From Neisseria sp. MVDL19-042950 (GTDB lineage: Bacteria > Pseudomonadota > Gammaproteobacteria > Burkholderiales > Neisseriaceae): a DNA stretch of 64,000 nucleotides. The stretch covers positions 39,307 through 103,306 of the forward strand of contig NZ_JAUKWH010000009.1 in NCBI RefSeq assembly GCF_030504625.1. The letters are read 5' to 3'. Position 1 is the stretch's first letter; every line of letters starts with the position of its first letter. The position numbers and the translations under genes are program-made. A model generated the notes under the pieces. The model was not told where the DNA came from and did not search any database. It was given only the letters and a program-made list of their open reading frames with translations. Positions 1 through 64,000 of the stretch are shown piece after piece.

Positions 1-369
1 GAAATCTTCATGGTTGTCCAAAATCAGAATTTTGGCTTGCGGGCGCTGTTTCCGATAGAGATAAGCCGCCGACAGGCCGCTGATGCCGGCACCGATTACC
101 ACCAAATCATATTGCTCGCCGGCTTTGCCCGGCAGTGTGAATTTGTTGCCGGCCAACGCGACGCTGTGCGCCGCATTTTGAACACCTTCCGTATCGCCGC
201 GCAAACCGAGCAAAGCGGGCGGATAGTAAATGCTTTTCAGAGTGGCGTTTTTTACTTGGTCTGCCGGAGAAACGGTGCGGTAGATTTTATCGCAGCCGCC
301 CAGCACAAACGAACCGGCCAAAGCAGCCGTTCCGCCTAAAAAAGTGCGGCGGGAAAATTTACGTTTCAT
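1..369 (-). CDS. Tat-exported FAD-dependent oxidoreductase, spermidine dehydrogenase-like (N-terminal part)
   Basis: Only the first 123 codons lie in the window; the gene runs off the left edge and so is missing from the ORF track. The start reads MKRKFSRRTFLGG, a twin-arginine motif, followed by a hydrophobic stretch ending LGGC that could also be a lipobox, so export and possibly lipidation are likely. Further on is YYPPALLGLRG and then a Rossmann FAD-binding motif, VVIGAGISGLSAA, followed by ILILDNHEDF. This arrangement resembles the spermidine dehydrogenase/FAD-amine oxidase family as I remember it. The substrate cannot be judged without the catalytic domain. Family assignment is fairly sure; spermidine specificity is inference. 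Confidence 0.75.
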   Translation of the reverse strand, partial: MKRKFSRRTFLGGTAALAGSFVLGGCDKIYRTVSPADQVKNATLKSIYYPPALLGLRGDTEGVQNAAHSVALAGNKFTLPGKAGEQYDLVVIGAGISGLSAAYLYRKQRPQAKILILDNHEDF

Positions 370-605
370 TTGAAATACTTTCGGGTTCAATTTTTGCAAA
401 TGCGCAATTCTAACAAGTTCCCGCCTTTTACACAAAATTGAATTTCTTTACCCATATCATATTATTTTGAAATCATATTGCAGGCCGTCTGAAAAAATTT
501 CTTACAAATATTATTAAAAAATAATATGTTATAAAAATAATCGGCATTTTACCTATATTAACAAACACATAAGACCAATCAATTCTATGATATTTTTTCA
601 AGTAA

Positions 606-645
606 CCAAAAGGCCGTCTGAAAAATTTTTCAGACGGCCTTTTGG
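606..645. terminator. DUS-pair hairpin terminator after cls
   Basis: A perfect 20-bp inverted repeat built from two opposed AGGCCGTCTGAA uptake sequences with T-runs at both ends. It lies 18 bp past the cls stop and also faces the oxidoreductase promoter region. Such DUS pairs are known to double as terminators in Neisseria. Confidence 0.85.
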
Positions 646-662
646 CAATTTTGCATCACCCG

Positions 663-2150
663 TTACAAAAGCGGACTCATCAATCTGACGGTATTTTCCA
701 CCAGCCCCCACCATCTCGACCGCTGTTGCCAGCCTTTAACCGTGATGTAGCGGCTGTCGGCCAGATATTGCCGTTGCAAATCATTCACTTGGCGGGTAAT
801 ACCTTTATCGTAAATTGCCAAACTGATTTCCAGATTTAAAAAGAAGCTGCGCATATCCATATTCACGGTACCGAAGAGCGTATAACCGTCGTCTATCACC
901 ATGGTTTTGGCATGCAGCAGCCCGCCGTCGAACAAAGCGATTTTCACGCCTGCTTTAAGCAGCATGGGGTAGTAAGCCCGCGAAGCATAACGCACCATCA
1001 GCGAATCGACTTTGGCCGGCAAAATCAGGGTTACTTCCACACCGCGTTTGGCGGCGGTGGTCAATGCCGTCAACAAAGGTTCGTCGGGCACGAAATACGG
1101 CGTGGTAATCACGATTTTCCGCGTAGCCGAATAAACCGCGCTGAGTATGGTTTCGTAAATCACCCGGTTGACTTGGTCGGGCGCGGAAGGAATCACTTGC
1201 GCCACAATATTCCCCGCCCGCATTTTTTCAGGCAGCATGGCGGGAATCAGCTCGTTGAGTCCGCTCAAATATTGCTGCACTTCGGTTAGATTTTGATCGT
1301 CTTCCACGGCCACATCGGCATAGAACACCGCTGTCATCTCCAACACCAGCGGCCCGGAACAGCGCATCATCACGTCCACCCATTCGCCTACGCCCGAACC
1401 TTGCTTGAAAAAGCGCGGGTCTACCAAGTTGTAGCTGCCGGTATAGCCGATTTTTTTGTCGATAATCAGCATTTTGCGGTGGTTTCGCAAATCGCTGCGG
1501 GTAAACAGGGTTTTCAGTGGCCCCACCGGTAAGGCCGCATGCACTTCCACGCCGAAGCTGCGCAATTTTTTTACCCAGCCGCCGTTGAAAAAATTACGGC
1601 TGCCGACGGCATCGGCAAGAATAACGCAGTCCACTCCGCGTTGTGCCGCCCGAATCACCGCATCCAACAAGGTTTCGATTCGGCCTTGCGGTTCGATAAT
1701 GTAAAACGCCAGCAGGCATGACTGCTGCGCCGATTCAATGTCCGCAAGCATGGCATCGACGATTCCGTCGGTGGTGGAAAGCAGCGTCATGGCATTGCTT
1801 TTGGTCGGCCCCATACCAGTGGTATCGGCGGCAACTTTGGCAATCCCCCGATAGCGCGGGCGCATTTCGTCGGTGATATCCAAATCGATATCCGACATAT
1901 AAAGCTCGATAAACTCGCTGTAAAAACGGTTCATTTCCGCGGCACGCTTGGCCCGCGCCGTTCCGAGCCGCGGCTCTCCCACCATCAAATAAGCAGCCAC
2001 GCCGAATAGCGGGAACACAAACAGAATAATCAACCATGCAAATGCCGCACCCGTATTGCGCTGTTTGTAAAGCACCCGCCCCGCGCAAACCAATGCGGCA
2101 GCGGTGTGCAGGTAAATAAGAATCTGACCCCACGGAATTTCAATATTCAT
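663..2150 (-). CDS. cls: Cardiolipin synthase (phospholipase D family)
   Basis: Condenses two phosphatidylglycerols (or a related pair) to cardiolipin at the inner membrane. The protein has two N-terminal hydrophobic segments (about residues 8-25 and 35-56) and two PLD catalytic HKD motifs: HRKMLIIDKKIGYTGS at about 224 and HAKTMVIDDGYTLFGT at about 413. The length of 495 aa matches ClsA-type enzymes. The ORF-track start at 2306 is rejected because its first 50 codons translate uptake sequences (RPSENFSDGL). ATG at 2150 or 2156 begins at the conserved hydrophobic N-terminus; no strong Shine-Dalgarno separates them. Monocistronic, with DUS hairpins on both sides. Confidence 0.9.
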   Translation of the reverse strand: MNIEIPWGQILIYLHTAAALVCAGRVLYKQRNTGAAFAWLIILFVFPLFGVAAYLMVGEPRLGTARAKRAAEMNRFYSEFIELYMSDIDLDITDEMRPRYRGIAKVAADTTGMGPTKSNAMTLLSTTDGIVDAMLADIESAQQSCLLAFYIIEPQGRIETLLDAVIRAAQRGVDCVILADAVGSRNFFNGGWVKKLRSFGVEVHAALPVGPLKTLFTRSDLRNHRKMLIIDKKIGYTGSYNLVDPRFFKQGSGVGEWVDVMMRCSGPLVLEMTAVFYADVAVEDDQNLTEVQQYLSGLNELIPAMLPEKMRAGNIVAQVIPSAPDQVNRVIYETILSAVYSATRKIVITTPYFVPDEPLLTALTTAAKRGVEVTLILPAKVDSLMVRYASRAYYPMLLKAGVKIALFDGGLLHAKTMVIDDGYTLFGTVNMDMRSFFLNLEISLAIYDKGITRQVNDLQRQYLADSRYITVKGWQQRSRWWGLVENTVRLMSPLL

Positions 2151-2275
2151 AAGCATGCAAGATATTTTCAGACGGCTTGAATTATAGAAGTAATCATCAT
2201 TAAGGTATAAAAGGCCGTCTGAAAGTTCCTTTTTGGCTTTAAACGGCGGCAGGCAATCGACCCGACCATGAAAAA

Positions 2276-2302
2276 GGCCATCTGAAAAATTTTCAGACGG
2301 CC
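2276..2302 (-). terminator. DUS-pair terminator after nhaA
   Basis: Inverted pair, one arm GGCCATCTGAAA (one base off consensus) and one perfect arm, 13 bp beyond the nhaA stop. The neighbouring 130 bp hold two further single DUS copies. Confidence 0.75.
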
Positions 2303-2314
2303 TCACAATATCGT

Positions 2315-3469
2315 TTAATACTTAATTTTAATTCTCTCAAACGGTGCGAATTTCAACACGAGATAACCCGAAACGCCCGCAAACAGTGAGCCTAAAAACA
2401 CCCCTACTTTGCTGTAATCCTGTATGGCGGGGTCAACAAACGCCAGCAGGCTGATAAACAGGCTCATGGTAAAACCGATGCCGCACAACAGCGCCACGCC
2501 ATACACCTGCAACCAGCTCGCCCCTTCCGGCAGTTCGGTCCAGCCGAGTTTCACCGTTGCCCAAACCACACCGAAAACGCCCAACTGTTTGCCCAAAAAC
2601 AAACCGGCAAAAATACCCATTACCACGGGGTCGAAAAGTACCGAGCCGTCCAACCCGGCGAAAGATACGCCGGCATTGGCAAAGCCGAACACCGGCACCA
2701 CGAAAAACGCCACCGGATTTTCCAAAGCGTGCTCCCACTTGAGCAGCGGCGCTTCCTGAATAGAATCCTGTACCCGCAAAGGAATGGCAAAAGCCAGCAA
2801 CACGCCCGCAAGCGTGGCATGAAGGCCGGATTTCAAAACGAAAAACCACAGCAACAAGCCCAGTAGCAAATACGGAAGGCTTTTCAATATGCCTTTTTTA
2901 TTCAAGAAAAACAGCACGGCCAAAGTTGCGGCGGCCAAAGCCAGATAAACAAAACTGATGCTGCTGCTGTAAAACAAGGCAATAATCACAATAACGGCCA
3001 AGTCGTCCATAATCGCCAGTGCCGTCAGAAAAATTTTCAAAGACACCGGCACGCGGCTGCCCAACAAGGCCAACACGCCCAGTGCAAAAGCGATATCGGT
3101 GGCGGCGGGCACGGCCCAACCTTTCAACGTTTCGGGATTGCCGCTGTTAAACAAAACATAAAACAGCGCGGGCATCATCAAACCTCCCAATGCGGCCAAG
3201 CCGGGCAATATCCGCTTGGCGTTGGTATTCAATTCGCCCTGTAATAATTCGCGTTTCACTTCCAAACCCACAAACAGGAAAAATACTGCCATCAAACCGT
3301 CGTTAATCCAATGCGAAACACTCAAGCCGACAACATAAGCGCCGAGCATACTGAAATAATGTTCCGAAGCGGGCGAATTCGCCACGATGATGCCGAGCAC
3401 CGCCGCAATCATCAACACGATACCTGCCGCAGGCTCCGAACTGAAAAAATGAGCTAACTTATCCCTCAC
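2315..3469 (-). CDS. nhaA: Na+/H+ antiporter NhaA
   Basis: Inner-membrane exchanger that expels Na+ (or Li+) against protons for pH and sodium homeostasis. The 384-aa protein is almost entirely hydrophobic helices. It shows the family hallmarks TDIAFALGVLALLGSRVP and ALAIMDDLAVIVIIALF, whose Asp pair at about 155-156 corresponds to the transport aspartates of E. coli NhaA (Asp163/164), plus Asp125. The length equals E. coli NhaA. It starts at MRDKLAHFF, 13 bp after an AAGGAAGG-type site. Single gene between two DUS hairpins. A second, unrelated antiporter (nhaC) lies at 51158. Confidence 0.95.
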   Translation of the reverse strand: MRDKLAHFFSSEPAAGIVLMIAAVLGIIVANSPASEHYFSMLGAYVVGLSVSHWINDGLMAVFFLFVGLEVKRELLQGELNTNAKRILPGLAALGGLMMPALFYVLFNSGNPETLKGWAVPAATDIAFALGVLALLGSRVPVSLKIFLTALAIMDDLAVIVIIALFYSSSISFVYLALAAATLAVLFFLNKKGILKSLPYLLLGLLLWFFVLKSGLHATLAGVLLAFAIPLRVQDSIQEAPLLKWEHALENPVAFFVVPVFGFANAGVSFAGLDGSVLFDPVVMGIFAGLFLGKQLGVFGVVWATVKLGWTELPEGASWLQVYGVALLCGIGFTMSLFISLLAFVDPAIQDYSKVGVFLGSLFAGVSGYLVLKFAPFERIKIKY

Positions 3470-3526
3470 TGACCTTCCTTTCTCTTAAAAAGTCTGTCGA
3501 TTTATTCAATTGACTACCGAATACAA

Positions 3527-3560
3527 ACCCACTGCCGGAACCGATACTCCCGCAGTGGGT
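3527..3560. terminator. Second hairpin in the hemE-nhaA gap
   Basis: Nine-bp perfect stem ACCCACTGC/GCAGTGGGT with a 16-nt loop and T-rich flanks on both sides. It backs up the DUS terminator just upstream and precedes nhaA. It could instead be part of the nhaA leader. Confidence 0.6.
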
Positions 3561-3570
3561 TTTCTCTCAA

Positions 3571-3601
3571 AGGCCGTCTGAAAACTTTTTTCAGACGGCC
3601 T
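3571..3601 (-). terminator. DUS-pair terminator after hemE
   Basis: AGGCCGTCTGAAAA and its reverse complement with a short T-rich loop, 21 bp beyond the hemE stop. Confidence 0.85.
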
Positions 3602-3621
3602 CTGCATCATTAAAATACAGA

Positions 3622-4683
3622 TTAACGGTGATACTGTCGAGACAATTCGTGCACCGTGTCCACCAACAACTTGGCATGTTCGGGGTCGGCGTGTTGGTTG
3701 ATGCCGTGCCCGAGGTTGAACACATGGCCGCTGCCGTTGCCGTATGCTTCCAGAATGCGGGCGGCTTCGGCACGGATGCTCTCCGGCGTGCCGAACAGGG
3801 CGAACGGGTCGAAATTACCTTGCAGCGCCACTTTATCCCCTACGCGCTTGCGGGCTTCGCCGATGTTGCACGTCCAATCCAAGCCGAGAGCATCGGCACC
3901 GGTATCGGCCATTTTTTCCAGCCACAAACCGCCGCCTTTGGTAAACACAATCACCGGCACGCGGCGGCCTTCGCTTTCGCGTTTCAAACCGCCGACAATC
4001 TGCTTCATATAACGCAGGCTGAACGCTTCAAACGCCGCATCGCTCAACACGCCGCCCCATGTATCGAAAATCTGCACCGCCTGCGCGCCCGCATCGATTT
4101 GCGCATTTAAATATGCGGTTACGGCTTGGGCGTTGACATCCAAAATCTTGTGCAGCAAGTCGGGGCGCGAATACATCATGGTTTTGATGGTGCGGAATTC
4201 CTTGCTGCTGCCGCCTTCCACCATATAGCAGGCGAGCGTGAACGGGCTGCCGGAAAAGCCGATTAAAGGCACGCGGCCGTCTAAGGCTTGGCGGATAGAC
4301 GTAACGGCATCAAACACATATTGCAGCTTGCCCATGTCCGGCACTTCCAGCTTGGCGATGTCGGCTTCATGCTGCAAAGCACGCTCGAATTTGGGGCCTT
4401 CACCTTCGGCAAAATACAAGCCCAAACCCATCGCATCAGGCACGGTTAAGATGTCGGAAAACAGAATCGCTGCGTCCAAATCGAAACGCTCCAGCGGCTG
4501 AATGGTTACTTCGGTGGCCAGCTCGGTGTTTTTGCACAAATCCAAAAAACTGCCTGCGCGGGCGCGGGTGGCTTTGTATTCGGGCAGATAGCGGCCTGCC
4601 TGACGCATCATCCAAATCGGTGTGTATTCAACCGGTTGTTTTAACAAAGCGCGTAAGAAAGTATCGTTTTTCAATGTGGTCAT
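3622..4683 (-). CDS. hemE: Uroporphyrinogen decarboxylase
   Basis: Removes the four acetate carboxyls of uroporphyrinogen III to give coproporphyrinogen III in heme synthesis (cytosolic). Both family signatures are visible: [15 protein letters not shown] at residues 22-36 and [16 protein letters not shown] at about 140. Starting at [10 protein letters not shown] gives 353 aa, the usual size. The track start at 4761 adds 26 residues that translate the end of a repeat element and is not credible. It lies downstream of hemD-hemX-hemY on the same strand but is separated from hemY by a DUS terminator and a Correia-like element, so it is probably transcribed on its own. Confidence 0.96.
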
Positions 4684-4724
4684 ATCGGGCTTTCGTAGAA
4701 AATATTGAAAACGCCTGCCTGTGT

Positions 4725-4879
4725 TATAGCAAACAAACTGATTTTTGATACAAGGCGGCAAGCCGTAGGCAGCACCAATAGTGCGGAACCGATTCTGCTG
4801 CCGCTTCGCCGGCTTACAAAACCGTTCTCTTTAAACTAAGGCGCAGCAATGCCGCAGCAAGTTAAGTTGATTCGCTATA
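4725..4879. repeat. Correia-like miniature element, copy A (155 bp)
   Basis: Ends carry inverted repeats TATAGCAAACAAACT and, on the other strand, TATAGCGAATCAACT. The interior (GATACAAGG, AGTGCGGAACCGATTC, CGTTCTCTTTAAACTAAGGCG) closely follows the core of the Neisseria Correia repeat as I remember it, and 155 bp is the classic size. The canonical Correia ends (TATAGTGGATTAA) are replaced by a different sequence. It sits in the hemY-hemE gap and overlaps the false N-terminal extension of hemE. Copy B is at 52649-52800 and a short copy at 62901-62981. Confidence 0.75.
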
Positions 4880-4924
4880 AATCTTCGCACGCGTGATCGG
4901 GTGTTAAAGTTTCAAAGTATCGAA

Positions 4925-4964
4925 AGGCCGTCTGAAAACATTTATCCGGTTTTTCAGACGGCCT
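4925..4964 (-). terminator. DUS-pair terminator after hemY
   Basis: Inverted uptake sequences separated by about 14 nt, 24 bp past the hemY stop. It ends the hemD-hemX-hemY transcript. Confidence 0.8.
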
Positions 4965-4987
4965 CTTTTTGCATGGCGGCTTATCTG

Positions 4988-6193
4988 TTATAGGGATTCA
5001 TCGTCGGCAGACACGCTCTCCAAAGCCAGTTTGCGCTGCTGCTCCGCCTTTTCGGGCTGCTCGGTTTCGTCAAACACTTTGGCCAAAGCCAAACGCGCCG
5101 GCATGCTCGGGTCGATGGCGAGGCTGGCTTCCAGATACGTCTGCGCCTTGCCCCAAAGCTGCTTGCCGTAAGCCAGTTCGCCCAGATACATCAGCAATTT
5201 GGCATTATTCGGATGCCCCTGCAACCAGCCGTCGGCAAGGTCAATGGCTTTGCGCTGTTCTTTGTCGTTCAAGAAACGCACGCTCTGAACGAAAGTTTTC
5301 AGCAACTCGGCCTGCTGGGTATGCGGATAATATTTCTCCACCCATTTTACCGCATGGCCGTACAAGCCCAAACGCTCGTATTTCTCGGCGATGGCAATAC
5401 ACAATTCGCCGGTTTTCAAATACTCGGGAATACGCTTGAGGCAAACTTTCAAACCGTTATGATCGGAAGCCAATGCCAGTAGGCGGTGGTATGCCCAGTT
5501 TTGATATTGTTCGGCTTCATAATCGCTGATTGCCCCCGCCTTAACCAATTTGTCGGCCTTATCCAATACTTCCAGCGCGTTGCCTTTATCAAAAGCGTAA
5601 CGCAACTGCAAACGCACCAAGCGGGTAAGGCTGGGGTTGATTTGGGTGGCGGAAATCAGGTTTTGTTCGGCAGCCGGATAATCGCGGCGGCTTAAAGCGG
5701 ATTCGGCCAACAACAGATAACGCGAAAGCTGTTTCTTCGCAGGCAATGCTTCGATGTCTTTCAAATAGCGGTCGCGCAGGCCGATGTTGTCCATTTGGTC
5801 GGCGGCATGCGCGCCCAGCATCAATGCCAGCGTGCGGTTGTCGCCCGCTTCTTTGTTGGCCAGCACTTTGGCGGCTTCCTGCTCGGCCTTTTGGAACTTG
5901 CCTTCAAAAAACGCCAAACCCGCATTGTTCAAAGCGGCGGCGGCTTGGCGGCCTTTGCGTGCCACGCCGAAACGCTGCATACGGCCGGGCACGTTGAGAA
6001 TGCCTGCAATCAAACGCACCAGCAGATACAGCACCACCACCAAGGCAATCAAACCGAGAATAAACGCATGCAGGTTGATGCGCAGTATGGTCTGCTCGAC
6101 CACCACATAAACATTGCCGGTATAAGTGCCCGCCGCAATCGCCAAACCAACGGCCACGGCGAATAAAATGATAACCCAAACCAAGCCTCTCAT
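4988..6193 (-). CDS. hemY: HemY, heme biosynthesis-associated TPR membrane protein
   Basis: Two N-terminal transmembrane segments (about 4-24 and 40-62) anchor a long helical tail made of TPR-like repeats (NNAGLAFFEGKFQKAEQEA, LLLAESALSRRDYPAAEQNL, YLGELAYGKQLWGKAQTYLEASL). This is the proteobacterial HemY architecture, unrelated to the protoporphyrinogen oxidase of the same name in Bacillus. Its exact role is unresolved in the literature; it is thought to scaffold late heme synthesis. It overlaps hemX by 4 bp (ATGA), so the two are translationally coupled. Confidence 0.9.
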   Translation of the reverse strand: MRGLVWVIILFAVAVGLAIAAGTYTGNVYVVVEQTILRINLHAFILGLIALVVVLYLLVRLIAGILNVPGRMQRFGVARKGRQAAAALNNAGLAFFEGKFQKAEQEAAKVLANKEAGDNRTLALMLGAHAADQMDNIGLRDRYLKDIEALPAKKQLSRYLLLAESALSRRDYPAAEQNLISATQINPSLTRLVRLQLRYAFDKGNALEVLDKADKLVKAGAISDYEAEQYQNWAYHRLLALASDHNGLKVCLKRIPEYLKTGELCIAIAEKYERLGLYGHAVKWVEKYYPHTQQAELLKTFVQSVRFLNDKEQRKAIDLADGWLQGHPNNAKLLMYLGELAYGKQLWGKAQTYLEASLAIDPSMPARLALAKVFDETEQPEKAEQQRKLALESVSADDESL

Positions 6194-7695
6194 ACCCGTG
6201 CCCCTTTCACTTCGCCTACCGGCGCGGATGCCGGTTTGTTTTCAGACGGCACGGCCGGTTTTGCCGGCTGTTGCGGCTCTGCCGCTTTCGGTACTACAGG
6301 CATAACCGGCGTTGCCGGTACTTCGGGAGCCGAAGCGGCAGACGACGGCTCGGAAGCGGATTCGCCCGCAGCAACGGGAGCAGCCGCTTCAGGCAGCAGC
6401 GTCGGACGGTTCGGCCGGACGGCATTTTGGTAATTGCGTACGGCATTCAGGCTGTTTTTCAGCACGTCGTCGGTTACCATGCGCAAATCGGCGGTTTTCA
6501 GCTCGGCCAATTCTTTCAACCAAGATTGGGTGGCGGGCGAACGGACATCGAAATATTGTTTTACCGCCGCTTCCGCATTGTTCAAATCGCTTTGGTACAC
6601 CTCGCCGTTGTACTGCATCAGGGCGGCACGCGCATCCAATAAACGCAAACGCAGGTTTTCACGCACGAAATACACTTGCTCGGGAGCCATCAGCATGGAA
6701 TCGTTGCTGTTCAGGCGGCGTACTTCCACCATGCCTTTCAAGGCGGCCAGCGTTTTCTGCCATGCGGCTTCCCACCACGGCAGATTGCCCGCATCCGCAA
6801 CTTGGGGAGCGGATTGGCCGGGCTTCAAGGCTCCGTCCACCACCAACGGCAAGCCGGCAACGGCGGTTTCCAAACGGTCGAGACGCAACGACACGCCCGA
6901 AATATCCACATACGGGCGGTTGCGCAATGCCGTCAAATCGCCGGCAACGGCTTGTTTCACCGGCAGCAGTTCGGGGTGGTCGAAACGGCTCATGCGGCTT
7001 TCGATGTTTTCCAACACTCCGATGGCGGCAGGCACGTTGCCTGAAAGCAGCAATTGTTGCGAAGCCAGATTCAGCATCACTTCGGTTTCATCCACCAGCC
7101 AATCGGCACGGCCTTTGCTTAACTCTTGGAAAGCACGCTCGGCGGCAGCCACTTTTTCACCGTTCTGTTTCTGTGCGGCGGCCAATTGCACCATCGCGGC
7201 TTGGATTTCATTCTGCTTACGCATGCTGTTTTGCAGCAGTGCGGCATTTTGCGATTCGCCCAAAGCAGCTTTTTCGATTTTTTGATTGAAGTTTATTTCC
7301 TGCGTTTTCAGCAGATTCTGTCCTTGCACAAACAAGAAACCGCTGGCTCCCAAAGCCAGCAGGGACAAAGCCAGCGCAACGACGGCTACGCCTCTGCCCG
7401 ATGATTGTTTGATCACCACGGGTGTAACAAGGGGTTGGTTGTTTTTTGAGTCAGACATAAGATTTCCTGCGGGTTCGGGATTATTCGGAGCGGCGGCTGC
7501 AAAACCGGTTTTCGGTTTGTCGGACGGCGTTTCTGCTTCCGGTTCCGCGGCTGCCGTGTCGGATTTGTTTTTTTCAGACGGCTGCACGGGCGGCATTGCC
7601 GTTCCGTCTTTCGTTACCACCAGCATGCGCTTTGGGGATTCCTGCGCGTTTTCAGGCTGAAAATCCTCGGGTTTATTTTCGTCTTGGCTGTTCAT
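6190..7695 (-). CDS. hemX: HemX, uroporphyrinogen-III methyltransferase-like membrane protein
   Basis: A 501-aa protein with a long polar N-terminus, one transmembrane helix near residues 99-117 (VAVVALALSLLALGASGFLF), a periplasmic coiled-coil segment (FNQKIEKAALGE onward) and a disordered Ala/Pro-rich tail. This is the usual HemX layout; it lacks the SAM-methyltransferase domain its old name implies. The start codon lies inside hemD (23-bp overlap) and the end overlaps hemY by 4 bp. The low-complexity tail (PAAAPVAAGESASEPSS) is typical of Neisseria versions. Function in heme synthesis rests on gene order and is otherwise unproven. Confidence 0.88.
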   Translation of the reverse strand: MNSQDENKPEDFQPENAQESPKRMLVVTKDGTAMPPVQPSEKNKSDTAAAEPEAETPSDKPKTGFAAAAPNNPEPAGNLMSDSKNNQPLVTPVVIKQSSGRGVAVVALALSLLALGASGFLFVQGQNLLKTQEINFNQKIEKAALGESQNAALLQNSMRKQNEIQAAMVQLAAAQKQNGEKVAAAERAFQELSKGRADWLVDETEVMLNLASQQLLLSGNVPAAIGVLENIESRMSRFDHPELLPVKQAVAGDLTALRNRPYVDISGVSLRLDRLETAVAGLPLVVDGALKPGQSAPQVADAGNLPWWEAAWQKTLAALKGMVEVRRLNSNDSMLMAPEQVYFVRENLRLRLLDARAALMQYNGEVYQSDLNNAEAAVKQYFDVRSPATQSWLKELAELKTADLRMVTDDVLKNSLNAVRNYQNAVRPNRPTLLPEAAAPVAAGESASEPSSAASAPEVPATPVMPVVPKAAEPQQPAKPAVPSENKPASAPVGEVKGARV

Positions 7696-8416
7696 TCTGA
7701 ACTCCGTGCAAGGCTTGTTTTAAAGTCTGTGCATCCAAACGCGCAACCACTCGGGTGTTCACCGCTCCGGCGATATGCAAAGCGGCGGCTATGCGCGGAT
7801 GATGCGTGAAGTATAACAAGGTTCTTAATGGTTGCGCCAATTCAGACGGCACTTGCGCAAACAACGCGCTCACCATCTCGGCGGAAGTAATGTAGGCGGC
7901 AACGGGGCGGGCTTCTTCAAACACCGACCAATCAAGCGGTTGGGGCCGTCTGAAATAAACTTCGGCCGTTTCCACTTCAAAGCCGCGCCGCTTCAGATTT
8001 TGCGCCAGAAAATCCCGCCCGCCGTGTCCGCGCACGATCAGCACTTTCGCTCCTTGGGGCAGGCTGTTCCAAATGTCCAAACGCAACACGGCTTCGCTGT
8101 CGTTGCCCTCCTGCGGGCAAATGATTTCGTGCGGACAGAATCCCGACAATGCCTTGCGGCTGCCCTGCCCTACGGTAATCTGGCGGATGAGGCCGTCTGA
8201 AAAATCAATATGCGGCGCGGCGGTCTCCACCGCCGTGGGGCTGACCCAGAATACGGCAGAGGCCGTCTGAAACTGCCGGTTGAGGTTTTTTAAGGCGGCC
8301 TCTTCCGGCTCGATGCGTATCGGGCCGAACGGTACGGCATCCCAACCCGCCGCCGTGCAAGTGCGGATATCGGCAGCGGTTTGGGATGGGGGGCGGATAA
8401 TCAAAATGGCTGGCAT
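7673..8416 (-). CDS. hemD: Uroporphyrinogen-III synthase
   Basis: Closes hydroxymethylbilane with inversion of ring D to form uroporphyrinogen III, the substrate of HemE. The 247-aa length and the two-lobed HemD pattern fit: MPAILIIRPPSQ at the start, FWVSPTAVETAAPHI in lobe one, VLIVRGHGGRDFLAQNLKRRGFEVETAEVYFR at the middle and AYITSAEMVSALF in lobe two. The family is poorly conserved in sequence, but the position at the head of hemD-hemX-hemY settles it. In-frame uptake sequences fall within the coding region (near 8190 and 8262). Confidence 0.92.
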   Translation of the reverse strand: MPAILIIRPPSQTAADIRTCTAAGWDAVPFGPIRIEPEEAALKNLNRQFQTASAVFWVSPTAVETAAPHIDFSDGLIRQITVGQGSRKALSGFCPHEIICPQEGNDSEAVLRLDIWNSLPQGAKVLIVRGHGGRDFLAQNLKRRGFEVETAEVYFRRPQPLDWSVFEEARPVAAYITSAEMVSALFAQVPSELAQPLRTLLYFTHHPRIAAALHIAGAVNTRVVARLDAQTLKQALHGVQNEQPRRK

Positions 8417-8472
8417 GTTTTCAGACGGCCTCCGGCCAATCGGTTAGACACCGGTAAAAGATGGGGGACTCT

Positions 8473-9096
8473 TTACCACAACCGCCACAGCGAACGGCTT
8501 TGCTGCGGTTTTTGAGTCTGCCGCTGCGCCTTGCGGAAATCCCACGGCGCTTGCGGGTTTCTGTTTTGCCACAAGCCCGTGCTTTCCTGCCGCGCGCGGG
8601 CTTCGGCATAGGCGTAGGCCGCATAATCGAAAGTGTCCTGCTTGCGCTTGGCAATCGACACATAATGCCACGCATGGCCTTGCTGCAACTGGGCAAGGTT
8701 CAAATCCTGTCCGTTCAGGCGCACTTGGGCGACTTCGCGTTTATATTGGTCGGTTTCAAACACCGTTACTTCTACGTTTCGACCTTCCACAAGCGCCCGC
8801 AACGCATCCCGCGAAGCCGTTCCGTGCGCCTGCTGCAATTCCGGCGCATCAATGTAGGCCAAACGGATTTTATGCTTGTTGCCGCCGCCGTCGACCACGC
8901 GGACGGTGTCGCCGTCGGATACGGCAACTACGCGGCCCGAATAGTTTTGTGCGGCGTGATCCTGCACCCAAAGCGAGTGGAATTGCTGTGCGGCCTCGGT
9001 ACTTTTACGCAGCCATTGCTGAAAATTCTCCGCCTGCACGCCGGCAGCCGAAGCCAGCAACAAGGCGGCAAATGCGTATAAAGACGATGTTTTCAT
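8473..9096 (-). CDS. Secreted staphylococcal-nuclease-like thermonuclease
   Basis: The N-terminus is a classic Sec signal peptide (MKTSSLYAFAALLLASAAGVQA|E), so the enzyme should be periplasmic or secreted. The SNase fold follows: VVAVSDGDTVRVV, then RLAYIDAPELQQ with the catalytic Arg and metal-binding Asp, ALRALVEG, and YKREVAQVRLNGQDLN containing the second catalytic Arg. The C-terminus is basic, possibly DNA-binding. Expected to cut DNA or RNA with Ca2+. Secreted nucleases can trim extracellular DNA in Neisseria biofilms, but that role here is inference. It is separated from hemD by 56 bp containing no clear terminator. Confidence 0.9.
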   Translation of the reverse strand: MKTSSLYAFAALLLASAAGVQAENFQQWLRKSTEAAQQFHSLWVQDHAAQNYSGRVVAVSDGDTVRVVDGGGNKHKIRLAYIDAPELQQAHGTASRDALRALVEGRNVEVTVFETDQYKREVAQVRLNGQDLNLAQLQQGHAWHYVSIAKRKQDTFDYAAYAYAEARARQESTGLWQNRNPQAPWDFRKAQRQTQKPQQSRSLWRLW

Positions 9097-9145
9097 ATCT
9101 CAAACCGAACAAACTCTGCCCGCAAAAAACCAGCGTAACGAAATA

Positions 9146-9173
9146 AGGCCGTCTGAACAGTTTCAGACGGCCT
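9146..9173 (-). terminator. DUS-pair terminator after rpiA
   Basis: AGGCCGTCTGAA, a 4-nt loop and the reverse complement, 14 bp beyond the rpiA stop. Confidence 0.8.
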
Positions 9174-9187
9174 CCGGCTATACCGTA

Positions 9188-9853
9188 TCAGTTGGGGGTA
9201 ATCACTTGCACGCCGTTTTGTGTACCCAACACCAGCACGTCGGCGGCATTGTGCCCGAACAGGCCGTTTTCCACCACACCGGGAATTTTGTTGATCTCGT
9301 CTTCCAGCGTTACCGGCAGGTTGATTTCCAAATCGTGTACATCAACGATTTGATGGCCGTTAAACGTGATAAAGCCCATGCGCAACTCGGGCTGGCCGCC
9401 CAAAGCCACCAGCTTACGCGACACCATCGAACGCGCCATCGGAATCACTTCCACCGGCAGCGGGAATTTGCCCAAACGGGAAACGTATTTGCTTTCGTCG
9501 GCGATACATACAAACTTGTCCGCAATACTGGCTACGATTTTTTCATTCAGATGCGCGCCGCCGCCGCCTTTGATCATTTGTAGCGAATGGTTGACTTCGT
9601 CGGCTCCGTCGACATACACGGCCAGATGCGATACTTCGTTCATCTGTACTTCGGGGATTTCAAAACGGGCCAGCAGCTCGGAAGTGCCTTTTGATGTAGA
9701 AACCGCTCCTTTGATTTTTTTGCCGCTTTTTGCCAGCGCTTCAATGAAAAAATTAACGGTAGAACCGGTGCCGATGCCGATATATTCGCCTTCCGGTACG
9801 AATTCGACGGCTTTTTCGGCCGCCATACGTTTCAGTTCGTCTTGTGATGCCAT
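9188..9853 (-). CDS. rpiA: Ribose-5-phosphate isomerase A
   Basis: Interconverts ribose 5-phosphate and ribulose 5-phosphate in the non-oxidative pentose phosphate pathway. The 221-aa protein carries the phosphate-binding GIGTGSTVNFFIEAL near residue 26, DGADEVNHSLQMIKGGGGAH with the catalytic Asp and Lys, and ADESKYVSRLGKFPLPVEV. The start is preceded by GAGAGAGGAAAATC, a good ribosome-binding site. Ends at a DUS terminator; ispF lies 85 bp upstream on the same strand. Confidence 0.97.
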   Translation of the reverse strand: MASQDELKRMAAEKAVEFVPEGEYIGIGTGSTVNFFIEALAKSGKKIKGAVSTSKGTSELLARFEIPEVQMNEVSHLAVYVDGADEVNHSLQMIKGGGGAHLNEKIVASIADKFVCIADESKYVSRLGKFPLPVEVIPMARSMVSRKLVALGGQPELRMGFITFNGHQIVDVHDLEINLPVTLEDEINKIPGVVENGLFGHNAADVLVLGTQNGVQVITPN

Positions 9854-9938
9854 GATTTTCCTCTCTCTACATAAAAAGGTTAAGCGGTTCGTATGTTAAC
9901 AGTTTTCAACCGACCGCGCAGTATCCCGGGCCACTTTT

Positions 9939-10418
9939 TCAAACCGCCCGCAGCAACACCGCCGCCTGCGCTTCAATGCCTTCCTGCCTCCCCAAATAGC
10001 CGAGTTTTTCATTGGTTTTGCCTTTGATGTTGACGGCGTTTTCGGGCAAGCCCAAATCCGCCGCAATATTGGCGCGCATGGCCGGAATATGCGGAGCGAG
10101 CTTCGGCTTCTGGGCGATAATGGTGCTGTCCACATTCACCACTTCCCAGCCCTGCTCTTTTACGCTGCGGTAGGCGGCGCGCAGCAATACGCGGCTGTCG
10201 GCATCTTTGAATTCGGCGGCGGTATCGGGGAAGTGGCTGCCGATATCGCCCAAACCCGCCGCGCCGAGCAACGCATCGGTAACGGCATGCAAAAGTGCGT
10301 CGGCATCGGAATGGCCGAGCAACCCTTTTTCAAACGGAATCGTTACGCCGCCGAGAATAAGCGGCCGATTTTCAACCAACTGATGGACATCGTAGCCTTG
10401 TCCGACACGGATATTCAT
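9939..10418 (-). CDS. ispF: 2-C-methyl-D-erythritol 2,4-cyclodiphosphate synthase
   Basis: Fifth step of the non-mevalonate isoprenoid pathway. The 159-aa protein starts with the metal-binding GQGYDVHQL (Asp and His ligands). It continues [20 protein letters not shown] (third ligand His) and IGSHFPDT, and ends with the family signature [21 protein letters not shown]. The partner ispD, often adjacent, is not here. Confidence 0.97.
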
Positions 10419-10442
10419 ATCGTTTCCTATCTGGTGTGATAA

Positions 10443-10567
10443 CTGTGAAAGTTAATGTTTCATCCAAGCCCGCCGCAAACCGGTTTTGCCGCCGCTTTAG
10501 CAGCCTGCCGGGCGTTTCCCGCTGCACCGGAACGCGGCAATTCGGTATAAAACATTAAGTTTCACAG
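10443..10567. repeat. 125-bp intergenic element with 21-bp terminal inverted repeats
   Basis: CTGTGAAAGTTAATGTTTCAT at the left and, inverted, CTGTGAAACTTAATGTTTTAT at the right differ at only two positions. The GC-rich interior has nested inverted segments (CCGCAAACCGGTTTTGC; GCCGGGCGTTTCCCG) and no ORF. It begins 25 bp upstream of ispF. It has the form of a miniature inverted-repeat element, or could be a large cruciform or RNA hairpin. I do not recognise it, and it is not of the Correia-like type found elsewhere in the window. Confidence 0.6.
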
Positions 10568-10603
10568 CCGTCGCCTGTTTCAGGCGGCCTTATTATACAG
10601 ATT

Positions 10604-10641
10604 AGGCCGTCTGAAAACATTCAAACATTTTCAGACGGCCT
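10604..10641 (-). terminator. DUS-pair terminator after the formate/nitrite transporter
   Basis: Inverted uptake sequences 31 bp past the transporter stop, with the loop ACATTCAAACAT. Confidence 0.8.
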
Positions 10642-10671
10642 CTATCCGCTCAACAGCACCGCTACCGGAAA

Positions 10672-11445
10672 TTATTTCAGTTTGTCCCGATAAGCATATA
10701 AATACATCGCACCCACAAACACCGCACCGCCGACGGCATTGCCCAAATACACCGAAACCATGTTTTCCCAAAACTGCATCCAAGTGATGTCCGCCCCTGC
10801 CCAGATGGCGGCGGGAATCACAAACATATTGGCCACGACGTGCTGGAAACCGATGAGCACGAAAATCATAATCGGAAACCAAATTCCCAATACTTTGCCC
10901 GAAATCGAATGCGCGCCGTAGCACAGCCACACGCCCATGCACACCATCCAGTTGCAGCCGATGCCCGACACGAAAGCCCGTCCGAAACCGGCGCTCACTT
11001 TGCCTTGCGCCACGGCGATGGTTTTATGCAGCACTTCGCCTTCGGTGAGGCCGACGTAATGCCCGAAAAACCATGCCACGAAAAAGGCTCCGACGACGTT
11101 GGTCAGCGTTACGATCAGCCAATTCCGCCCCCAAGCCGCCAGCGAAATCTTTTTCGCCAGCCATGCCACCGGCACCACCATCATGTTGCCGGTAATCAAT
11201 TCGCCTCCGCCGATCAAAATACAAACCAACCCGATTGGGAACACCGCTGCGCCGAGCAACACGGCCAAGCTGCCCCACTCGTGCGGCATGCCGCCGACCA
11301 CGCGGATATAGGCGAGATAGCCCAATGAAATAAACGCCCCGCCGAGAAAACCCAAAAGGCTCAATGAAAGTGTGCTGCCGGCGGCTTTGGCTTTCCCTTT
11401 TTCAATCGTCGCCTGCAAAATCTGATCCGGATATAAATCGCTCAT
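10672..11445 (-). CDS. Formate/nitrite transporter family channel
   Basis: FNT-family pentameric channel of the inner membrane for small monovalent anions such as nitrite or formate. The 257-aa protein has about six hydrophobic helices, with conserved LITGNMM in the first half, NWMVCMGVWL, and the pore-histidine motif GFQHVVANMFVIP. The sequence does not let me choose between FocA and NirC. A nitrite role would suit the nitrosative-stress genes further right, but there is no direct linkage. Single gene. Confidence 0.9.
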   Translation of the reverse strand: MSDLYPDQILQATIEKGKAKAAGSTLSLSLLGFLGGAFISLGYLAYIRVVGGMPHEWGSLAVLLGAAVFPIGLVCILIGGGELITGNMMVVPVAWLAKKISLAAWGRNWLIVTLTNVVGAFFVAWFFGHYVGLTEGEVLHKTIAVAQGKVSAGFGRAFVSGIGCNWMVCMGVWLCYGAHSISGKVLGIWFPIMIFVLIGFQHVVANMFVIPAAIWAGADITWMQFWENMVSVYLGNAVGGAVFVGAMYLYAYRDKLK

Positions 11446-11559
11446 GTTCTACTGTCCGTAAAATCTTTTTAACAGCGGTATTGTAATTATTTTTTCAGAC
11501 GGCCTCTTGATATAGCTCACTTGTTTGTAAGGAAATTACATTGATTTTTGCAAAACCGT

Positions 11560-12006
11560 TCAGTCTTCTTCCCAATCGCTTTTCAAAGCCGCCCGGATAA
11601 TGTCCATATCAAAGCCGCGGTAAGCCAGAAAACGCATCTGCCGCTGGGTTTCTTTTAAATCCGAGCCGGGCCGTTTGAACTTTTTACGCAACACGGCAAC
11701 GGCGGTTTGCAGTTCGCTGTCGCGATCGGGCAGAAATTCGCGGGCGGTTTCTTCGGCCACGCCTTTCGCCGCCAACGCCTGTTTCAAACGCAGCCTGCCG
11801 TGCATTCTGCTTTTGCTGTGAATATAGGCTTCGGCAAAACGCTCGTCAGACTGCCAGTTGCGTTCGGCAAACTCCGCCAGCAGTTTATCCAACTCTTCTT
11901 CGCTTTCGGCATAAGGCGCGAGCTTGCGCTTGAATTCGGCACGGCTGATTTCTTGGCGGGCGAGAATATCTAAGGCGCGGGCGCGTAGGGATTTTTGCGG
12001 TTTCAT
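11560..12006 (-). CDS. recX: Regulatory protein RecX
   Basis: Modulates RecA filament growth. Small (148 aa), charged and all-helical, made of three-helix repeats: ARALDILARQEISRAEFKRKL, LAEFAERNWQSDERFAEAYIHSK, and FLAYRGFDMDIIRAAL at the C-terminus. In many bacteria recX follows recA; here it stands alone with a single DUS upstream (about 11492). In Neisseria gonorrhoeae RecX is known to enhance RecA functions in transformation and pilin variation. Confidence 0.93.
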   Translation of the reverse strand: MKPQKSLRARALDILARQEISRAEFKRKLAPYAESEEELDKLLAEFAERNWQSDERFAEAYIHSKSRMHGRLRLKQALAAKGVAEETAREFLPDRDSELQTAVAVLRKKFKRPGSDLKETQRQMRFLAYRGFDMDIIRAALKSDWEED

Positions 12007-12016
12007 TTTTTAAGAG

Positions 12017-12045
12017 AGGCCGTCTGAAAACTTTTCAGACGGCCT
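12017..12045 (-). terminator. DUS-pair terminator after gph
   Basis: Inverted AGGCCGTCTGAAAA with a one-base loop, 15 bp after the gph stop and just upstream of recX. Confidence 0.8.
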
Positions 12046-12059
12046 TACAAGCGATGGGG

Positions 12060-12767
12060 TTATTCTTGGTCTTTATCTTTCTGCGGTTGCAGATTTTCAT
12101 AAATTTCGGGCAAGGCTCCGATAATCCAGTCGGGTTTGGTGTCCGCTTCCTGTGCCAGCATGGTCATGTCGCCGTAACCGAAAGTTACGCCCACGCTCAA
12201 GCAACCGGCCGCTTTGGCTGCGAGAATATCGTTTTTGGAATCGCCCACCATAATCATATTGGCGGGGTCGATGTTCAGCACTTCGGCGGCGTGCAGCAAG
12301 GGCATCGGGCTGGGTTTCTTTTCCGGCAGGCTGTCGCCGCCGAGTATCAGGCTGAAGTAGTCGGCAAGGCCGAGCTGTTGCAGCAGTTCCACTGCCAACA
12401 CTTCGTTTTTGTTGGTAATCACCACCAGCGGAATACCCAACGTTTTCAACAGCCCCAACCCTGCTTCGGTTTCGCGATACGGGCGGGTAAAGTCGCTCAA
12501 ATGTTCGCGGTAGTGGCGGATGAAAAAGGTAAAAGCCTGTTCCCACAAACTTTGCTCGGCCTGCTCTTCACGGGTATCGGTAAGCACGCGGTGAACCAGT
12601 TTGGCAATGCCGTCGCCCACGTAGCTTTCTACTGTTTTGACGGGAAGCGGTTCCAAGCCGAGATGCTCGCGGGTAGCATTGGCGGCGGCGGCCAAATCGG
12701 GAATGGAATCGCAAAGGGTGCCGTCAAGGTCGAATGCAACGGCTTGAACGTGTTCGATGGTAGTCAT
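12060..12767 (-). CDS. gph: Phosphoglycolate phosphatase (HAD superfamily)
   Basis: Dephosphorylates 2-phosphoglycolate produced during repair of oxidised DNA ends. HAD motifs are in order: FDLDGTLCDS (nucleophile Asp), VVITNKN (motif II Thr), KPSPMPLL (motif III Lys), MVGDSKNDILAAKAAG (motif IV). The cap region is about 80 residues, giving 235 aa, as for Gph. A related phosphatase such as a phosphoserine-type enzyme cannot be fully excluded. Confidence 0.9.
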   Translation of the reverse strand: MTTIEHVQAVAFDLDGTLCDSIPDLAAAANATREHLGLEPLPVKTVESYVGDGIAKLVHRVLTDTREEQAEQSLWEQAFTFFIRHYREHLSDFTRPYRETEAGLGLLKTLGIPLVVITNKNEVLAVELLQQLGLADYFSLILGGDSLPEKKPSPMPLLHAAEVLNIDPANMIMVGDSKNDILAAKAAGCLSVGVTFGYGDMTMLAQEADTKPDWIIGALPEIYENLQPQKDKDQE

Positions 12768-12826
12768 AAAGATTCTTGTGCGGAAGTATTTTTAAGAACG
12801 GCTATTGTAGCATCTCTCAAGAAGGA

Positions 12827-12855
12827 AGGCCGTCTGAAAAGTTTTCAGATGGCCT
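12827..12855 (-). terminator. DUS-pair terminator after the sugar-phosphate antiporter
   Basis: One perfect arm and one arm with CAGATGGCC in place of CAGACGGCC; 28 bp past the transporter stop. Confidence 0.75.
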
Positions 12856-12883
12856 TTGGTCGAAGCATTTCATACTCGGCAGG

Positions 12884-14281
12884 TTAATGTTTGCCCAATA
12901 CTTCGTTAATCATGCGGATACGTTTTTCTTCGCCGTAAGCCACGATAATCAGCAATACGATACCGGCAAACAAGGCAAGATAGAACACGATGAATACATC
13001 GGACCACCCGTGCAAGGTGTGGCCGAACAAAGTCAAACCGCCGCTTTTCGGATCGGCAATGGCGGCCAAGCCTACTTTGGCAACCGAGTCACCGAAGAGA
13101 TAGCCGAACGTGCCGGTCATGCCGTTGGCAACGCTGATGCCTTTTTTAGGCACAAAGCCTACCAAAGAAATACCGATCAGCAATTGCGGGCCGAAAATCA
13201 GCGCACCGAGCAGGAAGAGCGAAATGTTGACCATCATCACACTGGTTGCATTGCGATACATCATTACCGCAAAGATAATCGCAATCATACAGCCCACCGC
13301 AACGGCGGCACGACGGCCGTTTAGCAGGTCGGAAACATAACCCCAGCTCAAGCTGGCAAGAATCGCGCCCACTTCAAAATAGAAAATCGTATTGACCGCA
13401 TCAAGTTTGCCGAATCCCAGCACTTCGGTTACATAAAGCGGTGCCCAGTTGTCGATGCCGATACGCACGATATAAACGAACACATTGGCAATACACAGCA
13501 TCCAAATCCACGGATTACGCAATACAAACTGCTTGAAAGCCTGCCACATCGGCATTTCATCGGCTTTGGTATTTTCCGATTCCACCGGTTCGCCGAAAAT
13601 TTCTTCGCAACGGTTCCAGCCCAGCTCTTCGGGATCGTCTTTACCGATAAAAAAGCTGGCAATACCAATCGCCAGAGCGATTAACGCGGGGAAAATAAAC
13701 ATACCGTAAACATTGCCGCCGAAGAAAACATTGGCTCCCCATAACGCCAATATACCGGCGACCGCACCGCCGACATTGTGCGACATATTCCAAAAGCCGA
13801 GATAGCGTCCGCGCTCTTTACGCGGAGCCCAACGCGAAATCGTGGAATACGACGCCGGCCCGCCGGCCGCCTGGAAGATACCGTTCAAACCCCATAAAAC
13901 AATGAAAATACCGATCACGGAACCGTAAAAACTCATTAAAAGACCCATTGCCAAGACGACAATGGAAGAACACACCAACATCACTGAAATGGATTTTTTG
14001 GTATTTTTATCACTGATGTAATAACCGACAGCAGTTTTGCCCAAACCGTAAGTGATGCTGAAAGCCAAACCGATATAACCGAGCTGAAGCGTAGTCAACC
14101 CCAGTTGTTCTTTCATCATCGGCTGAGCAGCTTTGAAGTTGTTACGAATCAAATACATACACATGTAAGTAACAAACACCACTAAAAAGGCCTTTAAAAA
14201 CTGCCTGAGCCACATCCTGCGCTGCTCGGCAATAGGAATACCCTTGTTGGGAATTTTATTGATGGCCAAAAATCTTGACAT
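12884..14281 (-). CDS. uhpT: Hexose-phosphate/inorganic phosphate antiporter (MFS, UhpT/GlpT family)
   Basis: A twelve-helix organophosphate:Pi antiporter of the inner membrane, 465 aa. Strong likeness to E. coli UhpT as I recall it: GLAFSITYGLGKTAVGYY, SYSTISRWAPRKERGRYLGFWNMSHNVGGA, VRIGIDNWAPLY and FGPQLLIGISLVGFVPKK. The essential phosphate-site Arg residues lie in the first of these regions (YLIRNNF) and in YIVRIGID. It closes with a helix ending IVAYGEEKRIRM. No uhpABC-like regulators flank it, so induction must differ from E. coli. GlpT or UhpC specificity is the alternative. The long AT-rich leader contains a palindrome at 14434-14455. Confidence 0.88.
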   Translation of the reverse strand: MSRFLAINKIPNKGIPIAEQRRMWLRQFLKAFLVVFVTYMCMYLIRNNFKAAQPMMKEQLGLTTLQLGYIGLAFSITYGLGKTAVGYYISDKNTKKSISVMLVCSSIVVLAMGLLMSFYGSVIGIFIVLWGLNGIFQAAGGPASYSTISRWAPRKERGRYLGFWNMSHNVGGAVAGILALWGANVFFGGNVYGMFIFPALIALAIGIASFFIGKDDPEELGWNRCEEIFGEPVESENTKADEMPMWQAFKQFVLRNPWIWMLCIANVFVYIVRIGIDNWAPLYVTEVLGFGKLDAVNTIFYFEVGAILASLSWGYVSDLLNGRRAAVAVGCMIAIIFAVMMYRNATSVMMVNISLFLLGALIFGPQLLIGISLVGFVPKKGISVANGMTGTFGYLFGDSVAKVGLAAIADPKSGGLTLFGHTLHGWSDVFIVFYLALFAGIVLLIIVAYGEEKRIRMINEVLGKH

Positions 14282-14433
14282 GGCTAGACTCCTTTAATTT
14301 GTAGGGTGGTAATAATATTACTCTTCATTAAAATATTCTTGTCTTAAATTTTCTGTTTTAAGTCAAAAAAATTAATACTAATTTTATATATTTAATCCAA
14401 ATCTTAAAATTTCTTTCCAAAGTTTCCATATCA

Positions 14434-14455
14434 GATAGTTAACTAATTAACTATC
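14434..14455. promoter_or_regulatory. 22-bp palindrome upstream of the uhpT-like gene
   Basis: GATAGTTAA-CTAA-TTAACTATC: a perfect 9-bp inverted repeat in the 268-bp AT-rich gap between exbD and the antiporter, about 150 bp before the antiporter start. It has the shape of an operator for a dimeric regulator. No T-run follows, so it is not a terminator. Binding protein unknown. Confidence 0.45.
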
Positions 14456-14497
14456 CTGCGTGATCCGTTGCCGCCTTTTTTGATATCCAAATAAAAA

Positions 14498-14526
14498 AGG
14501 CCGTCTGAAAAGTTTTCAGACGGCCT
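14498..14526 (-). terminator. DUS-pair terminator after exbD
   Basis: Perfect inverted uptake sequences flanked by A-run and T-run (AAAAAGG/CCTTTTT), 23 bp past exbD. Confidence 0.85.
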
Positions 14527-14549
14527 TTTTACCTTAAACCCCAATACCT

Positions 14550-14981
14550 TTATTTCGCACGGGTTTCCGTAATAAACCCTATCTTACTGATGCCGGCCTC
14601 TCGAGCCGCCCCCAGCGCTTTATTCACAAAATCATATTCCACGCTTTTATCGGCCGCAATAGCCACAATCGTATCGGCATTATCGGCCTTGGCCTGCTTC
14701 AGTTGTGCCGTCAGCTCTTCCAAGTCGCGTTTTTCGGTTGATTCCGCTCCCAAATAATAAGCGCCGTCTGCATCAATCGTCAGGCGCAGCGGTTCTTTCG
14801 GCTGCGTTTCCTGCTTGGCGGTTTCCGAAGCGGTCGGCAGTTGCAAAGGAATGGAATGCGTCAGCACCGGCATGGTAATCATAAATACAATCAACAACAC
14901 CAACATCACGTCCACTAAAGGCGTAACGTTGATCTCGGCCATCGGCGAATCTTCGCCTGAATTCATCGAACCGAATGCCAT
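14550..14981 (-). CDS. exbD: ExbD, TonB-system proton channel subunit
   Basis: Inner-membrane partner of ExbB that couples proton flow to TonB. A short cytoplasmic N-terminus is followed by the single transmembrane helix INVTPLVDVMLVLLIVFMIT (about 18-37), with the essential Asp at VDVML, then a periplasmic domain. It is 143 aa, as expected. It follows exbB with a 4-bp gap, so they are co-transcribed and end at a DUS terminator. Confidence 0.96.
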   Translation of the reverse strand: MAFGSMNSGEDSPMAEINVTPLVDVMLVLLIVFMITMPVLTHSIPLQLPTASETAKQETQPKEPLRLTIDADGAYYLGAESTEKRDLEELTAQLKQAKADNADTIVAIAADKSVEYDFVNKALGAAREAGISKIGFITETRAK

Positions 14982-14985
14982 AATC

Positions 14986-15645
14986 TTAATCCTTGTTGTT
15001 CAACAGCTGCACATGGAAATCATGGGCAAAAGCGTCCATATCCTGTGCCAGCGTTTTATTGCCGCGTACCAAGAAGTTGTATGCCAACACTGCTGGAATC
15101 GCCACAAACAAACCGGCCGCCGTCGCCACCAATGCCTCGCCAATCGGGCCGGCCACGGCGGCAATGCTCATCTGCCCACTTTGGCTGATGTTGATTAACG
15201 CATGGTAAATCCCCCACACCGTACCGAAAAGGCCGATAAAGGGAGCCGTAGCACCGATTGAAGCCAATGCGGTCAGGCCACCGTCGAATCTACGCAGGAT
15301 TTGGCTCATGCTGTTACGGATTTGGCGCACCAGATATTCGTTTAACGGTACCGCAGCGGCAATCTGGGTATCTTTGTGCCTGTTGTAGTTTTGATGGGCG
15401 CGTACGGCTTCCAACGTTAAATCGCTCATCGGGGAATCCACTTTTTTTGCTTTCTGCACAGCTTCGTCCAGCGACTTGGCATCCCAAATCATCGGTTTCA
15501 CGGTGCGGTTGCCTTTTTTGGCTTTGCTTAGTTTGACTGCACGGACAACAATTACCGTCCAAGTAACAATACTCATCAGTACCAACGTCAAAAACACACC
15601 AATCAGCACATAATCGCCTGATTCAAAAACCAATCCTAAATTCAT
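14986..15645 (-). CDS. exbB: ExbB, TonB-system proton channel subunit
   Basis: MotA/TolQ/ExbB family, 219 aa, three transmembrane helices: one near the N-terminus ([23 protein letters not shown]) and two after the cytoplasmic loop ([27 protein letters not shown] and [23 protein letters not shown]). The latter contain the conserved Gly/Thr pore residues. Together with ExbD and TonB it energises iron- and vitamin-uptake receptors. Order on the minus strand is tonB, a 43-aa membrane ORF, exbB, exbD. Confidence 0.96.
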
Positions 15646-15677
15646 AACTTCTTCCTAAAATATCAAACAAATGTTAC

Positions 15678-15809
15678 TTAAAACTCTTTTTCTGCAGTAA
15701 TTAAAACCAATGCCTTTATTAATCCGAACAGCAGATAAGCAAGCACACCCGCAGCAAGCAGGCCGCCTGAAAGCCAGAAATAAAAACCGGGAGAGGTAGG
15801 TGTCATCAT
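15678..15809 (-). CDS. 43-aa single-span membrane peptide between tonB and exbB
   Basis: Below the size cut-off of the ORF track. Reads MMTPTSPGFYFWLSG, then a hydrophobic stretch LLAAGVLAYLLFGLIKALVLI, then a charged tail ending AEKEF. One transmembrane helix of about 22 residues is clear. The pattern (WLSGG...AYLLFGLIKA...EKEF) is reminiscent of KdpF-type potassium-ATPase peptides, but no kdp genes are near. It lies in line with tonB upstream and exbB downstream (32-bp gap to exbB), so it is probably part of the same operon. Function unknown. A clean frame with a hydrophobic segment makes it more likely real than chance. Confidence 0.55.
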   Translation of the reverse strand: MMTPTSPGFYFWLSGGLLAAGVLAYLLFGLIKALVLITAEKEF

Positions 15810-15873
15810 AAAGCTTATCTACTCTTAATCTTTGCCGAGAAAAATCAAAGGCGATTTCATCGTTTGGTTACCG

Positions 15874-16803
15874 TTAAGCATCGTCAAGGGAGAATTTCAC
15901 AGGTACGGTGAATTCAGTCCACTTGTCTGCGCTGAAACTACCTGTTTGCGCTGCTTTCTGAGCCGCTCTATCCAATCGCGACTTACCGCTTGAACGGGCT
16001 ATTTTTACGCTTGCCACTTTTCCGCCCGGAGCAACCAATACGTGTAAAACAACCGTACCTTCTTCTCCGTTTTCAAGAGATAGCGGAGGATATGGCGGTC
16101 TGGGAATTCTACCGGTTGCTTTAACGGGATTAGACGCGCTGCCTCCTCTGCCGCTGCCGTCGCCTCCGCCGCCTCCGTTTCCGTGGCCGCTACCGGTTTT
16201 ATCGCCGCTGCCGGTGCCTCTGCCCAAGCCGCGGCCTTCACCGTCTCCGACAACACCGCTGCCTTTTCCTGAGCCTTTGCCGCCGCCTTTCCCTTCACTG
16301 CTGCCGTCACCGGTCGCCCCCGGAGCGGTGAATTTTTTATCTTCCCCTCCCACAGGTTTGTCTGCCGGTTTGTCTGCGACTTTTTCAGCCGGTTTCTCAA
16401 CGGGTTTTTCCACCGTTTTCTCTTTTTCAACTGGCTTTTCAATAGGTTTCGGTTTTTCTATCGGTTTTTCTTTGGGTTTCGGCTTTTCCTTTTCTTGACG
16501 GATATCCGCTTTTTCTTTAGTGGTAATAACCGGCTTGATCTTCTCTTTAGGCTTGGGTTGTTCCTTTGGTTTTTGAGGCTGCGGTTTAGGACGCGGCTTT
16601 TCCGCTTCGGGAGCCGCCCCCCCTCCGGCAGCACCTTCCAATCTGCCGTCACCTCCGCCAAAATCTCCCAAGTCGACAAATTCGATATGTTCAATACCGA
16701 CCGCGGCGGGAGGAGCAGCACGCCACAACAAAGACATCAGTCCGACATGTAAAAAGGCCACCAAAACGAATGTGGTGGGAGTTAAAATACGTTCATTTTT
16801 CAT
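15874..16803 (-). CDS. tonB: TonB energy-transducing protein
   Basis: Transmits the ExbB/D proton motive force to outer-membrane receptors. Regions in order: N-terminal anchor TFVLVAFLHVGLMSLLW (about 11-27); Pro/Lys/Glu-rich periplasm-spanning linker of about 120 residues (PRPKPQPQKPKEQPKPKEK, EKPVEKPAEK); an unusual Gly/Ser-rich block of about 60 residues (KGGGKGSGKGSG, GNGGGGGDGSGRGG); and the C-terminal TonB domain (GRIPRPPYPPLSLENGEEGTV, VKIARSSGKSRLDRAAQKAAQ, FTVPVKFSL). The 309-aa length is within the Neisseria range. A Fur-like palindrome lies 17 bp before the start codon, suggesting iron repression. Confidence 0.96.
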   Translation of the reverse strand: MKNERILTPTTFVLVAFLHVGLMSLLWRAAPPAAVGIEHIEFVDLGDFGGGDGRLEGAAGGGAAPEAEKPRPKPQPQKPKEQPKPKEKIKPVITTKEKADIRQEKEKPKPKEKPIEKPKPIEKPVEKEKTVEKPVEKPAEKVADKPADKPVGGEDKKFTAPGATGDGSSEGKGGGKGSGKGSGVVGDGEGRGLGRGTGSGDKTGSGHGNGGGGGDGSGRGGSASNPVKATGRIPRPPYPPLSLENGEEGTVVLHVLVAPGGKVASVKIARSSGKSRLDRAAQKAAQTGSFSADKWTEFTVPVKFSLDDA

Positions 16804-16819
16804 AATATGAAATGTTAAT

Positions 16820-16838
16820 GCAAACTATTATAATTTGC
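16820..16838 (-). promoter_or_regulatory. Putative Fur box upstream of tonB
   Basis: On the minus strand GCAAATTATAATAGTTTGC, a 19-bp 9-1-9 palindrome with one mismatch between arms. By my count it matches 12 of 19 positions of the Fur consensus GATAATGATAATCATTATC. Iron repression of tonB is expected in Neisseria; the site itself is inference. Confidence 0.5.
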
Positions 16839-16970
16839 AAGGTATTAAAATTACTACAACAAATAAAATATTAAAAATAAAAGTGAAATCAATCAGATAA
16901 AATATTGTTCAATAACAAATTGTTGAAAAATTTTTCATAAGAAAGCAGTTAAAGTAACTCTTGTAATAAA

Positions 16971-17014
16971 AGGCCGTCTGAGAACATTGTTTGAATCATG
17001 TTTTCAGGCGGCCT
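16971..17014 (-). terminator. DUS-like pair terminator after nsrR
   Basis: Degenerate uptake-sequence pair (GCCGTCTGAG and TTCAGGCGGC arms) with about 16-nt loop, 59 bp past nsrR. Confidence 0.65.
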
Positions 17015-17073
17015 TTTACATAAATATTCATATTCCGCCGACTGCGCCGAGCGGCTAAGTAACAGCTCTGCTC

Positions 17074-17538
17074 TTACCTAACGGCTCCCAGTCTGAAATC
17101 GCTTACAATCTCTATTTTAGGAAGATAAAGTAAGTCATAAGTCGGCTTGTTTAATAAATCCGCCAAGGTAAACCCGTCGAGATAGTTTAAAAACGCTTTA
17201 ACTCCCCCTCCGATAATGCCGGCCAAACGGCAATTAGGGGCAATTAAACAATCGTTATTCGACCCCATACATTCCACCATCTGCATCGGTTCCAAATGGC
17301 GGACTACCGCCCCGATATTGATTTGATCCGCCGAGCAAGCGAGCTTCAAACCGCCGCCTTTGCCTCGCACGCTGTCTAAAAATCCGCCTTTTACCAAAGC
17401 GGTTACCACCTTCATCAAGTGGCTTTTAGATATACCGTAAGTATCGGCAATCGTGCCTATATTCACGAGTGCGTCATCATTGATGGCGGTATAAATGAGT
17501 ACACGTAATCCGTAATCCGTATGTTGAGTTAAATACAT
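17074..17538 (-). CDS. nsrR: NsrR-type Rrf2 family nitric-oxide sensor repressor
   Basis: A dimeric repressor whose [Fe-S] cluster reacts with NO, releasing detoxification genes. The winged-helix N-terminus reads MYLTQHTDYGLRVLIY, and the recognition region is YGISKSHLMKVVTALVKGGFLDSVRGKGGGL. The three cluster cysteines sit at about 90, 97 and 103 (ECMGSNNDCLIAPNC). Likeness to E. coli NsrR runs through the whole protein (RLAGIIGGGVKAFLNYLDGFTLADL). It diverges from a hemerythrin and nnrS, classic NsrR targets, across a gap with an 11-1-11 palindrome, which strengthens the call over IscR (Cys spacing also differs from IscR). Confidence 0.9.
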   Translation of the reverse strand: MYLTQHTDYGLRVLIYTAINDDALVNIGTIADTYGISKSHLMKVVTALVKGGFLDSVRGKGGGLKLACSADQINIGAVVRHLEPMQMVECMGSNNDCLIAPNCRLAGIIGGGVKAFLNYLDGFTLADLLNKPTYDLLYLPKIEIVSDFRLGAVR

Positions 17539-17626
17539 AATATCTCTATAAAATAATAAATAAAACTATTGTATCCGGCTTATTTTCGCCGCTATCGCTT
17601 TTGTTTGTTTGACTTTATCAGCAATT

Positions 17627-17649
17627 AACTTTCATAATATATGAAACTT
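17627..17649. promoter_or_regulatory. Putative NsrR operator
   Basis: AACTTTCATAA-T-ATATGAAACTT: an 11-1-11 near-palindrome (9 of 11 arm positions pair, the inner seven perfectly), the same geometry as known NsrR boxes (AAGATGCATTT-type). It lies 26 bp before the hemerythrin start and about 90 bp from nsrR, placed to control one or both. Confidence 0.6.
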
Positions 17650-17675
17650 ATAAAAGAAGCCAGCACAAATAAACC

Positions 17676-18041
17676 ATGAAACCATTGAAACGCCACCCCA
17701 GCCTAATCGAGCTCTCCCGCGAGCATCATCACGCCCTTGCTTTATGTTTGCGCATATTGAGAGATCCTGCTGCAGATCATCAAGCCGATATTGAATCCCA
17801 CATTCCCGTCTTATTAAAGCATTTTGAAGCCGAAGAAACTCAGTTTGCCCCGCATTGGTTTCAACTGAACGATGCTTTGCGCCGTCGTTTTGAAAACGAG
17901 CACGCTCAACTGCGCGCCATGATCCATGCCCCGCAATTTAACGATAAAGATTGGAACACGTCATTTGCACAAACGCTGCGCGAACATGCCCGATTTGAAG
18001 AACGCGAATTGTTCCCTGCCATTGAGCCTTTTTTAGACTGA
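17676..18041 (+). CDS. Hemerythrin-domain protein (121 aa)
   Basis: A small cytosolic four-helix protein expected to bind a diiron centre. The HHE pattern is visible: REHHHALALCLRIL, VLLKHFEAEETQFAPHW, NEHAQLRAMI and EHARFEERELFPAIEPFL. Its position directly behind an NsrR-like operator and ahead of nnrS points to nitric-oxide binding or Fe-S repair, as for YtfE/DnrN, but it is shorter than those and lacks their N-terminal domain. Role inferred from context. Confidence 0.82.
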   Translation: MKPLKRHPSLIELSREHHHALALCLRILRDPAADHQADIESHIPVLLKHFEAEETQFAPHWFQLNDALRRRFENEHAQLRAMIHAPQFNDKDWNTSFAQTLREHARFEERELFPAIEPFLD

Positions 18042-18115
18042 ACCGTATTCTGAACCGTATTGTTTTCAGACGGCCTGCCGACACTTAAATATTAAAAACA
18101 ACAAAGGAACCTCCA

Positions 18116-19270
18116 ATGAACTCGCTATTCAACCACCCCGTTTGGGCTATGGCTTTCCGCCCGTTCTACATACTGGCGGCACTTTTCGGAGCATTATCGG
18201 TTTTACTGTGGGGATTCGGCTATCAAGGCACAATCGATTTGCCCTCCTTCTACTGGCACGCGCATGAGATGATTTGGGGTTATTCAGGTGCGGTTGTGGT
18301 AGGTTTTCTGTTAACTGCCGTCGCCACTTGGACCGGCCAGCCTCCGACACGCGGCGGAGCGTTATTCGGACTGGCATTACTTTGGCTGCTGGCCCGTGCC
18401 GCCATGTACTTTCCTCACGGAGTATTACTCAGCGGTATCTTGGGAACGTTGTTTTTTTGGTATGCCGCAGTATGTATGGCCATACCGGTCATCAAAAGCC
18501 GCAATTCCCGTAACTATATCGCCGTTGTAGCACTATTTTTATTCGGGCTTACCCATGCCGTTTTCCATCTCTATCTTCATCCTTTTCAGGCGGCCTTAGT
18601 ATTAAACGGCTTATTGGCCGGTTTGATCATGGTAGCCGGATTCATCGGCTTAGTCGGTATGCGTATCATGCCGTTTTTTACCGCCAAGCGTTTAAGCATT
18701 CCGCAAGTGGCCAGCCCGCTGTGGGTGGCTCTGTCGGCCTTGGTTCTGCCGATGTTTGCCGCCATTCTGATGATGCTGCAAACCACCCTGCCTCTTGCCG
18801 CCTTATGCGCTGTTGCCGCAGGTGCCATCAATTGCGTGCAGTTGTTCCGCTGGTGGCATAAAAATGTTTTACGCGAACCGATGTTATGGGTTTTGTTTGC
18901 AGGTTATCTTTTTACCGCACTCGGGCTATTGGTTATGGGTATTGCCTATTGGCTGACAGAATATCTGAGCTTGGGTGTACACCTTATCGGTGTCGGCGGC
19001 ATCGGTTTATTGACTGTCGGCATGATGGCACGTAGCGCTCTCGGCCACACGGGACATCCGATTTATCCCGCTCCGAAGGGCATGCCGCTGGCTTTCTGGT
19101 TGATGGTTGCCGCTACTTTTGTACGCGTGCTAGCGGCTTTTACCGGCAGCACCGCTTATACGCACAGTATTCGTTTTTCAGCAGTTTTGTTTGCGCTTTC
19201 ATTACTGCTATACGCATGGCGTTATCTTCCATGGCTGCTTACCCCCCGTGCCGACGGCAAACCCGGTTAA
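18116..19270 (+). CDS. nnrS: NnrS family membrane heme-copper protein
   Basis: A polytopic inner-membrane protein (384 aa, about 12 hydrophobic segments) linked to protection from nitrosative stress. NnrS marks are present: [18 protein letters not shown] at the start, [46 protein letters not shown] and [25 protein letters not shown]. The conserved His residues in the second and last motifs are the likely metal ligands. It begins 74 bp after the hemerythrin gene with AAAGGAACC as ribosome site, and is probably co-transcribed. Ends at a hairpin at 19295. Confidence 0.93.
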
Positions 19271-19294
19271 TCAAGCCATTATATATATCTTGAA

Positions 19295-19332
19295 AGCAAG
19301 CAGGCCGTCTGAACCTTTTCAGACGGCTTGCT
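19295..19332 (+). terminator. DUS-pair terminator after nnrS
   Basis: Stem of AGCAAG plus CCGTCTGAA with a 4-nt bulge in the left arm, 24 bp past the nnrS stop. Confidence 0.7.
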
Positions 19333-19394
19333 TATGCTTAAACTATTACCTCGGCTTTTCAAATCACTCCATCCATAAATCACAAGGAAGCAAT

Positions 19395-20438
19395 ATGTCA
19401 AACCGCATCAAAGTCGGCATTGTCGGTGCCACCGGTTATACCGGAGTAGAGTTATTGCGTTTATTGTCTGCACATCCCCATGTAGAAGTTACGGCAGTTA
19501 CCAGCCGTAGCGAAGCAGGCATAACCGTTGCCGATTATTTCCCCAGTCTACGCGGCGTTTATGACTTGGTTTTCCAAACGCCAAACGATGCACTCTTGGA
19601 TAAATGTGATCTTGTCTTCTTCGCCACTCCGAACGGCGTAGCCATGAAAGAAGCGCCTGCTCTTCTTGCTAAAGGCATTCGTGTAATCGACCTTTCGGCG
19701 GACTACCGTATTCAAGACATCCCCACTTGGGAAAAGTGGTATGGCATGACCCACGCCAGCCCCGAAACAGTTGCAGAAGCGGTTTACGGACTGAGCGAGA
19801 TGAACCGCGCAACCTTAGCTCAGGCCAAACTGGTAGCCAATCCCGGATGCTACCCCACTTGCGTTACCCTTGCCATGCTTCCTTTGTTGAAATCAGGCCG
19901 TCTGAAAGAAAATATGCCTTTGATTGCCGACTGCAAATCGGGCGTTTCCGGTGCGGGACGCAAAGCCAACGTCGGAACCTTATTTTGCGAAGCTGGTGAT
20001 AACTTCAAAGCTTACGGCGTATCCGGCCATCGCCATCTGCCTGAAATCAAGCAAACCATCAACCGGCTACAACGCAATATCGCCGAGGGTTTTGTGTTCG
20101 TTCCCCATCTAACCCCCATGATCCGCGGCATGCATGCCACCCTTTACCTGCATTTGCAAGACGGCACCGATCCACATCGTATTTTGGCAGACTTCTATCA
20201 AAACAGCCCCTTTGTCGATGTTATGCCCGAAGGCAGTTCACCAGAAACACGCAGCGTACGGGGTGCCAATCTTTGTCGTATCAGCGTTCAAAAAGCCCCC
20301 CAACACGATATTTGGATTGTATTGTCAGTTATCGACAATCTGGTTAAAGGAGCGGCGGGCCAAGCCGTTCAAAATATGAATATTATGTTTGGCTTTAATG
20401 AGGATACCGGTTTGCAAATTACTCCGTTGCTCCCTTGA
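19395..20438 (+). CDS. argC: N-acetyl-gamma-glutamyl-phosphate reductase
   Basis: Third step of arginine synthesis: NADPH-dependent reduction of N-acetylglutamyl phosphate. Rossmann motif [18 protein letters not shown] is followed by the active-site signature [10 protein letters not shown] with the catalytic Cys, [12 protein letters not shown], and HRHLPEIKQ with the catalytic His. The track start at 19191 would overlap nnrS. ATG at 19395 with AAGGAAG 4 bp upstream gives 347 aa, the standard size. No other arg gene adjoins. Confidence 0.97.
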
Positions 20439-20517
20439 AGCATTTTAAATTTCTACCATAACCATATTTGAATTTACGTATCTTTAAAATATACCCATTA
20501 GCAATGTAATTCTGTTT

Positions 20518-20548
20518 AGGCCGTCTGAAACTCCTTTTCAGACGGCCT
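20518..20548. terminator. DUS-pair terminator between argC and the small secreted protein
   Basis: Perfect 13-bp stem. The genes on either side converge, so it can serve both strands. It ends 4 bp from the stop of the minus-strand gene. Confidence 0.85.
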
Positions 20549-20552
20549 CTCC

Positions 20553-20828
20553 TTATTCATACACAACACCGTCAATTAAATCTTCACTCGCCAATCCGCC
20601 ATACGATTGCTCCCAAGCGGATGCAGCTTCCGCCATATCACATTGGTGCGCATAAGATTTCTGCTTTGCATTCATACTGCCCAGCTGTAAAACATTCAGC
20701 TTATTACAACCCAATTCAGATAAAGGCATTTCCGCAGATTGAGCTTCGGAGCGGCTAAAAAGAAATACTGCCAACATCACCGTCAACATACCAACCAACG
20801 CCCAATTATTCCATTTATTACGCTTCAT
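20553..20828 (-). CDS. Small membrane-anchored or secreted protein, divergent from an S24 repressor
   Basis: About 91 aa from MKRNKWNN. The second of two adjacent ATGs is chosen because AAGGAG sits 6 bp before it. A hydrophobic segment (WALVGMLTVMLAVFLFS, residues about 9-25) is followed by a short polar domain with two Cys (GCNKL, HQCDM) that could form a periplasmic disulfide. No family recognised. It is transcribed away from the LexA-like gene at 21129. In N. gonorrhoeae the LexA homologue NG1427 is reported to control a neighbouring small Neisseria-specific membrane protein; this may be the equivalent, an inference from layout only. Confidence 0.65.
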   Translation of the reverse strand: MKRNKWNNWALVGMLTVMLAVFLFSRSEAQSAEMPLSELGCNKLNVLQLGSMNAKQKSYAHQCDMAEAASAWEQSYGGLASEDLIDGVVYE

Positions 20829-21128
20829 CATTTGCTCCTTATACATCCAAATCAAACGCACTACTAAACTTTTACTTACTTAATTTATAAATTCGGCTCC
20901 CAAAATAAAGTAAAATTTTAATCCTACCCAAAATTATAAAAATACTCTTAGAAAAAACGATTCAATTCAGACAAATTAAAATTCAAAAGAATATTACTAA
21001 TATAAAATTAAAATTGCAATACTTTTCCTTATTATTTTTTATATTTTTCTTACTTTTTTATCAAAAATAAAGTAAAATATAAAAAATCTCAGGGCATGTA
21101 TACAAAAACACCTGATTAGAAGGAATAA
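20829..21128. promoter_or_regulatory. AT-rich divergent control region with a repeated 15-mer
   Basis: The 300-bp gap between the small membrane protein and the S24 repressor contains AAAATAAAGTAAAAT twice, at 20902-20916 and 21064-21078. One copy is about 75 bp from the left gene and the other about 50 bp from the right. Each has TTACTTT-type inverted partners nearby (20869; about 21052). This is the pattern expected of operators for an autoregulated repressor. Confidence 0.45.
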
Positions 21129-21821
21129 ATGATGGATACCTTTAAAGACAGATTGGTTTTTCTTTGGAAAAACGAAGCCAAACAAGCCAAAATCGCAGCC
21201 GACATTGATATGACCATCGCAGGTTTCAGCCGCATTTGGAATGAAGGTGGCTTACCGAAAGCTGAAACTCTAAAAAAAATCAAACAACTAAAAGGATGTA
21301 GCATAGACTGGTTGCTTACAGGCGAAGGCGAACCGTTTCCGGACGCACAAACTCCCTCCAACACTACCGCTCAAGACACTTTAGGTAATCCGGTTGATAT
21401 CGACGAGTTCATATTCGTCCCCCGTTACGATATTCAAGCGGCAGCTGGTCACGGGCAGTTGGTAGGCGATGAAACTCCTGTATTTACTATGGCATTTCGC
21501 CGCTACTGGATAGAAAACTATATTACCCGCGACACTAAAAACCTGTCCGTTATCTCGGTAAAAGGGGATTCGATGGAAGGAGTATTGAATGACGGCGATT
21601 CTATCTTGATAAACCATGGAGAAACCACACCGCGAGACGGGCTATATGTATTGCGCCTAAACGAAAACCTGCTAGTCAAACGCTTGCAGTTAATGCCGGG
21701 AGGAATAGTGAATGTTATATCTGCAAACGAGGCCTATCCTACCTTTGAGATTAATTTAAACAAAATGACGGATGATGTTGCCATTATCGGCAGAGTGGAA
21801 TGGTTTGGCCGCAATATTTAA
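21129..21821 (+). CDS. LexA-like S24 family repressor
   Basis: A 230-aa transcription factor with an N-terminal helix-turn-helix region (KIAADIDMTIAGFSRIWNEGG, LPKAETLKKIKQLKG) and a C-terminal self-cleaving S24 domain. Catalytic Ser is at about 148 (SVKGDSMEGVLNDGD) and Lys at about 184 (LLVKRL), with an Ala-Gly cleavage site near 106-107 (QAAAGHG). It resembles phage CI-type repressors. No phage genes flank it, and gonococcus has a chromosomal regulator of this type (NG1427) with recN as a target, so a cellular damage- or oxidation-response role is plausible. ATG ATG preceded by AGGA. Confidence 0.88.
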   Translation: MMDTFKDRLVFLWKNEAKQAKIAADIDMTIAGFSRIWNEGGLPKAETLKKIKQLKGCSIDWLLTGEGEPFPDAQTPSNTTAQDTLGNPVDIDEFIFVPRYDIQAAAGHGQLVGDETPVFTMAFRRYWIENYITRDTKNLSVISVKGDSMEGVLNDGDSILINHGETTPRDGLYVLRLNENLLVKRLQLMPGGIVNVISANEAYPTFEINLNKMTDDVAIIGRVEWFGRNI

Positions 21822-21932
21822 ATACGATATAACTCAATTAGCTATTGAAATTTCCCTCTGCACCTCAACTTGCTTAAGTAATGCGTTTGCGCGACAATAC
21901 ACTCATATATTTAAATATAAAGGAATCACATC

Positions 21933-22271
21933 ATGTCAGACGAAAACCCTATTATCTTTACCGAGAGCTGCTGTGCAAAAGTAGCTGATTTAATTGCTGA
22001 AGAAAATAACCCCGATTTAAAACTCCGTGTATTTGTAAACGGGGGCGGCTGTTCGGGATTTCAATACGGCTTCACTTTCGATGAAATCAAAAATGATGAT
22101 GATTTTGAAATTGAAAAAAACGGTTTAACCTTTTTAGTAGATCCTATGAGTTACCAATACTTAGTAGGAGCCGAAATTGATTATACCGAAAGCCTGCAAG
22201 GTTCCCAATTTGTGATCCGCAATCCCAATGCCACTACAACTTGCGGCTGCGGTTCTTCTTTTTCAGTTTAA
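21933..22271 (+). CDS. erpA: Iron-sulfur cluster insertion protein ErpA
   Basis: A-type carrier that delivers Fe-S clusters to apoproteins. 112 aa with the three conserved cysteines at 40 ([12 protein letters not shown]), 104 and 106 ([12 protein letters not shown]). The C-terminal GCGSSFSV is characteristic of ErpA/IscA. The absence of other isc genes nearby and the [17 protein letters not shown] form favour ErpA. Preceded by AAAGGAATCACATC. Confidence 0.94.
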
Positions 22272-22287
22272 CTGCAAAGTGGATTTT

Positions 22288-22314
22288 AAAAGCCGCCAAT
22301 AATCGGCGGCTTTT
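22288..22314 (+). terminator. Intrinsic terminator after erpA
   Basis: AAAAGCCGCC-AATAATC-GGCGGCTTTT, followed by a T-rich tail. One of the few terminators here not built from uptake sequences. Confidence 0.9.
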
Positions 22315-22748
22315 ATGATATTTGATGAAAAAATATTTTAGCTTTTTATCTGCATAGGGAATCTGAAGCTTTCAAACAACAAAACATAAATACTGCTTAA
22401 AATAAGCATTCAATGTATCATATTTAAAATATCTCCCTATAAATTAGACAGCGTAACTTACAATTTATTCCTTTATTACCAAGCTATTTAAGAATAAAAT
22501 ATACCAAACAACTTTAGTTATTTAGTATATTTTAATATATTTTTTAATTAAATAACAAATATATAATTCAACAATCTTAAATTATAACCGTTTATTTAGA
22601 TATATCCCCTTTGATATTCATTCCCTCATAAAATAGTTACATTTTATAAGAAAGAAACAATCGAGCCTAAATTGCAATTAAGCTGTCTAAATGACCACCA
22701 ATAAAAAATATGCAATTTCATAAGGCTTTAATTTTTAATGGAAAAATT
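22315..22748. other. 434-bp very AT-rich intergenic region
   Basis: Between erpA and the next gene, composed almost entirely of A/T with short runs such as TTTAGTATATTTTAATATATTTTTT. I see no ORF, tRNA or uptake sequence. It contrasts with typical gaps in this window and presumably carries the promoter of the downstream gene. Confidence 0.5.
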
Positions 22749-23417
22749 ATGAACAAGCCAGAAAGCTTTTACGATGTATATGTTTCTTACCCTCCTGGTG
22801 TTGATCATGAAAGAATTAACGCCTGTCTTCGTGATAACTTACCTGAAAATGAAGCCAATGACTTAATCCAAGCATTGTCAGAGCGCCCTCAAGCTATTAT
22901 TGCTGAATACTGTACAAATGACGAACGCGAAAATGCACGCCATTATTTCAGTTTTTTAGGACTTGACGTTATCGTACGCCGCTCGATGGAACTTGCTCCA
23001 GACAGAGTTGCTGAAGAAGAAGGTAAAACTCAAACATTTGAACAGTGCCCTGTCTGTAATACCATCATTGACGGCCCCGAAGTTACAGATTATCCGACCT
23101 GCCGTTTACACTTCCCGTCGGCGACTGAAATTCTAATACAGCGTAAGCGTATTGAATGGGAAGAAAAAGTGGCTTTCGAACATAAAAAACAGCAAGAAAT
23201 TGCACACAAACTATTACTGGAGAAACAGGAAGAAGAAAAACGTCTGCGCAAACAAATACGTGCAGAATTAGAGGAAAAACTCCAAAAAGAGTTAGGCAAA
23301 CCCAACTGGCGTTTCCTATTCAAAGGAAAAAATGCTGCTGTTGCCGGTATTGTGATTTTCGTCATCGTTATTATTTTAGTTGCAGCCGGTTACTTTACTG
23401 CCCATTTTATTCGATAA
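22749..23417 (+). CDS. Unknown membrane protein with Cys-motif, coiled coil and C-terminal anchor
   Basis: Not recognised. From MNKPESFYDVYV it is 222 aa. Residues 1-90 look globular (YVSYPPGVDHERINACLRDNL, RPQAIIAEYC). A possible zinc-binding cluster follows (QCPVCNTIIDG, then YPTCRLHF). Next is a highly charged helix of about 60 residues rich in E, K, R and Q (EKVAFEHKKQQEIAHKLLLEKQEEEKRLRKQ), probably a coiled coil. It ends in one transmembrane helix (AVAGIVIFVIVIILVAAGYFTAHFI). A tail-anchored topology with a cytosolic body is likely. Start at 22749 is preferred over 22710 because the conserved-looking domain begins there; neither has a strong ribosome site. AT-rich leader. Confidence 0.7.
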   Translation: MNKPESFYDVYVSYPPGVDHERINACLRDNLPENEANDLIQALSERPQAIIAEYCTNDERENARHYFSFLGLDVIVRRSMELAPDRVAEEEGKTQTFEQCPVCNTIIDGPEVTDYPTCRLHFPSATEILIQRKRIEWEEKVAFEHKKQQEIAHKLLLEKQEEEKRLRKQIRAELEEKLQKELGKPNWRFLFKGKNAAVAGIVIFVIVIILVAAGYFTAHFIR

Positions 23418-23469
23418 ATATTGGATATATGATTTATAAGTATTTAAATCATTAACAAGACCCTTAGAA

Positions 23470-24490
23470 TTCGAATTTCAAGTGCAACACTCAGACAGGA
23501 GTGGTTGAAACAGATTTAAGAATAAAACACTTGGTGTTTCATAGCCAAGTGTTTTTCTTGGCCGGTGGTTTTTAGTTCGTCTTGAACCTTACGTATTTGC
23601 TGATGACTGATGTTGCGGAAATTGGTTTGTTTGAGGAAATATTGGCGAATGAGCCCCGTTAGTGTTTTTACTCAGCCCCTTCTCCCAAGAATGGCAGGGG
23701 CGGCAAAAATAGGTTTCCACCTCCAATGCTTGGGCTATTTGGGTGTGTAGGTAGGATTTTTTGCCGTTGTCCATATAAGGGTGTATACCCTGTCTTAATG
23801 CGCCTTTAATACCCTGATAACTGCGCGGGCGGGGCCTTGGGCTTTGAAGCTCTTCAATTTGCAGATGATGGTGTAGCGGGTAAACCGTTCAACCAAGGTC
23901 AATAATGCGCTTTTCTGATCTTTGCCAACGATGATGTCGGCTTTCCAATTGCCGATGCGGGATTTTGGTCAACGATTGCGGGTCGTTCTTCTATGCCGAC
24001 GCGGTCGTCGGGTATCTTTCCTCTGGTTCATGTACTGCCGTACTTTTTACGGTAGGGTTTGCTGTTGATTCTGAAATGCCGCCACAAAGTGCCGCAGTTG
24101 TTTTTGTCTTAATACAGGTAGTGGTAGACAGTGCTTGATGGAACTTGATGTGGTGGTGTTTGCGGAGATAGGCGAACACCTGATCAGGGCTGAGTTTGCG
24201 GTGGATGAAGGTGTCGATGTGTTGAATCAACTAGGAATGGAGCTGTTTGCGCTGTTTGTTTTAGCGGCTTTGCTGTTGGGCTTTTTCGGCGTTGTATTGC
24301 TGTTGCTGGGGGCAATACTGCCTGATTTCGCGGCTGATGGTGCGTTTGTGGCGGTTAAGCTATTTGATGATTTCGGTGATAGTTTGGTGGCGGTATAGGT
24401 ATTGGATGTAGTATCGTTCTTCTTAGGTCAGTTGTGTGTAGCTCATGGCAATCTTTCCTGTCAGGAAAGGCCAGTATGCCATCGCATGCC
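23470..24490 (-). mobile_element. Decayed IS30-family (IS1655-like) insertion sequence
   Basis: The whole gap carries an IS30-type transposase relic on the minus strand. Left boundary is taken at TTTCAAGTGCAACACT, which I recall from Neisseria IS1655 ends; the right end is near the CTTTCCTG-T-CAGGAAAG palindrome at 24453. Boundaries are approximate and no target duplication could be confirmed. Confidence 0.7.
23516..24446 (-). pseudogene. IS30-family transposase pseudogene
   Basis: Read on the minus strand from ATG at 24446: MSYTQLT-stop-EERYYIQYLYRHQTITEIIK-stop-LNRHKRTISREIRQ, the typical IS30 helix-turn-helix start. Fragments then continue in shifted frames (SPDQVFAYLRKH, RVGIEERPAIVDQ, VETYFCRPCHSWEKG, LIRQYFLKQTNF, QIRKVQDELK), ending at 23516. 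At least three in-frame stops and several frameshifts make it non-functional. The catalytic DDE residues cannot all be placed. Confidence 0.85.
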
Positions 24491-24531
24491 CTTTTTCCGT
24501 TATGGAAATGCACTTCAAATCCGAATCCGCT

Positions 24532-24560
24532 GCCGTCTGAACTTTTAATTTCAGACGGCC
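24532..24560 (-). terminator. DUS-pair terminator after the HAD phosphatase
   Basis: GCCGTCTGAA and its complement with an 8-nt loop (CTTTTAAT), 15 bp past the stop. Confidence 0.75.
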
Positions 24561-24574
24561 TTATGAATTTTATC

Positions 24575-25372
24575 TTAACTAATGATGCCTAAAGCCTTCA
24601 AACCGTTCAATACACCGTCTTCTTCGACACTCGGGCAAATAAAATCTGCAATTGCTTTCAAATCGGGATGCCCATTGTCCATTACTACACTAAAGCCTAC
24701 ACTTTCCATCATCTCGATATCATTCAAGCCGTCTCCGAATGCCATAACGTCTTTCATGCCTATGCCCAATTCGGCAACAGCAGTACGAATGCCTCGTGCC
24801 TTTGAACCTTCACTATCAAGCACATCGACTGCTGTTTCATGCCAACGCACGGTTTTATAACCATGCTTCGCCACTTCCGATCCCACTTCTTTCTCTTGCT
24901 CGGCCGTATAAAACCCTAATATCTGATAAACCTCATTATTACGGAAAAAATTCTTATTCACGATGTACTCAGGAAGGATATATTGCATCGCTTCTTTTAC
25001 TACCAACTCAGACCCAGATGCTGCAATTTTTTCATCTGATACAAAAGCATAAGGAATCTGTTTTTCATCAAAACATGCACATATCTGCTCTACTTTTCTA
25101 CTATCCATCGGATGTTTTTTCAATATTTCTCCATGATAGCGGATTAACTGCCCATTAATCGTTACCAATAAATCCATGCCCGCTTCTTCGACAACCTTAC
25201 GTACTTTACTGGGAACTGCCACAAACGGCCGGCCGGTAGCGATTGCTGTCAAAATACCTCGGTTTTTTAAAGCTTTCATGGCTTCCAATACCGATGGGCG
25301 CAAAGTATCAGTGTATTTGCGATAAAGCGTATCATCGATATCGAAAAACACAATTTTCGGATTTTTCATCAT
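24575..25372 (-). CDS. Cof-type HAD-IIB hydrolase (sugar phosphatase-like)
   Basis: A 265-aa phosphatase with HAD motifs FFDIDDTLYRK at the N-terminus, TAIATGRPF (motif II region), KARGIRTAVAELGIG (motif III Lys) and the C-terminal AFGDGLNDIEMMESVGFSVVM. The large alpha/beta cap between motifs II and III places it in subclass IIB (YidA/Cof group), which acts on sugar phosphates or small phosphorylated metabolites. The exact substrate cannot be read from sequence. Adjacent ATG ATG preceded by AAGAGAAA. Confidence 0.88.
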   Translation of the reverse strand: MMKNPKIVFFDIDDTLYRKYTDTLRPSVLEAMKALKNRGILTAIATGRPFVAVPSKVRKVVEEAGMDLLVTINGQLIRYHGEILKKHPMDSRKVEQICACFDEKQIPYAFVSDEKIAASGSELVVKEAMQYILPEYIVNKNFFRNNEVYQILGFYTAEQEKEVGSEVAKHGYKTVRWHETAVDVLDSEGSKARGIRTAVAELGIGMKDVMAFGDGLNDIEMMESVGFSVVMDNGHPDLKAIADFICPSVEEDGVLNGLKALGIIS

Positions 25373-25433
25373 TTTCTCTTAATAAGGTTTAATAAAAAAA
25401 ATTGATTTGTTATACCCAGGCCGTCTGAAAAAA

Positions 25434-26825
25434 CTAAGCCAAGACCCTAACTGCTTCTTTTCCTTGTTTAAACTTAGCTTTTAACAACATAGGTAATGTT
25501 TCATCAAAATACCAGCGGCCATCAGGCAAAGCCAAAGCACCACCGGCACAACGCAAAGTTATGGATTGCCGGGATAACGCATCAGTTTCCACAATTTCTA
25601 TAGTATGGGCACGCCCCCAATCTGCCACCGGTAAAGTCTTTGCCCGTTCAAGAATGCGACTGTTCTGAACCTGCACCCCCTTTTCAGTGTAGCAATGCCC
25701 ATTACACTGCCCGATTTCCTGCACGGGACAAGGCACATCTTTAGCACGCGTAACAGGCAAAATATCCAATGACGACGGACATAATTCATGTTCTTTAGCC
25801 CAAACCGCCAATGCGCGCTTAGCGGCTTTTTTATGCAGAAACAACCCGCACGGCTGGGATTGGCGGCTGCCATTTGATAACGGCACAATTCTTGCCTGTA
25901 AACGAGATTGCTCATCGGGTGCAAATTGTACGGTTAAATAGTTTTTCAAATTTTCAGACGGCCTCAAACGATATTCAGTTGCAACCTGTGCTTTCAACCA
26001 TAACGCATGAACACCACCTAGTGCTGGCAAAAATTTTACCGATGCTGCCGACTGCGCAAAAACAGGCACTTTTTTAGCATGAAGCAAATAAGAAATTTCA
26101 GAGAAAGTGCGCTCGTGAGCCTCTACTGCCAATGCTTGCCCATACCGATCCAGCCAAGTCAACACGCCATATGTATCGGGCAAAGCATATAACTGTTCCG
26201 AAAAGGATGTTGGCAACCAAGTCGGCAACATTTTGGGATTCATCAAGGCCCGGCAATGATTTTCCCATTCTTCCGCACCTTTTTCGGTTACGCTTTTTTC
26301 TAAAAAATCAGTCAATGCCAACACGTCGGTCATCGCCCGGTGGCGATTTTCAATCATAAGCCCGAACCGTTCGATGATGCTGTCAAGATTATGTTTATGA
26401 AACTGCGGATAAAGACGGCGGGAAAGCTGTACGGTACACAAAGCAGGGGCGGCAAAATCCACACCTGCACGTTGAAACTCATGGCGTAAAAAAGTGTAAT
26501 CAAAACGACTGTTATGTGCCACCAATAAAGCACCGCGCAGAAGCGGCAATAGTTCGGAAACCAATTCGGCAAACACCGGTGCATCTGCCACCATCGCATC
26601 GTCAATTCCGGTTAATCCGGTAATAAACCCGGAAATCGGCTGCTGCGGGTTTACCAGCCACTCATAACGCGCAACTTGCCCGTTTTCAAAACGCAAGATG
26701 GCCACTTCAGTTACACGATCCTGATACAGGTTGCCGCCGGTCGATTCCAAATCCACAATAACCACAGGTATGCCTAAACGTGCAAAACAACCTGCCAGCA
26801 ACGGCCAGCGAGAAGCTCCCTCCAT
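25434..26825 (-). CDS. DnaQ-like 3'-5' exonuclease with a degenerate GIY-YIG-like domain
   Basis: A 463-aa protein. The N-terminal half is a DEDDh exonuclease of the DNA polymerase III epsilon type: VDLESTGG (D25, E27), LVAHNSRFDYTFL (Asp) and HRAMTDVLALTDF (His, Asp). The second half begins ALPDTYGVLTWLDRYGQALAVE where related proteins carry a UvrC-like GIY-YIG nuclease (LPxxPGVYxF). Here the hallmark residues are largely gone, so that domain is probably structural. Two Cys pairs follow (CPVQEIGQCNGHC), possibly zinc-binding. Likely DNA repair, Cho/UvrC-related in ancestry. One in-frame uptake sequence encodes RPSENLK. Confidence 0.82.
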   Translation of the reverse strand: MEGASRWPLLAGCFARLGIPVVIVDLESTGGNLYQDRVTEVAILRFENGQVARYEWLVNPQQPISGFITGLTGIDDAMVADAPVFAELVSELLPLLRGALLVAHNSRFDYTFLRHEFQRAGVDFAAPALCTVQLSRRLYPQFHKHNLDSIIERFGLMIENRHRAMTDVLALTDFLEKSVTEKGAEEWENHCRALMNPKMLPTWLPTSFSEQLYALPDTYGVLTWLDRYGQALAVEAHERTFSEISYLLHAKKVPVFAQSAASVKFLPALGGVHALWLKAQVATEYRLRPSENLKNYLTVQFAPDEQSRLQARIVPLSNGSRQSQPCGLFLHKKAAKRALAVWAKEHELCPSSLDILPVTRAKDVPCPVQEIGQCNGHCYTEKGVQVQNSRILERAKTLPVADWGRAHTIEIVETDALSRQSITLRCAGGALALPDGRWYFDETLPMLLKAKFKQGKEAVRVLA

Positions 26826-26886
26826 AATCTTTCCGATTTAATTCAAATAACAAAATAATATTCTACACTTTTTCACCACCAAATGC

Positions 26887-26915
26887 TTGACAGGTTTATA
26901 CCCTATCCCTATAAT
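26887..26915 (+). promoter_or_regulatory. Consensus sigma-70 promoter of the tRNA-Arg/tRNA-Glu operon
   Basis: TTGACA and TATAAT, both perfect, spaced by 17 bp, ending 12 bp before the first base of tRNA-Arg. One of the strongest promoters visible in the window. Confidence 0.9.
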
Positions 26916-26927
26916 TCAAATCTTTCC

Positions 26928-27004
26928 GCACCCGTAGCTCAGTTGGATAGAGTATCTGGCTACGAACCAGAGGGTCGGGCGTTCGAATCGCTCCGGGTGC
27001 GCCA
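26928..27004 (+). tRNA. tRNA-Arg (ACG)
   Basis: A 77-nt cloverleaf: acceptor GCACCCG/CGGGTGC, D-loop AGCTCAGTTGGATAGAGT, anticodon loop CTACGAA with anticodon ACG (read as ICG), T-loop GTTCGAATC, and encoded CCA. First gene of a two-tRNA transcript. Confidence 0.97.
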
Positions 27005-27018
27005 AAAATTTTATCTCC

Positions 27019-27093
27019 GCGCCCATCGTCTAGCGGTTAGGACATCGCCCTTTCACGGCGGTAACCGGGGTTCGATTCCCCGTGGGCGTGCCA
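27019..27093 (+). tRNA. tRNA-Glu (TTC)
   Basis: A 75-nt cloverleaf: acceptor GCGCCCA/TGGGCGT (terminal G-U), anticodon loop CTTTCAC with anticodon TTC, T-loop GTTCGATTC, and encoded CCA. 14 bp after tRNA-Arg with no promoter between. Confidence 0.97.
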
Positions 27094-27100
27094 GTTTTTA

Positions 27101-27130
27101 AACCCTTCAAGAATTTTCTTGAAGGGTTTT
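27101..27130 (+). terminator. Intrinsic terminator of the tRNA operon
   Basis: AACCCTTCAAGAA-TT-TTCTTGAAGGGTTTTGTTTTT: long stem with a T tail, 8 bp after tRNA-Glu. Confidence 0.92.
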
Positions 27131-27533
27131 GTTTTTCATTCTTCGTCTGATTAATCCAATCATAAGAAGTTCGTTAATAAGCTAAAAATATTTAACTGTT
27201 TTAGAATTTAATTGATATACAACAGATAAATCGAATTATCATAAAAATATGAAGGCAAATACAATCAGATATAAAATTTATTCTCCCTTTCTATTTTAAA
27301 TATTTTATTCAATATAATAATCAAAACTTTAAAAATCAACTATTTCCAAATATTCAAAAATCATCTGCAAATAAAAGATTAGAACAATAATTATAAAAAC
27401 CAAATATCATTTTCCAATCGTCATAGACACCTACTGCATCCGCATAATCCAAAATAAACAATTTCAATTTTTGCATTTTCTTGTAAAATGGCGTGTTTCA
27501 TTTTCGCCATACAACCAACCACAAGAGCCTGAT
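27131..27533. other. 403-bp AT-rich gap between the tRNAs and the permease
   Basis: No coding potential seen on either strand beyond the false 5' extension of the permease ORF. No uptake sequence or recognisable repeat. Presumably contains the permease promoter. Confidence 0.5.
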
Positions 27534-28283
27534 ATGGATTTTCGTTTTGACATTGTGTATGAATATCGCGAGATGTTCTTTTACGGAGCATTAACCACTT
27601 TGGGTTTAACTGTGGCAGCTACTTTAGGCGGTACGGTTCTAGGGTTGTTCGGCGCATTGGCACGTATTATCCGCTTTGAAAAAGGCAACATTTTTACGCA
27701 CACACTGGCATGGCTGCTGCGGACATGCTCGCTGGTTTACGTTACACTTTTTCGCGGTACACCTTTGTATGTACAGATTTTTATTTGGTATTTTGTTTGG
27801 GCAGTCGCACTTATCCACCCTACCGACGGTTGGCTGATTTCAGGCGACTTGGCTATCGAACTCCGCCGTAATTACGGTGCATTGATTGCGGGTACTCTGG
27901 CATTGATGGTAAATGCAGGCGCATATATTACGGAAATTTTCCGTGCCGGTATCCAATCTATCGACCGCGGTCAAATAGAAGCCGCCCGCTCTTTGGGTTT
28001 GACTTATCCTCAAGCTATGCGCTACGTGATTCTGCCTCAAGCATTGCGCCGTATGCTGCCTCCTCTGGCCAATGAATTTATTACCCTGTTGAAAGACAGC
28101 TCGCTGTTATCGGCAATTGCCGTTACCGAGTTGGCTTACGTACAGGCAACCATTTCGGGGCGTTATTCAATCTACGATACGCCGCTCTACACCGTGGCAT
28201 TGATTTATCTGGTCATGACCATGTGCCTGAGCTGGATGTTCTCATGGCTGGAGAAACGCTACAACACTGCCGGACACCGTTAA
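27534..28283 (+). CDS. Amino-acid ABC transporter permease (HisM/GlnP family)
   Basis: Inner-membrane subunit of a polar amino-acid importer. 249 aa with the His/Glu/Gln/Arg/opine permease signature: FYGALTTLGLTVAATLGGTVLGLFGALARI, TLFRGTPLYVQIFIWYFV, GALIAGTLALMVNAGAYITEIFRAGIQSIDRGQIEAARSLGL (the EAA loop contacting the ATPase) and LPQALRRMLPPLANEFITLLKDSSLLSAIAV. ATG at 27534 follows AAGAGCC. Neither the ATPase nor the binding protein is next to it, so partners must be encoded elsewhere. The downstream gene converges. Confidence 0.9.
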   Translation: MDFRFDIVYEYREMFFYGALTTLGLTVAATLGGTVLGLFGALARIIRFEKGNIFTHTLAWLLRTCSLVYVTLFRGTPLYVQIFIWYFVWAVALIHPTDGWLISGDLAIELRRNYGALIAGTLALMVNAGAYITEIFRAGIQSIDRGQIEAARSLGLTYPQAMRYVILPQALRRMLPPLANEFITLLKDSSLLSAIAVTELAYVQATISGRYSIYDTPLYTVALIYLVMTMCLSWMFSWLEKRYNTAGHR

Positions 28284-28289
28284 CTCTAG

Positions 28290-28319
28290 AGGCCGTCTGA
28301 AAACTTTTCAGACGGCCTC
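28290..28319. terminator. Shared DUS-pair terminator, permease and dld
   Basis: AGAGGCCGTCTGAAAA...TTTTCAGACGGCCTCT between convergent genes, 6 bp from one stop and 19 bp from the other. Confidence 0.88.
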
Positions 28320-28337
28320 TTCACAATAAAATCCAAG

Positions 28338-30029
28338 CTATTCGGCCCAATCCTTTTTCTTGGAAGTTTTACCAATCCCCGGATTAAAGCTATTGGTCGG
28401 ATCAAGTTGGCGGTAAAACTGTTTCAATGCGGGTTTGGCTTCATATAAATGACCCACGTTGTGCTCTGCCGGATATTGCGCACCGCGTTGGTCAAGCAGT
28501 TCCAGCATTTGGTGTTCCAAATCCATGCAGTTATGGCCTTTTTTCACGATATAGTCTTGGTGGAACACATGGCACATGAAATGGCCGTAGTAAAGTTTGT
28601 GGCTGATTTTACTGTCGATTTCAGACGGCAGCCGTTCAAACCAATCATCATCGTTACGGCGCAAGGCAATATCCAGCGCCACAATGTCTTCGACTTCTTG
28701 ATCATGCACGGCACGGTAACGCACGGCGGCACCGGCTACGGCAAAGCGGTGCAGCATGGCCGCTTGGGTTTCTTCAGGGCTGCATTCAAAATAAGCACCC
28801 GATTTTTCGGCAAAATACGTTTTCAGAAATGCCCGTGCTTCTTCAACACCTTCACCACCCATTTTGAGAATCAGATGATGTTCATAACGGTTACGGTAAT
28901 CACGCAAAGACTGCGGCAGGTGCTCAGGCAGGTATTTGCTGATGAATTGCAATGCCTTATCGGTAAAATGGGCAGGCAGAATGCCGAGTTTCTTGCCGAC
29001 ACGATCGGCTCTTGCTTTTAAATCAAATAATTGCGGCAGCCGATGCGTGCCGAATTTTTTAATCACCCAAAACGTGTCTTTGCCGTATTCGGCAGCCATA
29101 TCGAAGGCATCGCGGTGAATGTATTCGCCGGAAACGGGCAGATTTTTAAAACTGCCCAATACGGTGCGGCGGATGTCGGTAAGTTCTTGGGTATCGTTGG
29201 TACCAATATAGAAAACAGCAGTATTTTTTTCCAAAGGAAAGGTATCCAAGCGCACGGCAAATACCATCAGCTTGCCGGCACAGCCCGATGCTTCGTAATG
29301 GCGAGCAGGGTCGGCATTGAAACGGGCGGCAGAGGGTTCGTCCACTTGGCGCACATGATTGCAGTAGGCATGATCGTGGCCTTTTCCGGCCTCGCGGGTA
29401 ATGTCTTTTTGCTGATAATGATGGCCTTGCAGATTAGTAAGGATTTCCTCGGGGGTTTCGCCCAAATCAATGCCCAGATGGTTGATTAAATGCAGCTTTC
29501 CCTGTTCGTCTATTTGCGCGAACAAAGCCATTTCGGTATAAGCGGGCCCGCGTTGTACCAGTGCGCCACCCGAATTATTGCACACGCCGCCCAGCACGGA
29601 TGCGCCGATACATGACGAACCGATCACGGAATGCGGTTCGCGCCCCAATGGTTTCAGCAGCAATTCAAGCTGATTCAAAGTAGCCCCCGGCAAGCACACA
29701 ACCTGCTCGTTGTTGTTGATGGGGCGGATGATGTCCATACGCATGGTGTTCACAATCACGATATCGCGGTCGTAATCGTTGCCGTCGGGCGTGGAGCCGC
29801 CGGTCAGCCCCGTATTGGCGGCCTGCGTGAGCACGATCACATCGGCTTCCACACAAGCTTGCAGGACTTTCCATTGCTCCAACAAAGTGCCCGGCCGCAC
29901 CACGGCAAGCGCTTTACCTTCGCCGAAACGGTAGCCTTGGCGGTAGGGTTCGGTTTTGGCCGGATCGGTAATGATGTAAGGCCGGCCGACTATATCGGTA
30001 AGAGCTTGAATCAGTTGGGTGGCAGTCAT
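28338..30029 (-). CDS. dld: Quinone-dependent D-lactate dehydrogenase
   Basis: A peripheral-membrane FAD enzyme oxidising D-lactate to pyruvate and feeding electrons to quinone. 563 aa, close to E. coli Dld (571). The FAD_binding_4 region includes TQAANTGLTGGSTPDGNDYDRDIVIVNT and HSVIGSSCIGASVLGGVCNNSGGALVQRGPAYTE. The Dld-specific C-terminal cap follows (YYGHFMCHVFHQDYIVKKGHNC, AEHNVGHLYEAKPALKQFYRQLDPTNSFNPGIGKTS). Lactate is a key carbon source for Neisseria on mucosa. Distinct from the GlcD-like oxidase at 36993. Confidence 0.96.
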   Translation of the reverse strand: MTATQLIQALTDIVGRPYIITDPAKTEPYRQGYRFGEGKALAVVRPGTLLEQWKVLQACVEADVIVLTQAANTGLTGGSTPDGNDYDRDIVIVNTMRMDIIRPINNNEQVVCLPGATLNQLELLLKPLGREPHSVIGSSCIGASVLGGVCNNSGGALVQRGPAYTEMALFAQIDEQGKLHLINHLGIDLGETPEEILTNLQGHHYQQKDITREAGKGHDHAYCNHVRQVDEPSAARFNADPARHYEASGCAGKLMVFAVRLDTFPLEKNTAVFYIGTNDTQELTDIRRTVLGSFKNLPVSGEYIHRDAFDMAAEYGKDTFWVIKKFGTHRLPQLFDLKARADRVGKKLGILPAHFTDKALQFISKYLPEHLPQSLRDYRNRYEHHLILKMGGEGVEEARAFLKTYFAEKSGAYFECSPEETQAAMLHRFAVAGAAVRYRAVHDQEVEDIVALDIALRRNDDDWFERLPSEIDSKISHKLYYGHFMCHVFHQDYIVKKGHNCMDLEHQMLELLDQRGAQYPAEHNVGHLYEAKPALKQFYRQLDPTNSFNPGIGKTSKKKDWAE

Positions 30030-30104
30030 GAAAAATTTTTCCGGTCAAATAAATAGATCAGATAAGGAGTGTGCTATCTTTTTATTGTCGGGTCAAATAC
30101 CAAG

Positions 30105-30133
30105 AGGCCGTCTGAAAACTTTTCAGACGGCCT
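30105..30133 (-). terminator. DUS-pair terminator after trxA
   Basis: Inverted uptake sequences flanked by AAG/CTT, 16 bp past the trxA stop. Confidence 0.85.
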
Positions 30134-30149
30134 CTTGATTCATCAGGCA

Positions 30150-30479
30150 TTAAATCGAAGCGTTCACAAACGCAACCAATTGACCTTTGGCCAATGCGCC
30201 TACTTTAGTAGCCACGTTTTGGCCGTCTTTGAAAACCATCAAGGTCGGAATGCCGCGCACGCCGAATTGGGCGGGGCTTTGCTCGTTTTCGTCGATATTG
30301 ATTTTAACCACTTTCAGACGGCCTTCAAATTCGGCAGCCACTTCGTCCAAAATCGGGGCGATCATTTTGCAGGGGCCGCACCACGGTGCCCAGAAATCCA
30401 ATAATACGGGCACGTCTGATTTCAACACGTCTTGTTCGAAAGTAGCGTCGGTAGCATGTACGATTAAATTACTGCTCAT
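30150..30479 (-). CDS. trxA: Thioredoxin 1
   Basis: Cytosolic disulfide reductase. 109 aa with the active site [18 protein letters not shown] (Cys 34 and 37) and the cis-Pro loop [14 protein letters not shown]. The start at [11 protein letters not shown] is set by AAAAGGAAAAC 6 bp upstream; the longer track ORF adds 27 unrelated residues. Confidence 0.97.
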
Positions 30480-30564
30480 GTTGTTTTCCTTTTCAAATGG
30501 TAGGGAATGGAAAGCCATTCGGTTAACTTGACGTTTGCAAGGATAGAGGTTGGCAAACAAAATT

Positions 30565-32106
30565 TCAAGGGCTGCCGTAGGCTAATAGTTTTTGAGTATA
30601 GTCCGCATCAGGTTTCGCAAACACCGCTTCCAACCCGCCCTGCTCGACCACATGCCCGTCTTTCAGCACCATCACGCGGTGCGACAAGGCGCGGATGACG
30701 GCCAAATCGTGGCTGATGATGATCAAACTCAAGCCGTGTTTTCTTTGCAAATCAGCCAGTAATGCCAAAATCTGCTGCTGCCACTGCACATCGAGCGCGC
30801 TGGTAGGTTCGTCGAGCACCAGCACTTGCGGCTTCACGATAATGGCGCGGGCAATCGCCAACCGCTGCCGCTGGCCACCTGAAAAAGCGTGCGGATAGCG
30901 GTCGAGAATATCTTCGGGCAGTCCGACTTGTTGCAGCACTTCCACCACACGCTCACGCATGGTTTCGCGGCTCATCGCCGGCTCATGCACACGCAAGGCT
31001 TCGGAGACAATATCAAACACATTCATACGCGGGTTAAACGCGCCGAACGGGTCTTGAAACACCATCTGCACGGCTTTTCTCAATTCCGGCCGCGATGGTG
31101 CGCCGTTGATTTTCAGACGGCCTTCCGACTCCATCAAACGCATTACCGCCTTGGCCAGCGTGGTTTTGCCGCTGCCGCTTTCGCCGATAATGCCCAGCGT
31201 TTCGCCTGCTTTTAAGTCGAACGACAATGGATGCAGCAACACTTTGCTGCGTTTTTTAAACCACCCTGCCCGCTCGCCCACCGCCACGCTGATGTTTTCC
31301 GCCTCGAGCACGGTTGCGGCATGTTCGGCCAAAGGCTGCACTTGCCGCACTGCGCCGGCGTTCAGCAGCATTTTGGTGTATTCGTGCTGCGGATGCGCAA
31401 ACACCTGCGCGGCCTCGCCCTGCTCGACAATCCGCCCGTGCCGCATCACGGCGATATCGTCGGCGAAACGGCGCACCAAATTCAAATCGTGGCTGATGTA
31501 CACCAAAGTCATGTTGTGGCCGGCCTGCAAGCGCGAAAGCAAATCGAGAATCTGCGCCTGCACCGCCACATCCAGCGCGGTGGTCGGCTCGTCGGCAATC
31601 AGCAATTTAGGCTCCGCCGCCACCGCCATCGCAATCATCGCCCGCTGCCGCTGACCGCCCGAAAGCTGGAACGGAAAGGCAAACACCTTCTCTTCAGGAT
31701 TCCGAATACCCGTTTCCGCCAGCAACTCCACCGCCCGCGCCCATGCCTGCTTGGGCGGCAAACCCAGATGCAGCGTCAACACTTCAGCAATCTGCTTGCC
31801 CACGCGCATCACGGGGTTCAAAGCCGTCATCGGCTCCTGAAACACCATGCCGATTTCCCTGCCGCGCAATTTTTGCAGCGCGCGCGGCGATTTATCGAGC
31901 AGGTTTTCGCCGTTGAATTTCAGACGGCCTTCAAACGACACCGCCGGATTCAACTGCATCATGCCCTGCGCCAACACAGTTTTACCGCTGCCGCTCTCGC
32001 CCACAATCGCCAACTTTCGGCCTTGTTTGACGTTGAGGTTGATGTCGTGCAGCACCTGCTTGCAGGGGAAAGAGGCGTTTAGGTTTTGGATTTCGAGAAT
32101 GTTCAT
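30565..32106 (-). CDS. yejF: Peptide ABC transporter, fused double ATPase (YejF)
   Basis: Powers import of oligopeptides (in E. coli, microcin C) with permeases YejB and YejE. 513 aa with two complete ATPase domains. Domain 1: Walker [14 protein letters not shown], signature [14 protein letters not shown], Walker [13 protein letters not shown]. Domain 2: [39 protein letters not shown]. The oligopeptide-type extension ([23 protein letters not shown]) follows each. Its start is 12 bp from the stop of an AT-rich unknown gene that separates it from yejE, so it may depend on read-through of that cassette. Confidence 0.92.
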
Positions 32107-32117
32107 TGACTTAAATA

Positions 32118-32756
32118 TTATTCTTCTTGCTGATATTCTTTTTTTAAATACCCCTCCATTAAATCTCTAGCAATTGCTTTAAAAATTAGCATATGCTCTA
32201 TAACCGTATCAAAAGCTTCGTCTAACGGCAAAAGTGCATCAGTATAATTAGGATATTCTTCTAACAATCTCTCTAAATCTAATTTAACAGGTAAAAATAT
32301 TACTCTTTCCTCACTACCTGCCCCAACATATTGAAAGTTAGCTTGAGATAATTCTGGATACTTCTCAAATTGTTTCTGCATAAAACTTTTAGATTCTTTA
32401 GCGGTTAGCGTAAAAAAATTTCTGTTAAAACCAAATCTAATACCAGATTCAATAATCTCCCCATCTTCATACCGTCCTAAATCAGTAAATACACTTAACC
32501 ACTTAAATTCATGTGTACTAATTTTATGACGTGTTTTAATATCCCAAGTAAACCAAATCGCTTCACTCTCTTTCTTACCTTCCAAATTCATTGGCCACAT
32601 AGTGTCTTGTTTAACTTCTTTATACCACTCCTGAAATTTTGTATCTATTTTGTGATAAAACTCATCATCAATTTTGCCTAAAAGTTCATAAGACTTCTCC
32701 AGCATATCCAAATTTTTCAAAACCAGTTTAGCCAGCTCTTGTTCAGTATTGTTCAT
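32118..32756 (-). CDS. Unknown AT-rich gene, partner of a PD-(D/E)XK nuclease
   Basis: 212 aa, not recognised. Strongly charged and aromatic (KIDDEFYHKIDTKFQEWYKEVK, HEFKWLSVFTDLGRYEDGE, SGIRFGFNRNFFTLTAKESKSFM), mixed alpha/beta in appearance, no signal peptide or membrane segment. It follows the nuclease gene by 11 bp on the same strand and is visibly richer in A/T than the yej genes on both sides, so the two look like one acquired unit. It could be a regulator, an inhibitor or a split-off C-terminal domain of the nuclease; nothing in the sequence decides. Confidence 0.75.
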   Translation of the reverse strand: MNNTEQELAKLVLKNLDMLEKSYELLGKIDDEFYHKIDTKFQEWYKEVKQDTMWPMNLEGKKESEAIWFTWDIKTRHKISTHEFKWLSVFTDLGRYEDGEIIESGIRFGFNRNFFTLTAKESKSFMQKQFEKYPELSQANFQYVGAGSEERVIFLPVKLDLERLLEEYPNYTDALLPLDEAFDTVIEHMLIFKAIARDLMEGYLKKEYQQEE

Positions 32757-32767
32757 TTTAAAATCCT

Positions 32768-33514
32768 TTATAGTGATGCAAAGTGATTAGCCAATTGGTT
32801 AAAAATAACCTGCTGATATGGAGAATAGTGTGAATACGAAGAAATTGTTTGCCTTAAACATTTAGCAATCTCCTGCCAAGAAAGCAAAATCACTTTATCG
32901 TGCAGTAATGTATCATGTGGAAGTTGTTTATTTTTCGTGAGAAATAGCAAATGTTTTTGTGATGCCGTTTCTTTATTCAAGCGTTCCCAGTAACGCCGTA
33001 ATTGGCTGTTGTGCTGATTTATTGCCTCATTAGCGTCTACTTTCGCTTCCAAAAACAAACAGGTGCTTCGGCTTTTTATCACGATATCTATGCGTTCGGA
33101 GATATTACCGTATTGACAAATCTCAAACTGAGTTGCGTAAGGTTCATATCTTAAATAGTCAATTACCAAACCCAAGCGGTTTTCTTTATCAATAAATTTC
33201 AATAGATCCAATAAAAAACACTTCCCCAAGCCGTGATCGCCTTTTTCGTCCATCAACCAGCCTAAAACTTCACAATTTTTCAGCTCCGATCTGCCTATCC
33301 TCACAAACTGCCAAAGGTTCATCTGCATTCCTGCCCGAAATAAGGCATCATCTCTCTCCCGATAAGCATCCAAAAATTTTTTTAATTCAGAAGCATCCAA
33401 ATTTATAGAATAATCAATCTCAGCTTTTGCTTTCTGCTCAGGTTGTTTTTCATATAAACATCTAAACTCATCATAAAACTTAACAAACTGCTGCTGAAAA
33501 TTCGATTGATTCAT
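32768..33514 (-). CDS. PD-(D/E)XK superfamily nuclease (PDDEXK_4-like)
   Basis: 248 aa from MNQSNFQQQF, chosen because AAGGGAGAG lies just upstream; the track start at 33577 lacks a ribosome site. The family pattern is clear: ELKNCEVLGWLMDEKGDHGLGKCFLLDLL (first acidic motif), then SERIDIVIKSRSTCLFLEAKVDANE giving D143, E156 and K158, followed by NSQLRRYWERL. Such proteins occur as stand-alone predicted nucleases in variable regions, often taken to be defence genes; targets are unknown. AT-rich, paired with the next gene, and inserted between yejE and yejF. Confidence 0.82.
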   Translation of the reverse strand: MNQSNFQQQFVKFYDEFRCLYEKQPEQKAKAEIDYSINLDASELKKFLDAYRERDDALFRAGMQMNLWQFVRIGRSELKNCEVLGWLMDEKGDHGLGKCFLLDLLKFIDKENRLGLVIDYLRYEPYATQFEICQYGNISERIDIVIKSRSTCLFLEAKVDANEAINQHNSQLRRYWERLNKETASQKHLLFLTKNKQLPHDTLLHDKVILLSWQEIAKCLRQTISSYSHYSPYQQVIFNQLANHFASL

Positions 33515-33658
33515 CACTCTCTCCCTTAACATTCTAAAATTACAGAAAAAATCCTTAAACTTATCTACTTCCATCATTACTTTCCATATGCCAAGGGAAA
33601 TACAAAAGCAATGCTTTTTTAAATTTAAATATTGATAGAGAAATGGCCTTTATCTATT

Positions 33659-34696
33659 TTATGTCCGCGCCCTAACATCAAACGCATACCGCAGCCCTTC
33701 GCCTATCATCACCAGCAGCAACAGCATCACCGTCAGCGCGCCGACGGCCGACAGGCCTATCCACCATGCGTCGAGATTGTCTTTGCCTTGCGCCAGCAGT
33801 TCACCCAAGCTGGCTTGCGAAGCGGGTACGCCCAAGCCGAGGAAGTCGAGGCTGGTTAAGGCCAGCACCGCGCCGGAAATGCGAAACGGTAAAAACGCCA
33901 GCACCGGCGCTAAGCTGTTGGGCAGAATGTGCCGCCACATAATCGTGCGGTTGCCCACGCCCATGCTTTTTGCCGCCAGCACATAATCGGCCTGACGGTT
34001 TTTGAGAAACTCGGCACGCACGTAGTCCGACAAGCCCATCCAGCCGAACAGCGACAGAATTACCAGCAGCACCAGCAGGCCGGGATTGAAAAACGACGAT
34101 AAGATAATCAGCAAATAAAGCTCGGGCAGCCCGCCCCAGATTTCGAGAAACCGCTGCATTACCAAATCGACCTTGCCGCCAAAATAGCCCTGCACCGCGC
34201 CTGCCAGCACGCCGATAAGGGTGGTTACGGCGGTTAAGGCCAGTGCAAACAGCAGCGAATCGCGAAAGCCGTACACCAACCGCGCCAACACGTCGCGCCC
34301 GCGGTCGTCGGTGCCGAGCCAATGGTTTTCAGACGGCCCCGCAGGGTCTGGCTGCGTGTCGAAATCGTTAAGGGTATTGGCGGCGTAAGGATTGGGCAGA
34401 TACACGGCGTGGTTGCCGTTGGAAGTGATATTGTGCCGCACCAAAGGGTCGAGGTAATCGGCGGGCGTGTCGAAATCGCCGCCGAACTCGGTTTCATGAT
34501 AGGTGTTGACGAGCGGGAAGTAATATTGGCCGTTGTAGTGTATCCATAACGGTTTGTCGTTGCTCCAAAGCGGCGCAAGTATGGCGAAGGCAAACAGCCA
34601 AGCCAGCAGCAGCAAACTGAAATAACCGCGCTTATGCTGCTTAAACGCCCGCCATGCGGTTTGGGAAGGATTCGGTTGCATAGGTTTAATCGTCAT
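33659..34696 (-). CDS. yejE: Peptide ABC transporter permease YejE
   Basis: 345-aa inner-membrane permease of the dipeptide/oligopeptide class. N-terminal helix YFSLLLLAWLFAFAILAPLW is followed by a long periplasmic stretch typical of YejE, containing the YNGQYYFPLVNTY and HWLGTDDRGRDVLARLVYGFR motifs. Five more helices follow, with the EAA-type loop AEFLKNRQADYVLAAKSMGVGNRTIMWRHILPNSLAP. Its usual neighbours yejB and yejF are both displaced: yejB lies 1.1 kb upstream beyond plus-strand genes, yejF 1.5 kb downstream beyond the nuclease cassette. Confidence 0.93.
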   Translation of the reverse strand: MTIKPMQPNPSQTAWRAFKQHKRGYFSLLLLAWLFAFAILAPLWSNDKPLWIHYNGQYYFPLVNTYHETEFGGDFDTPADYLDPLVRHNITSNGNHAVYLPNPYAANTLNDFDTQPDPAGPSENHWLGTDDRGRDVLARLVYGFRDSLLFALALTAVTTLIGVLAGAVQGYFGGKVDLVMQRFLEIWGGLPELYLLIILSSFFNPGLLVLLVILSLFGWMGLSDYVRAEFLKNRQADYVLAAKSMGVGNRTIMWRHILPNSLAPVLAFLPFRISGAVLALTSLDFLGLGVPASQASLGELLAQGKDNLDAWWIGLSAVGALTVMLLLLVMIGEGLRYAFDVRART

Positions 34697-34810
34697 GAAA
34701 ACAGGGGAAAAGGATAACGGTTTTCAGACGGCCATGCCACAGCAATTTTGTTTATACTGCGGATATAGGCGGAAATCGGCATGTTCCGCTATGGTTAACC
34801 AGGAGAAAAA

Positions 34811-35116
34811 ATGAAAAAATTACTGCAAATGCATTTCAGTTTTCACGGACCGTTCGGTTCGGAAATGGCTGCCCAACTGCGGGAGCTGGCCGAATCGATT
34901 AATCAGGAGCCGGGCTTTATTTGGAAAGTGTGGACGGAAAGCGAGAAAAACCAAGAGGCCGGCGGAATTTATCTTTTTGAAAACGAAGAAACCGCTCTGG
35001 CTTATGTGGAAAAGCATTCCGCCCGTTTGAAAACGTTCGACATCAACGAGGTGGTTTACAAAATCTTTGATGTCAACGAACCGCTCACGCTGATTAACCG
35101 CGGCAAATTGGGTTAA
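34811..35116 (+). CDS. YdhR-like small monooxygenase-fold protein
   Basis: 101 aa, nearly collinear with E. coli YdhR as I recall it: [63 protein letters not shown] and [16 protein letters not shown] dimeric alpha/beta-barrel fold related to antibiotic-biosynthesis monooxygenases; the natural substrate is unknown. Good ribosome site AGGAGAAAAA. Divergent from yejE and ends at a DUS hairpin. Confidence 0.9.
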
Positions 35117-35145
35117 TTGTTCTCTCTATTTATTCAATGTATTAC

Positions 35146-35183
35146 AGGCCGTCTGAAACGCCGGATTGTTTTTCAGGCGGCCT
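35146..35183 (+). terminator. DUS-like pair terminator after the ydhR-like gene
   Basis: AGGCCGTCTGAAA with a partner arm TTTCAGGCGGCCT (one mismatch), 29 bp past the stop. Confidence 0.75.
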
Positions 35184-35240
35184 GTTTTCTATCAGCCAAA
35201 CTGCCTTTTCCCTCTCGAAACAGAATCATCACAAAAGATG

Positions 35241-35269
35241 TTGATAACTATTCTCAAATTATCTATAAT
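35241..35269 (+). promoter_or_regulatory. Promoter of the L31B-L36B operon
   Basis: TTGATA, 17-bp spacer, TATAAT: a near-consensus sigma-70 promoter 35 bp upstream of rpmE2, with a Zur-type operator starting on the last base of its -10 box. Confidence 0.85.
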
Positions 35270-35283
35270 GTTACACCATAACA
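35269..35283 (+). promoter_or_regulatory. Zur operator
   Basis: TGTTACACCATAACA matches the meningococcal Zur motif TGTTATDNHATAACA (recalled) at all but one position. It covers the expected transcription start, so zinc-loaded Zur should block this promoter and zinc starvation should release it. Confidence 0.75.
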
Positions 35284-35303
35284 TTTAAGAGAGGATTGTA
35301 TCG

Positions 35304-35579
35304 ATGAAACCGAATCTGCACCCCGAAAACTACCGCACCGTATTGTTCTACGACAGCGGAGCCGAAGAAGGCTGGCTTATCCGCTCGTGTGCCGACACCC
35401 ACGGTAAAACGATGAAATGGAAAGACGGCAACGAATACCCCGTATTCATGCTCGATACTTCTTCCGCCTCCCATCCGGCGTACACCGGCAAACAACGCCA
35501 GTTCCACACCGAAGGGCGCGCCAGCAAGTTCAACCAACGCTATCAATCGATGATGGGTTCACTCAGAAAGGACAAATAA
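35304..35579 (+). CDS. rpmE2: Ribosomal protein L31 type B (zinc-independent)
   Basis: 91 aa, closely matching Neisseria L31[60 protein letters not shown], and [22 protein letters not shown]. It lacks the CxxC zinc ribbon of type A L31, so it can replace the zinc form on ribosomes and free zinc during starvation. Zur-type operator at its promoter; stop codon overlaps the L36B start (TAATG). Confidence 0.96.
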
Positions 35580-35704
35580 TGCAAGTATTATCTTCGCTGA
35601 AAACGGCTAAAAAACGCCACCGCGACTGCCAGATTGTGCGCCGCAAAGGTAAAGTTTATGTAATCTGCAAAAGCAACCCCCGCTTTAAAGCCCGCCAGCG
35701 TTAA
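35579..35704 (+). CDS. rpmJ2: Ribosomal protein L36 type B
   Basis: 41 aa, too short for the track: [20 protein letters not shown], then [19 protein letters not shown]. It matches the YkgO/type B L36 form, which lacks the full Cys3-His zinc site of type A. Its ATG shares one base with the rpmE2 stop, so translation is coupled, and both genes share the Zur-type promoter. Confidence 0.93.
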
Positions 35705-35720
35705 TGCGCTTGGATACGTC

Positions 35721-35754
35721 AAAGGCCGTCTGAAAATATTTTCAGACGGCCTTT
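35721..35754. terminator. Shared DUS-pair terminator, rpmJ2 and yejB
   Basis: Perfect 34-bp palindrome AAAGGCCGTCTGAAAA-TA-TTTTCAGACGGCCTTT between convergent genes. Confidence 0.9.
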
Positions 35755-35766
35755 GGTTATATTCTC

Positions 35767-36816
35767 CTACTTCTGCCCGCCGAAGTGAATGCGCGGATCG
35801 ACCCACGAATAGGAAATGTCTGACAGCAACTTCGCCAGCAAACCCATCAACGTAAACACATACAGCGTGCCCATCACCACCGGATAATCGCGTTTCATCA
35901 CCGCCTCATAAGAAAGCAAACCCAAGCCGTCGAGCGAAAACAGCGTTTCAATCAGCAGGCTGCCGGTAAAAAATGCACCGATAAAAGCGGCGGGAAAGCC
36001 GGTAATCAACGGAATCATGGCGTTGCGGAACACGTGCTTCATTAAAATCTGCTTTTCCGGCAAACCTTTAGCGCGCGCGGTATAGACATATTGGCGGCGG
36101 ATTTCTTCGAGAAACACATTTTTGGTCAGCACCGTCATCACCGCCAGATTGCCCGCCACCGAAGCGGTAATCGGCAAAGCCATGTGCCACAGATAATCGG
36201 TTATTTTCGCGCCCCAACCGAGTATTTCCCAATCATCGCTTACCAAACCGCCTTGTGGAAACCATGCGAAAAAGCTGCCGCCGCCAAACAACACCAGCAG
36301 CACCAAACCCAACACAAACGGCGGAATGGTGTAGCCGACCAAAATCACGATGCCCGATACCGCATCAAACCGCGAACCGTCGCGCACCGCCTTAGCAATG
36401 CCCAGCGGAATACAAATCAAATAAGTCAGAAAAAACGTCCACAAGCCCAAACTCATCGACACCGGCATTTTTTCTTTCACCAATTCCAGCACCGTTTGAT
36501 GATGAAAAAAACTCTCGCCCAAATCAAAACGGGCGAACCGCCACACCATGTCGAAAAAACGCGTGAGCGGCGGTTTGTCGAAACCGTAAAGCGCATTGAG
36601 CGCGGCCATATCGTCGACACTCAAACTACCGCCGCGCTTCAATATACCGCCGGCCTGAGCCGCCGTTTCACCCCCTACTCCGCCTTGCGTAAGCTGTTGC
36701 ACCATCTGCTCCACCGGCCCGCCGGGTACGAACTGGATCACGGCAAACGTTACTGCCAAAATGCCCAACAGCGTAGGCACCAGCAAGAGCAGACGATGAA
36801 AAATATACCGCCACAT
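35767..36816 (-). CDS. yejB: Peptide ABC transporter permease YejB
   Basis: 349 aa from MWRYIFHRLLLLVPTLLGIL (the track adds 14 residues without a ribosome site). Typical DppB/YejB form: N-terminal helix, a long periplasmic loop with the YejB-specific GGVGGETAAQAGGILKRGG, LNALYGFDKPPLTRFF, GLWTFFLTYLICIPLGIAKAVRDGSRFD, and the EAA loop RQYVYTARAKGLPEKQILMKHVFRNAMIPLI. Pairs with YejE and YejF; no periplasmic binding protein (YejA) is in the window. A terminator lies directly after it, so it is not co-transcribed with yejE here. Confidence 0.93.
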   Translation of the reverse strand: MWRYIFHRLLLLVPTLLGILAVTFAVIQFVPGGPVEQMVQQLTQGGVGGETAAQAGGILKRGGSLSVDDMAALNALYGFDKPPLTRFFDMVWRFARFDLGESFFHHQTVLELVKEKMPVSMSLGLWTFFLTYLICIPLGIAKAVRDGSRFDAVSGIVILVGYTIPPFVLGLVLLVLFGGGSFFAWFPQGGLVSDDWEILGWGAKITDYLWHMALPITASVAGNLAVMTVLTKNVFLEEIRRQYVYTARAKGLPEKQILMKHVFRNAMIPLITGFPAAFIGAFFTGSLLIETLFSLDGLGLLSYEAVMKRDYPVVMGTLYVFTLMGLLAKLLSDISYSWVDPRIHFGGQK

Positions 36817-36862
36817 AGAGTGATTACCCGAAATCAAAAGATGCAGGCATCTTATCATATTG

Positions 36863-36898
36863 AGGCCGTCTGAAAAGATTGGCTTTTTCAGACGGCCT
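36863..36898 (-). terminator. DUS-pair terminator between the FAD-linked oxidase and yejB
   Basis: Inverted uptake sequences around GATTGGC, about 95 bp beyond the oxidase stop. Confidence 0.75.
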
Positions 36899-36992
36899 TT
36901 GATAAGGATTCGATATTTTGTTGCCGTTCAGAAGGCTCTGCCGATGCCGGAGCGGTGTTATTGCGGAAATAGCTACGGCAAAGATTTTCCAG

Positions 36993-38372
36993 CTACGGTA
37001 ACAGTTTATCGGCATTTAGAATATTATGCGGATCAAGTTGGGCTTTGATGGCACGCATCAACGCAATCTCCGCTTCACTGCGCACCCGCGGCAGCCAATG
37101 TTTTTTTACTTTACCGATGCCGTGTTCCGCCGCAATCGTGCCGTTGCAGGCCAAAACATTTTCGTAAACAATGGTATTTACCGCATCTTCATATTCATAT
37201 ACGTCGTTGCTTAACACTTGCGGCAAAAACGTATTGTAATGCAGGCTGCCGTCTCCCAAATGCCCGAATACCACTATCCGGATATCGTTAAAGGCCGTCT
37301 GAAGTGCCGCACCGCAAGATTCTACAAATTCGGCAACGCGGGCAATCGGTACGGCAATATCATGCTTAATGCTTGCACCCAAACTGCGCTGCGAGGCGGA
37401 AATATTCTCACGCAAAGTCCATAATTCGTTGCGGTCGGTTTCGGAATAGGCCAACACCGTATTTTCAAACCCCCGCTCGAACAGGAATTCCGCCAACAGG
37501 CTACCCAAATCATCCCGCTCCACCGAATCGGTAAGCTCTAACAACACATGCCATTTTGCATCGGTGGGCGGGCGCAGGCGGCTGAAATCCGACGACAGCG
37601 ACAACGCAAAACCGCTAACCAATTCGAAGCTGCACAAGCGTTCGGCAAACTTTCCCTGCATCAAGGTCAGCAGCTCCACCGCCCGACCGATTGAATCCAC
37701 GCCCACCCAAGCGGTTTCCGTGGTTTCCGGTTGTGCAAACAGTTTCAACGTCGCTCCCGTGATAATGCCCAATGTTCCTTCGCTGCCGATAAACAAATGC
37801 CGCAAATCGTAGCCGGTGGTATTTTTATGCAGCGGGTGCAGGTGCGACACCAGTTCGCCGTTGGGAAGCACCACTTCCAAACCCAGCACCAAATCGCGCA
37901 TGGTTCCGTAGCGCAACACATTCAAACCACCCGCATTACACGCAATATTTCCACCGATCTGGCACGAACCTTCACTCGCCAAGCTCAGCGGAAACAACCG
38001 GCCTGCGCTTTCCGCCGCTTCCTGCACCTGCCGCAGCACCGCTCCGGCATCCACGGTGATGGCATTGTCGGCCAAATTGATTTCCCTGATACGGTTCAAT
38101 TTGGAAAGGTTCAACAGCACGCCGCCTTCAGGCACTGCGGCACCGCACAAACCCGTGTTTCCACCCTGAGGAGTTACCGCGATTTTATTGTCAAAACAAA
38201 ACCGCATTAGTTTTTGCACCTGCTCCACACTCTGCGGCTGCGCAACGATATCCGCCCTGCCCTGATAACGGCCGCGCTGGTCGGTAAGCCATGCGGCAGC
38301 GTCTTCAACCACGCTTACCCCGTTTTCCGCTAAAAATTTTTCCAATTGTTGTGGTAGTGTTTGGCGGTTCAT
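36993..38372 (-). CDS. FAD-linked oxidase (GlcD / D-2-hydroxyglutarate dehydrogenase-like)
   Basis: 459 aa. FAD_binding_4 domain in the first half (VTPQGGNTGLCGAAVP, ASEGSCQIGGNIACNAGGLNVLRYGTMRDLVLGLEVVLPNGE, FIGSEGTLGIITGATLKLF) and FAD-oxidase C domain in the second (KHDIAVPIARVAEFV, VFGHLGDGSLHYNTFLP, AAEHGIGKVKKHWLPR). The HLGDGSLHYN and EHGIGKVK motifs carry the metal/substrate His residues of D-2-hydroxyacid dehydrogenases. No glcE/glcF partners follow, so a single-subunit D-2-hydroxyglutarate or D-lactate type enzyme is more likely than glycolate oxidase. Confidence 0.88.
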   Translation of the reverse strand: MNRQTLPQQLEKFLAENGVSVVEDAAAWLTDQRGRYQGRADIVAQPQSVEQVQKLMRFCFDNKIAVTPQGGNTGLCGAAVPEGGVLLNLSKLNRIREINLADNAITVDAGAVLRQVQEAAESAGRLFPLSLASEGSCQIGGNIACNAGGLNVLRYGTMRDLVLGLEVVLPNGELVSHLHPLHKNTTGYDLRHLFIGSEGTLGIITGATLKLFAQPETTETAWVGVDSIGRAVELLTLMQGKFAERLCSFELVSGFALSLSSDFSRLRPPTDAKWHVLLELTDSVERDDLGSLLAEFLFERGFENTVLAYSETDRNELWTLRENISASQRSLGASIKHDIAVPIARVAEFVESCGAALQTAFNDIRIVVFGHLGDGSLHYNTFLPQVLSNDVYEYEDAVNTIVYENVLACNGTIAAEHGIGKVKKHWLPRVRSEAEIALMRAIKAQLDPHNILNADKLLP

Positions 38373-38542
38373 GCTTTACCTGATTTCATTGATGTAATAA
38401 CGATGAGGCCGTCTGAAATCCCTGTTTTCAATAATCGGCCTGACAAATTGCAAATATCGGCAACAATCTATTCCCGCTTTATGCCGATATGCGTATTCAT
38501 CATACAATACAACCCAATCAACTTTAAGACGGCAAAACAAAA

Positions 38543-38570
38543 AGCAGGATACTTATTCAAGTATCCTGCT
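38543..38570 (-). terminator. Terminator after the Ala-rich lipoprotein
   Basis: Perfect 12-bp stem AGCAGGATACTT-ATTC-AAGTATCCTGCT with A/T-rich flanks, 28 bp past the stop. Not DUS-based. Confidence 0.85.
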
Positions 38571-38597
38571 TTTTATTGTATATGTGCCAAATAAAAA

Positions 38598-38900
38598 TTA
38601 TTTAGCAGCTTCGGCAGAAGCAGCAGCTTCAACAGCGGAAGCAGCGGCATCGGCAGCAGAGGCAGCTTCAACAACGGCGGCAGAAGCGTCGGCAGCGCCT
38701 TCTGCAACAGCTTTTTGTGCGTCGGCAGCAGCTTCTGAAGCAGCGGTAGAGGCTTCAGCAGCAGCTTCTGAAGCTGCAGATGCTGCTTCCGTTACTGCTT
38801 CAGAGGCTTTAGCAGCAGCATCTTGAGCTTTTTCTGCGTTACCGCCACAAGCAGCTAAAAACAAAGACATCAGGGCAGCAGCAAACAATGATTTTTTCAT
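38598..38900 (-). CDS. Alanine-rich small lipoprotein
   Basis: 100 aa. Lipoprotein signal MKKSLFAAALMSLFLAAC|GGN with the acylation Cys at 19. The rest is nearly all Ala, Ser, Glu, Asp and Thr in a repeating pattern (AASEAAAEASTAASEAAADAQKA), predicted to form one long helix or coiled coil, like a Braun-type or surface lipoprotein. No catalytic domain. The plus-strand ORF at 38584-38826 is its shadow. Repetitive codons make length variation between strains likely. Function unknown. Confidence 0.85.
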   Translation of the reverse strand: MKKSLFAAALMSLFLAACGGNAEKAQDAAAKASEAVTEAASAASEAAAEASTAASEAAADAQKAVAEGAADASAAVVEAASAADAAASAVEAAASAEAAK

Positions 38901-39383
38901 TTTAAATACCTTTTAAATCGACTTAATAAAATTTAAAAAACAAACGGCCATAACCTTTACAGGGCAGACCTTAGTTTAGGAATTCATTACCGAATCCTCA
39001 AACGACTATGCCCGACACGATATGCCGATACAACAGAACAAATACCTGAGATTCAGCAAGAATATGATGCTTAGTCATATGGAAGCGTAAATAAGTTCAA
39101 AAGAAATAGCCATTTTTATCGTGAAATTTCTATCAAAATTTAAGTTTGCATTGATATTTCAAAAGATTTAACAACAAAGCAATAAAAAAATATTTTTTGA
39201 TATGTGGCAAAATTTTTTATCTTTTTATTAAAAAGTCGCAAATAAGCAACATCAATTTCAAAAACAACGTCATATTCAACAGTTTTCTTCCGTTGCTGGC
39301 ACAAACTATCGGGGCGGGTGCGGTTAATGCTGTGTTACAATGATCGGAATTTTCCATTTCCAAATGATAAAAGGATTTCTAAA
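38901..39383. other. 483-bp divergent intergenic region
   Basis: Separates the lipoprotein gene from slyD. Mostly A/T-rich with a small inverted repeat CTTTTTA-T-TAAAAAG near 39217. No ORF, RNA gene or uptake sequence seen; must hold promoters for both neighbours. Confidence 0.5.
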
Positions 39384-39863
39384 ATGACTATCCAAAAAAA
39401 TTCCGTCGTTACTCTGCACTACGAAATGTATGATATCAACGACCAGCTACTCGACAAAACCGAGCAGCCCATTGTTTATTTACACGGCGGTTACGACGGT
39501 ATTTTCCCGTTGGTAGAAGAAGCGTTACACGGCAAAAACGTGGGGGATGCAGTAGACGTTATTTTGTCTCCCGATGATGCTTTCGGCGAGCAAGACCCCG
39601 AATTGGTGCGCATTGAAAGCGTAGACGTTTTCCCGGTAGAAGTAGAAGTAGGTATGATGTTTGAAGCCGACGACCCCGAAACCGGCGACGTTTGGGTTTA
39701 CCGTGTAACCGATGTTGCCGACGGCAAAGCCGTGGTAGACGGCAACCACCCGTTGGCAGGCATGAAAATCCGCTTCAAAGCCACGGTAGAAAGCGTGCGT
39801 GATGCGGAACAAGAAGAAATCGAACACGGCCACGTTCACGGCGAGCACGGCCACCATCACTAA
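39384..39863 (+). CDS. slyD: FKBP-type peptidyl-prolyl isomerase SlyD
   Basis: Cytosolic prolyl isomerase and chaperone with metal-binding tail. 159 aa from MTIQKNSVVTLHYEMYD, start set by AAAAGGA 10 bp upstream. FKBP domain with inserted flap (PIVYLHGGYDGIFPLVEEAL, GDAVDVILSPDDAFGEQDPELV, GNHPLAGMKIRFKATVESVR) and a C-terminus rich in His (EHGHVHGEHGHHH) for nickel/zinc. The tail is shorter and lacks the Cys of E. coli SlyD. Confidence 0.95.
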   Translation: MTIQKNSVVTLHYEMYDINDQLLDKTEQPIVYLHGGYDGIFPLVEEALHGKNVGDAVDVILSPDDAFGEQDPELVRIESVDVFPVEVEVGMMFEADDPETGDVWVYRVTDVADGKAVVDGNHPLAGMKIRFKATVESVRDAEQEEIEHGHVHGEHGHHH

Positions 39864-39913
39864 ATCGCCGCTTTCCGAAATTTTTCGAAAAGATTGTTTA
39901 TCGGCTGAAAAAA

Positions 39914-39940
39914 AGGCCGTCTGAAAATTTCAGACGGCCT
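39914..39940. terminator. Shared DUS-pair terminator, slyD and the ushA-like gene
   Basis: AAAAAGGCCGTCTGAAA-AT-TTCAGACGGCCTTTTT between convergent genes, 7 bp from the nucleotidase stop. Confidence 0.88.
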
Positions 39941-39947
39941 TTTTACA

Positions 39948-41585
39948 TTAATCCGCCAACACTTTGAATTCACCTTGCGGCATGAATTTCGCGGCATCCA
40001 ACGGAGAATGTTTTTCAAAATACTGTTTTAAAATCTCGGCATCAACGAATCCGGTATTGACGTACTTCGGATGGTCGGACACTTTCGGATAAGCATCCCC
40101 GCCCGAAGCCAGATAGCTCGGAATACTCAAGCGGTAAGTTTTGCCGTCGTCCACCGGCTGCCCGCCGACACGGATATCGCTGACCTGCTGTTTCTCGTAA
40201 TTAACGCTTAAGCCGACATTGTCAAACTGGGGATAACCGCCGGAACCGCGCTGTTTCAAACCCACAACTTTAAGATAACTTTTCAGCTCGCTGCCGGTTA
40301 AATCGACATAGCTCACGATGTTGCCGAACGGTTGCGTTTTCAAAATACTTTTATAGGTTACGTCGCCGGCAGGAATCGAATCGCGGATACCGCCGCTGTT
40401 TACAATAGCCAAATCCGCACGGGTCCGTTCGCGCTGCGCGTATGCAACCAAGCGTCCCAGATTGGTTTGTTGGTGGCGGACAATGCTGCGGTCGCCTTCG
40501 AGTTTGCCGTTAACCGAACCTACTTTAACGCCGAGCAATTTATCGCCTTTCGCCTGATATTTACCCAGCCTGTAAGCGAGTATTTTGTCTTGTGCGATTT
40601 CGTTTTGATACAGTTTGTATTCGGTTTTGCCGTCGGCGGTTTTTACTTCGTATTTCAAATTGACCGGAATCAGACGGTAAGATTTGAGGGTCAGTTTTCC
40701 GTCTTTAAATTCAAAGTCGGCGCGCCCCAAATATTTGCCCCACTCTCCGGCCTGCATAATCCATGTGCCGTTTTGATAGTCCGGACGGCAGTCGTCTCCC
40801 GGTTTATAAGGTTCTTTCAGACGGCCTGCCTCATCCAAACAAACGGCCGTATGGCTGTGGCCGCCGATAATCATGTGGAAAGACTGCTTCGGCAGGCCGC
40901 GCGCCAGAGAAACGTCTCCGGGAGCGTTGTAACCGTGTTTGCCGTCGTGATAATAGCCCAGATGGGTCAGCGCGATTTTGATGTCGGGCGTGCGTGCATC
41001 CACTTCTTTTAAGACGGCCGCCGCCGCTTTTTGGGACGGTTCGAACACAACCTCGGTCGTGTATTCGGGATTGCCTATTGTGGCGGTATCTTCGGTCGTT
41101 AAACCCACAATCGCAATTTTCAAACCGTTTTTCCTCAAAATAACATAAGGTTTGACCAATGGCTTGCCGTTTTTCTTCCAACGGGCATTGGCGGAAAGAA
41201 ACGGAAATTTCGCCCATTTTTCCTGCATATCCAAAAGCTGCAACGGGTTATCGAACTCATGGTTTCCCAAAGCCATCGCCGCATAACCGATGGCGTTCAT
41301 ACCCTCAATATCGGGGTGGGCATTCTGTATATCGGATTCGGGCACGCCGGTATTGACATCGCCCGCACTCAAAACAATAACCGAACCACCCGCTTTTCTC
41401 ACTTCCCTTTTAATCTGCTTCACCAAAGTCCGATGCGCCGGCAAACCGTATTCGCCCTGCGCATTCTGCCAAAAACGCCCGTGCAGGTCGTTGGTGTGGA
41501 GTACGGTTAAGGAATAAGTTTTGCCGGGTTGGTAGGCATGGGCAAGCGCAGGCAGTAACAATGCCATCAATAAAGTATGTTTCAT
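39948..41585 (-). CDS. Periplasmic 5'-nucleotidase / UDP-sugar hydrolase (UshA-like)
   Basis: 545 aa with a signal peptide (MKHTLLMALLLPALAHA). The metallophosphatase domain carries the dimetal ligands in LTVLHTNDLHGRF, VLSAGDVNTG, ALGNHEFDNP, ALTHLGYYHDG and IIGGHSHTAV. The C-terminal 5'-nucleotidase domain follows with IVNSGGIRDSIPAGDVTYKSILKTQPFGN and YLASGGDAYPKV. Hydrolyses nucleotides (and possibly UDP-sugars) in the periplasm for nucleoside salvage. Two Cys (VCLDEAG, DDCRPD) may form a disulfide. Single gene. Confidence 0.92.
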   Translation of the reverse strand: MKHTLLMALLLPALAHAYQPGKTYSLTVLHTNDLHGRFWQNAQGEYGLPAHRTLVKQIKREVRKAGGSVIVLSAGDVNTGVPESDIQNAHPDIEGMNAIGYAAMALGNHEFDNPLQLLDMQEKWAKFPFLSANARWKKNGKPLVKPYVILRKNGLKIAIVGLTTEDTATIGNPEYTTEVVFEPSQKAAAAVLKEVDARTPDIKIALTHLGYYHDGKHGYNAPGDVSLARGLPKQSFHMIIGGHSHTAVCLDEAGRLKEPYKPGDDCRPDYQNGTWIMQAGEWGKYLGRADFEFKDGKLTLKSYRLIPVNLKYEVKTADGKTEYKLYQNEIAQDKILAYRLGKYQAKGDKLLGVKVGSVNGKLEGDRSIVRHQQTNLGRLVAYAQRERTRADLAIVNSGGIRDSIPAGDVTYKSILKTQPFGNIVSYVDLTGSELKSYLKVVGLKQRGSGGYPQFDNVGLSVNYEKQQVSDIRVGGQPVDDGKTYRLSIPSYLASGGDAYPKVSDHPKYVNTGFVDAEILKQYFEKHSPLDAAKFMPQGEFKVLAD

Positions 41586-41668
41586 ATCGCGGCCTTTCTG
41601 TTATCAAGCAGATTAAAATAAACAAAAATATTATAAACACAACAATCCGGATACCAACAGCGGTAAAA

Positions 41669-41705
41669 AGGCCGTCTGAAACTTTTTAAACTTTTCAGAC
41701 GGCCT
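41669..41705 (-). terminator. DUS-pair terminator after the vgrG-DUF2169 operon
   Basis: Inverted uptake sequences with loop CTTTTTAAACT, 61 bp past the DUF2169 stop. Confidence 0.8.
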
Positions 41706-41765
41706 CTTTGATTCATAAACGGCTCCATATCATCGGAATGATTCTAACAACAGGCAAACTCTCTG

Positions 41766-42902
41766 CTACATCATTGCCATCAGCGACGGCGGAATGGGCG
41801 TAAATTGCGATTTTGATGCTTTGCATTCTTTTGCCAATTCGATTTGTGCACCACGTTCATGCCTTGCGATAAATCTCAACTGACACGAAACAACCTCGAG
41901 CTCTTCCGGAAACGATGTCCGATAAGTGCAGTCGATCCTGCGTTTTTCCACATCCACCACCACCGTATCCAAAATCAAATCTTTGCAAAGAGACAAATTG
42001 GCCGGCGTGTACACATGGGCAAACACGGTTTCCACCGGCAGGGAAACCGTGAAATGTTGATTGGGCGCTTGGAAAGAATGTACCAATCCGGTGAATCCGA
42101 ATTCATAAATATGGTTGGGTTTGAAATGTTGCAGTTGCAACGACGGATGCGCACCGTTCCAATATGCCATGGAAAAATCTTCCGGCAGCAACGGAGCGCG
42201 CTTTTCTATCCATTCCGCATCCGCCGTACCCGTATGCCGCGCACGCCGGGCAAAATATCGGGGGAAAAAGCCGAAACCTTCGGGCATGGCAATTTCGCTC
42301 GGGTCTCTCACCGGCTTGGCGGGATTGTAAATCTGATGGGCGGGCAACATGCGTTTGGCGCTGTTTTTCTGCAAAAATGCTTTCGGATAATAGCCCATGC
42401 CGATAGCGTTTTCCTGATACCCTTCGTGGTCGTCTTCCACCTCGCTGCCGCCGAAAGCGAATTCGTAACGGATCGGCAGCGAATCGATGGGGGAAGCCTC
42501 ACCCAAAGTCCAGCCCAATGCTTCCCTCACCCAATAACGGGGGCCGGTAACGGCCAAAGGCTTTTCATAATCGCCGATCTGCACGGAAACCGGAAATTGT
42601 CCGACCATTCTGTCGTCGGGTGCGTAAGCGGTGGCGTTAACCACGATATCCACTTTCGGTTTATAAAGTGAAAAATCGCTTTCGAGCAAGGTTGTCGTCT
42701 GCGACGGCTCGCCGTAAAAAGTGTCGGCAAACGTAAGCGGCGTTTGCGTGCGGGCAAACTGAAGCTCTGTCTGCCCGGTTGCCGGATCGATTTCAAATTC
42801 ATAGCTGACTTTGGCAACAACAACATCATACGCCCGATCCAACTGGTCGACATTTTTAAATTGCTGCGTATGAAAACAGGTAAAGTTTTCCAGCTCAAAC
42901 AT
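41766..42902 (-). CDS. DUF2169 protein, type VI secretion effector-loading partner
   Basis: 378 aa. DUF2169 features: YDVVVAKVSYEFEIDPATGQTELQFA, ADTFYGEPSQTTTLLESDFSLYKPKVDIVVNATAYAP, PIRYEFAFGGSEVEDD and MPEGFGFFPRYFARRARHTGTADAEWIEKRAPLLPEDFSMAYWNGAHPSLQ. Family members sit next to vgrG and act as chaperones or adaptors that load effectors onto the spike. It begins 12 bp after the vgrG stop, so the two are one operon. No effector or immunity gene follows before the terminator, which is unusual. Confidence 0.88.
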   Translation of the reverse strand: MFELENFTCFHTQQFKNVDQLDRAYDVVVAKVSYEFEIDPATGQTELQFARTQTPLTFADTFYGEPSQTTTLLESDFSLYKPKVDIVVNATAYAPDDRMVGQFPVSVQIGDYEKPLAVTGPRYWVREALGWTLGEASPIDSLPIRYEFAFGGSEVEDDHEGYQENAIGMGYYPKAFLQKNSAKRMLPAHQIYNPAKPVRDPSEIAMPEGFGFFPRYFARRARHTGTADAEWIEKRAPLLPEDFSMAYWNGAHPSLQLQHFKPNHIYEFGFTGLVHSFQAPNQHFTVSLPVETVFAHVYTPANLSLCKDLILDTVVVDVEKRRIDCTYRTSFPEELEVVSCQLRFIARHERGAQIELAKECKASKSQFTPIPPSLMAMM

Positions 42903-42914
42903 GGCGGTTCTTCT

Positions 42915-45188
42915 CTAGTTGATGTCCACTTTTTTACCGTCCATATCCACCACTTTGGTGCCGACGACTTTGATTTTTTTGCTGACAATCGCAATCTTGT
43001 TTTTATCCATCACAATCATGGAATTACCGACTTGCAGGGTAATTTTGGAATTGGCGGACAAAGTAATGTTGCGGCCTGCATTGAGGCCGATGTTCATGCC
43101 GGCATTGATGCTCATGATCAGGCCGACGCTGTGCATTTCCGCCGCGCCGACGTTGGTCATCCAACCGCCGCCGACGTTCAGCATATAGCCCGCACCGATA
43201 TTGGTCATCTGGCCGATGCCGACGTTGTTCATACCGTTTTTGCTCACCGTTTCCTGTTTGTTGCCGCCGATGCTGCTGACTTCGTTTGAAACAACGGTTT
43301 TGTTGCGGTTGGCTCCGACGGTAAACGCTTGGTTTTGGCCGACGGTAACGTTTTGATCCTGCCCCACCGTCAAAGCCTGACTTTGGCCGATGGTTACATT
43401 TTCGTTTTGACCGACCGAACGGCTGCGGTTCATCGCCACGTCGACGCTTTGGTCTTTACCCACGCTGGTGCTTTGGTTTTGACCGACGCTGATGCTTTGG
43501 TTTTGGGTGATGCTGGCCGTTTCGTTTTGGCCCACCGATTTGGTACGGTTTTGGGTAATCGAAGCCGTTTCGTTTTTCTGAACGGTTTTCGCCCTGTCGC
43601 CCACCACCGTTACCGTTTCGTTATTACCGATGGTGGTGGTGCGGTCGTTATTGACGTTGCGGGTTTCGTTGTTTTTAACCAGCGATGTCAAATCTTTCTG
43701 CGCCTGAAAATTCACCATTTCAGAGCCGGCGGTATCGTTGAACATCAACTCATTAAAGTTGGAAAGCGGCGAATTGAAACTTTTACTCTTAATACCGGAT
43801 TGCTTGGCGGCGGCAGGGAAACCCCACGGCGGCGACATTGCACTGTTATACAGACGGCCCAATACGATCGGCCGGTCGGCATCGCCGTTAATGAAATCGA
43901 CCAATACTTCTTCGCCGATACGCGGCGTATTGATGGAACCGTATCCCGCACCGGCCGAGCCTTGCGTTACGCGCACCCAATTGGAGCTGTTTTCATCCAT
44001 TTTGCCGTAGCGGTCCCAATGGAATTGAACTTTAATATCGCCGTATTCGTTGGTATAAACTTCTTCTCCGGCCGGGCCGGTTACCGTTGCGGCCTGCGTA
44101 CCCAACACTTTCGGTTTGGGTGTTTTCAGCGGCGGGCGGTATTGGTACGACTTCGGCAATACGCGGAACGAAATTCTGAATTTGCCGATACGGTCGCCGG
44201 TGGTATAGCCGGCTTCTTCAAAATCGTAGTTTGCCTTCAAAATCGTATATTCGGTATTGGATGACGAATGCGGGTGTCTGCTCAAGGTAAACGTATAGCC
44301 CGGAGCAATCGTCAACGCCGTGCCGGAGCCGGTAATGACTTTGGTTTGGCTTTTCAAATCTTCGCTGCGCACTTGGCTGTAATTCTGCGCTTCGGAAACA
44401 TCGCTGAAGCCGGTATAGAAATCATAATGTTCCATAGAAACCGAGCTGAAATCATGAACGGAATCTGAAGACTTCATCGGCACTTTGGCGTTTTTATAAT
44501 TGTATTCTTGTGTAACGAACTGGCTGGATTTCAGAGAGTCCCGCTCTTCCCAGATGTCGATATAAGCAGTGCTGGGCGCGCCCGGCGCAGTCTGGCGGGA
44601 GTGATAAGGAATGTTGGAAGAAGGAATCGCCTGCAAAATGCCGACATCGTCTGCGATAACCAGCTCGTGCGAGCCGTTGCTGTGGGTGAAATAATAGTAA
44701 ATGCCTTCTTGTTCAAACAAGCGGTTTAGGAAATCGAAACTGGTTTCTTGATATTGAACGCAAAAGCCCCTTGTCCGATACCCTTTTTGGCATTTCACTT
44801 GATACGGGAATCCGAACGGCGATAAAACTTCATTGGCAATATCCAACACCGATTTATCAACGAACACCCTGCTGTCTACATTTTGAGTGAGATACCACAT
44901 AAAAGGGCGGGCGGTACAAGCATAAGCATGGTAGCCCTCTTCGTCTTCATCTTCGCCGATGTAGCCGAAATCAGTAACCAAACCGTTCAGGTAGCGCGGG
45001 CTGCCCGCTTCGGTATCGATTTCCAGCGTTACGGGCTGGCCGACAATATCGCGGCCTTGCAGATTAGGATCTTTAGAAACGAAAGTGATATCGAATTTAA
45101 AAAGTTCCGAAACCGCTTCGGTTCCTTCCAGCTTTTTAAACAACAAACTTTGACCTAAAGGCGTTTGAGCAATGACTGTTCTGTTCAT
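42915..45188 (-). CDS. vgrG: Type VI secretion spike protein VgrG (TssI)
   Basis: 757 aa. The N-terminal gp27-like domain runs from MNRTVIAQTPLGQSLLFKKLEG through QEGIYYYFTHSNGSHELVIADD. The gp5 OB-fold follows (NEYGDIKVQFHWDRYGKMDENSSNWVRVTQGSAGAGYGSINTPRIGEEVLVDFINGDADRPIVLGRLYN). A long repeat tail forms the beta-helical needle, with many 7-8-residue units of the kind TVGQNQA, SVGQNET, ASITQNQ. The end is a Gly/Asn/Met-rich segment (GIGQMTNIGAGYMLNVGGGWM) and a Lys-rich tip, with no enzymatic extension. No other tss gene is in the window, so this is an orphan vgrG island. Confidence 0.94.
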   Translation of the reverse strand: MNRTVIAQTPLGQSLLFKKLEGTEAVSELFKFDITFVSKDPNLQGRDIVGQPVTLEIDTEAGSPRYLNGLVTDFGYIGEDEDEEGYHAYACTARPFMWYLTQNVDSRVFVDKSVLDIANEVLSPFGFPYQVKCQKGYRTRGFCVQYQETSFDFLNRLFEQEGIYYYFTHSNGSHELVIADDVGILQAIPSSNIPYHSRQTAPGAPSTAYIDIWEERDSLKSSQFVTQEYNYKNAKVPMKSSDSVHDFSSVSMEHYDFYTGFSDVSEAQNYSQVRSEDLKSQTKVITGSGTALTIAPGYTFTLSRHPHSSSNTEYTILKANYDFEEAGYTTGDRIGKFRISFRVLPKSYQYRPPLKTPKPKVLGTQAATVTGPAGEEVYTNEYGDIKVQFHWDRYGKMDENSSNWVRVTQGSAGAGYGSINTPRIGEEVLVDFINGDADRPIVLGRLYNSAMSPPWGFPAAAKQSGIKSKSFNSPLSNFNELMFNDTAGSEMVNFQAQKDLTSLVKNNETRNVNNDRTTTIGNNETVTVVGDRAKTVQKNETASITQNRTKSVGQNETASITQNQSISVGQNQSTSVGKDQSVDVAMNRSRSVGQNENVTIGQSQALTVGQDQNVTVGQNQAFTVGANRNKTVVSNEVSSIGGNKQETVSKNGMNNVGIGQMTNIGAGYMLNVGGGWMTNVGAAEMHSVGLIMSINAGMNIGLNAGRNITLSANSKITLQVGNSMIVMDKNKIAIVSKKIKVVGTKVVDMDGKKVDIN

Positions 45189-45420
45189 TTAGAATATTCC
45201 TGATTGGAGAATCCGGCTCCGGTACGCTGCCTTAATTAAGAGCCGAATCACACACCCGACCGACAATACCGTTCAAATCAACGACATGCTGCCAACCTAC
45301 TGTTCAAACTGCGGTATAAATTATAGCAAAATACAGTAAATTATTATTACTTATTATGTGTAGACTATACTTGCAAAGATAAGGTTCCGATTGCAACGAA
45401 CGCTTTTTACACTTCCCCCG
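45189..45420. other. Upstream region of vgrG
   Basis: About 230 bp, AT-rich (TACAGTAAATTATTATTACTTATTATGTG) with no ORF I believe. It should hold the vgrG promoter; I could not pick one confidently. Confidence 0.4.
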
Positions 45421-45454
45421 AGGCCGTCTGAAATCCGTGTTTTTCAGACGGCCT
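45421..45454. terminator. DUS-pair hairpin between pepA and vgrG
   Basis: Inverted uptake sequences around ATCCGTGTT; second hairpin after pepA. Confidence 0.7.
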
Positions 45455-45540
45455 GACGGCTTTCGAAACCGGCCGAAGCAAGCTCGAGGCATAAGAAGCA
45501 ATATGCGGCGAACAATACTTTGCAAAATACCGGCCAATAA

Positions 45541-45566
45541 AAAAAGCAGGCACAAACCTGCTTTCC
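45541..45566 (-). terminator. Intrinsic terminator after pepA
   Basis: On the minus strand GGAAAGCAGG-TTTGTG-CCTGCTTTTTTTATT: 8-bp stem and T-run only 5 bp past the stop codon. Confidence 0.88.
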
Positions 45567-45570
45567 GATA

Positions 45571-47022
<1,452 letters not shown>

Positions 47023-47165
47023 TCAAATGGATTTTTTCAGACGGCCTCCAAAACGAATGCAGGCCGTCTGAAACATATTGGTTCGATTGTACTCTCATAT
47101 CAGGCCGTCTGAAACGCCTCGGGCCGACCGAATACACTCCCCGCATAAAAGCGGCAAGATTTTTT

Positions 47166-48278
47166 ATGATTTATCAACGCAATTTTATTAAAGAACTTTC
47201 GTTCACGGCAGTCGGCATCTTCGTGGTGCTGCTGGCGGTTTTGGTATCGACCCAAGCCATCAACTTGCTCGGACGTGCCGCCGACGGCCGCGTGGCGATT
47301 GATGCCGTGGCCGCACTGGTCGGCTTCTGGATCATCGGCATGACTCCGCTGCTGCTGGTACTGACCTCTTATATCAGCACCCTTACCGTGCTCACAAGAT
47401 ATTGGCGCGACAGCGAAATGTCGGTTTGGCTTTCCTGCGGGTTGGCACTGAAGCAATGGATACGCCCCGTATTGCAATTCGCCGTGCCGTTTGCCATTCT
47501 GATTGCCGTGATGCAGCTTTTCGTGATGCCGTGGGCCGAGCTGCGCAGCCGTGAATTTGCCGAAATCCTCAAGCAGAAACAAGAGCTTTCTTTAATCGAA
47601 GCGGGCGAATTCCGCACCCTCGGCAAACGCAACGGACGGGTGTATTTCGTTGAAACCTTCGATGTCGATTCCGGCATTATGAAAAACCTGTTTCTGCGCG
47701 AGCACGACAGCAAAGGCAACGACAACATTATCCTCGCCAAAGAAGGCACTTTTTCTTTAAAAGAAAACAAACGCACGCTGGAATTAAGCAACGGCTACCG
47801 TTACAGCGGCACGCCCGGCACAGCCGACTACAACCAAGTATCGTTCGAACATCTCAGCCTGATCATCAGCACCGTGCCGAAAATCGTCGACCCGATTTCC
47901 CACCGCCGCACCATTCCCACATCCAAACTCTTCGGCAGCGACAATCCGCAATATCAAGCCGAATTGATGTGGCGTTTGTCGCTGCCCATCAGCGTATTGC
48001 TGCTGAGCATACTGGCCGTGCCGCTTTCCTATTTCAACCCGCGCACGGGGCATACTTATAACATCTTGATTGCCATCGGCCTTTATCTGGTTTATCAAAA
48101 CGGCCTCACGTTCCTGCGCAACGCCGTTGAAGACGGCAAACTCAATTTCTGGATCGGCATGCTGCCCATGCACATTCTGATGTTCGCCATCGCCGTTATC
48201 CTGCTGCGTGTGCGCAGCATGCCCGCGCAACCGTTTTGGCAGGCATTGAAAAACAGCATGAAAGGCGGTGAAAAATGA
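47166..48278 (+). CDS. lptF: LPS export ABC transporter permease LptF
   Basis: Inner-membrane permease that, with LptG and LptB, extracts lipooligosaccharide and drives it through the Lpt bridge. 370 aa: three N-terminal helices (FTAVGIFVVLLAVLVSTQAINLL; LVGFWIIGMTPLLLVLTSYISTLTVL; AVPFAILIAVMQLFVMPW), a periplasmic beta-jellyroll domain (about 130-250), and three C-terminal helices beginning ELMWRLSLPISVLLLSILAVPLSYF. Overlaps lptG by 4 bp (ATGA). No ribosome site stronger than CGGCAAG; two or three DUS copies lie in the gap to pepA. Confidence 0.95.
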   Translation: MIYQRNFIKELSFTAVGIFVVLLAVLVSTQAINLLGRAADGRVAIDAVAALVGFWIIGMTPLLLVLTSYISTLTVLTRYWRDSEMSVWLSCGLALKQWIRPVLQFAVPFAILIAVMQLFVMPWAELRSREFAEILKQKQELSLIEAGEFRTLGKRNGRVYFVETFDVDSGIMKNLFLREHDSKGNDNIILAKEGTFSLKENKRTLELSNGYRYSGTPGTADYNQVSFEHLSLIISTVPKIVDPISHRRTIPTSKLFGSDNPQYQAELMWRLSLPISVLLLSILAVPLSYFNPRTGHTYNILIAIGLYLVYQNGLTFLRNAVEDGKLNFWIGMLPMHILMFAIAVILLRVRSMPAQPFWQALKNSMKGGEK

Positions 48279-49345
48279 TGCTGCTCACCCGCTACCTCAT
48301 CCGCCAACTCAGCGTAACATCGATATACGCTCTCTTGGCATTTCTCGCTTTATACAGCTTTTTCGATATCATCAGCGAAATCGGCGACATCGGCCAAGGC
48401 AGCTACACCGGCGCGAAAATGATGCAGTATGTGCTGATGCAGATGCCCGCCCATGCTTACGAACTGATGCCGCTGGCCGTCTTAATCGGCGGCTTGGTCG
48501 CCCTCAGCCAACTGGCTTCCGGCAGCGAACTTACCGTGATGAAAACCAGCGGCATGAGCACCAAAAAACTGATAACCGTTCTGCTTCAATTCGGTTTGAT
48601 TTTCGCGGTATTGACCACGCTGCTGGGCGAATGGATTGCCCCTTCGCTCAGCCAACGTGCCGAAAACCTCAAAGCCACCGCCGTCAACGGCAAAATCAGC
48701 ACCGGCAGCCAAGGTCTGTGGCTGAAAGAGCAAAACAACATTATCAACGTGCGCGAAATGCTGCCCGACCACACTCTGCTCGGCGTAAAAATCTGGAAAC
48801 ACAACGAAGCCTTCCGGCTTGCCGAGGCCATAGAAGCCGAATCCGCCGTATTGAACGACGACAATAGCTGGCAGCTTAAAAATGTGCGCCGCAGCCTGCT
48901 CGAAGGCGAACAAGTCCGCACCGAAACCCAAACCGTGCAAAAATGGCCTGTCGAACTGCAACGCAACCTGCTTGACGTGTTGCTGGTTAAGCCCGAACAG
49001 ATGTCGGTATCTGCCCTTACCACCTACATAGGCCATCTGAAAGCCAACAACCAACAAACCAAAACTTATGAAATCGCGTGGTGGCGCAAATTGATGTATC
49101 CCGTCGCCGCCACCATTATGGCTTTGGTTGCGCTGGCATTCACGCCGCAAACCACCCGCCACGGCAACATGGGCTTGAAGCTGTTTGCCGGCATCTGCTT
49201 GGGGCTGGCTTTCCACTTTGCCGGACGGCTGTTCGGCTTTACCAGCCAACTCTACGGCGTTCCCCCCTTTATCGCCGCCATGCTGCCGACGGTGCTCTTC
49301 GGTATCTTGGGCGTTTATTTGATACGCAGGCAGGAACGGCGTTAA
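48275..49345 (+). CDS. lptG: LPS export ABC transporter permease LptG
   Basis: 356-aa partner of LptF with the same six-helix plus jellyroll plan: LIRQLSVTSIYALLAFLALYSFFDIISEIGDIG, YELMPLAVLIGGLVALSQLASGSELTVMKTSGMS (coupling helix), a periplasmic domain (about 100-260), and the C-terminal helices WWRKLMYPVAATIMALVALAFTP, LFAGICLGLAFHFAGRLFGF and PTVLFGILGVYLIRR. Translationally coupled to lptF. Confidence 0.95.
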   Translation: MMLLTRYLIRQLSVTSIYALLAFLALYSFFDIISEIGDIGQGSYTGAKMMQYVLMQMPAHAYELMPLAVLIGGLVALSQLASGSELTVMKTSGMSTKKLITVLLQFGLIFAVLTTLLGEWIAPSLSQRAENLKATAVNGKISTGSQGLWLKEQNNIINVREMLPDHTLLGVKIWKHNEAFRLAEAIEAESAVLNDDNSWQLKNVRRSLLEGEQVRTETQTVQKWPVELQRNLLDVLLVKPEQMSVSALTTYIGHLKANNQQTKTYEIAWWRKLMYPVAATIMALVALAFTPQTTRHGNMGLKLFAGICLGLAFHFAGRLFGFTSQLYGVPPFIAAMLPTVLFGILGVYLIRRQERR

Positions 49346-49360
49346 CGGAATAAAAAGCCG

Positions 49361-49396
49361 AGAGGCCGTCTGAAAACTTGTTTTCAGACGGCCTCT
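49361..49396. terminator. Shared DUS-pair terminator, lptG and hemerythrin
   Basis: AGAGGCCGTCTGAAAAC-TTG-TTTTCAGACGGCCTCT between convergent genes. Confidence 0.88.
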
Positions 49397-49409
49397 CTCA
49401 TCACATCAT

Positions 49410-49925
49410 CTACACTTTCGGTTTCCTGCGCTCCGCCATCTTCCGACCGATTGCCGCCAATTCATCCTGCGGCACAAACTGTTTGCCCATTTCAAACAGC
49501 GGTTCCTCAAGTGCCAAATGGACATCATAACCGGCGGTAAAGCGTTCCAATATTTCCCGCTCGAGTCTATAACTTTTATCTTTTTGAAGTTTGGCAAATT
49601 CTTCGGCCAATGCCGCCCAATTTTGATGCAGGCTTTCATGTTGCTGCAAAAGCCGGTCGATGCAGTCTTGCGCTTGCGGGGCATATCGCAGCAGCAACGG
49701 AAAAAAATCCTCTTCTTCGTCCTGATGGTGCAGCGGCGCGGCGACATTGAAATATTGGGCAATCTGCTTTACCGCCTGCAAAGCAACATCATTGCAGCCG
49801 TTTTCCTCAAGATAATCCGGCAACATTTTTATCTGTTCGCAAAAACGGCGCACCTTACTATGGCAGGTATAAAGCATTTCTATTGGTTCAGCAAAGGTTA
49901 CGCTGCGAGCATCGAAGAAATCCAT
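49410..49925 (-). CDS. Hemerythrin HHE domain protein (171 aa)
   Basis: Second hemerythrin-like gene of the window. Diiron ligands expected in [39 protein letters not shown] and [14 protein letters not shown]. Longer than the NsrR-linked one and different in ligand spacing. Probably binds oxygen or NO or stores iron; sits between lptG and hemH without clear operon partners, and a heme/iron link is only positional. Confidence 0.82.
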
Positions 49926-50082
49926 GGCTAATTCCTTAATATATCAGAAAATATGATAACGTCTTCCCAAGACGGCAGTATACCCTGCACAACATTTTCA
50001 GACGGCCTGCCGTATCCGTAGGTTCCACCCCGCAATAAAATACCGTAAGATGCCGTCTGAAAATTTATCAGGATACTTTCAT

Positions 50083-51096
50083 ATGCCGCTTTTCCAAACC
50101 GAACCTGCCGTTCCCTACGCACAACAAAACAAAACTGCTGTGCTGCTGATTAACCTCGGCTCCCCCTCGGCACCCACTGCCCAAGCCGTGCGCCCTTATT
50201 TGCGGGATTTCTTGTCTGACCAGCGCGTTGTAGAACTACCCAAATGGTTTTGGCGGCCGATTTTGTACGGTTTGGTATTAACATTCCGACCGAAGAAAAG
50301 CGCGCACGGTTACGAAAAAGTCTGGTTTCCCGAAGGTTCTCCGCTAACGGTGTACACCGAACGGCAAGCGGCCGCGCTGTCTGAAAAACTGCCCGATATC
50401 ATCGTGCGTTATGCCATGAGCTATGGCGAATCGAATGTTGCGCAGGTACTGTCCGAGCTGAAAGCGCAAGGGGTTACGCAGGTTTTGGCGTTGCCGCTGT
50501 ATCCGCAATATGCGGCCTCCAGCACCGCCGCCGCTTTGGATAAAGTGTTCAAAGAATTGCAGCAACAGCGCTATCAAATGAGCGTGCGCACGATATCCCA
50601 CTTTTATAACGATGCCGGCTATATCTCCGCCATGAAGGAGCACATTCAGGCTTATTGGGCGGAGCACGGGCGTGGCGACAAATTGATGCTGAGCTTTCAC
50701 GGCATTCCGCAAAAACACCATGACGACGGCGACCCCTACCCGCTAGAATGCCGCCACACCGCCGAACTGCTTGCCGAAGCATTAAACTTGAGTGAAAACG
50801 ATTATATCGTGTCGTTTCAGAGCCAATTCGGCCACGCAAAATGGGTAGGGCCGAGCACGCAGGATTTATTCGACGAACTGCCCAAACAAGGTGTTTCCAA
50901 GCTGGACGTATTCTGCCCCGGCTTTGTCAGCGACTGTTTGGAAACCATGGAAGAAATCGCTATTGCAGGGCGCGAGCAGTTTCACGCGGCGGGCGGCGCG
51001 CAATACCACTACATTCCCTGCCTCAACACCAACCCCGCTTGGGTAAACGCACTGGCCGATTTGATTAAACAGCATCTGCAAGGTTGGCACATCTAA
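50083..51096 (+). CDS. hemH: Ferrochelatase
   Basis: Inserts Fe2+ into protoporphyrin IX, the last step of heme synthesis. 337 aa from MPLFQTEPAVPYA, start placed after TCAGGATACTT. Family motifs: AVLLINLGSPSAPTAQAVRPYLRDFLSD, VRYAMSYGESNVAQVL, LMLSFHGIPQKHH with the metal-binding His, SFQSQFGHAKWVGPSTQDLF, and FCPGFVSDCLETMEEI with the acidic partner residue. The track start at 50050 would begin inside an ATGCCGTCTGAA uptake sequence. Confidence 0.96.
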   Translation: MPLFQTEPAVPYAQQNKTAVLLINLGSPSAPTAQAVRPYLRDFLSDQRVVELPKWFWRPILYGLVLTFRPKKSAHGYEKVWFPEGSPLTVYTERQAAALSEKLPDIIVRYAMSYGESNVAQVLSELKAQGVTQVLALPLYPQYAASSTAAALDKVFKELQQQRYQMSVRTISHFYNDAGYISAMKEHIQAYWAEHGRGDKLMLSFHGIPQKHHDDGDPYPLECRHTAELLAEALNLSENDYIVSFQSQFGHAKWVGPSTQDLFDELPKQGVSKLDVFCPGFVSDCLETMEEIAIAGREQFHAAGGAQYHYIPCLNTNPAWVNALADLIKQHLQGWHI

Positions 51097-51112
51097 TCCG
51101 CATCGCCACCAT

Positions 51113-51159
51113 AAACATTGAGGCCGTCTGAAAACACATTTCAGACGGCCTCAATGTTT
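51113..51159. terminator. 21-bp perfect-stem terminator, hemH and nhaC
   Basis: AAACATTGAGGCCGTCTGAAA, loop ACACA, perfect complement. The DUS core is extended by eight more paired bases on each side, and the right arm reaches into the nhaC stop codon. Confidence 0.9.
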
Positions 51160-52534
51160 ATTTCTTGCTTAGGGTCAATCCGGTCCAACCGAACAATAAA
51201 GTCAGTATCAAACATAAGTAGCAGAAAAACGCATAAGGCAGGTAATTCCACACCGGCACGCCTAAGGCTTGGCTGATAAACACACCGCACACGCTCCACG
51301 GTACCAGCGGGTTGATCACCGTACCGGCATCTTCCAAAGTGCGCGACAGATTGCGCGGATGCAAGTTGAGTTTATCGTACACCGGTTTGAATGTTCTGCC
51401 GGCCAGCAGAATACTCAAATATTGCTCGCCGATAAGCACGTTCACCCCCACAGCGGTAACGGCTACGCTGAACGTGGCTCGCCCCGCCGTGGTTAAAAAC
51501 TGGCGGATGCTCTCGAGCAAGCTGGGAATTACGCCCAGCGCAAACAACAACCCGCCCAAACTCAAGCCCAAAATCACAATGGTTTGCGTGAAAAACATGC
51601 TTTCCACACCGCCCCGTGAAACCAAACGGGAGATGTTTTCAAAATTACCTTCGATCTTGAAACCGCCGTAAAACCAACCACCCAACTGCGCCAAATCGGG
51701 CGTGCTGTGAAAATAAGTAACGATTAAAGCGGCAAAGACGGTGGCAATCATGGCAACGATGGCATTCACACGCTTCATGGCCAATACCACCAGCAAAGCA
51801 AACGGTATCAGCGAATAGCCGTGCACCAAACCCGAAGCGGCAAGCTGCTCGCGAAAAACCGCCGCATTATTCAAATCTTGCGCCGCCACCGCAGGCAGCA
51901 GCCACAACGATAACGCAGCCGTAATCAGCCATGCGGGAATGGTGGTATAAGCCAGATTTTTAATGTGTTCGAACAAATCAATGCCCACAATCGAAGCCGA
52001 AATACCGGTGGTATCCGAAAGCGGCGACATTTTGTCTCCGAAAAACGCGCCTGAAACCACCGCACCCGCCGTCATCGCCAAATCCGCATGGAAAGCCTCG
52101 CCCATACCCATAAAAGCCACGCCGACCGTGGCACAAGTGGTCAAACTGCTGCCGATGGCGATACCGATCAACGAGCTTAAAACAAAAGCGGAAAGGTAAA
52201 AATATTGAGGCGAAATCCAGCCGAAACCGTAATACATCAGCGTGGGAATGGAGCCGCTCATCATCAAGGCACTTACCAGCAGGCCGATAAAGAAAAACAG
52301 GTAAATCGCCCCCATGCCCTGCCCCACCGAATCAACCATGCCGCGCTGCATATCGGCGTATTTCACTCCGCGCAGCAAGCCGTATATCAAAAGCACTGTA
52401 ATCGCAGTAACAATCGACATATGCGGCAGCCAGCCGAGCGAAATAATGCTGTATCCCATGGCGGAAACCAATAAAACCACCACCAGAAATGCTTCCCAGC
52501 GCGGCATGTTTAACAGCGGTTTGAAGCTGAACAT
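51158..52534 (-). CDS. nhaC: Na+/H+ antiporter NhaC family
   Basis: 458 aa from MFSFKPLLNMPRWEAF, preceded by AAGGATGG; the longer track start adds 34 residues from a non-coding leader. About 11-12 hydrophobic helices. NhaC-type features: AIGSSLTTCATVGVAFMGMG, GAFFGDKMSPLSDTTGISASIVG (the SPLSDTT motif), and AGTVINPLVPWSVCGVF. A Na+/H+ or lactate/malate-linked exchanger; the substrate is not readable from sequence. Confidence 0.92.
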   Translation of the reverse strand: MFSFKPLLNMPRWEAFLVVVLLVSAMGYSIISLGWLPHMSIVTAITVLLIYGLLRGVKYADMQRGMVDSVGQGMGAIYLFFFIGLLVSALMMSGSIPTLMYYGFGWISPQYFYLSAFVLSSLIGIAIGSSLTTCATVGVAFMGMGEAFHADLAMTAGAVVSGAFFGDKMSPLSDTTGISASIVGIDLFEHIKNLAYTTIPAWLITAALSLWLLPAVAAQDLNNAAVFREQLAASGLVHGYSLIPFALLVVLAMKRVNAIVAMIATVFAALIVTYFHSTPDLAQLGGWFYGGFKIEGNFENISRLVSRGGVESMFFTQTIVILGLSLGGLLFALGVIPSLLESIRQFLTTAGRATFSVAVTAVGVNVLIGEQYLSILLAGRTFKPVYDKLNLHPRNLSRTLEDAGTVINPLVPWSVCGVFISQALGVPVWNYLPYAFFCYLCLILTLLFGWTGLTLSKK

Positions 52535-52648
52535 GATTTGCCCATCCTTTTTTATTGATATGCACACCTGAAAAAGCCGTGCGGTTTTTCCGCGGTGCAC
52601 GATTGGAAACAGAAAGCGGCACAAAACCGCTTTCAAAAAGTGTTATTT

Positions 52649-52800
52649 TACAGCAAATAAACTTAATTTCTGCTACGGCACTGCGCCTTAGCTCGAAGAG
52701 AACAATTTTATCAACCGCTAAAGCAGCAACAGAATCAGCCGTACTACTTGTACCGTCTGCGGCTTGTTCCCTTGTATCAAAAATGAGTTTATTTGCCATA
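52649..52800. repeat. Correia-like miniature element, copy B (152 bp)
   Basis: Terminal inverted repeats TACAGCAAATAAACT and, inverted, TATGGCAAATAAACT. On the minus strand the interior runs GATACAAGG, GCCGCAGACGGTACAAGTAGTACGGC, GTTCTCTTCGAGCTAAGGCG, again like a Correia core. It lies between nhaC and gluP. The plus-strand ORF 52555-52929 in the track is only a read-through of this element. Confidence 0.78.
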
Positions 52801-53006
52801 TATTATTGCTTACGGTATCAAACCGAACAGTTTGAAACCGATACCGCAGCGGTTGTGAAACCGATATTCCGTATCAATGCCGAACCAATCTTGTTACCGC
52901 TTCGGCAGTTTGCGAAACCACTCTTTTGAACCCGAAAAAGTTAACGAAGTATGAAACATCGGGTTCGATAACCATAAAAGAGCGTAGCATCATAACAGAT
53001 CAATCA

Positions 53007-53041
53007 AACAGGCCGTCTGAAAACATTTCAGACGGCCTGTT
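53007..53041 (-). terminator. DUS-pair terminator after gluP
   Basis: AACAGGCCGTCTGAAA-ACA-TTTCAGACGGCCTGTT, 16-bp stem, 22 bp past the stop. Confidence 0.88.
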
Positions 53042-53063
53042 CAAATTCTACTGAAAACTACTG

Positions 53064-54284
53064 TTACGCTTCGTCGGCACGGAAACCTTTAACCGCAAAG
53101 AATACGATATACAGATAGCAGATGGCTGAAACGAAGAACGATACCAGCAAACCGATGTGGTCGGCAAAGAAACCTTGAACCACCGGCACAATCGCACCGC
53201 CCACAATCGCAGTACAGATAATGCCTGAAGCCGCACCGGTAAATTTACCCAAATCTTTGGTTGCCAACGAGAAGATAGTCGGGAACATGATTGAGTTAAA
53301 GAAACCGATCGCCAGCAGCGCCCACATAGATACCGCACCGCCGCCTGCCAGAATAGCAATGGTAATCAACGATACTGCCATTACCGCATTGAAAGTCAGA
53401 TATTTGTTCGGCGCGATTTTGTTCATCACGGCAGAGCCCAAGAAACGGCCCACCATAGCACCGCCCCAATAGAGCGACAGATATTTCGCACCCGTAGTGT
53501 GATCCAAACCGGCGGTTACTTCCATCACGTTAACCAGCAGGGAACCGATAGATACTTCTGCACCTACGTAACAGAAAATACCGATGGCACCCAACACCAA
53601 GTGTTTGTATTGCCATACACTGGTTTTACCGTCGTGGTTGTGTTCTGTTTCCGCCTCGGCGATTTTACGTGCGTCGGGCAATCTGATCATTTTCACAAAC
53701 ACGGCCAGCAACACCAGCAAGCCTGCCAAGCCCAAATAGGGAATCTGCACAGAGGCCACCTGCTCCGCTTTGGTTGCCGCTTGGCTGGCATCCGCCAAAA
53801 TCAACACCGAACCCAACAGCGGTGCAATCGTCGTACCCAGCGAGTTAAAGGCTTGCACCAGCGTTAAAGTGGCAGACTCTTTACCCGGTTTGGACAGCAG
53901 GGTTACATAAGGATTACCCGCTACTTGTAACAACGTTACACCCGAAGCCAGAATAAACAGCGCACCCAAGAAAATCGGGTAAGCCTCACTGGAAGCGGCG
54001 GGATAAAACAGCAGACAACCGACGGCCGTCAACAGGAAACCGCCGATAACGCCGTTTTTGTAGCCCAGTTTCTCCACCACTTTACCCATCGGAATCGACA
54101 TAATGGCATATGCGGTAAAGAAACAGAACTGAATCAGCATGGCCTGAACGTAGTTCAGATCAAAAATGGCTTTCAGGTGAGGGATTAAGATGTCGTTCAT
54201 GCAGGTAATGAAACCCATCATGAAGAACAATGCGGTTAATACAGACAGAGCGGTATTGTTGTTTGTTTGTGATTGCGCAGACAT
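53064..54284 (-). CDS. gluP: Glucose/galactose MFS transporter (FucP/GluP family)
   Basis: 406-aa proton- or sodium-coupled sugar importer with about 12 helices. Family motifs: FFMMGFITCMNDILIPHLKAIFDLNYVQAMLIQFCFFTAYA, LGALFILASGVTLLQVAGNPYVTLL, VQAFNSLGTTIAPLLGS, LYWGGAMVGRFLGSAVM and GFFNSIMFPTIFSLATKDLG. It stands directly before the glucokinase/Entner-Doudoroff genes and should supply their glucose. Separated from pgi by a terminator, so transcribed alone. Confidence 0.92.
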   Translation of the reverse strand: MSAQSQTNNNTALSVLTALFFMMGFITCMNDILIPHLKAIFDLNYVQAMLIQFCFFTAYAIMSIPMGKVVEKLGYKNGVIGGFLLTAVGCLLFYPAASSEAYPIFLGALFILASGVTLLQVAGNPYVTLLSKPGKESATLTLVQAFNSLGTTIAPLLGSVLILADASQAATKAEQVASVQIPYLGLAGLLVLLAVFVKMIRLPDARKIAEAETEHNHDGKTSVWQYKHLVLGAIGIFCYVGAEVSIGSLLVNVMEVTAGLDHTTGAKYLSLYWGGAMVGRFLGSAVMNKIAPNKYLTFNAVMAVSLITIAILAGGGAVSMWALLAIGFFNSIMFPTIFSLATKDLGKFTGAASGIICTAIVGGAIVPVVQGFFADHIGLLVSFFVSAICYLYIVFFAVKGFRADEA

Positions 54285-54423
54285 TGTAATTGCCCTTAAA
54301 TTTATATGTAATAAAATTTACTTACAAGTGTTAAATTAAAGTTAAACAACTTTAATGCGAGAGCTATCTTACTGATATTCTATCGGTTTGCAACTGTTAT
54401 TTTACTACAATTTGTATTAAATC

Positions 54424-54465
54424 AAAGGCCGTCCGAATTACAAATAAAGTTTTCAGACGGCCTTT
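54424..54465 (-). terminator. DUS-pair terminator after pgi
   Basis: One arm is GCCGTCCGAA (one substitution), the other perfect; AAAGG/CCTTT flanks; 4 bp from the pgi stop. Ends the zwf-pgl-glk-hexR-pgi run. Confidence 0.78.
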
Positions 54466-54469
54466 TGTT

Positions 54470-56131
54470 TCAGCATCCACCCGGCTTATCGCAATTCGCA
54501 TTACGATACAAACGGATCAGCCGTTCAGTGGAACTGTCGTGGCGTTGCACATCGCTTTCGCCGGTAAGTTCGGCAAGAATCGTTTTGGCAAGCTGTTTAC
54601 CCAACTCCACGCCCCACTGGTCGAAGCTGTTGATTCCCCAAATAACACCCTGAACAAAAGTTTTATGTTCATACAGAGCAATCAGACTGCCCATGTTGCG
54701 GGGGTTGATTTTGTTCATCAGAATCAGATTGCTGGGACGGTTGCCGGAGAAGGTTTTATGCGGTACCAACTCTTCGATATGCGCCTCATCCATACCTTGC
54801 GCTTTCAACTCGGCACGCACTTCGTCGGGCGTTTTGCCGCGCATAAACGCTTCCGCTTGGGCGAAGACGTTGGCCAGCAAAATTTCGTGATGGCCGGGCA
54901 GATTGCTGCGCTTTTGCAGCGAGGCAATCAGGTCGATAGGCGTAATATGCGTGCCTTGATGCAGCAATTGGAAGAAGGCATGCTGGCCGTTGATACCGGT
55001 TTCGCCCCAAATAATCGGTGCGGTTTCATGCTCTACCGCTTTACCGTCGAGCGTAACCTGTTTGCCGTTGCTCTCCATATCAAGCTGCTGGATAAATTTG
55101 GGCAGGCGGTGCAGGTGTTGGTCGTACGGGGCGATAATGTGGCTGCCGCCGCCGTAATAATTGATGTACCAAATCCCGATCATCGCCAGCAATACCGGCA
55201 TATTCTGTTCAAGCGGCGCATTGAAAAAATGCTGGTCCATCAAGTGCGCGCCGTTGAGCATCTCAATGAAATTTTCTTCACCCAGATAAAGCATAATCGG
55301 CAGGCCGATTGCCGACCACAGGCTGTAACGTCCGCCGACCCAATCCCAAAATTCAAACATATTGGCGGTGTCGATACCGAAATCGGCAACGGCTTTTTTA
55401 TTGGTGGATACGGCCACAAAATGTTTGGCAACCGCCGATTCTTCGTCTGCATGCTTCAAAAACCACTCGCGCGCGGTCAGGGCGTTGGTGAGGGTTTCTT
55501 GCGTGGTAAAGGTTTTGGAAGCGATGATGAACAGCGTGGTTTCGGGGTGTACTTTTTCCAGCACGTCGCGCAACTGCGAACCGTCCACATTGGAAACGAA
55601 GTGCATATTCAGACGCGGATGGCCGCAGGGTTTGAGTGCGGTACACATCATCAGCGGCCCCAAATCCGAACCGCCGATACCGATATTCACCACATCGGTA
55701 ATCACTTGATTGGTATAGCCCAGCCATTCGCCGCTGCGCACTTCGTGGCTGAATTCGCCCATGCGTTTGAGCACGTGGTTTACTTTGGGCATCACATCTT
55801 CACCGTCTACATAGATCGGTGCATTGGTACGGTTGCGCAAAGCCACATGCAACACGGCGCGGTTCTCGGTAGTATTGATTTTTTCGCCGTGAAACAACTG
55901 CTTGATACGCTCCGGTAAACCGGCTTCGCGGGCAAGCTGCATTAACAAGGACAATGTTTCGTCTGTGATGCGGTTTTTGGAATAATCCAATATCAATCCG
56001 CCCACTTCCAACCAATAACGTTCGGCCCGCTGCGGGTCTTGCTCAAACAAATTACGCATGTGCAGGCTTTTGGTAGCATCAAAATGTTTCCACAGCTCGC
56101 GCCATACAGGCAGTTCCTGCAAGTGTTTCAT
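54470..56131 (-). CDS. pgi: Glucose-6-phosphate isomerase
   Basis: Interconverts glucose 6-phosphate and fructose 6-phosphate. 553 aa, within the E. coli size class. Signatures: [51 protein letters not shown], and [18 protein letters not shown] with the catalytic Lys. The Glu/His catalytic pair lies in [13 protein letters not shown]. Its start overlaps the hexR stop (ATGA), implying coupled translation. A long antisense ORF (54539-55918) is a shadow. Confidence 0.97.
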
Positions 56132-56982
56132 GATTCTTCCTTATTGTATTCCAAATGTTTGCTGTGAATACTGCGCTTGCCTTTCTGCAATTGCAGGCTG
56201 GCTGTTTCGCCTAAACGCAAGGCCAAGCCGATGGCAAGGATATCCACTACGACCAATTGCAGCAAACGCGAAATCATGGGCGTATAAAGCTCGCTGTTTT
56301 CCTGAGCGGCAACACTCAAAACGCAATCAGCAAGTTGCGCCAACGGCGAACCGGCACGGGTAATCGCAATAACCGCCGCTCCGTTTTCTTTGGCGATGCT
56401 CACGGCATCCAGCAATTCGATGGAAGAACCGGAATTGGAAATCACCACCAGCACGTCCTGACTGCCCAGCACGGACGCAGCCATCAATTGAATGTGGGTA
56501 TCGACATAAGCGACGGTAGAAATACCGAAGCGGAAAAATTTATGCTGTGCATCATGCGCGACGATGCCCGAATTGCCGACACCATAAAATTCGATACGGC
56601 GGGCATGGGTGAGCATGGCGATGGCTTTTTCCAACTCCGCCTCTTTCAAAAACCGGCGTGCGCCGAGAACAGAAGCAGCGGTGTTGCCCAACACTTTTTC
56701 CACCACTTTCGAAATATCGTCGTCGGTATTTAATTCTTCGTGCACATACGGCATGCCTTCATGACCGATACTGGCCGACAACGCCAATTTGAATTCAGGC
56801 AAACCTTTATAACCCAAACTGCGACAGAAACGGATAACCGTCGGCTGGCTCACGGAAGCGCGTTCGGCAATTTCCGCCACCGCCGCATGGACGAACCACT
56901 TGGGTTCGGCCAAAGCAGACTCGGCAACTTTACGCTCCGCTCCTGACAGGTTAGCCAATGATTCACTGATTTTGCTTAACAT
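56128..56982 (-). CDS. hexR: HexR, RpiR-family regulator of glucose catabolism
   Basis: 284 aa from [20 protein letters not shown] (GGAG 9 bp upstream; the track start adds five residues that overlap that site). N-terminal helix-turn-helix [32 protein letters not shown] and C-terminal SIS sugar-phosphate domain ([63 protein letters not shown]). HexR proteins bind KDPG and repress or activate Entner-Doudoroff genes. Two sites resembling its box lie before edd. Confidence 0.92.
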
Positions 56983-57216
56983 AAATATCTGCTCCATTTA
57001 AGCCTGTTGTCTGTCCCTCTATCTATATGTGATGGAGCCGACAATTATTATGAATTATATGGTTGAAAAATCCCTGCTCGAAATTTTATGCGATATATTG
57101 ACACAACATTTTGTTACCGGACAACAAACGGCGAATTACCGCACGGATTTTTGCATCATTCCTACACTGAGCCAATCCGTGCGGTTTCAATGTTGTAAAA
57201 CAAACCAACTGGGCGA

Positions 57217-58263
57217 TTACACTTGTTTATCTTTTTTACCCGCCGCACCGCCGAGCGCCGCAGTGTTATTGCACGCGCCTTGCAAATGGTTGGACAACGC
57301 TACCGCCGCACCGTAGATACCGGGATATTTCCCCAACACGATATATACGGGGATAGCCGCCAAATAAGCATCGAAACGGCCTTTGCTCTCGAAACGGGTA
57401 CGGAACGGCGAATTTTTAAAGTAGTCGATAAAACGCGGAATAATACCGCCGCACAAATACACGCCGCCGCTTGCACCCAATGTGAGCGCAAGGTTGGATG
57501 ATACCGTACCCAGCATGGCACAGAAAATATCCAAAGTCAGACGGCATAACGGCGAAGAACCGCTCAAAGCCTGTTCGCTGATTTCGGCCGGTGTCATTTT
57601 CTGACGTTTCACCCCTTCTTTGGCCGACAAAGCCTCATGAATCAGTGACAAACCCGCACCGCTCAAAAACCGCTCGGCGGAAACGTAGCCGTATTTTTTC
57701 TTAGCATATTGCCAAATCATACTTTCCGCGTCATCGAAGGGAGAAAAACTCACATGCCCGCCCTCGCCGGCCAGCGGCACCCAACCAGCATTGCTCGGAA
57801 TCAATCCGCTTACGCCCAAACCCGTGCCCGGGCCGATAACGGCTTTCGGTGCATTTTCCACCGGTTTCGATCCGCCTATCTGCACCAGATCTTCCGCTTC
57901 TAATTGAGTAATCGCCAATGCTTGTGCAGTAAAATCGTTCAACAAAATCAATGTATCCAAACACAGCGATTGGCGGGTGGTTTCAATGGAAAATGCCCAA
58001 TGGTGGTTGGTCATCTGCACCCAGTCGCCCAGAATCGGGTTGGCAATGGCAATCGCTGCGTGGTGGATTTTCGGATTGCCGGCACGCTTCAAGTATTCGC
58101 GGATGGCATCAACAACCGTATCGTAATCATTGCACTTCAGCACTTCTATCTGCTCAAGCTGCTGCGGTGCGGTTTCCAACGCAAAACGGGCATTGGTGCC
58201 GCCGATGTCTGCCAACAAACGCGGCCATTCGGCAACAACGGTTTTATTCTGCGTAGTGGACAT
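57217..58263 (-). CDS. glk: Glucokinase
   Basis: ATP-dependent phosphorylation of glucose. 348 aa with [13 protein letters not shown] (phosphate loop), [38 protein letters not shown] (catalytic Asp), [15 protein letters not shown] and [25 protein letters not shown]. Its start lies inside the 3' end of pgl (20-bp overlap), so the two are tightly linked. A 234-bp gap to hexR follows. Confidence 0.96.
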
Positions 58264-58942
58264 GGCAATTTACCTTTTTGTTATTAATTACATAACTGAT
58301 TGGAAAAGATTTTGAAAGTGCGGCGGCAGTTTGGTCGAATACGGCTTTTTTCTCCGCGCCTTGAATCGCCAAAAATACTGCGGGCGTTTTCGCAATGGCG
58401 GCCAGCGTCATGCTCACACGCTCATGCGGCGCGGTAACGGGCGTGGTATGCAGCAGCGGCGCTTCGTTGGCCAAATCCAGCCCGCTGTCCAATTGCGGTG
58501 CTTGCGGAAACAGCGATGCGGTGTGTCCGTCTCCGCCCATTCCCAACACCAGCGCATCGGGCTGGCGGTAGTGTTTTAAGGCCGTCTGAACAACGGCTTC
58601 AGGTTGCAGATCGGCTGCTTGCCGTTCCGCTTCCACCACCGGAATCCACTTAGCGGCGGCGGCTTTGTTTTTCAACAGGTATTCATGTACCAATCCGGTA
58701 TTGCTGTCGGGGTGGTCGGTAGGAACGATACGCTCGTCCACCAGCGTAACGGCAATATGCGCCCAATCCAAATCTTTTTGCGATAAGGCTTCAAAAAAAG
58801 CGATTGGCGAACGCCCGCCCGACACGGCTAAAACGGCATTGCCCCGTTTATCCAGTGCAACTTTCAATGCAGCGGCAACGGCATCGGCCAAGGCTGCGGC
58901 AGATGCGGCGGCACTTTCGTGATGGTGCCATTGGTAAGCCAT
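58244..58942 (-). CDS. pgl: 6-phosphogluconolactonase
   Basis: Hydrolyses 6-phosphogluconolactone. 232 aa from [10 protein letters not shown], start set by AAAGGAAAT; the track extension crosses uptake sequences and is not coding. SOL/DevB motifs: [51 protein letters not shown] and [10 protein letters not shown]. Confidence 0.95.
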
Positions 58943-58962
58943 GATATTTCCTTTCTCTATTT

Positions 58963-58999
58963 TTTCAGACGGCCTCAAGAGGCAGGAGGCCGTCTGAAA
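58963..58999. repeat. Outward-ordered DUS pair between zwf and pgl
   Basis: TTTCAGACGGCCTC...GAGGCCGTCTGAAA: the two arms still pair, but no T-run follows on either strand, so it is probably not a terminator and zwf-pgl can be one transcript. Confidence 0.6.
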
Positions 59000-59009
59000 C
59001 AACCTTGAT

Positions 59010-60470
59010 TTATTGTTCTTCGTGCCATTGGTTGCCGTCGCGTGCCAGCAATTCGCGTGCTGCTTCGGGGCCCCAAGAATGTGCGGCATAACCGTGCGGC
59101 GGAGTCGGGCTGCTTTCCCAGTTTTCCATAATCGGCATCACCCATTCCCACGCGGCTTCAAGTTCGTCGCGGCGGTTGAACAGCGCCAGCTTGCCGTTGA
59201 TTACGTCCAACAGCAAACGCTCGTAGGCTTCCGCACGGCGGCCGGCCACTTCTTTACCCATGTCTACGCTCAAAGCGGTGAGTTCCACATGGTTTCCCGC
59301 GCCGGGCGTTTTGACTTGCGTGTACAGGCGGATGGATTCGGTAGGTTGCAGTTCGATAACCAAACGGTTGGGGGCTTTTTGGCTGCCGTCGAAAATATGA
59401 TTGGGTAAATCGCGGAAATTCAGCACGATTTCGGCCACTTTACCCGCCATGCGTTTGCCGGTGCGCAAGTAGAAAGGCACGCCCGCCCAACGTTGGTTGT
59501 CGATTTCCGCTTTGATGGCCACATACGTTTCGGTGCGGCTGCCGGCCAGTACGTTATGCTCTTGCAAATAGCCGTTGACTGTTTGGCCGTCTTTTTGGGC
59601 GGCGGTATATTGGCCGCGCACCACATTGGCATCGACATCGGCGGAAGTCAGCGGTTTCAAAGACTTAATCACTTTCAGTTTTTCATCTCGCACGGCATCG
59701 GCATCCAAACCGGCGGGCGCTTCCATCGCCGTCATGCACAACATCTGAATCAGGTGGTTTTGCACCATATCGCGCAACGCACCGGTGATGTCGTAAAACT
59801 CGCCGCGCTCTTCCACACCCAATTGCTCGGCGATGGTCAGTTGAACGCTTTTCACGTATTTGTTGTTCCACAGCGGCTCGAACATCACATTGGCAAAACG
59901 CAAAGCCAGCAGGTTTTGCAGCGATTCTTTGCCCAAATAGTGGTCGATGCGGTAAACCTGCTCTTCTTTGAAGAAACGGGCGACATCGGTGTTGATTTCT
60001 TGCGAAGACTTCAAATCGGTGCCCAACGGTTTTTCGAGCACGATACGCACATGGTCGGCATTCAAGCCCGCAGCAGCCAGATTTTCACAGGCTGGGGCGA
60101 AGAACTTCGGCGCGGTAGAAAGATAGATGATTACATTATCGGTTTGCTTGCGTGCTTTCACCTTTTCCGCCAGCGTTTGGAAATGCTCGGGGCGGGTAAC
60201 GTCCACTGGCATATAAGCAATACGTTTAATAAAAGACGCCCACGCTTCTTCACTGAAATTCTGTTTGATGTGAATTTTGGCATTGGTTTCGACCTTCGCC
60301 AAAAAACCGGCGGTATCCAAGTCGCTGCGGCTTACCCCCAAGATGCGCCCGTCGAGATGCAGTAAACCCGCCACATGCGCTTGATACAGGCAAGGTAGCA
60401 GTTTGCGCATGGCCAAATCGCCGGTTGCACCAAATAACACCAAATCGAAGTTTGTTTGTGTATCCATCAT
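59010..60470 (-). CDS. zwf: Glucose-6-phosphate 1-dehydrogenase
   Basis: NADP-dependent first step into the pentose phosphate and Entner-Doudoroff routes. 486 aa from MMDTQTNFDLVLFGATGDLAMRKLLP (nucleotide motif); AAAGA precedes the ATG pair. Active-site signature YRIDHYLGKESLQNLLALRFAN at about 170 with catalytic Asp-His, and substrate region FYLRTGKRMAGKVAEIVLNFR. First gene of the zwf-pgl-glk-hexR-pgi series on this strand, divergent from edd. Confidence 0.97.
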   Translation of the reverse strand: MMDTQTNFDLVLFGATGDLAMRKLLPCLYQAHVAGLLHLDGRILGVSRSDLDTAGFLAKVETNAKIHIKQNFSEEAWASFIKRIAYMPVDVTRPEHFQTLAEKVKARKQTDNVIIYLSTAPKFFAPACENLAAAGLNADHVRIVLEKPLGTDLKSSQEINTDVARFFKEEQVYRIDHYLGKESLQNLLALRFANVMFEPLWNNKYVKSVQLTIAEQLGVEERGEFYDITGALRDMVQNHLIQMLCMTAMEAPAGLDADAVRDEKLKVIKSLKPLTSADVDANVVRGQYTAAQKDGQTVNGYLQEHNVLAGSRTETYVAIKAEIDNQRWAGVPFYLRTGKRMAGKVAEIVLNFRDLPNHIFDGSQKAPNRLVIELQPTESIRLYTQVKTPGAGNHVELTALSVDMGKEVAGRRAEAYERLLLDVINGKLALFNRRDELEAAWEWVMPIMENWESSPTPPHGYAAHSWGPEAARELLARDGNQWHEEQ

Positions 60471-60847
60471 TCTGTCTTTCAATCAAAGTGGCTTGCGCCA
60501 TATACATATGTAAAAACTCTGCTCCGTTAACACCGGTATTATCCGGCATTTTATTTCTACCGCTTATCTCAGATAAGTAATCGTGTTACATTTGCCATTC
60601 AAACTGCCGTTTTTGATGGCATCACTTATAAAATTGGCTTATTTAAAGATATTTCAGACCTAAAAAGACCTGAAATTTTTATATCTAATTATACTTTAAG
60701 CATATTTCAGACGGCCTATTTTAAAATTCCAAAGGAGCCGTCTTAAAAATTAGTAGCAATCCTACACAGCACTACACCTTTTGTCTATGCCGTTTTAATC
60801 AAATAATTTGACCTAAGTAAATATTTAGTTAACTTGAGCTGAAATTA

Positions 60848-60862
60848 TGTTACAAAACTACA
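60848..60862 (+). promoter_or_regulatory. HexR-like box 1
   Basis: TGTTACAAAACTACA matches 13 of 15 positions of the gammaproteobacterial HexR consensus TGTARTWWWAYTACA (recalled). It lies just upstream of the edd -35 box. Confidence 0.55.
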
Positions 60863-60871
60863 AAACAAAGT

Positions 60872-60900
60872 TTGACCTAGTTCAAGCATTCTTCTGTAAC
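60872..60900 (+). promoter_or_regulatory. Candidate edd promoter
   Basis: TTGACC, 17-bp spacer, TGTAAC (4 of 6 in the -10). The -10 coincides with the first bases of HexR-like box 2, a repressible layout. The leader to edd would be about 130 nt. Confidence 0.45.
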
Positions 60901-60909
60901 TAAACTACA
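60895..60909 (+). promoter_or_regulatory. HexR-like box 2
   Basis: TGTAACTAAACTACA matches 14 of 15 positions of the recalled HexR consensus and overlaps the putative edd -10 element. The hexR gene is 4 kb away in the same pathway cluster. Confidence 0.6.
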
Positions 60910-61036
60910 ATTATAGATTATAATTGATTTCAACCGGTTTCAGACGGCATCTACCCTTTATTAAGCCGTATCCGACTATTAACCGCATATCGACATCCGC
61001 ATCGGTCGGTATCCGGCTACGAAAGGCAAAATAATC

Positions 61037-62875
61037 ATGAACACACCCGCCCCTATCCACCCTACCCTTGCTGCCGTTACCGAACGGATTGTCGAACGCA
61101 GCAAAGCCACCCGCACGGCGTATCTCGAACGCATCCGCGCCGCCCGCCAATCGGGACGCATGGAACGCAACCAATTGGGTTGCACCAACTTGGCGCACGG
61201 CATGGCGGCCATGCCCAAAACCATCAAAATCGAGATGCAACAAGAAAGCATTCCCAACTTGGCTATCGTGTCGGCTTATAACGATATGGTTTCCGCCCAC
61301 CAGCCTTTCCTCGACTTTCCCGCATGGATCAAAGCAAGTGCGCACAAACACGGCGCAACCGTGCAGTTTGCCGGCGGCACGCCCGCCATGTGCGACGGTA
61401 TTACCCAAGGCTATGCAGGTATGGAGCTTTCGCTGTTCTCGCGCGATGTAATCGCCATGAGTACCGCCGTTGCCCTGTCGCACAATATGTTCGACGGCAG
61501 TTTCTTCTTAGGCGTGTGCGACAAAATCGTTCCCGGCCTGATGATCGGCGCATTGGCTTTCGGCCACCTGCCCGCCCTGTTCGTGCCCGCAGGCCCGATG
61601 ACCAGCGGGATTTCCAATGATGAAAAATCCAAAATCCGCCAATTGTTCGCCGAAGGCAAAGTAGGCCGCGATGCCCTGCTGGAAAGCGAAATGGGCTCTT
61701 ACCACAGCCCCGGCACCTGCACGTTTTACGGCACCGCCAACTCCAACCAAATGATGATGGAGCTGATGGGTATGCACATGCCGAACACCGCTTTCGTCAA
61801 CCCCAACACACCGATGCGCGAAGCGTTGGTGCGCACGGCGGGCGAACATCTGGCCGAAAGCATCAAAAACGGCACGGCGATGCCGCTAGGCGAAATGATC
61901 AGCGAAAAAAACATCATCAACGCCCTTATCGGCCTGATGGCAACCGGCGGTTCAACCAACCACACCATGCACTTGGTGGCCATGGCACGCGCGGCCGGCA
62001 TTATCCTCACTTGGGACGACTTCGACGAAATTTCATCCATTATTCCGCTGCTTACCCGCGTTTACCCCAACGGCAAAGCCGATGTTAACCATCTCCAAGC
62101 CGCCGGCGGCCTTGCTTTTGTGGTACGCGAACTGTTGGACGCAGGGCTGTTGCATGAAGATGTCGATACGGTAGTCGGGCACGGTATGCGCCGTTACGCG
62201 CAAGAACCGTTCTTAGATAACGGCAAAGTTGTTTGGCGCGATGCCGTTGCCGTTAGCGGAGACGAAAATGTTTTACGCCCGGCCGCCAACCCCTTCTCAC
62301 CCGACGGCGGCCTGCGCCTGATGAAAGGCAATATCGGTCGCGGCGTGATTAAAATTTCCGCCGTCAAACCCGAAAACCGCATCATTGAAGCCCCGGCCAT
62401 TGTCTTCAACGATCAAAAAGACGTATTGGCCGCATTCGAACGCGGCGAGCTGGAGCGCGACTTTATCTGCATCGTGCGCTTCCAAGGCCCTCGCGCCAAC
62501 GGCATGCCCGAGCTGCACAAACTCACCCCGCCGTTAGGCATTCTGCAAGACCGCGGTTTTAAGGTGGCCTTGGTAACGGACGGCCGCATGTCCGGCGCAT
62601 CCGGCAAAGTGCCCGCTTCCATCCACATGAGCCCCGAAGCCCTGCTCGGCGGCAGTATCGGCAAAATCCGCACCGGCGATTTAATCCGCTTCAATGCCGA
62701 AACCGGCGAACTGACCGCACTGGTGGATGAAAAAGAATGGAACGCCCGCGAAATCCCCATGCCCAACCTGAGCAAAAACCAACACGGTTCGGGGCGCGAA
62801 TTGTTTACCGGATTCCGCAGCTTGGCCAGCAGCGCGGAAACCGGTGCCATGAGCTTCGGCGGCGACTTTGCCTAA
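61037..62875 (+). CDS. edd: Phosphogluconate dehydratase
   Basis: Converts 6-phosphogluconate to KDPG, first dedicated Entner-Doudoroff step; Fe-S enzyme of the IlvD/Edd family. 612 aa. Cluster-binding Cys candidates in NQLGCTNLAHG, LGVCDKIVPG and SPGTCTFYGTANSNQMMMELMG; other signatures SAYNDMVSAHQPF, MATGGSTNHTMHLVAMARAAGI and LVTDGRMSGASGKVPASIHMSPEA. Starts at ATG 61037; upstream GAAAGGCAAAATA is a fair ribosome site. Confidence 0.97.
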   Translation: MNTPAPIHPTLAAVTERIVERSKATRTAYLERIRAARQSGRMERNQLGCTNLAHGMAAMPKTIKIEMQQESIPNLAIVSAYNDMVSAHQPFLDFPAWIKASAHKHGATVQFAGGTPAMCDGITQGYAGMELSLFSRDVIAMSTAVALSHNMFDGSFFLGVCDKIVPGLMIGALAFGHLPALFVPAGPMTSGISNDEKSKIRQLFAEGKVGRDALLESEMGSYHSPGTCTFYGTANSNQMMMELMGMHMPNTAFVNPNTPMREALVRTAGEHLAESIKNGTAMPLGEMISEKNIINALIGLMATGGSTNHTMHLVAMARAAGIILTWDDFDEISSIIPLLTRVYPNGKADVNHLQAAGGLAFVVRELLDAGLLHEDVDTVVGHGMRRYAQEPFLDNGKVVWRDAVAVSGDENVLRPAANPFSPDGGLRLMKGNIGRGVIKISAVKPENRIIEAPAIVFNDQKDVLAAFERGELERDFICIVRFQGPRANGMPELHKLTPPLGILQDRGFKVALVTDGRMSGASGKVPASIHMSPEALLGGSIGKIRTGDLIRFNAETGELTALVDEKEWNAREIPMPNLSKNQHGSGRELFTGFRSLASSAETGAMSFGGDFA

Positions 62876-62900
62876 ACACATTTTCAGACGGCCTCAACAT

Positions 62901-62981
62901 CATAGCAAATCAACTTAAAAAATAACTCGGGCCAAACCCGAGTACGGCAAACCATCATAAAAGCCAAGTTTATTTGCCATA
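62901..62981. repeat. Short Correia-like element, internally deleted copy C (81 bp)
   Basis: Ends CATAGCAAATCAACT and, inverted, TATGGCAAATAAACT match the terminal repeats of copies A and B, but the core is missing. The inside holds ACTCGGG-CCAAA-CCCGAGT, a 7-bp hairpin. It lies between edd and eda and may affect their co-transcription. Confidence 0.6.
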
Positions 62982-63067
62982 TGCAGAGGCCGTCTGAAAA
63001 CCGCCTTTTAGAAACAAGCCCATACCCTTTGAAAACCGCTTTCTCTGATTTGAATTAGGAGCTTAAC

Positions 63068-63688
63068 ATGAATCCACGCGACATCCTCACCGCAGGAGCA
63101 GTTGTTCCCGTAATGGCGATTGACGACATCAGCACCGCCGTCGATCTGGCACACGCCCTCGTAGAAGGCGGCATCCCCACACTGGAAATTACCCTGCGCA
63201 CCCCCGCAGGCATCGAAGCCATCCGACTGATTAAAAAAGAAGTCCCCAACGCCATCGTCGGTGCCGGCACCGTAATTAACGGCGAACAACTCAAAGCCGT
63301 AGAAGATGCAGGCGCAGTATTCGCCATCAGCCCCGGCTTCAACATCAACTTCGCCAAAGCCGCCCAACAAAGCAGCATTGCCGTTATCCCCGGCATCGCC
63401 ACCCCCGGCGAACTGATGCTTGCACTGGAGCACGGCATCGACACCATGAAACTCTTCCCCGCCGAAGTCGTGGATGGCAAAAACATGCTCAAAGCACTAT
63501 ACGGCCCCTTCCCACAAGTAAAATTCTGCCCCACCGGCGGCATCAGCCTTGAAACCGCACCCGATTACCTGAAACTGCCCAACGTATTATGTGTAGGCGG
63601 CTCATGGCTCACCCCCAAAGACGCAGTTCAAAACAAAGACTGGGCAACCATCACCCTCTTGGCCAAAGAAGCCGCTGCATTGAAATAA
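63068..63688 (+). CDS. eda: KDPG/KHG aldolase
   Basis: Cleaves 2-keto-3-deoxy-6-phosphogluconate to pyruvate and glyceraldehyde 3-phosphate. 206 aa with catalytic Glu at about 40 (GGIPTLEITLRTPAG), Schiff-base Lys at about 128 (GIDTMKLFPAEVV), phosphate site FCPTGGISLETAPDYL and GGSWLTPKDAV. Ribosome site AGGAGCTTAAC. Follows edd by 192 bp with a repeat element between. Confidence 0.97.
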   Translation: MNPRDILTAGAVVPVMAIDDISTAVDLAHALVEGGIPTLEITLRTPAGIEAIRLIKKEVPNAIVGAGTVINGEQLKAVEDAGAVFAISPGFNINFAKAAQQSSIAVIPGIATPGELMLALEHGIDTMKLFPAEVVDGKNMLKALYGPFPQVKFCPTGGISLETAPDYLKLPNVLCVGGSWLTPKDAVQNKDWATITLLAKEAAALK

Positions 63689-63713
63689 CGATTTTTTGAT
63701 TTCAAAGATAAAA

Positions 63714-63752
63714 AGGCCGTCTGAAAAGCTCACTTAACTTTTCAGACGGCCT
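63714..63752 (+). terminator. DUS-pair terminator after eda
   Basis: AGGCCGTCTGAAAAG, an 8-nt loop and complement, 25 bp past the stop. Confidence 0.85.
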
Positions 63753-63856
63753 CAATTGTTAGACTTTAAATGCTTTATCTAGCTAAACTTTGCTGCCGAT
63801 TGCATCAATACCGTTGCCGGCAAACTATTGTAATGTAATTGAACATACCGGCTTCC

Positions 63857-64000
63857 TTAATTTGATAACAGGCGGTAAATCATATTGCCCAAGGCATCGT
63901 AGGTGTATTCGGTGCCGTTGTATTCCTCGAGGCGGTTGCCTTTGCCGATGTTGCGGCCTTTCAGACGGCCGGTGTGATGCCTGTCTGAAAGGTTTTCAGG
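63857..64000 (-). CDS. Rhs/YD-repeat protein, C-terminal fragment (5' part beyond the window)
   Basis: Not in the track because it runs off the right edge. The last 47 codons read on the minus strand include GRLKGRNIGKGNRLEEYNG, then TEYTYDALGNMIYRLLSN and stop. EYTYDALGNM is a textbook YD/Rhs repeat. The frame stops right after a repeat, with no toxin domain behind it, so this is either a truncated Rhs relic or a displaced cassette end. An uptake sequence falls inside the coding frame (GRLKG). Confidence 0.7.
   Translation of the reverse strand, partial: PENLSDRHHTGRLKGRNIGKGNRLEEYNGTEYTYDALGNMIYRLLSN

Follow-up and report, generated by a model that had tools for sequence, protein, structure and literature searches.

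The DNA analysed here, a stretch of 64 kb referred to as the window, carries two AT-rich genes between its yejE-like and yejF-like transporter genes, which raises the question of where this pair came from, whether it exists elsewhere and what it might do for its host. An earlier note on this DNA had described a PD-(D/E)XK nuclease gene with a partner gene of no recognised family, had considered them an acquired defence or toxin-antidote cassette and had ranked them as its best candidate for an undescribed system. Both ORFs, as well as the 11-bp spacing between them, were found where it had placed them (Table 1).

Table 1. Features of the insert and its flanks in the window
Feature	Position	Strand	Description	Family
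Whole insert	32107..33658	.	1,552 bp, all bases that separate the yejE stop and the yejF start; devoid of DNA uptake sequences	
PDDEXK_4 nuclease gene	32768..33577	(-)	269 aa, or 248 aa from an internal ATG at 33514	PF14281
Partner gene	32118..32756	(-)	212 aa; acidic; long N-terminal helix and small alpha/beta domain	No described family
Intergenic gap	32757..32767	(-)	11 bp, overlaps an AAAGGA ribosome-binding-like motif	
yejE-like permease gene	33659..34696	(-)	Upstream flank of the site	PF00528, PF12911
yejF-like duplicated ABC ATPase gene	30565..32106	(-)	Downstream flank of the site	PF00005, two stretches

The visibly lower GC content claimed for the pair was confirmed. With 31.6% and 35.9% GC, the partner and nuclease genes have the two lowest values (z-scores of -3.6 and -2.8, respectively) among the 47 window ORFs of at least 150 aa that served as the baseline (mean 50.9%, sd 5.4%). 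Both genes are co-directional with the transporter genes. DNA uptake sequences are abundant in the window (83 observed against 0.15 expected), which indicates that the host is Neisseria or a close relative. Since the two ORFs take up the insert, there is no room in it for an integrase. A further low-GC ORF (39.7%, 235 aa) with no match in Pfam was observed at 22710-23417 on the plus strand of the window.

The nuclease was not detected in any of the other 45 genomes with which the window was compared within the genus. Orthologues of yejE, 79-92% identical, are present in 38 of them, and the DNA downstream of yejE was compared in these 38 relatives, one genome each, across species. The junction is empty in 12 relatives, in which yejF starts 0-44 bp after yejE; nine carry a gene for an acyl-CoA ligase-like protein, with native GC content, and two a putative membrane protein gene of 31% GC. 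One genome has 174 bp of AT-rich sequence there, another has 539 bp in which no gene is evident, and a third holds a cassette coding for a VbhA antitoxin and a Fic protein (60 and 201 aa; L086, G002). In the other 12 relatives, yejF was not found within 6 kb of yejE. The AT-rich membrane protein (~170-180 aa, no Pfam family) was seen after yejE in L077 (G043), L079 (G006) and L112 (G018), in one of these three genomes with yejF not nearby, and its ORF is broken into two in G043. A 327-aa membrane-type protein whose family was not recognised lies immediately behind yejE in L081 (G035).

The pair is thus not a resident shared by the relatives at this site, which is either empty or otherwise filled, and its low GC content, its absence from 45 genomes and the polymorphic junction strongly support an acquired cassette. 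The view of the transporter locus as normally contiguous held in part: the insert directly adjoins the yejE stop on one side and the yejF start on the other, but yejE and yejF are contiguous in only 12 of the 38 relatives. Moreover, ydhR-like, L31 and L36 genes (L36 recognised by eye) lie between yejB and yejE on the opposite strand (window 34811-35704, plus strand), so that the transporter operon was already split in this genome. The yejE-yejF junction is a cargo site of Neisseria-like genomes, as in the minimal mobile element (Saunders and Snyder 2002; defined in PMC3898611), of which restriction-modification is a frequent cargo. Like the minimal mobile elements of Neisseria, it has one pair of conserved genes enclosing whole-gene cassettes that differ among the 38 relatives; unlike them, it was seen to vary across species, one genome each, and not among strains of one species.

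The upstream gene of the pair codes for a protein that matched PF14281 (PDDEXK_4) in profile search with an E-value of 2.1e-13 and 51.1 bits, above the curated cut-off of 22.3. Twelve PDC-S26 models of PADLOC matched it as well (best E 3.8e-21), each over approximately the first half of the model. Nine positions are invariant in 33 relatives of the nuclease (W89, E98, D164, E177, K179, A182, Q192, L213 and W234). Its active-site residues are E98, D164, E177, K179 and Q192 in the 269-aa numbering, and the D ... E-x-K site of PDDEXK_4 together with the upstream helix glutamate (E98, D164, E177, K179) is kept in 33/33. The residues that the earlier note had reported as an intact D143/E156/K158 site are present and invariant, but numbered 21 too low, corresponding to D164/E177/K179 of the 269-aa ORF; the constant offset indicates that the earlier numbering starts at the internal ATG at 33514. 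This ATG is preceded by AAGGGAGAG, and relatives with short N-termini align near it, others having a longer N-terminal region. Hence, the internal ATG is a plausible start of the nuclease, and the 269-aa start is possible too. An AlphaFold2 model (pLDDT 82, pTM 0.70) has a core of PD-(D/E)XK type, for which Foldseek returned only weak PDB neighbours, namely McrC as the best match (probability 0.84, E 0.03), R.BspD6I/Nt.BspD6I, MspJI and Cap4. The core therefore shares a weak fold resemblance with McrBC, other PD-(D/E)XK restriction nucleases and Cap4. From the conservation of its site we infer that the nuclease is active.

The partner did not match any family in Pfam, NCBIfam or PADLOC, and a single PHROG was matched at chance level only, in agreement with the claim of a protein without a recognised family. 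Structure prediction gave a good model (AlphaFold2, pLDDT 87, pTM 0.83) with a 36-residue helix, followed by a small alpha/beta part and helices at the end, the fold of which found no match in the PDB (best E 0.34) or among the BFVD viral models (best E 0.13), the best query-normalised TM-scores being ~0.24 or less. The partner is acidic, with a pI of 4.9 in the window and, across the family, a median pI of 4.59 and net charge of -15, against a median pI of 7.0 for the nucleases. Its length varies from 196 to 230 aa. Conservation is highest at tryptophans, glycines, phenylalanines and one proline, and the alignment of the partners holds no conserved polar set suggestive of an active site; the protein is apparently non-enzymatic. 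Searches of plasmids and phages by tblastn with the partner gave no match, nor did a first scan of genome contigs with the partner alone as query, the latter since its words are too poorly conserved. A partner match in G166 (E 0.0015) was set aside, since the ORF around it, of 626 aa, resembles an unrelated protein.

Whether the two genes belong together was decided by their recurrence. Searching plasmids by tblastn revealed pairs of 276 and 213 aa on an Azotobacter plasmid, adjoining integrase and hipA genes, of 256 and 216 aa in Proteus mirabilis, close to a type I restriction gene, and of 251 and 210 aa in Novosphingobium, adjoining AbiEii, with the partner directly downstream of the nuclease in all three. 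A scan of 84,980 genomes, in which an alignment of five paired nucleases served as query and the partner was not used, yielded 32 loci, and in 31 of them a partner profile, which also detects members outside its own building set, found the partner immediately downstream. The 32nd locus (L042) carries a degraded nuclease remnant around 5001-5210 in a Myxococcales MAG; its reading as a possible fusion was rejected, and DUF1016-like and AbiEi-like ORFs were noticed by eye close to it. Conversely, searches seeded with the partner led to G063, G132, G625 and G862, with the nuclease next door in 4/4. The gap between the two genes measures 10-20 nt in 26 of the 28 loci with an intact partner ORF (median 14). 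Pairwise distances of nucleases and partners are strongly correlated (Mantel r = 0.93), a value reached by 0/2000 permutations. The pair is obligate and co-inherited, and the existence of a two-gene family is near certain.

The hosts of this family are scattered over Enterobacterales, Burkholderiales-type genera, Acetobacteraceae, Sphingomonas, purple sulfur bacteria and Desulfobacterota-type MAGs. One Bacteroidota MAG and one Planctomycetota MAG were also among them, but faulty binning may account for both, as it may for a 'Bacillus' contig that is almost the same as one from Sphingomonas. Some loci have additional metallopeptidase-like sequences. In Lamprocystis (L027, 3417-5729) the nuclease ORF is 770 aa long, and its N-terminal part of ~500 aa appears ImmA/IrrE-like by eye, with neither an HExxH motif nor a Pfam match; in a Sphingomonas MAG (L033, 3805-4836) a Peptidase_M78 (ImmA/IrrE) gene, whose product has an HELGH motif, shares 4 bp with the start of the nuclease gene. 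The fusion in L027 and an upstream metallopeptidase in L023 were rejected as core components, as they are not recurrent.

At least 31 further loci, from many bacterial orders, carry both genes, and the spacing and the active site are conserved. The idea that the foreign insert is decayed or functionless and that its two genes are unrelated neighbours by chance, to which the atypical composition and the single occurrence in the genus might have pointed, is refuted by the co-occurrence and may be dismissed as extremely improbable.

The gene neighbourhood of the pair offers an indication of its function. Flanking ORFs of ~30 pair loci were scanned with PADLOC (E 1e-8) in two sets of 112 and 128 proteins, with 249 proteins (124 and 125) encoded by 30 arbitrarily chosen 10-kb segments of related genomes as the control. 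The flanking sets matched 76 and 99 PADLOC families and the control sets 10 and 16, respectively, counts that are not independent since one restriction gene matches many models. The kinds of genes differ clearly, too. Flanks of the pair hold type I restriction and methyltransferase genes at several loci, WYL/WCX proteins (WYL regulators in 7 proteins), SoFic in two proteins, AbiEi/AbiEii, NsnA and PglX/type IIG, while type I restriction, WYL, Fic and AbiE families are all absent from the 249 control proteins, the matches of which are mostly generic ATPase-like and include one type IIG enzyme. This enrichment is an association, and several loci (e.g., L016, L019 and L038) have no evident defence gene nearby. 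Based on the neighbourhood and the nuclease family, a role in defence appears likely.

The best explanation of these results, with a probability of about 0.55, is a partner-gated defence nuclease carried in a mobile whole-gene cassette. The mobile module would consist of a PD-(D/E)XK nuclease of the PDDEXK_4 superfamily and its obligate acidic partner, the two proteins presumably forming a complex, with the partner holding or positioning the nuclease. The partner would sense a cue derived from a phage or plasmid, upon which the nuclease would cut nucleic acid and thereby stop the invader or the cell. As a whole-gene cassette, the module came into the yejE-yejF junction of this genome; the most likely route is homologous recombination via the flanking genes, in the manner of a minimal mobile element. 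For the gating of the nuclease by the partner, which is a hypothesis, we see even odds.

The nearest known relatives of the nuclease are the single-gene PDC-S26/PF14281 proteins, PDC being an unpublished phage defence candidate in PADLOC (PMC11811056, PMC11514479). No mention of PDC-S26, PF14281 or PDDEXK_4 was found in the literature searched; subscription papers, preprints or newer catalogues of defence systems may hold a description. The single-gene proteins have a homologous nuclease domain with equal motif order and active site; unlike the pair, they are encoded by one gene of ~350-450 codons, whereas here the nuclease ends after the domain and a separate 212-aa protein comes next. It is less likely than not that the pair is such a protein split in two, with its C-terminal half detached as the partner, and works like that candidate; this reading concerns origin and is compatible with a partner-gated nuclease. 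The nuclease domains are clearly homologous (hhalign 99.8%, E 3e-29; PADLOC E 4e-21 over the first ~190 of ~400 positions), the tails of 169-216 aa are comparable in length to the partners, and the order of predicted elements is alike by eye. However, profile-profile comparison of the partner with the tails (hhalign, 12 and then 17 tails) gave a probability of 0.1%, with 99.8% for the nuclease as control, and hmmsearch gave no signal; the tails are mostly less acidic than the partner, and the partner fold is unmatched among viral protein models. In a FastTree tree, the paired nucleases and 18 single-gene (fused) PDDEXK_4 proteins fall on opposite sides. The 269-aa nuclease matches only positions ~7-190 of the PDC-S26 model, short of the whole model, and the pair is therefore not PDC-S26 as modelled, the C-terminal half of the model being unmatched. 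Within the libraries searched, the description of the pair as undescribed is supported. Two single-gene proteins were observed apart from this comparison. In L003 (G058, 1507-3344) a 189-aa ORF lies behind the gene of a single-gene PDDEXK_4 protein of 406 aa and duplicates the C-terminal half of that protein, which indicates that this half also exists as a free protein in the same bacterial family. In Komagataeibacter, the pair has a single-gene nuclease-like protein of 340 aa ~1.5 kb away (L031, 2217-3239, minus strand), which the alignment places with the PDC-S26 type.

The main rival of a partner-gated defence nuclease is a toxin-antitoxin system, in which the nuclease would attack host nucleic acid, the acidic partner would be an antitoxin or DNA-mimic inhibitor, and the cassette would serve its own persistence or abortive infection. 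As in type II toxin-antitoxin systems, the two adjacent genes always occur together, and the strict pairing, the tight spacing and the strong acidity of the partner (pI below 5 in 28/31) are in line with this reading, as are the VbhA/Fic pair that fills the same junction in a related genome, the HipA gene near the pair on the Azotobacter plasmid and the AbiE toxin-antitoxin genes adjoining it in Novosphingobium. The Fic/VbhA proteins, however, are unrelated to the pair, and the antitoxin comes first there, while the effector comes first here; furthermore, 196-230 aa is large for a type II antitoxin. Three loci speak against it. The active-site stretch of the nuclease is kept next to a partner broken by a frameshift (L011), by stops (L018, where the nuclease start is ambiguous) or by an insertion sequence (L037), all three of them from the search with the nuclease as query, in which the reverse case of a partner without nuclease is under-sampled. 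Such loci suggest that the nuclease stays silent when its partner is lost, and they fit this better than a free toxin. Hence, the toxin-antidote half of the earlier proposal is less favoured, and we consider it unlikely.

A restriction system of type IV-like kind, in which the partner would be the subunit for DNA recognition or modification-dependent targeting and foreign DNA would be cut directly, is improbable. The best nuclease fold match is McrC and the others are restriction enzymes, and type I restriction genes are frequent neighbours, but a DNA-recognition subunit is hard to reconcile with a partner that is strongly acidic and has no recognised DNA-binding fold, and the pair includes neither an NTPase nor a methyltransferase. 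In particular, it differs from McrBC in having no McrB-like GTPase, its partner having no P-loop family match and an unrelated fold. Likewise, it differs from CBASS, of which Cap4 is an effector, in having no SAVED domain and no cyclase, and a cyclase was also absent from the neighbour families listed.

Taken together, the insert is an acquired, recurrent and undescribed two-gene nuclease module that probably has a defensive function. A broader statement is put forward more tentatively, at somewhat short of even odds: the two genes would make up a widespread anti-phage system not described so far, whose PDDEXK_4 nuclease is gated by a protein of new fold and which travels with plasmids and islands and, in Neisseria, by cassette exchange in a transporter operon. 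One odd insert has become a defined, testable family of ~36 loci, in which the gene order is fixed, the active site does not vary and the partner has no known family or fold. The yejE-yejF junction is marked as a cargo site of Neisseria and as a source of other uncharacterised cassettes. If the pair is a defence system, it would add a two-component architecture to a nuclease superfamily so far listed only as single-gene candidates, and it would offer a direct test of the role of their extra ~200 residues.
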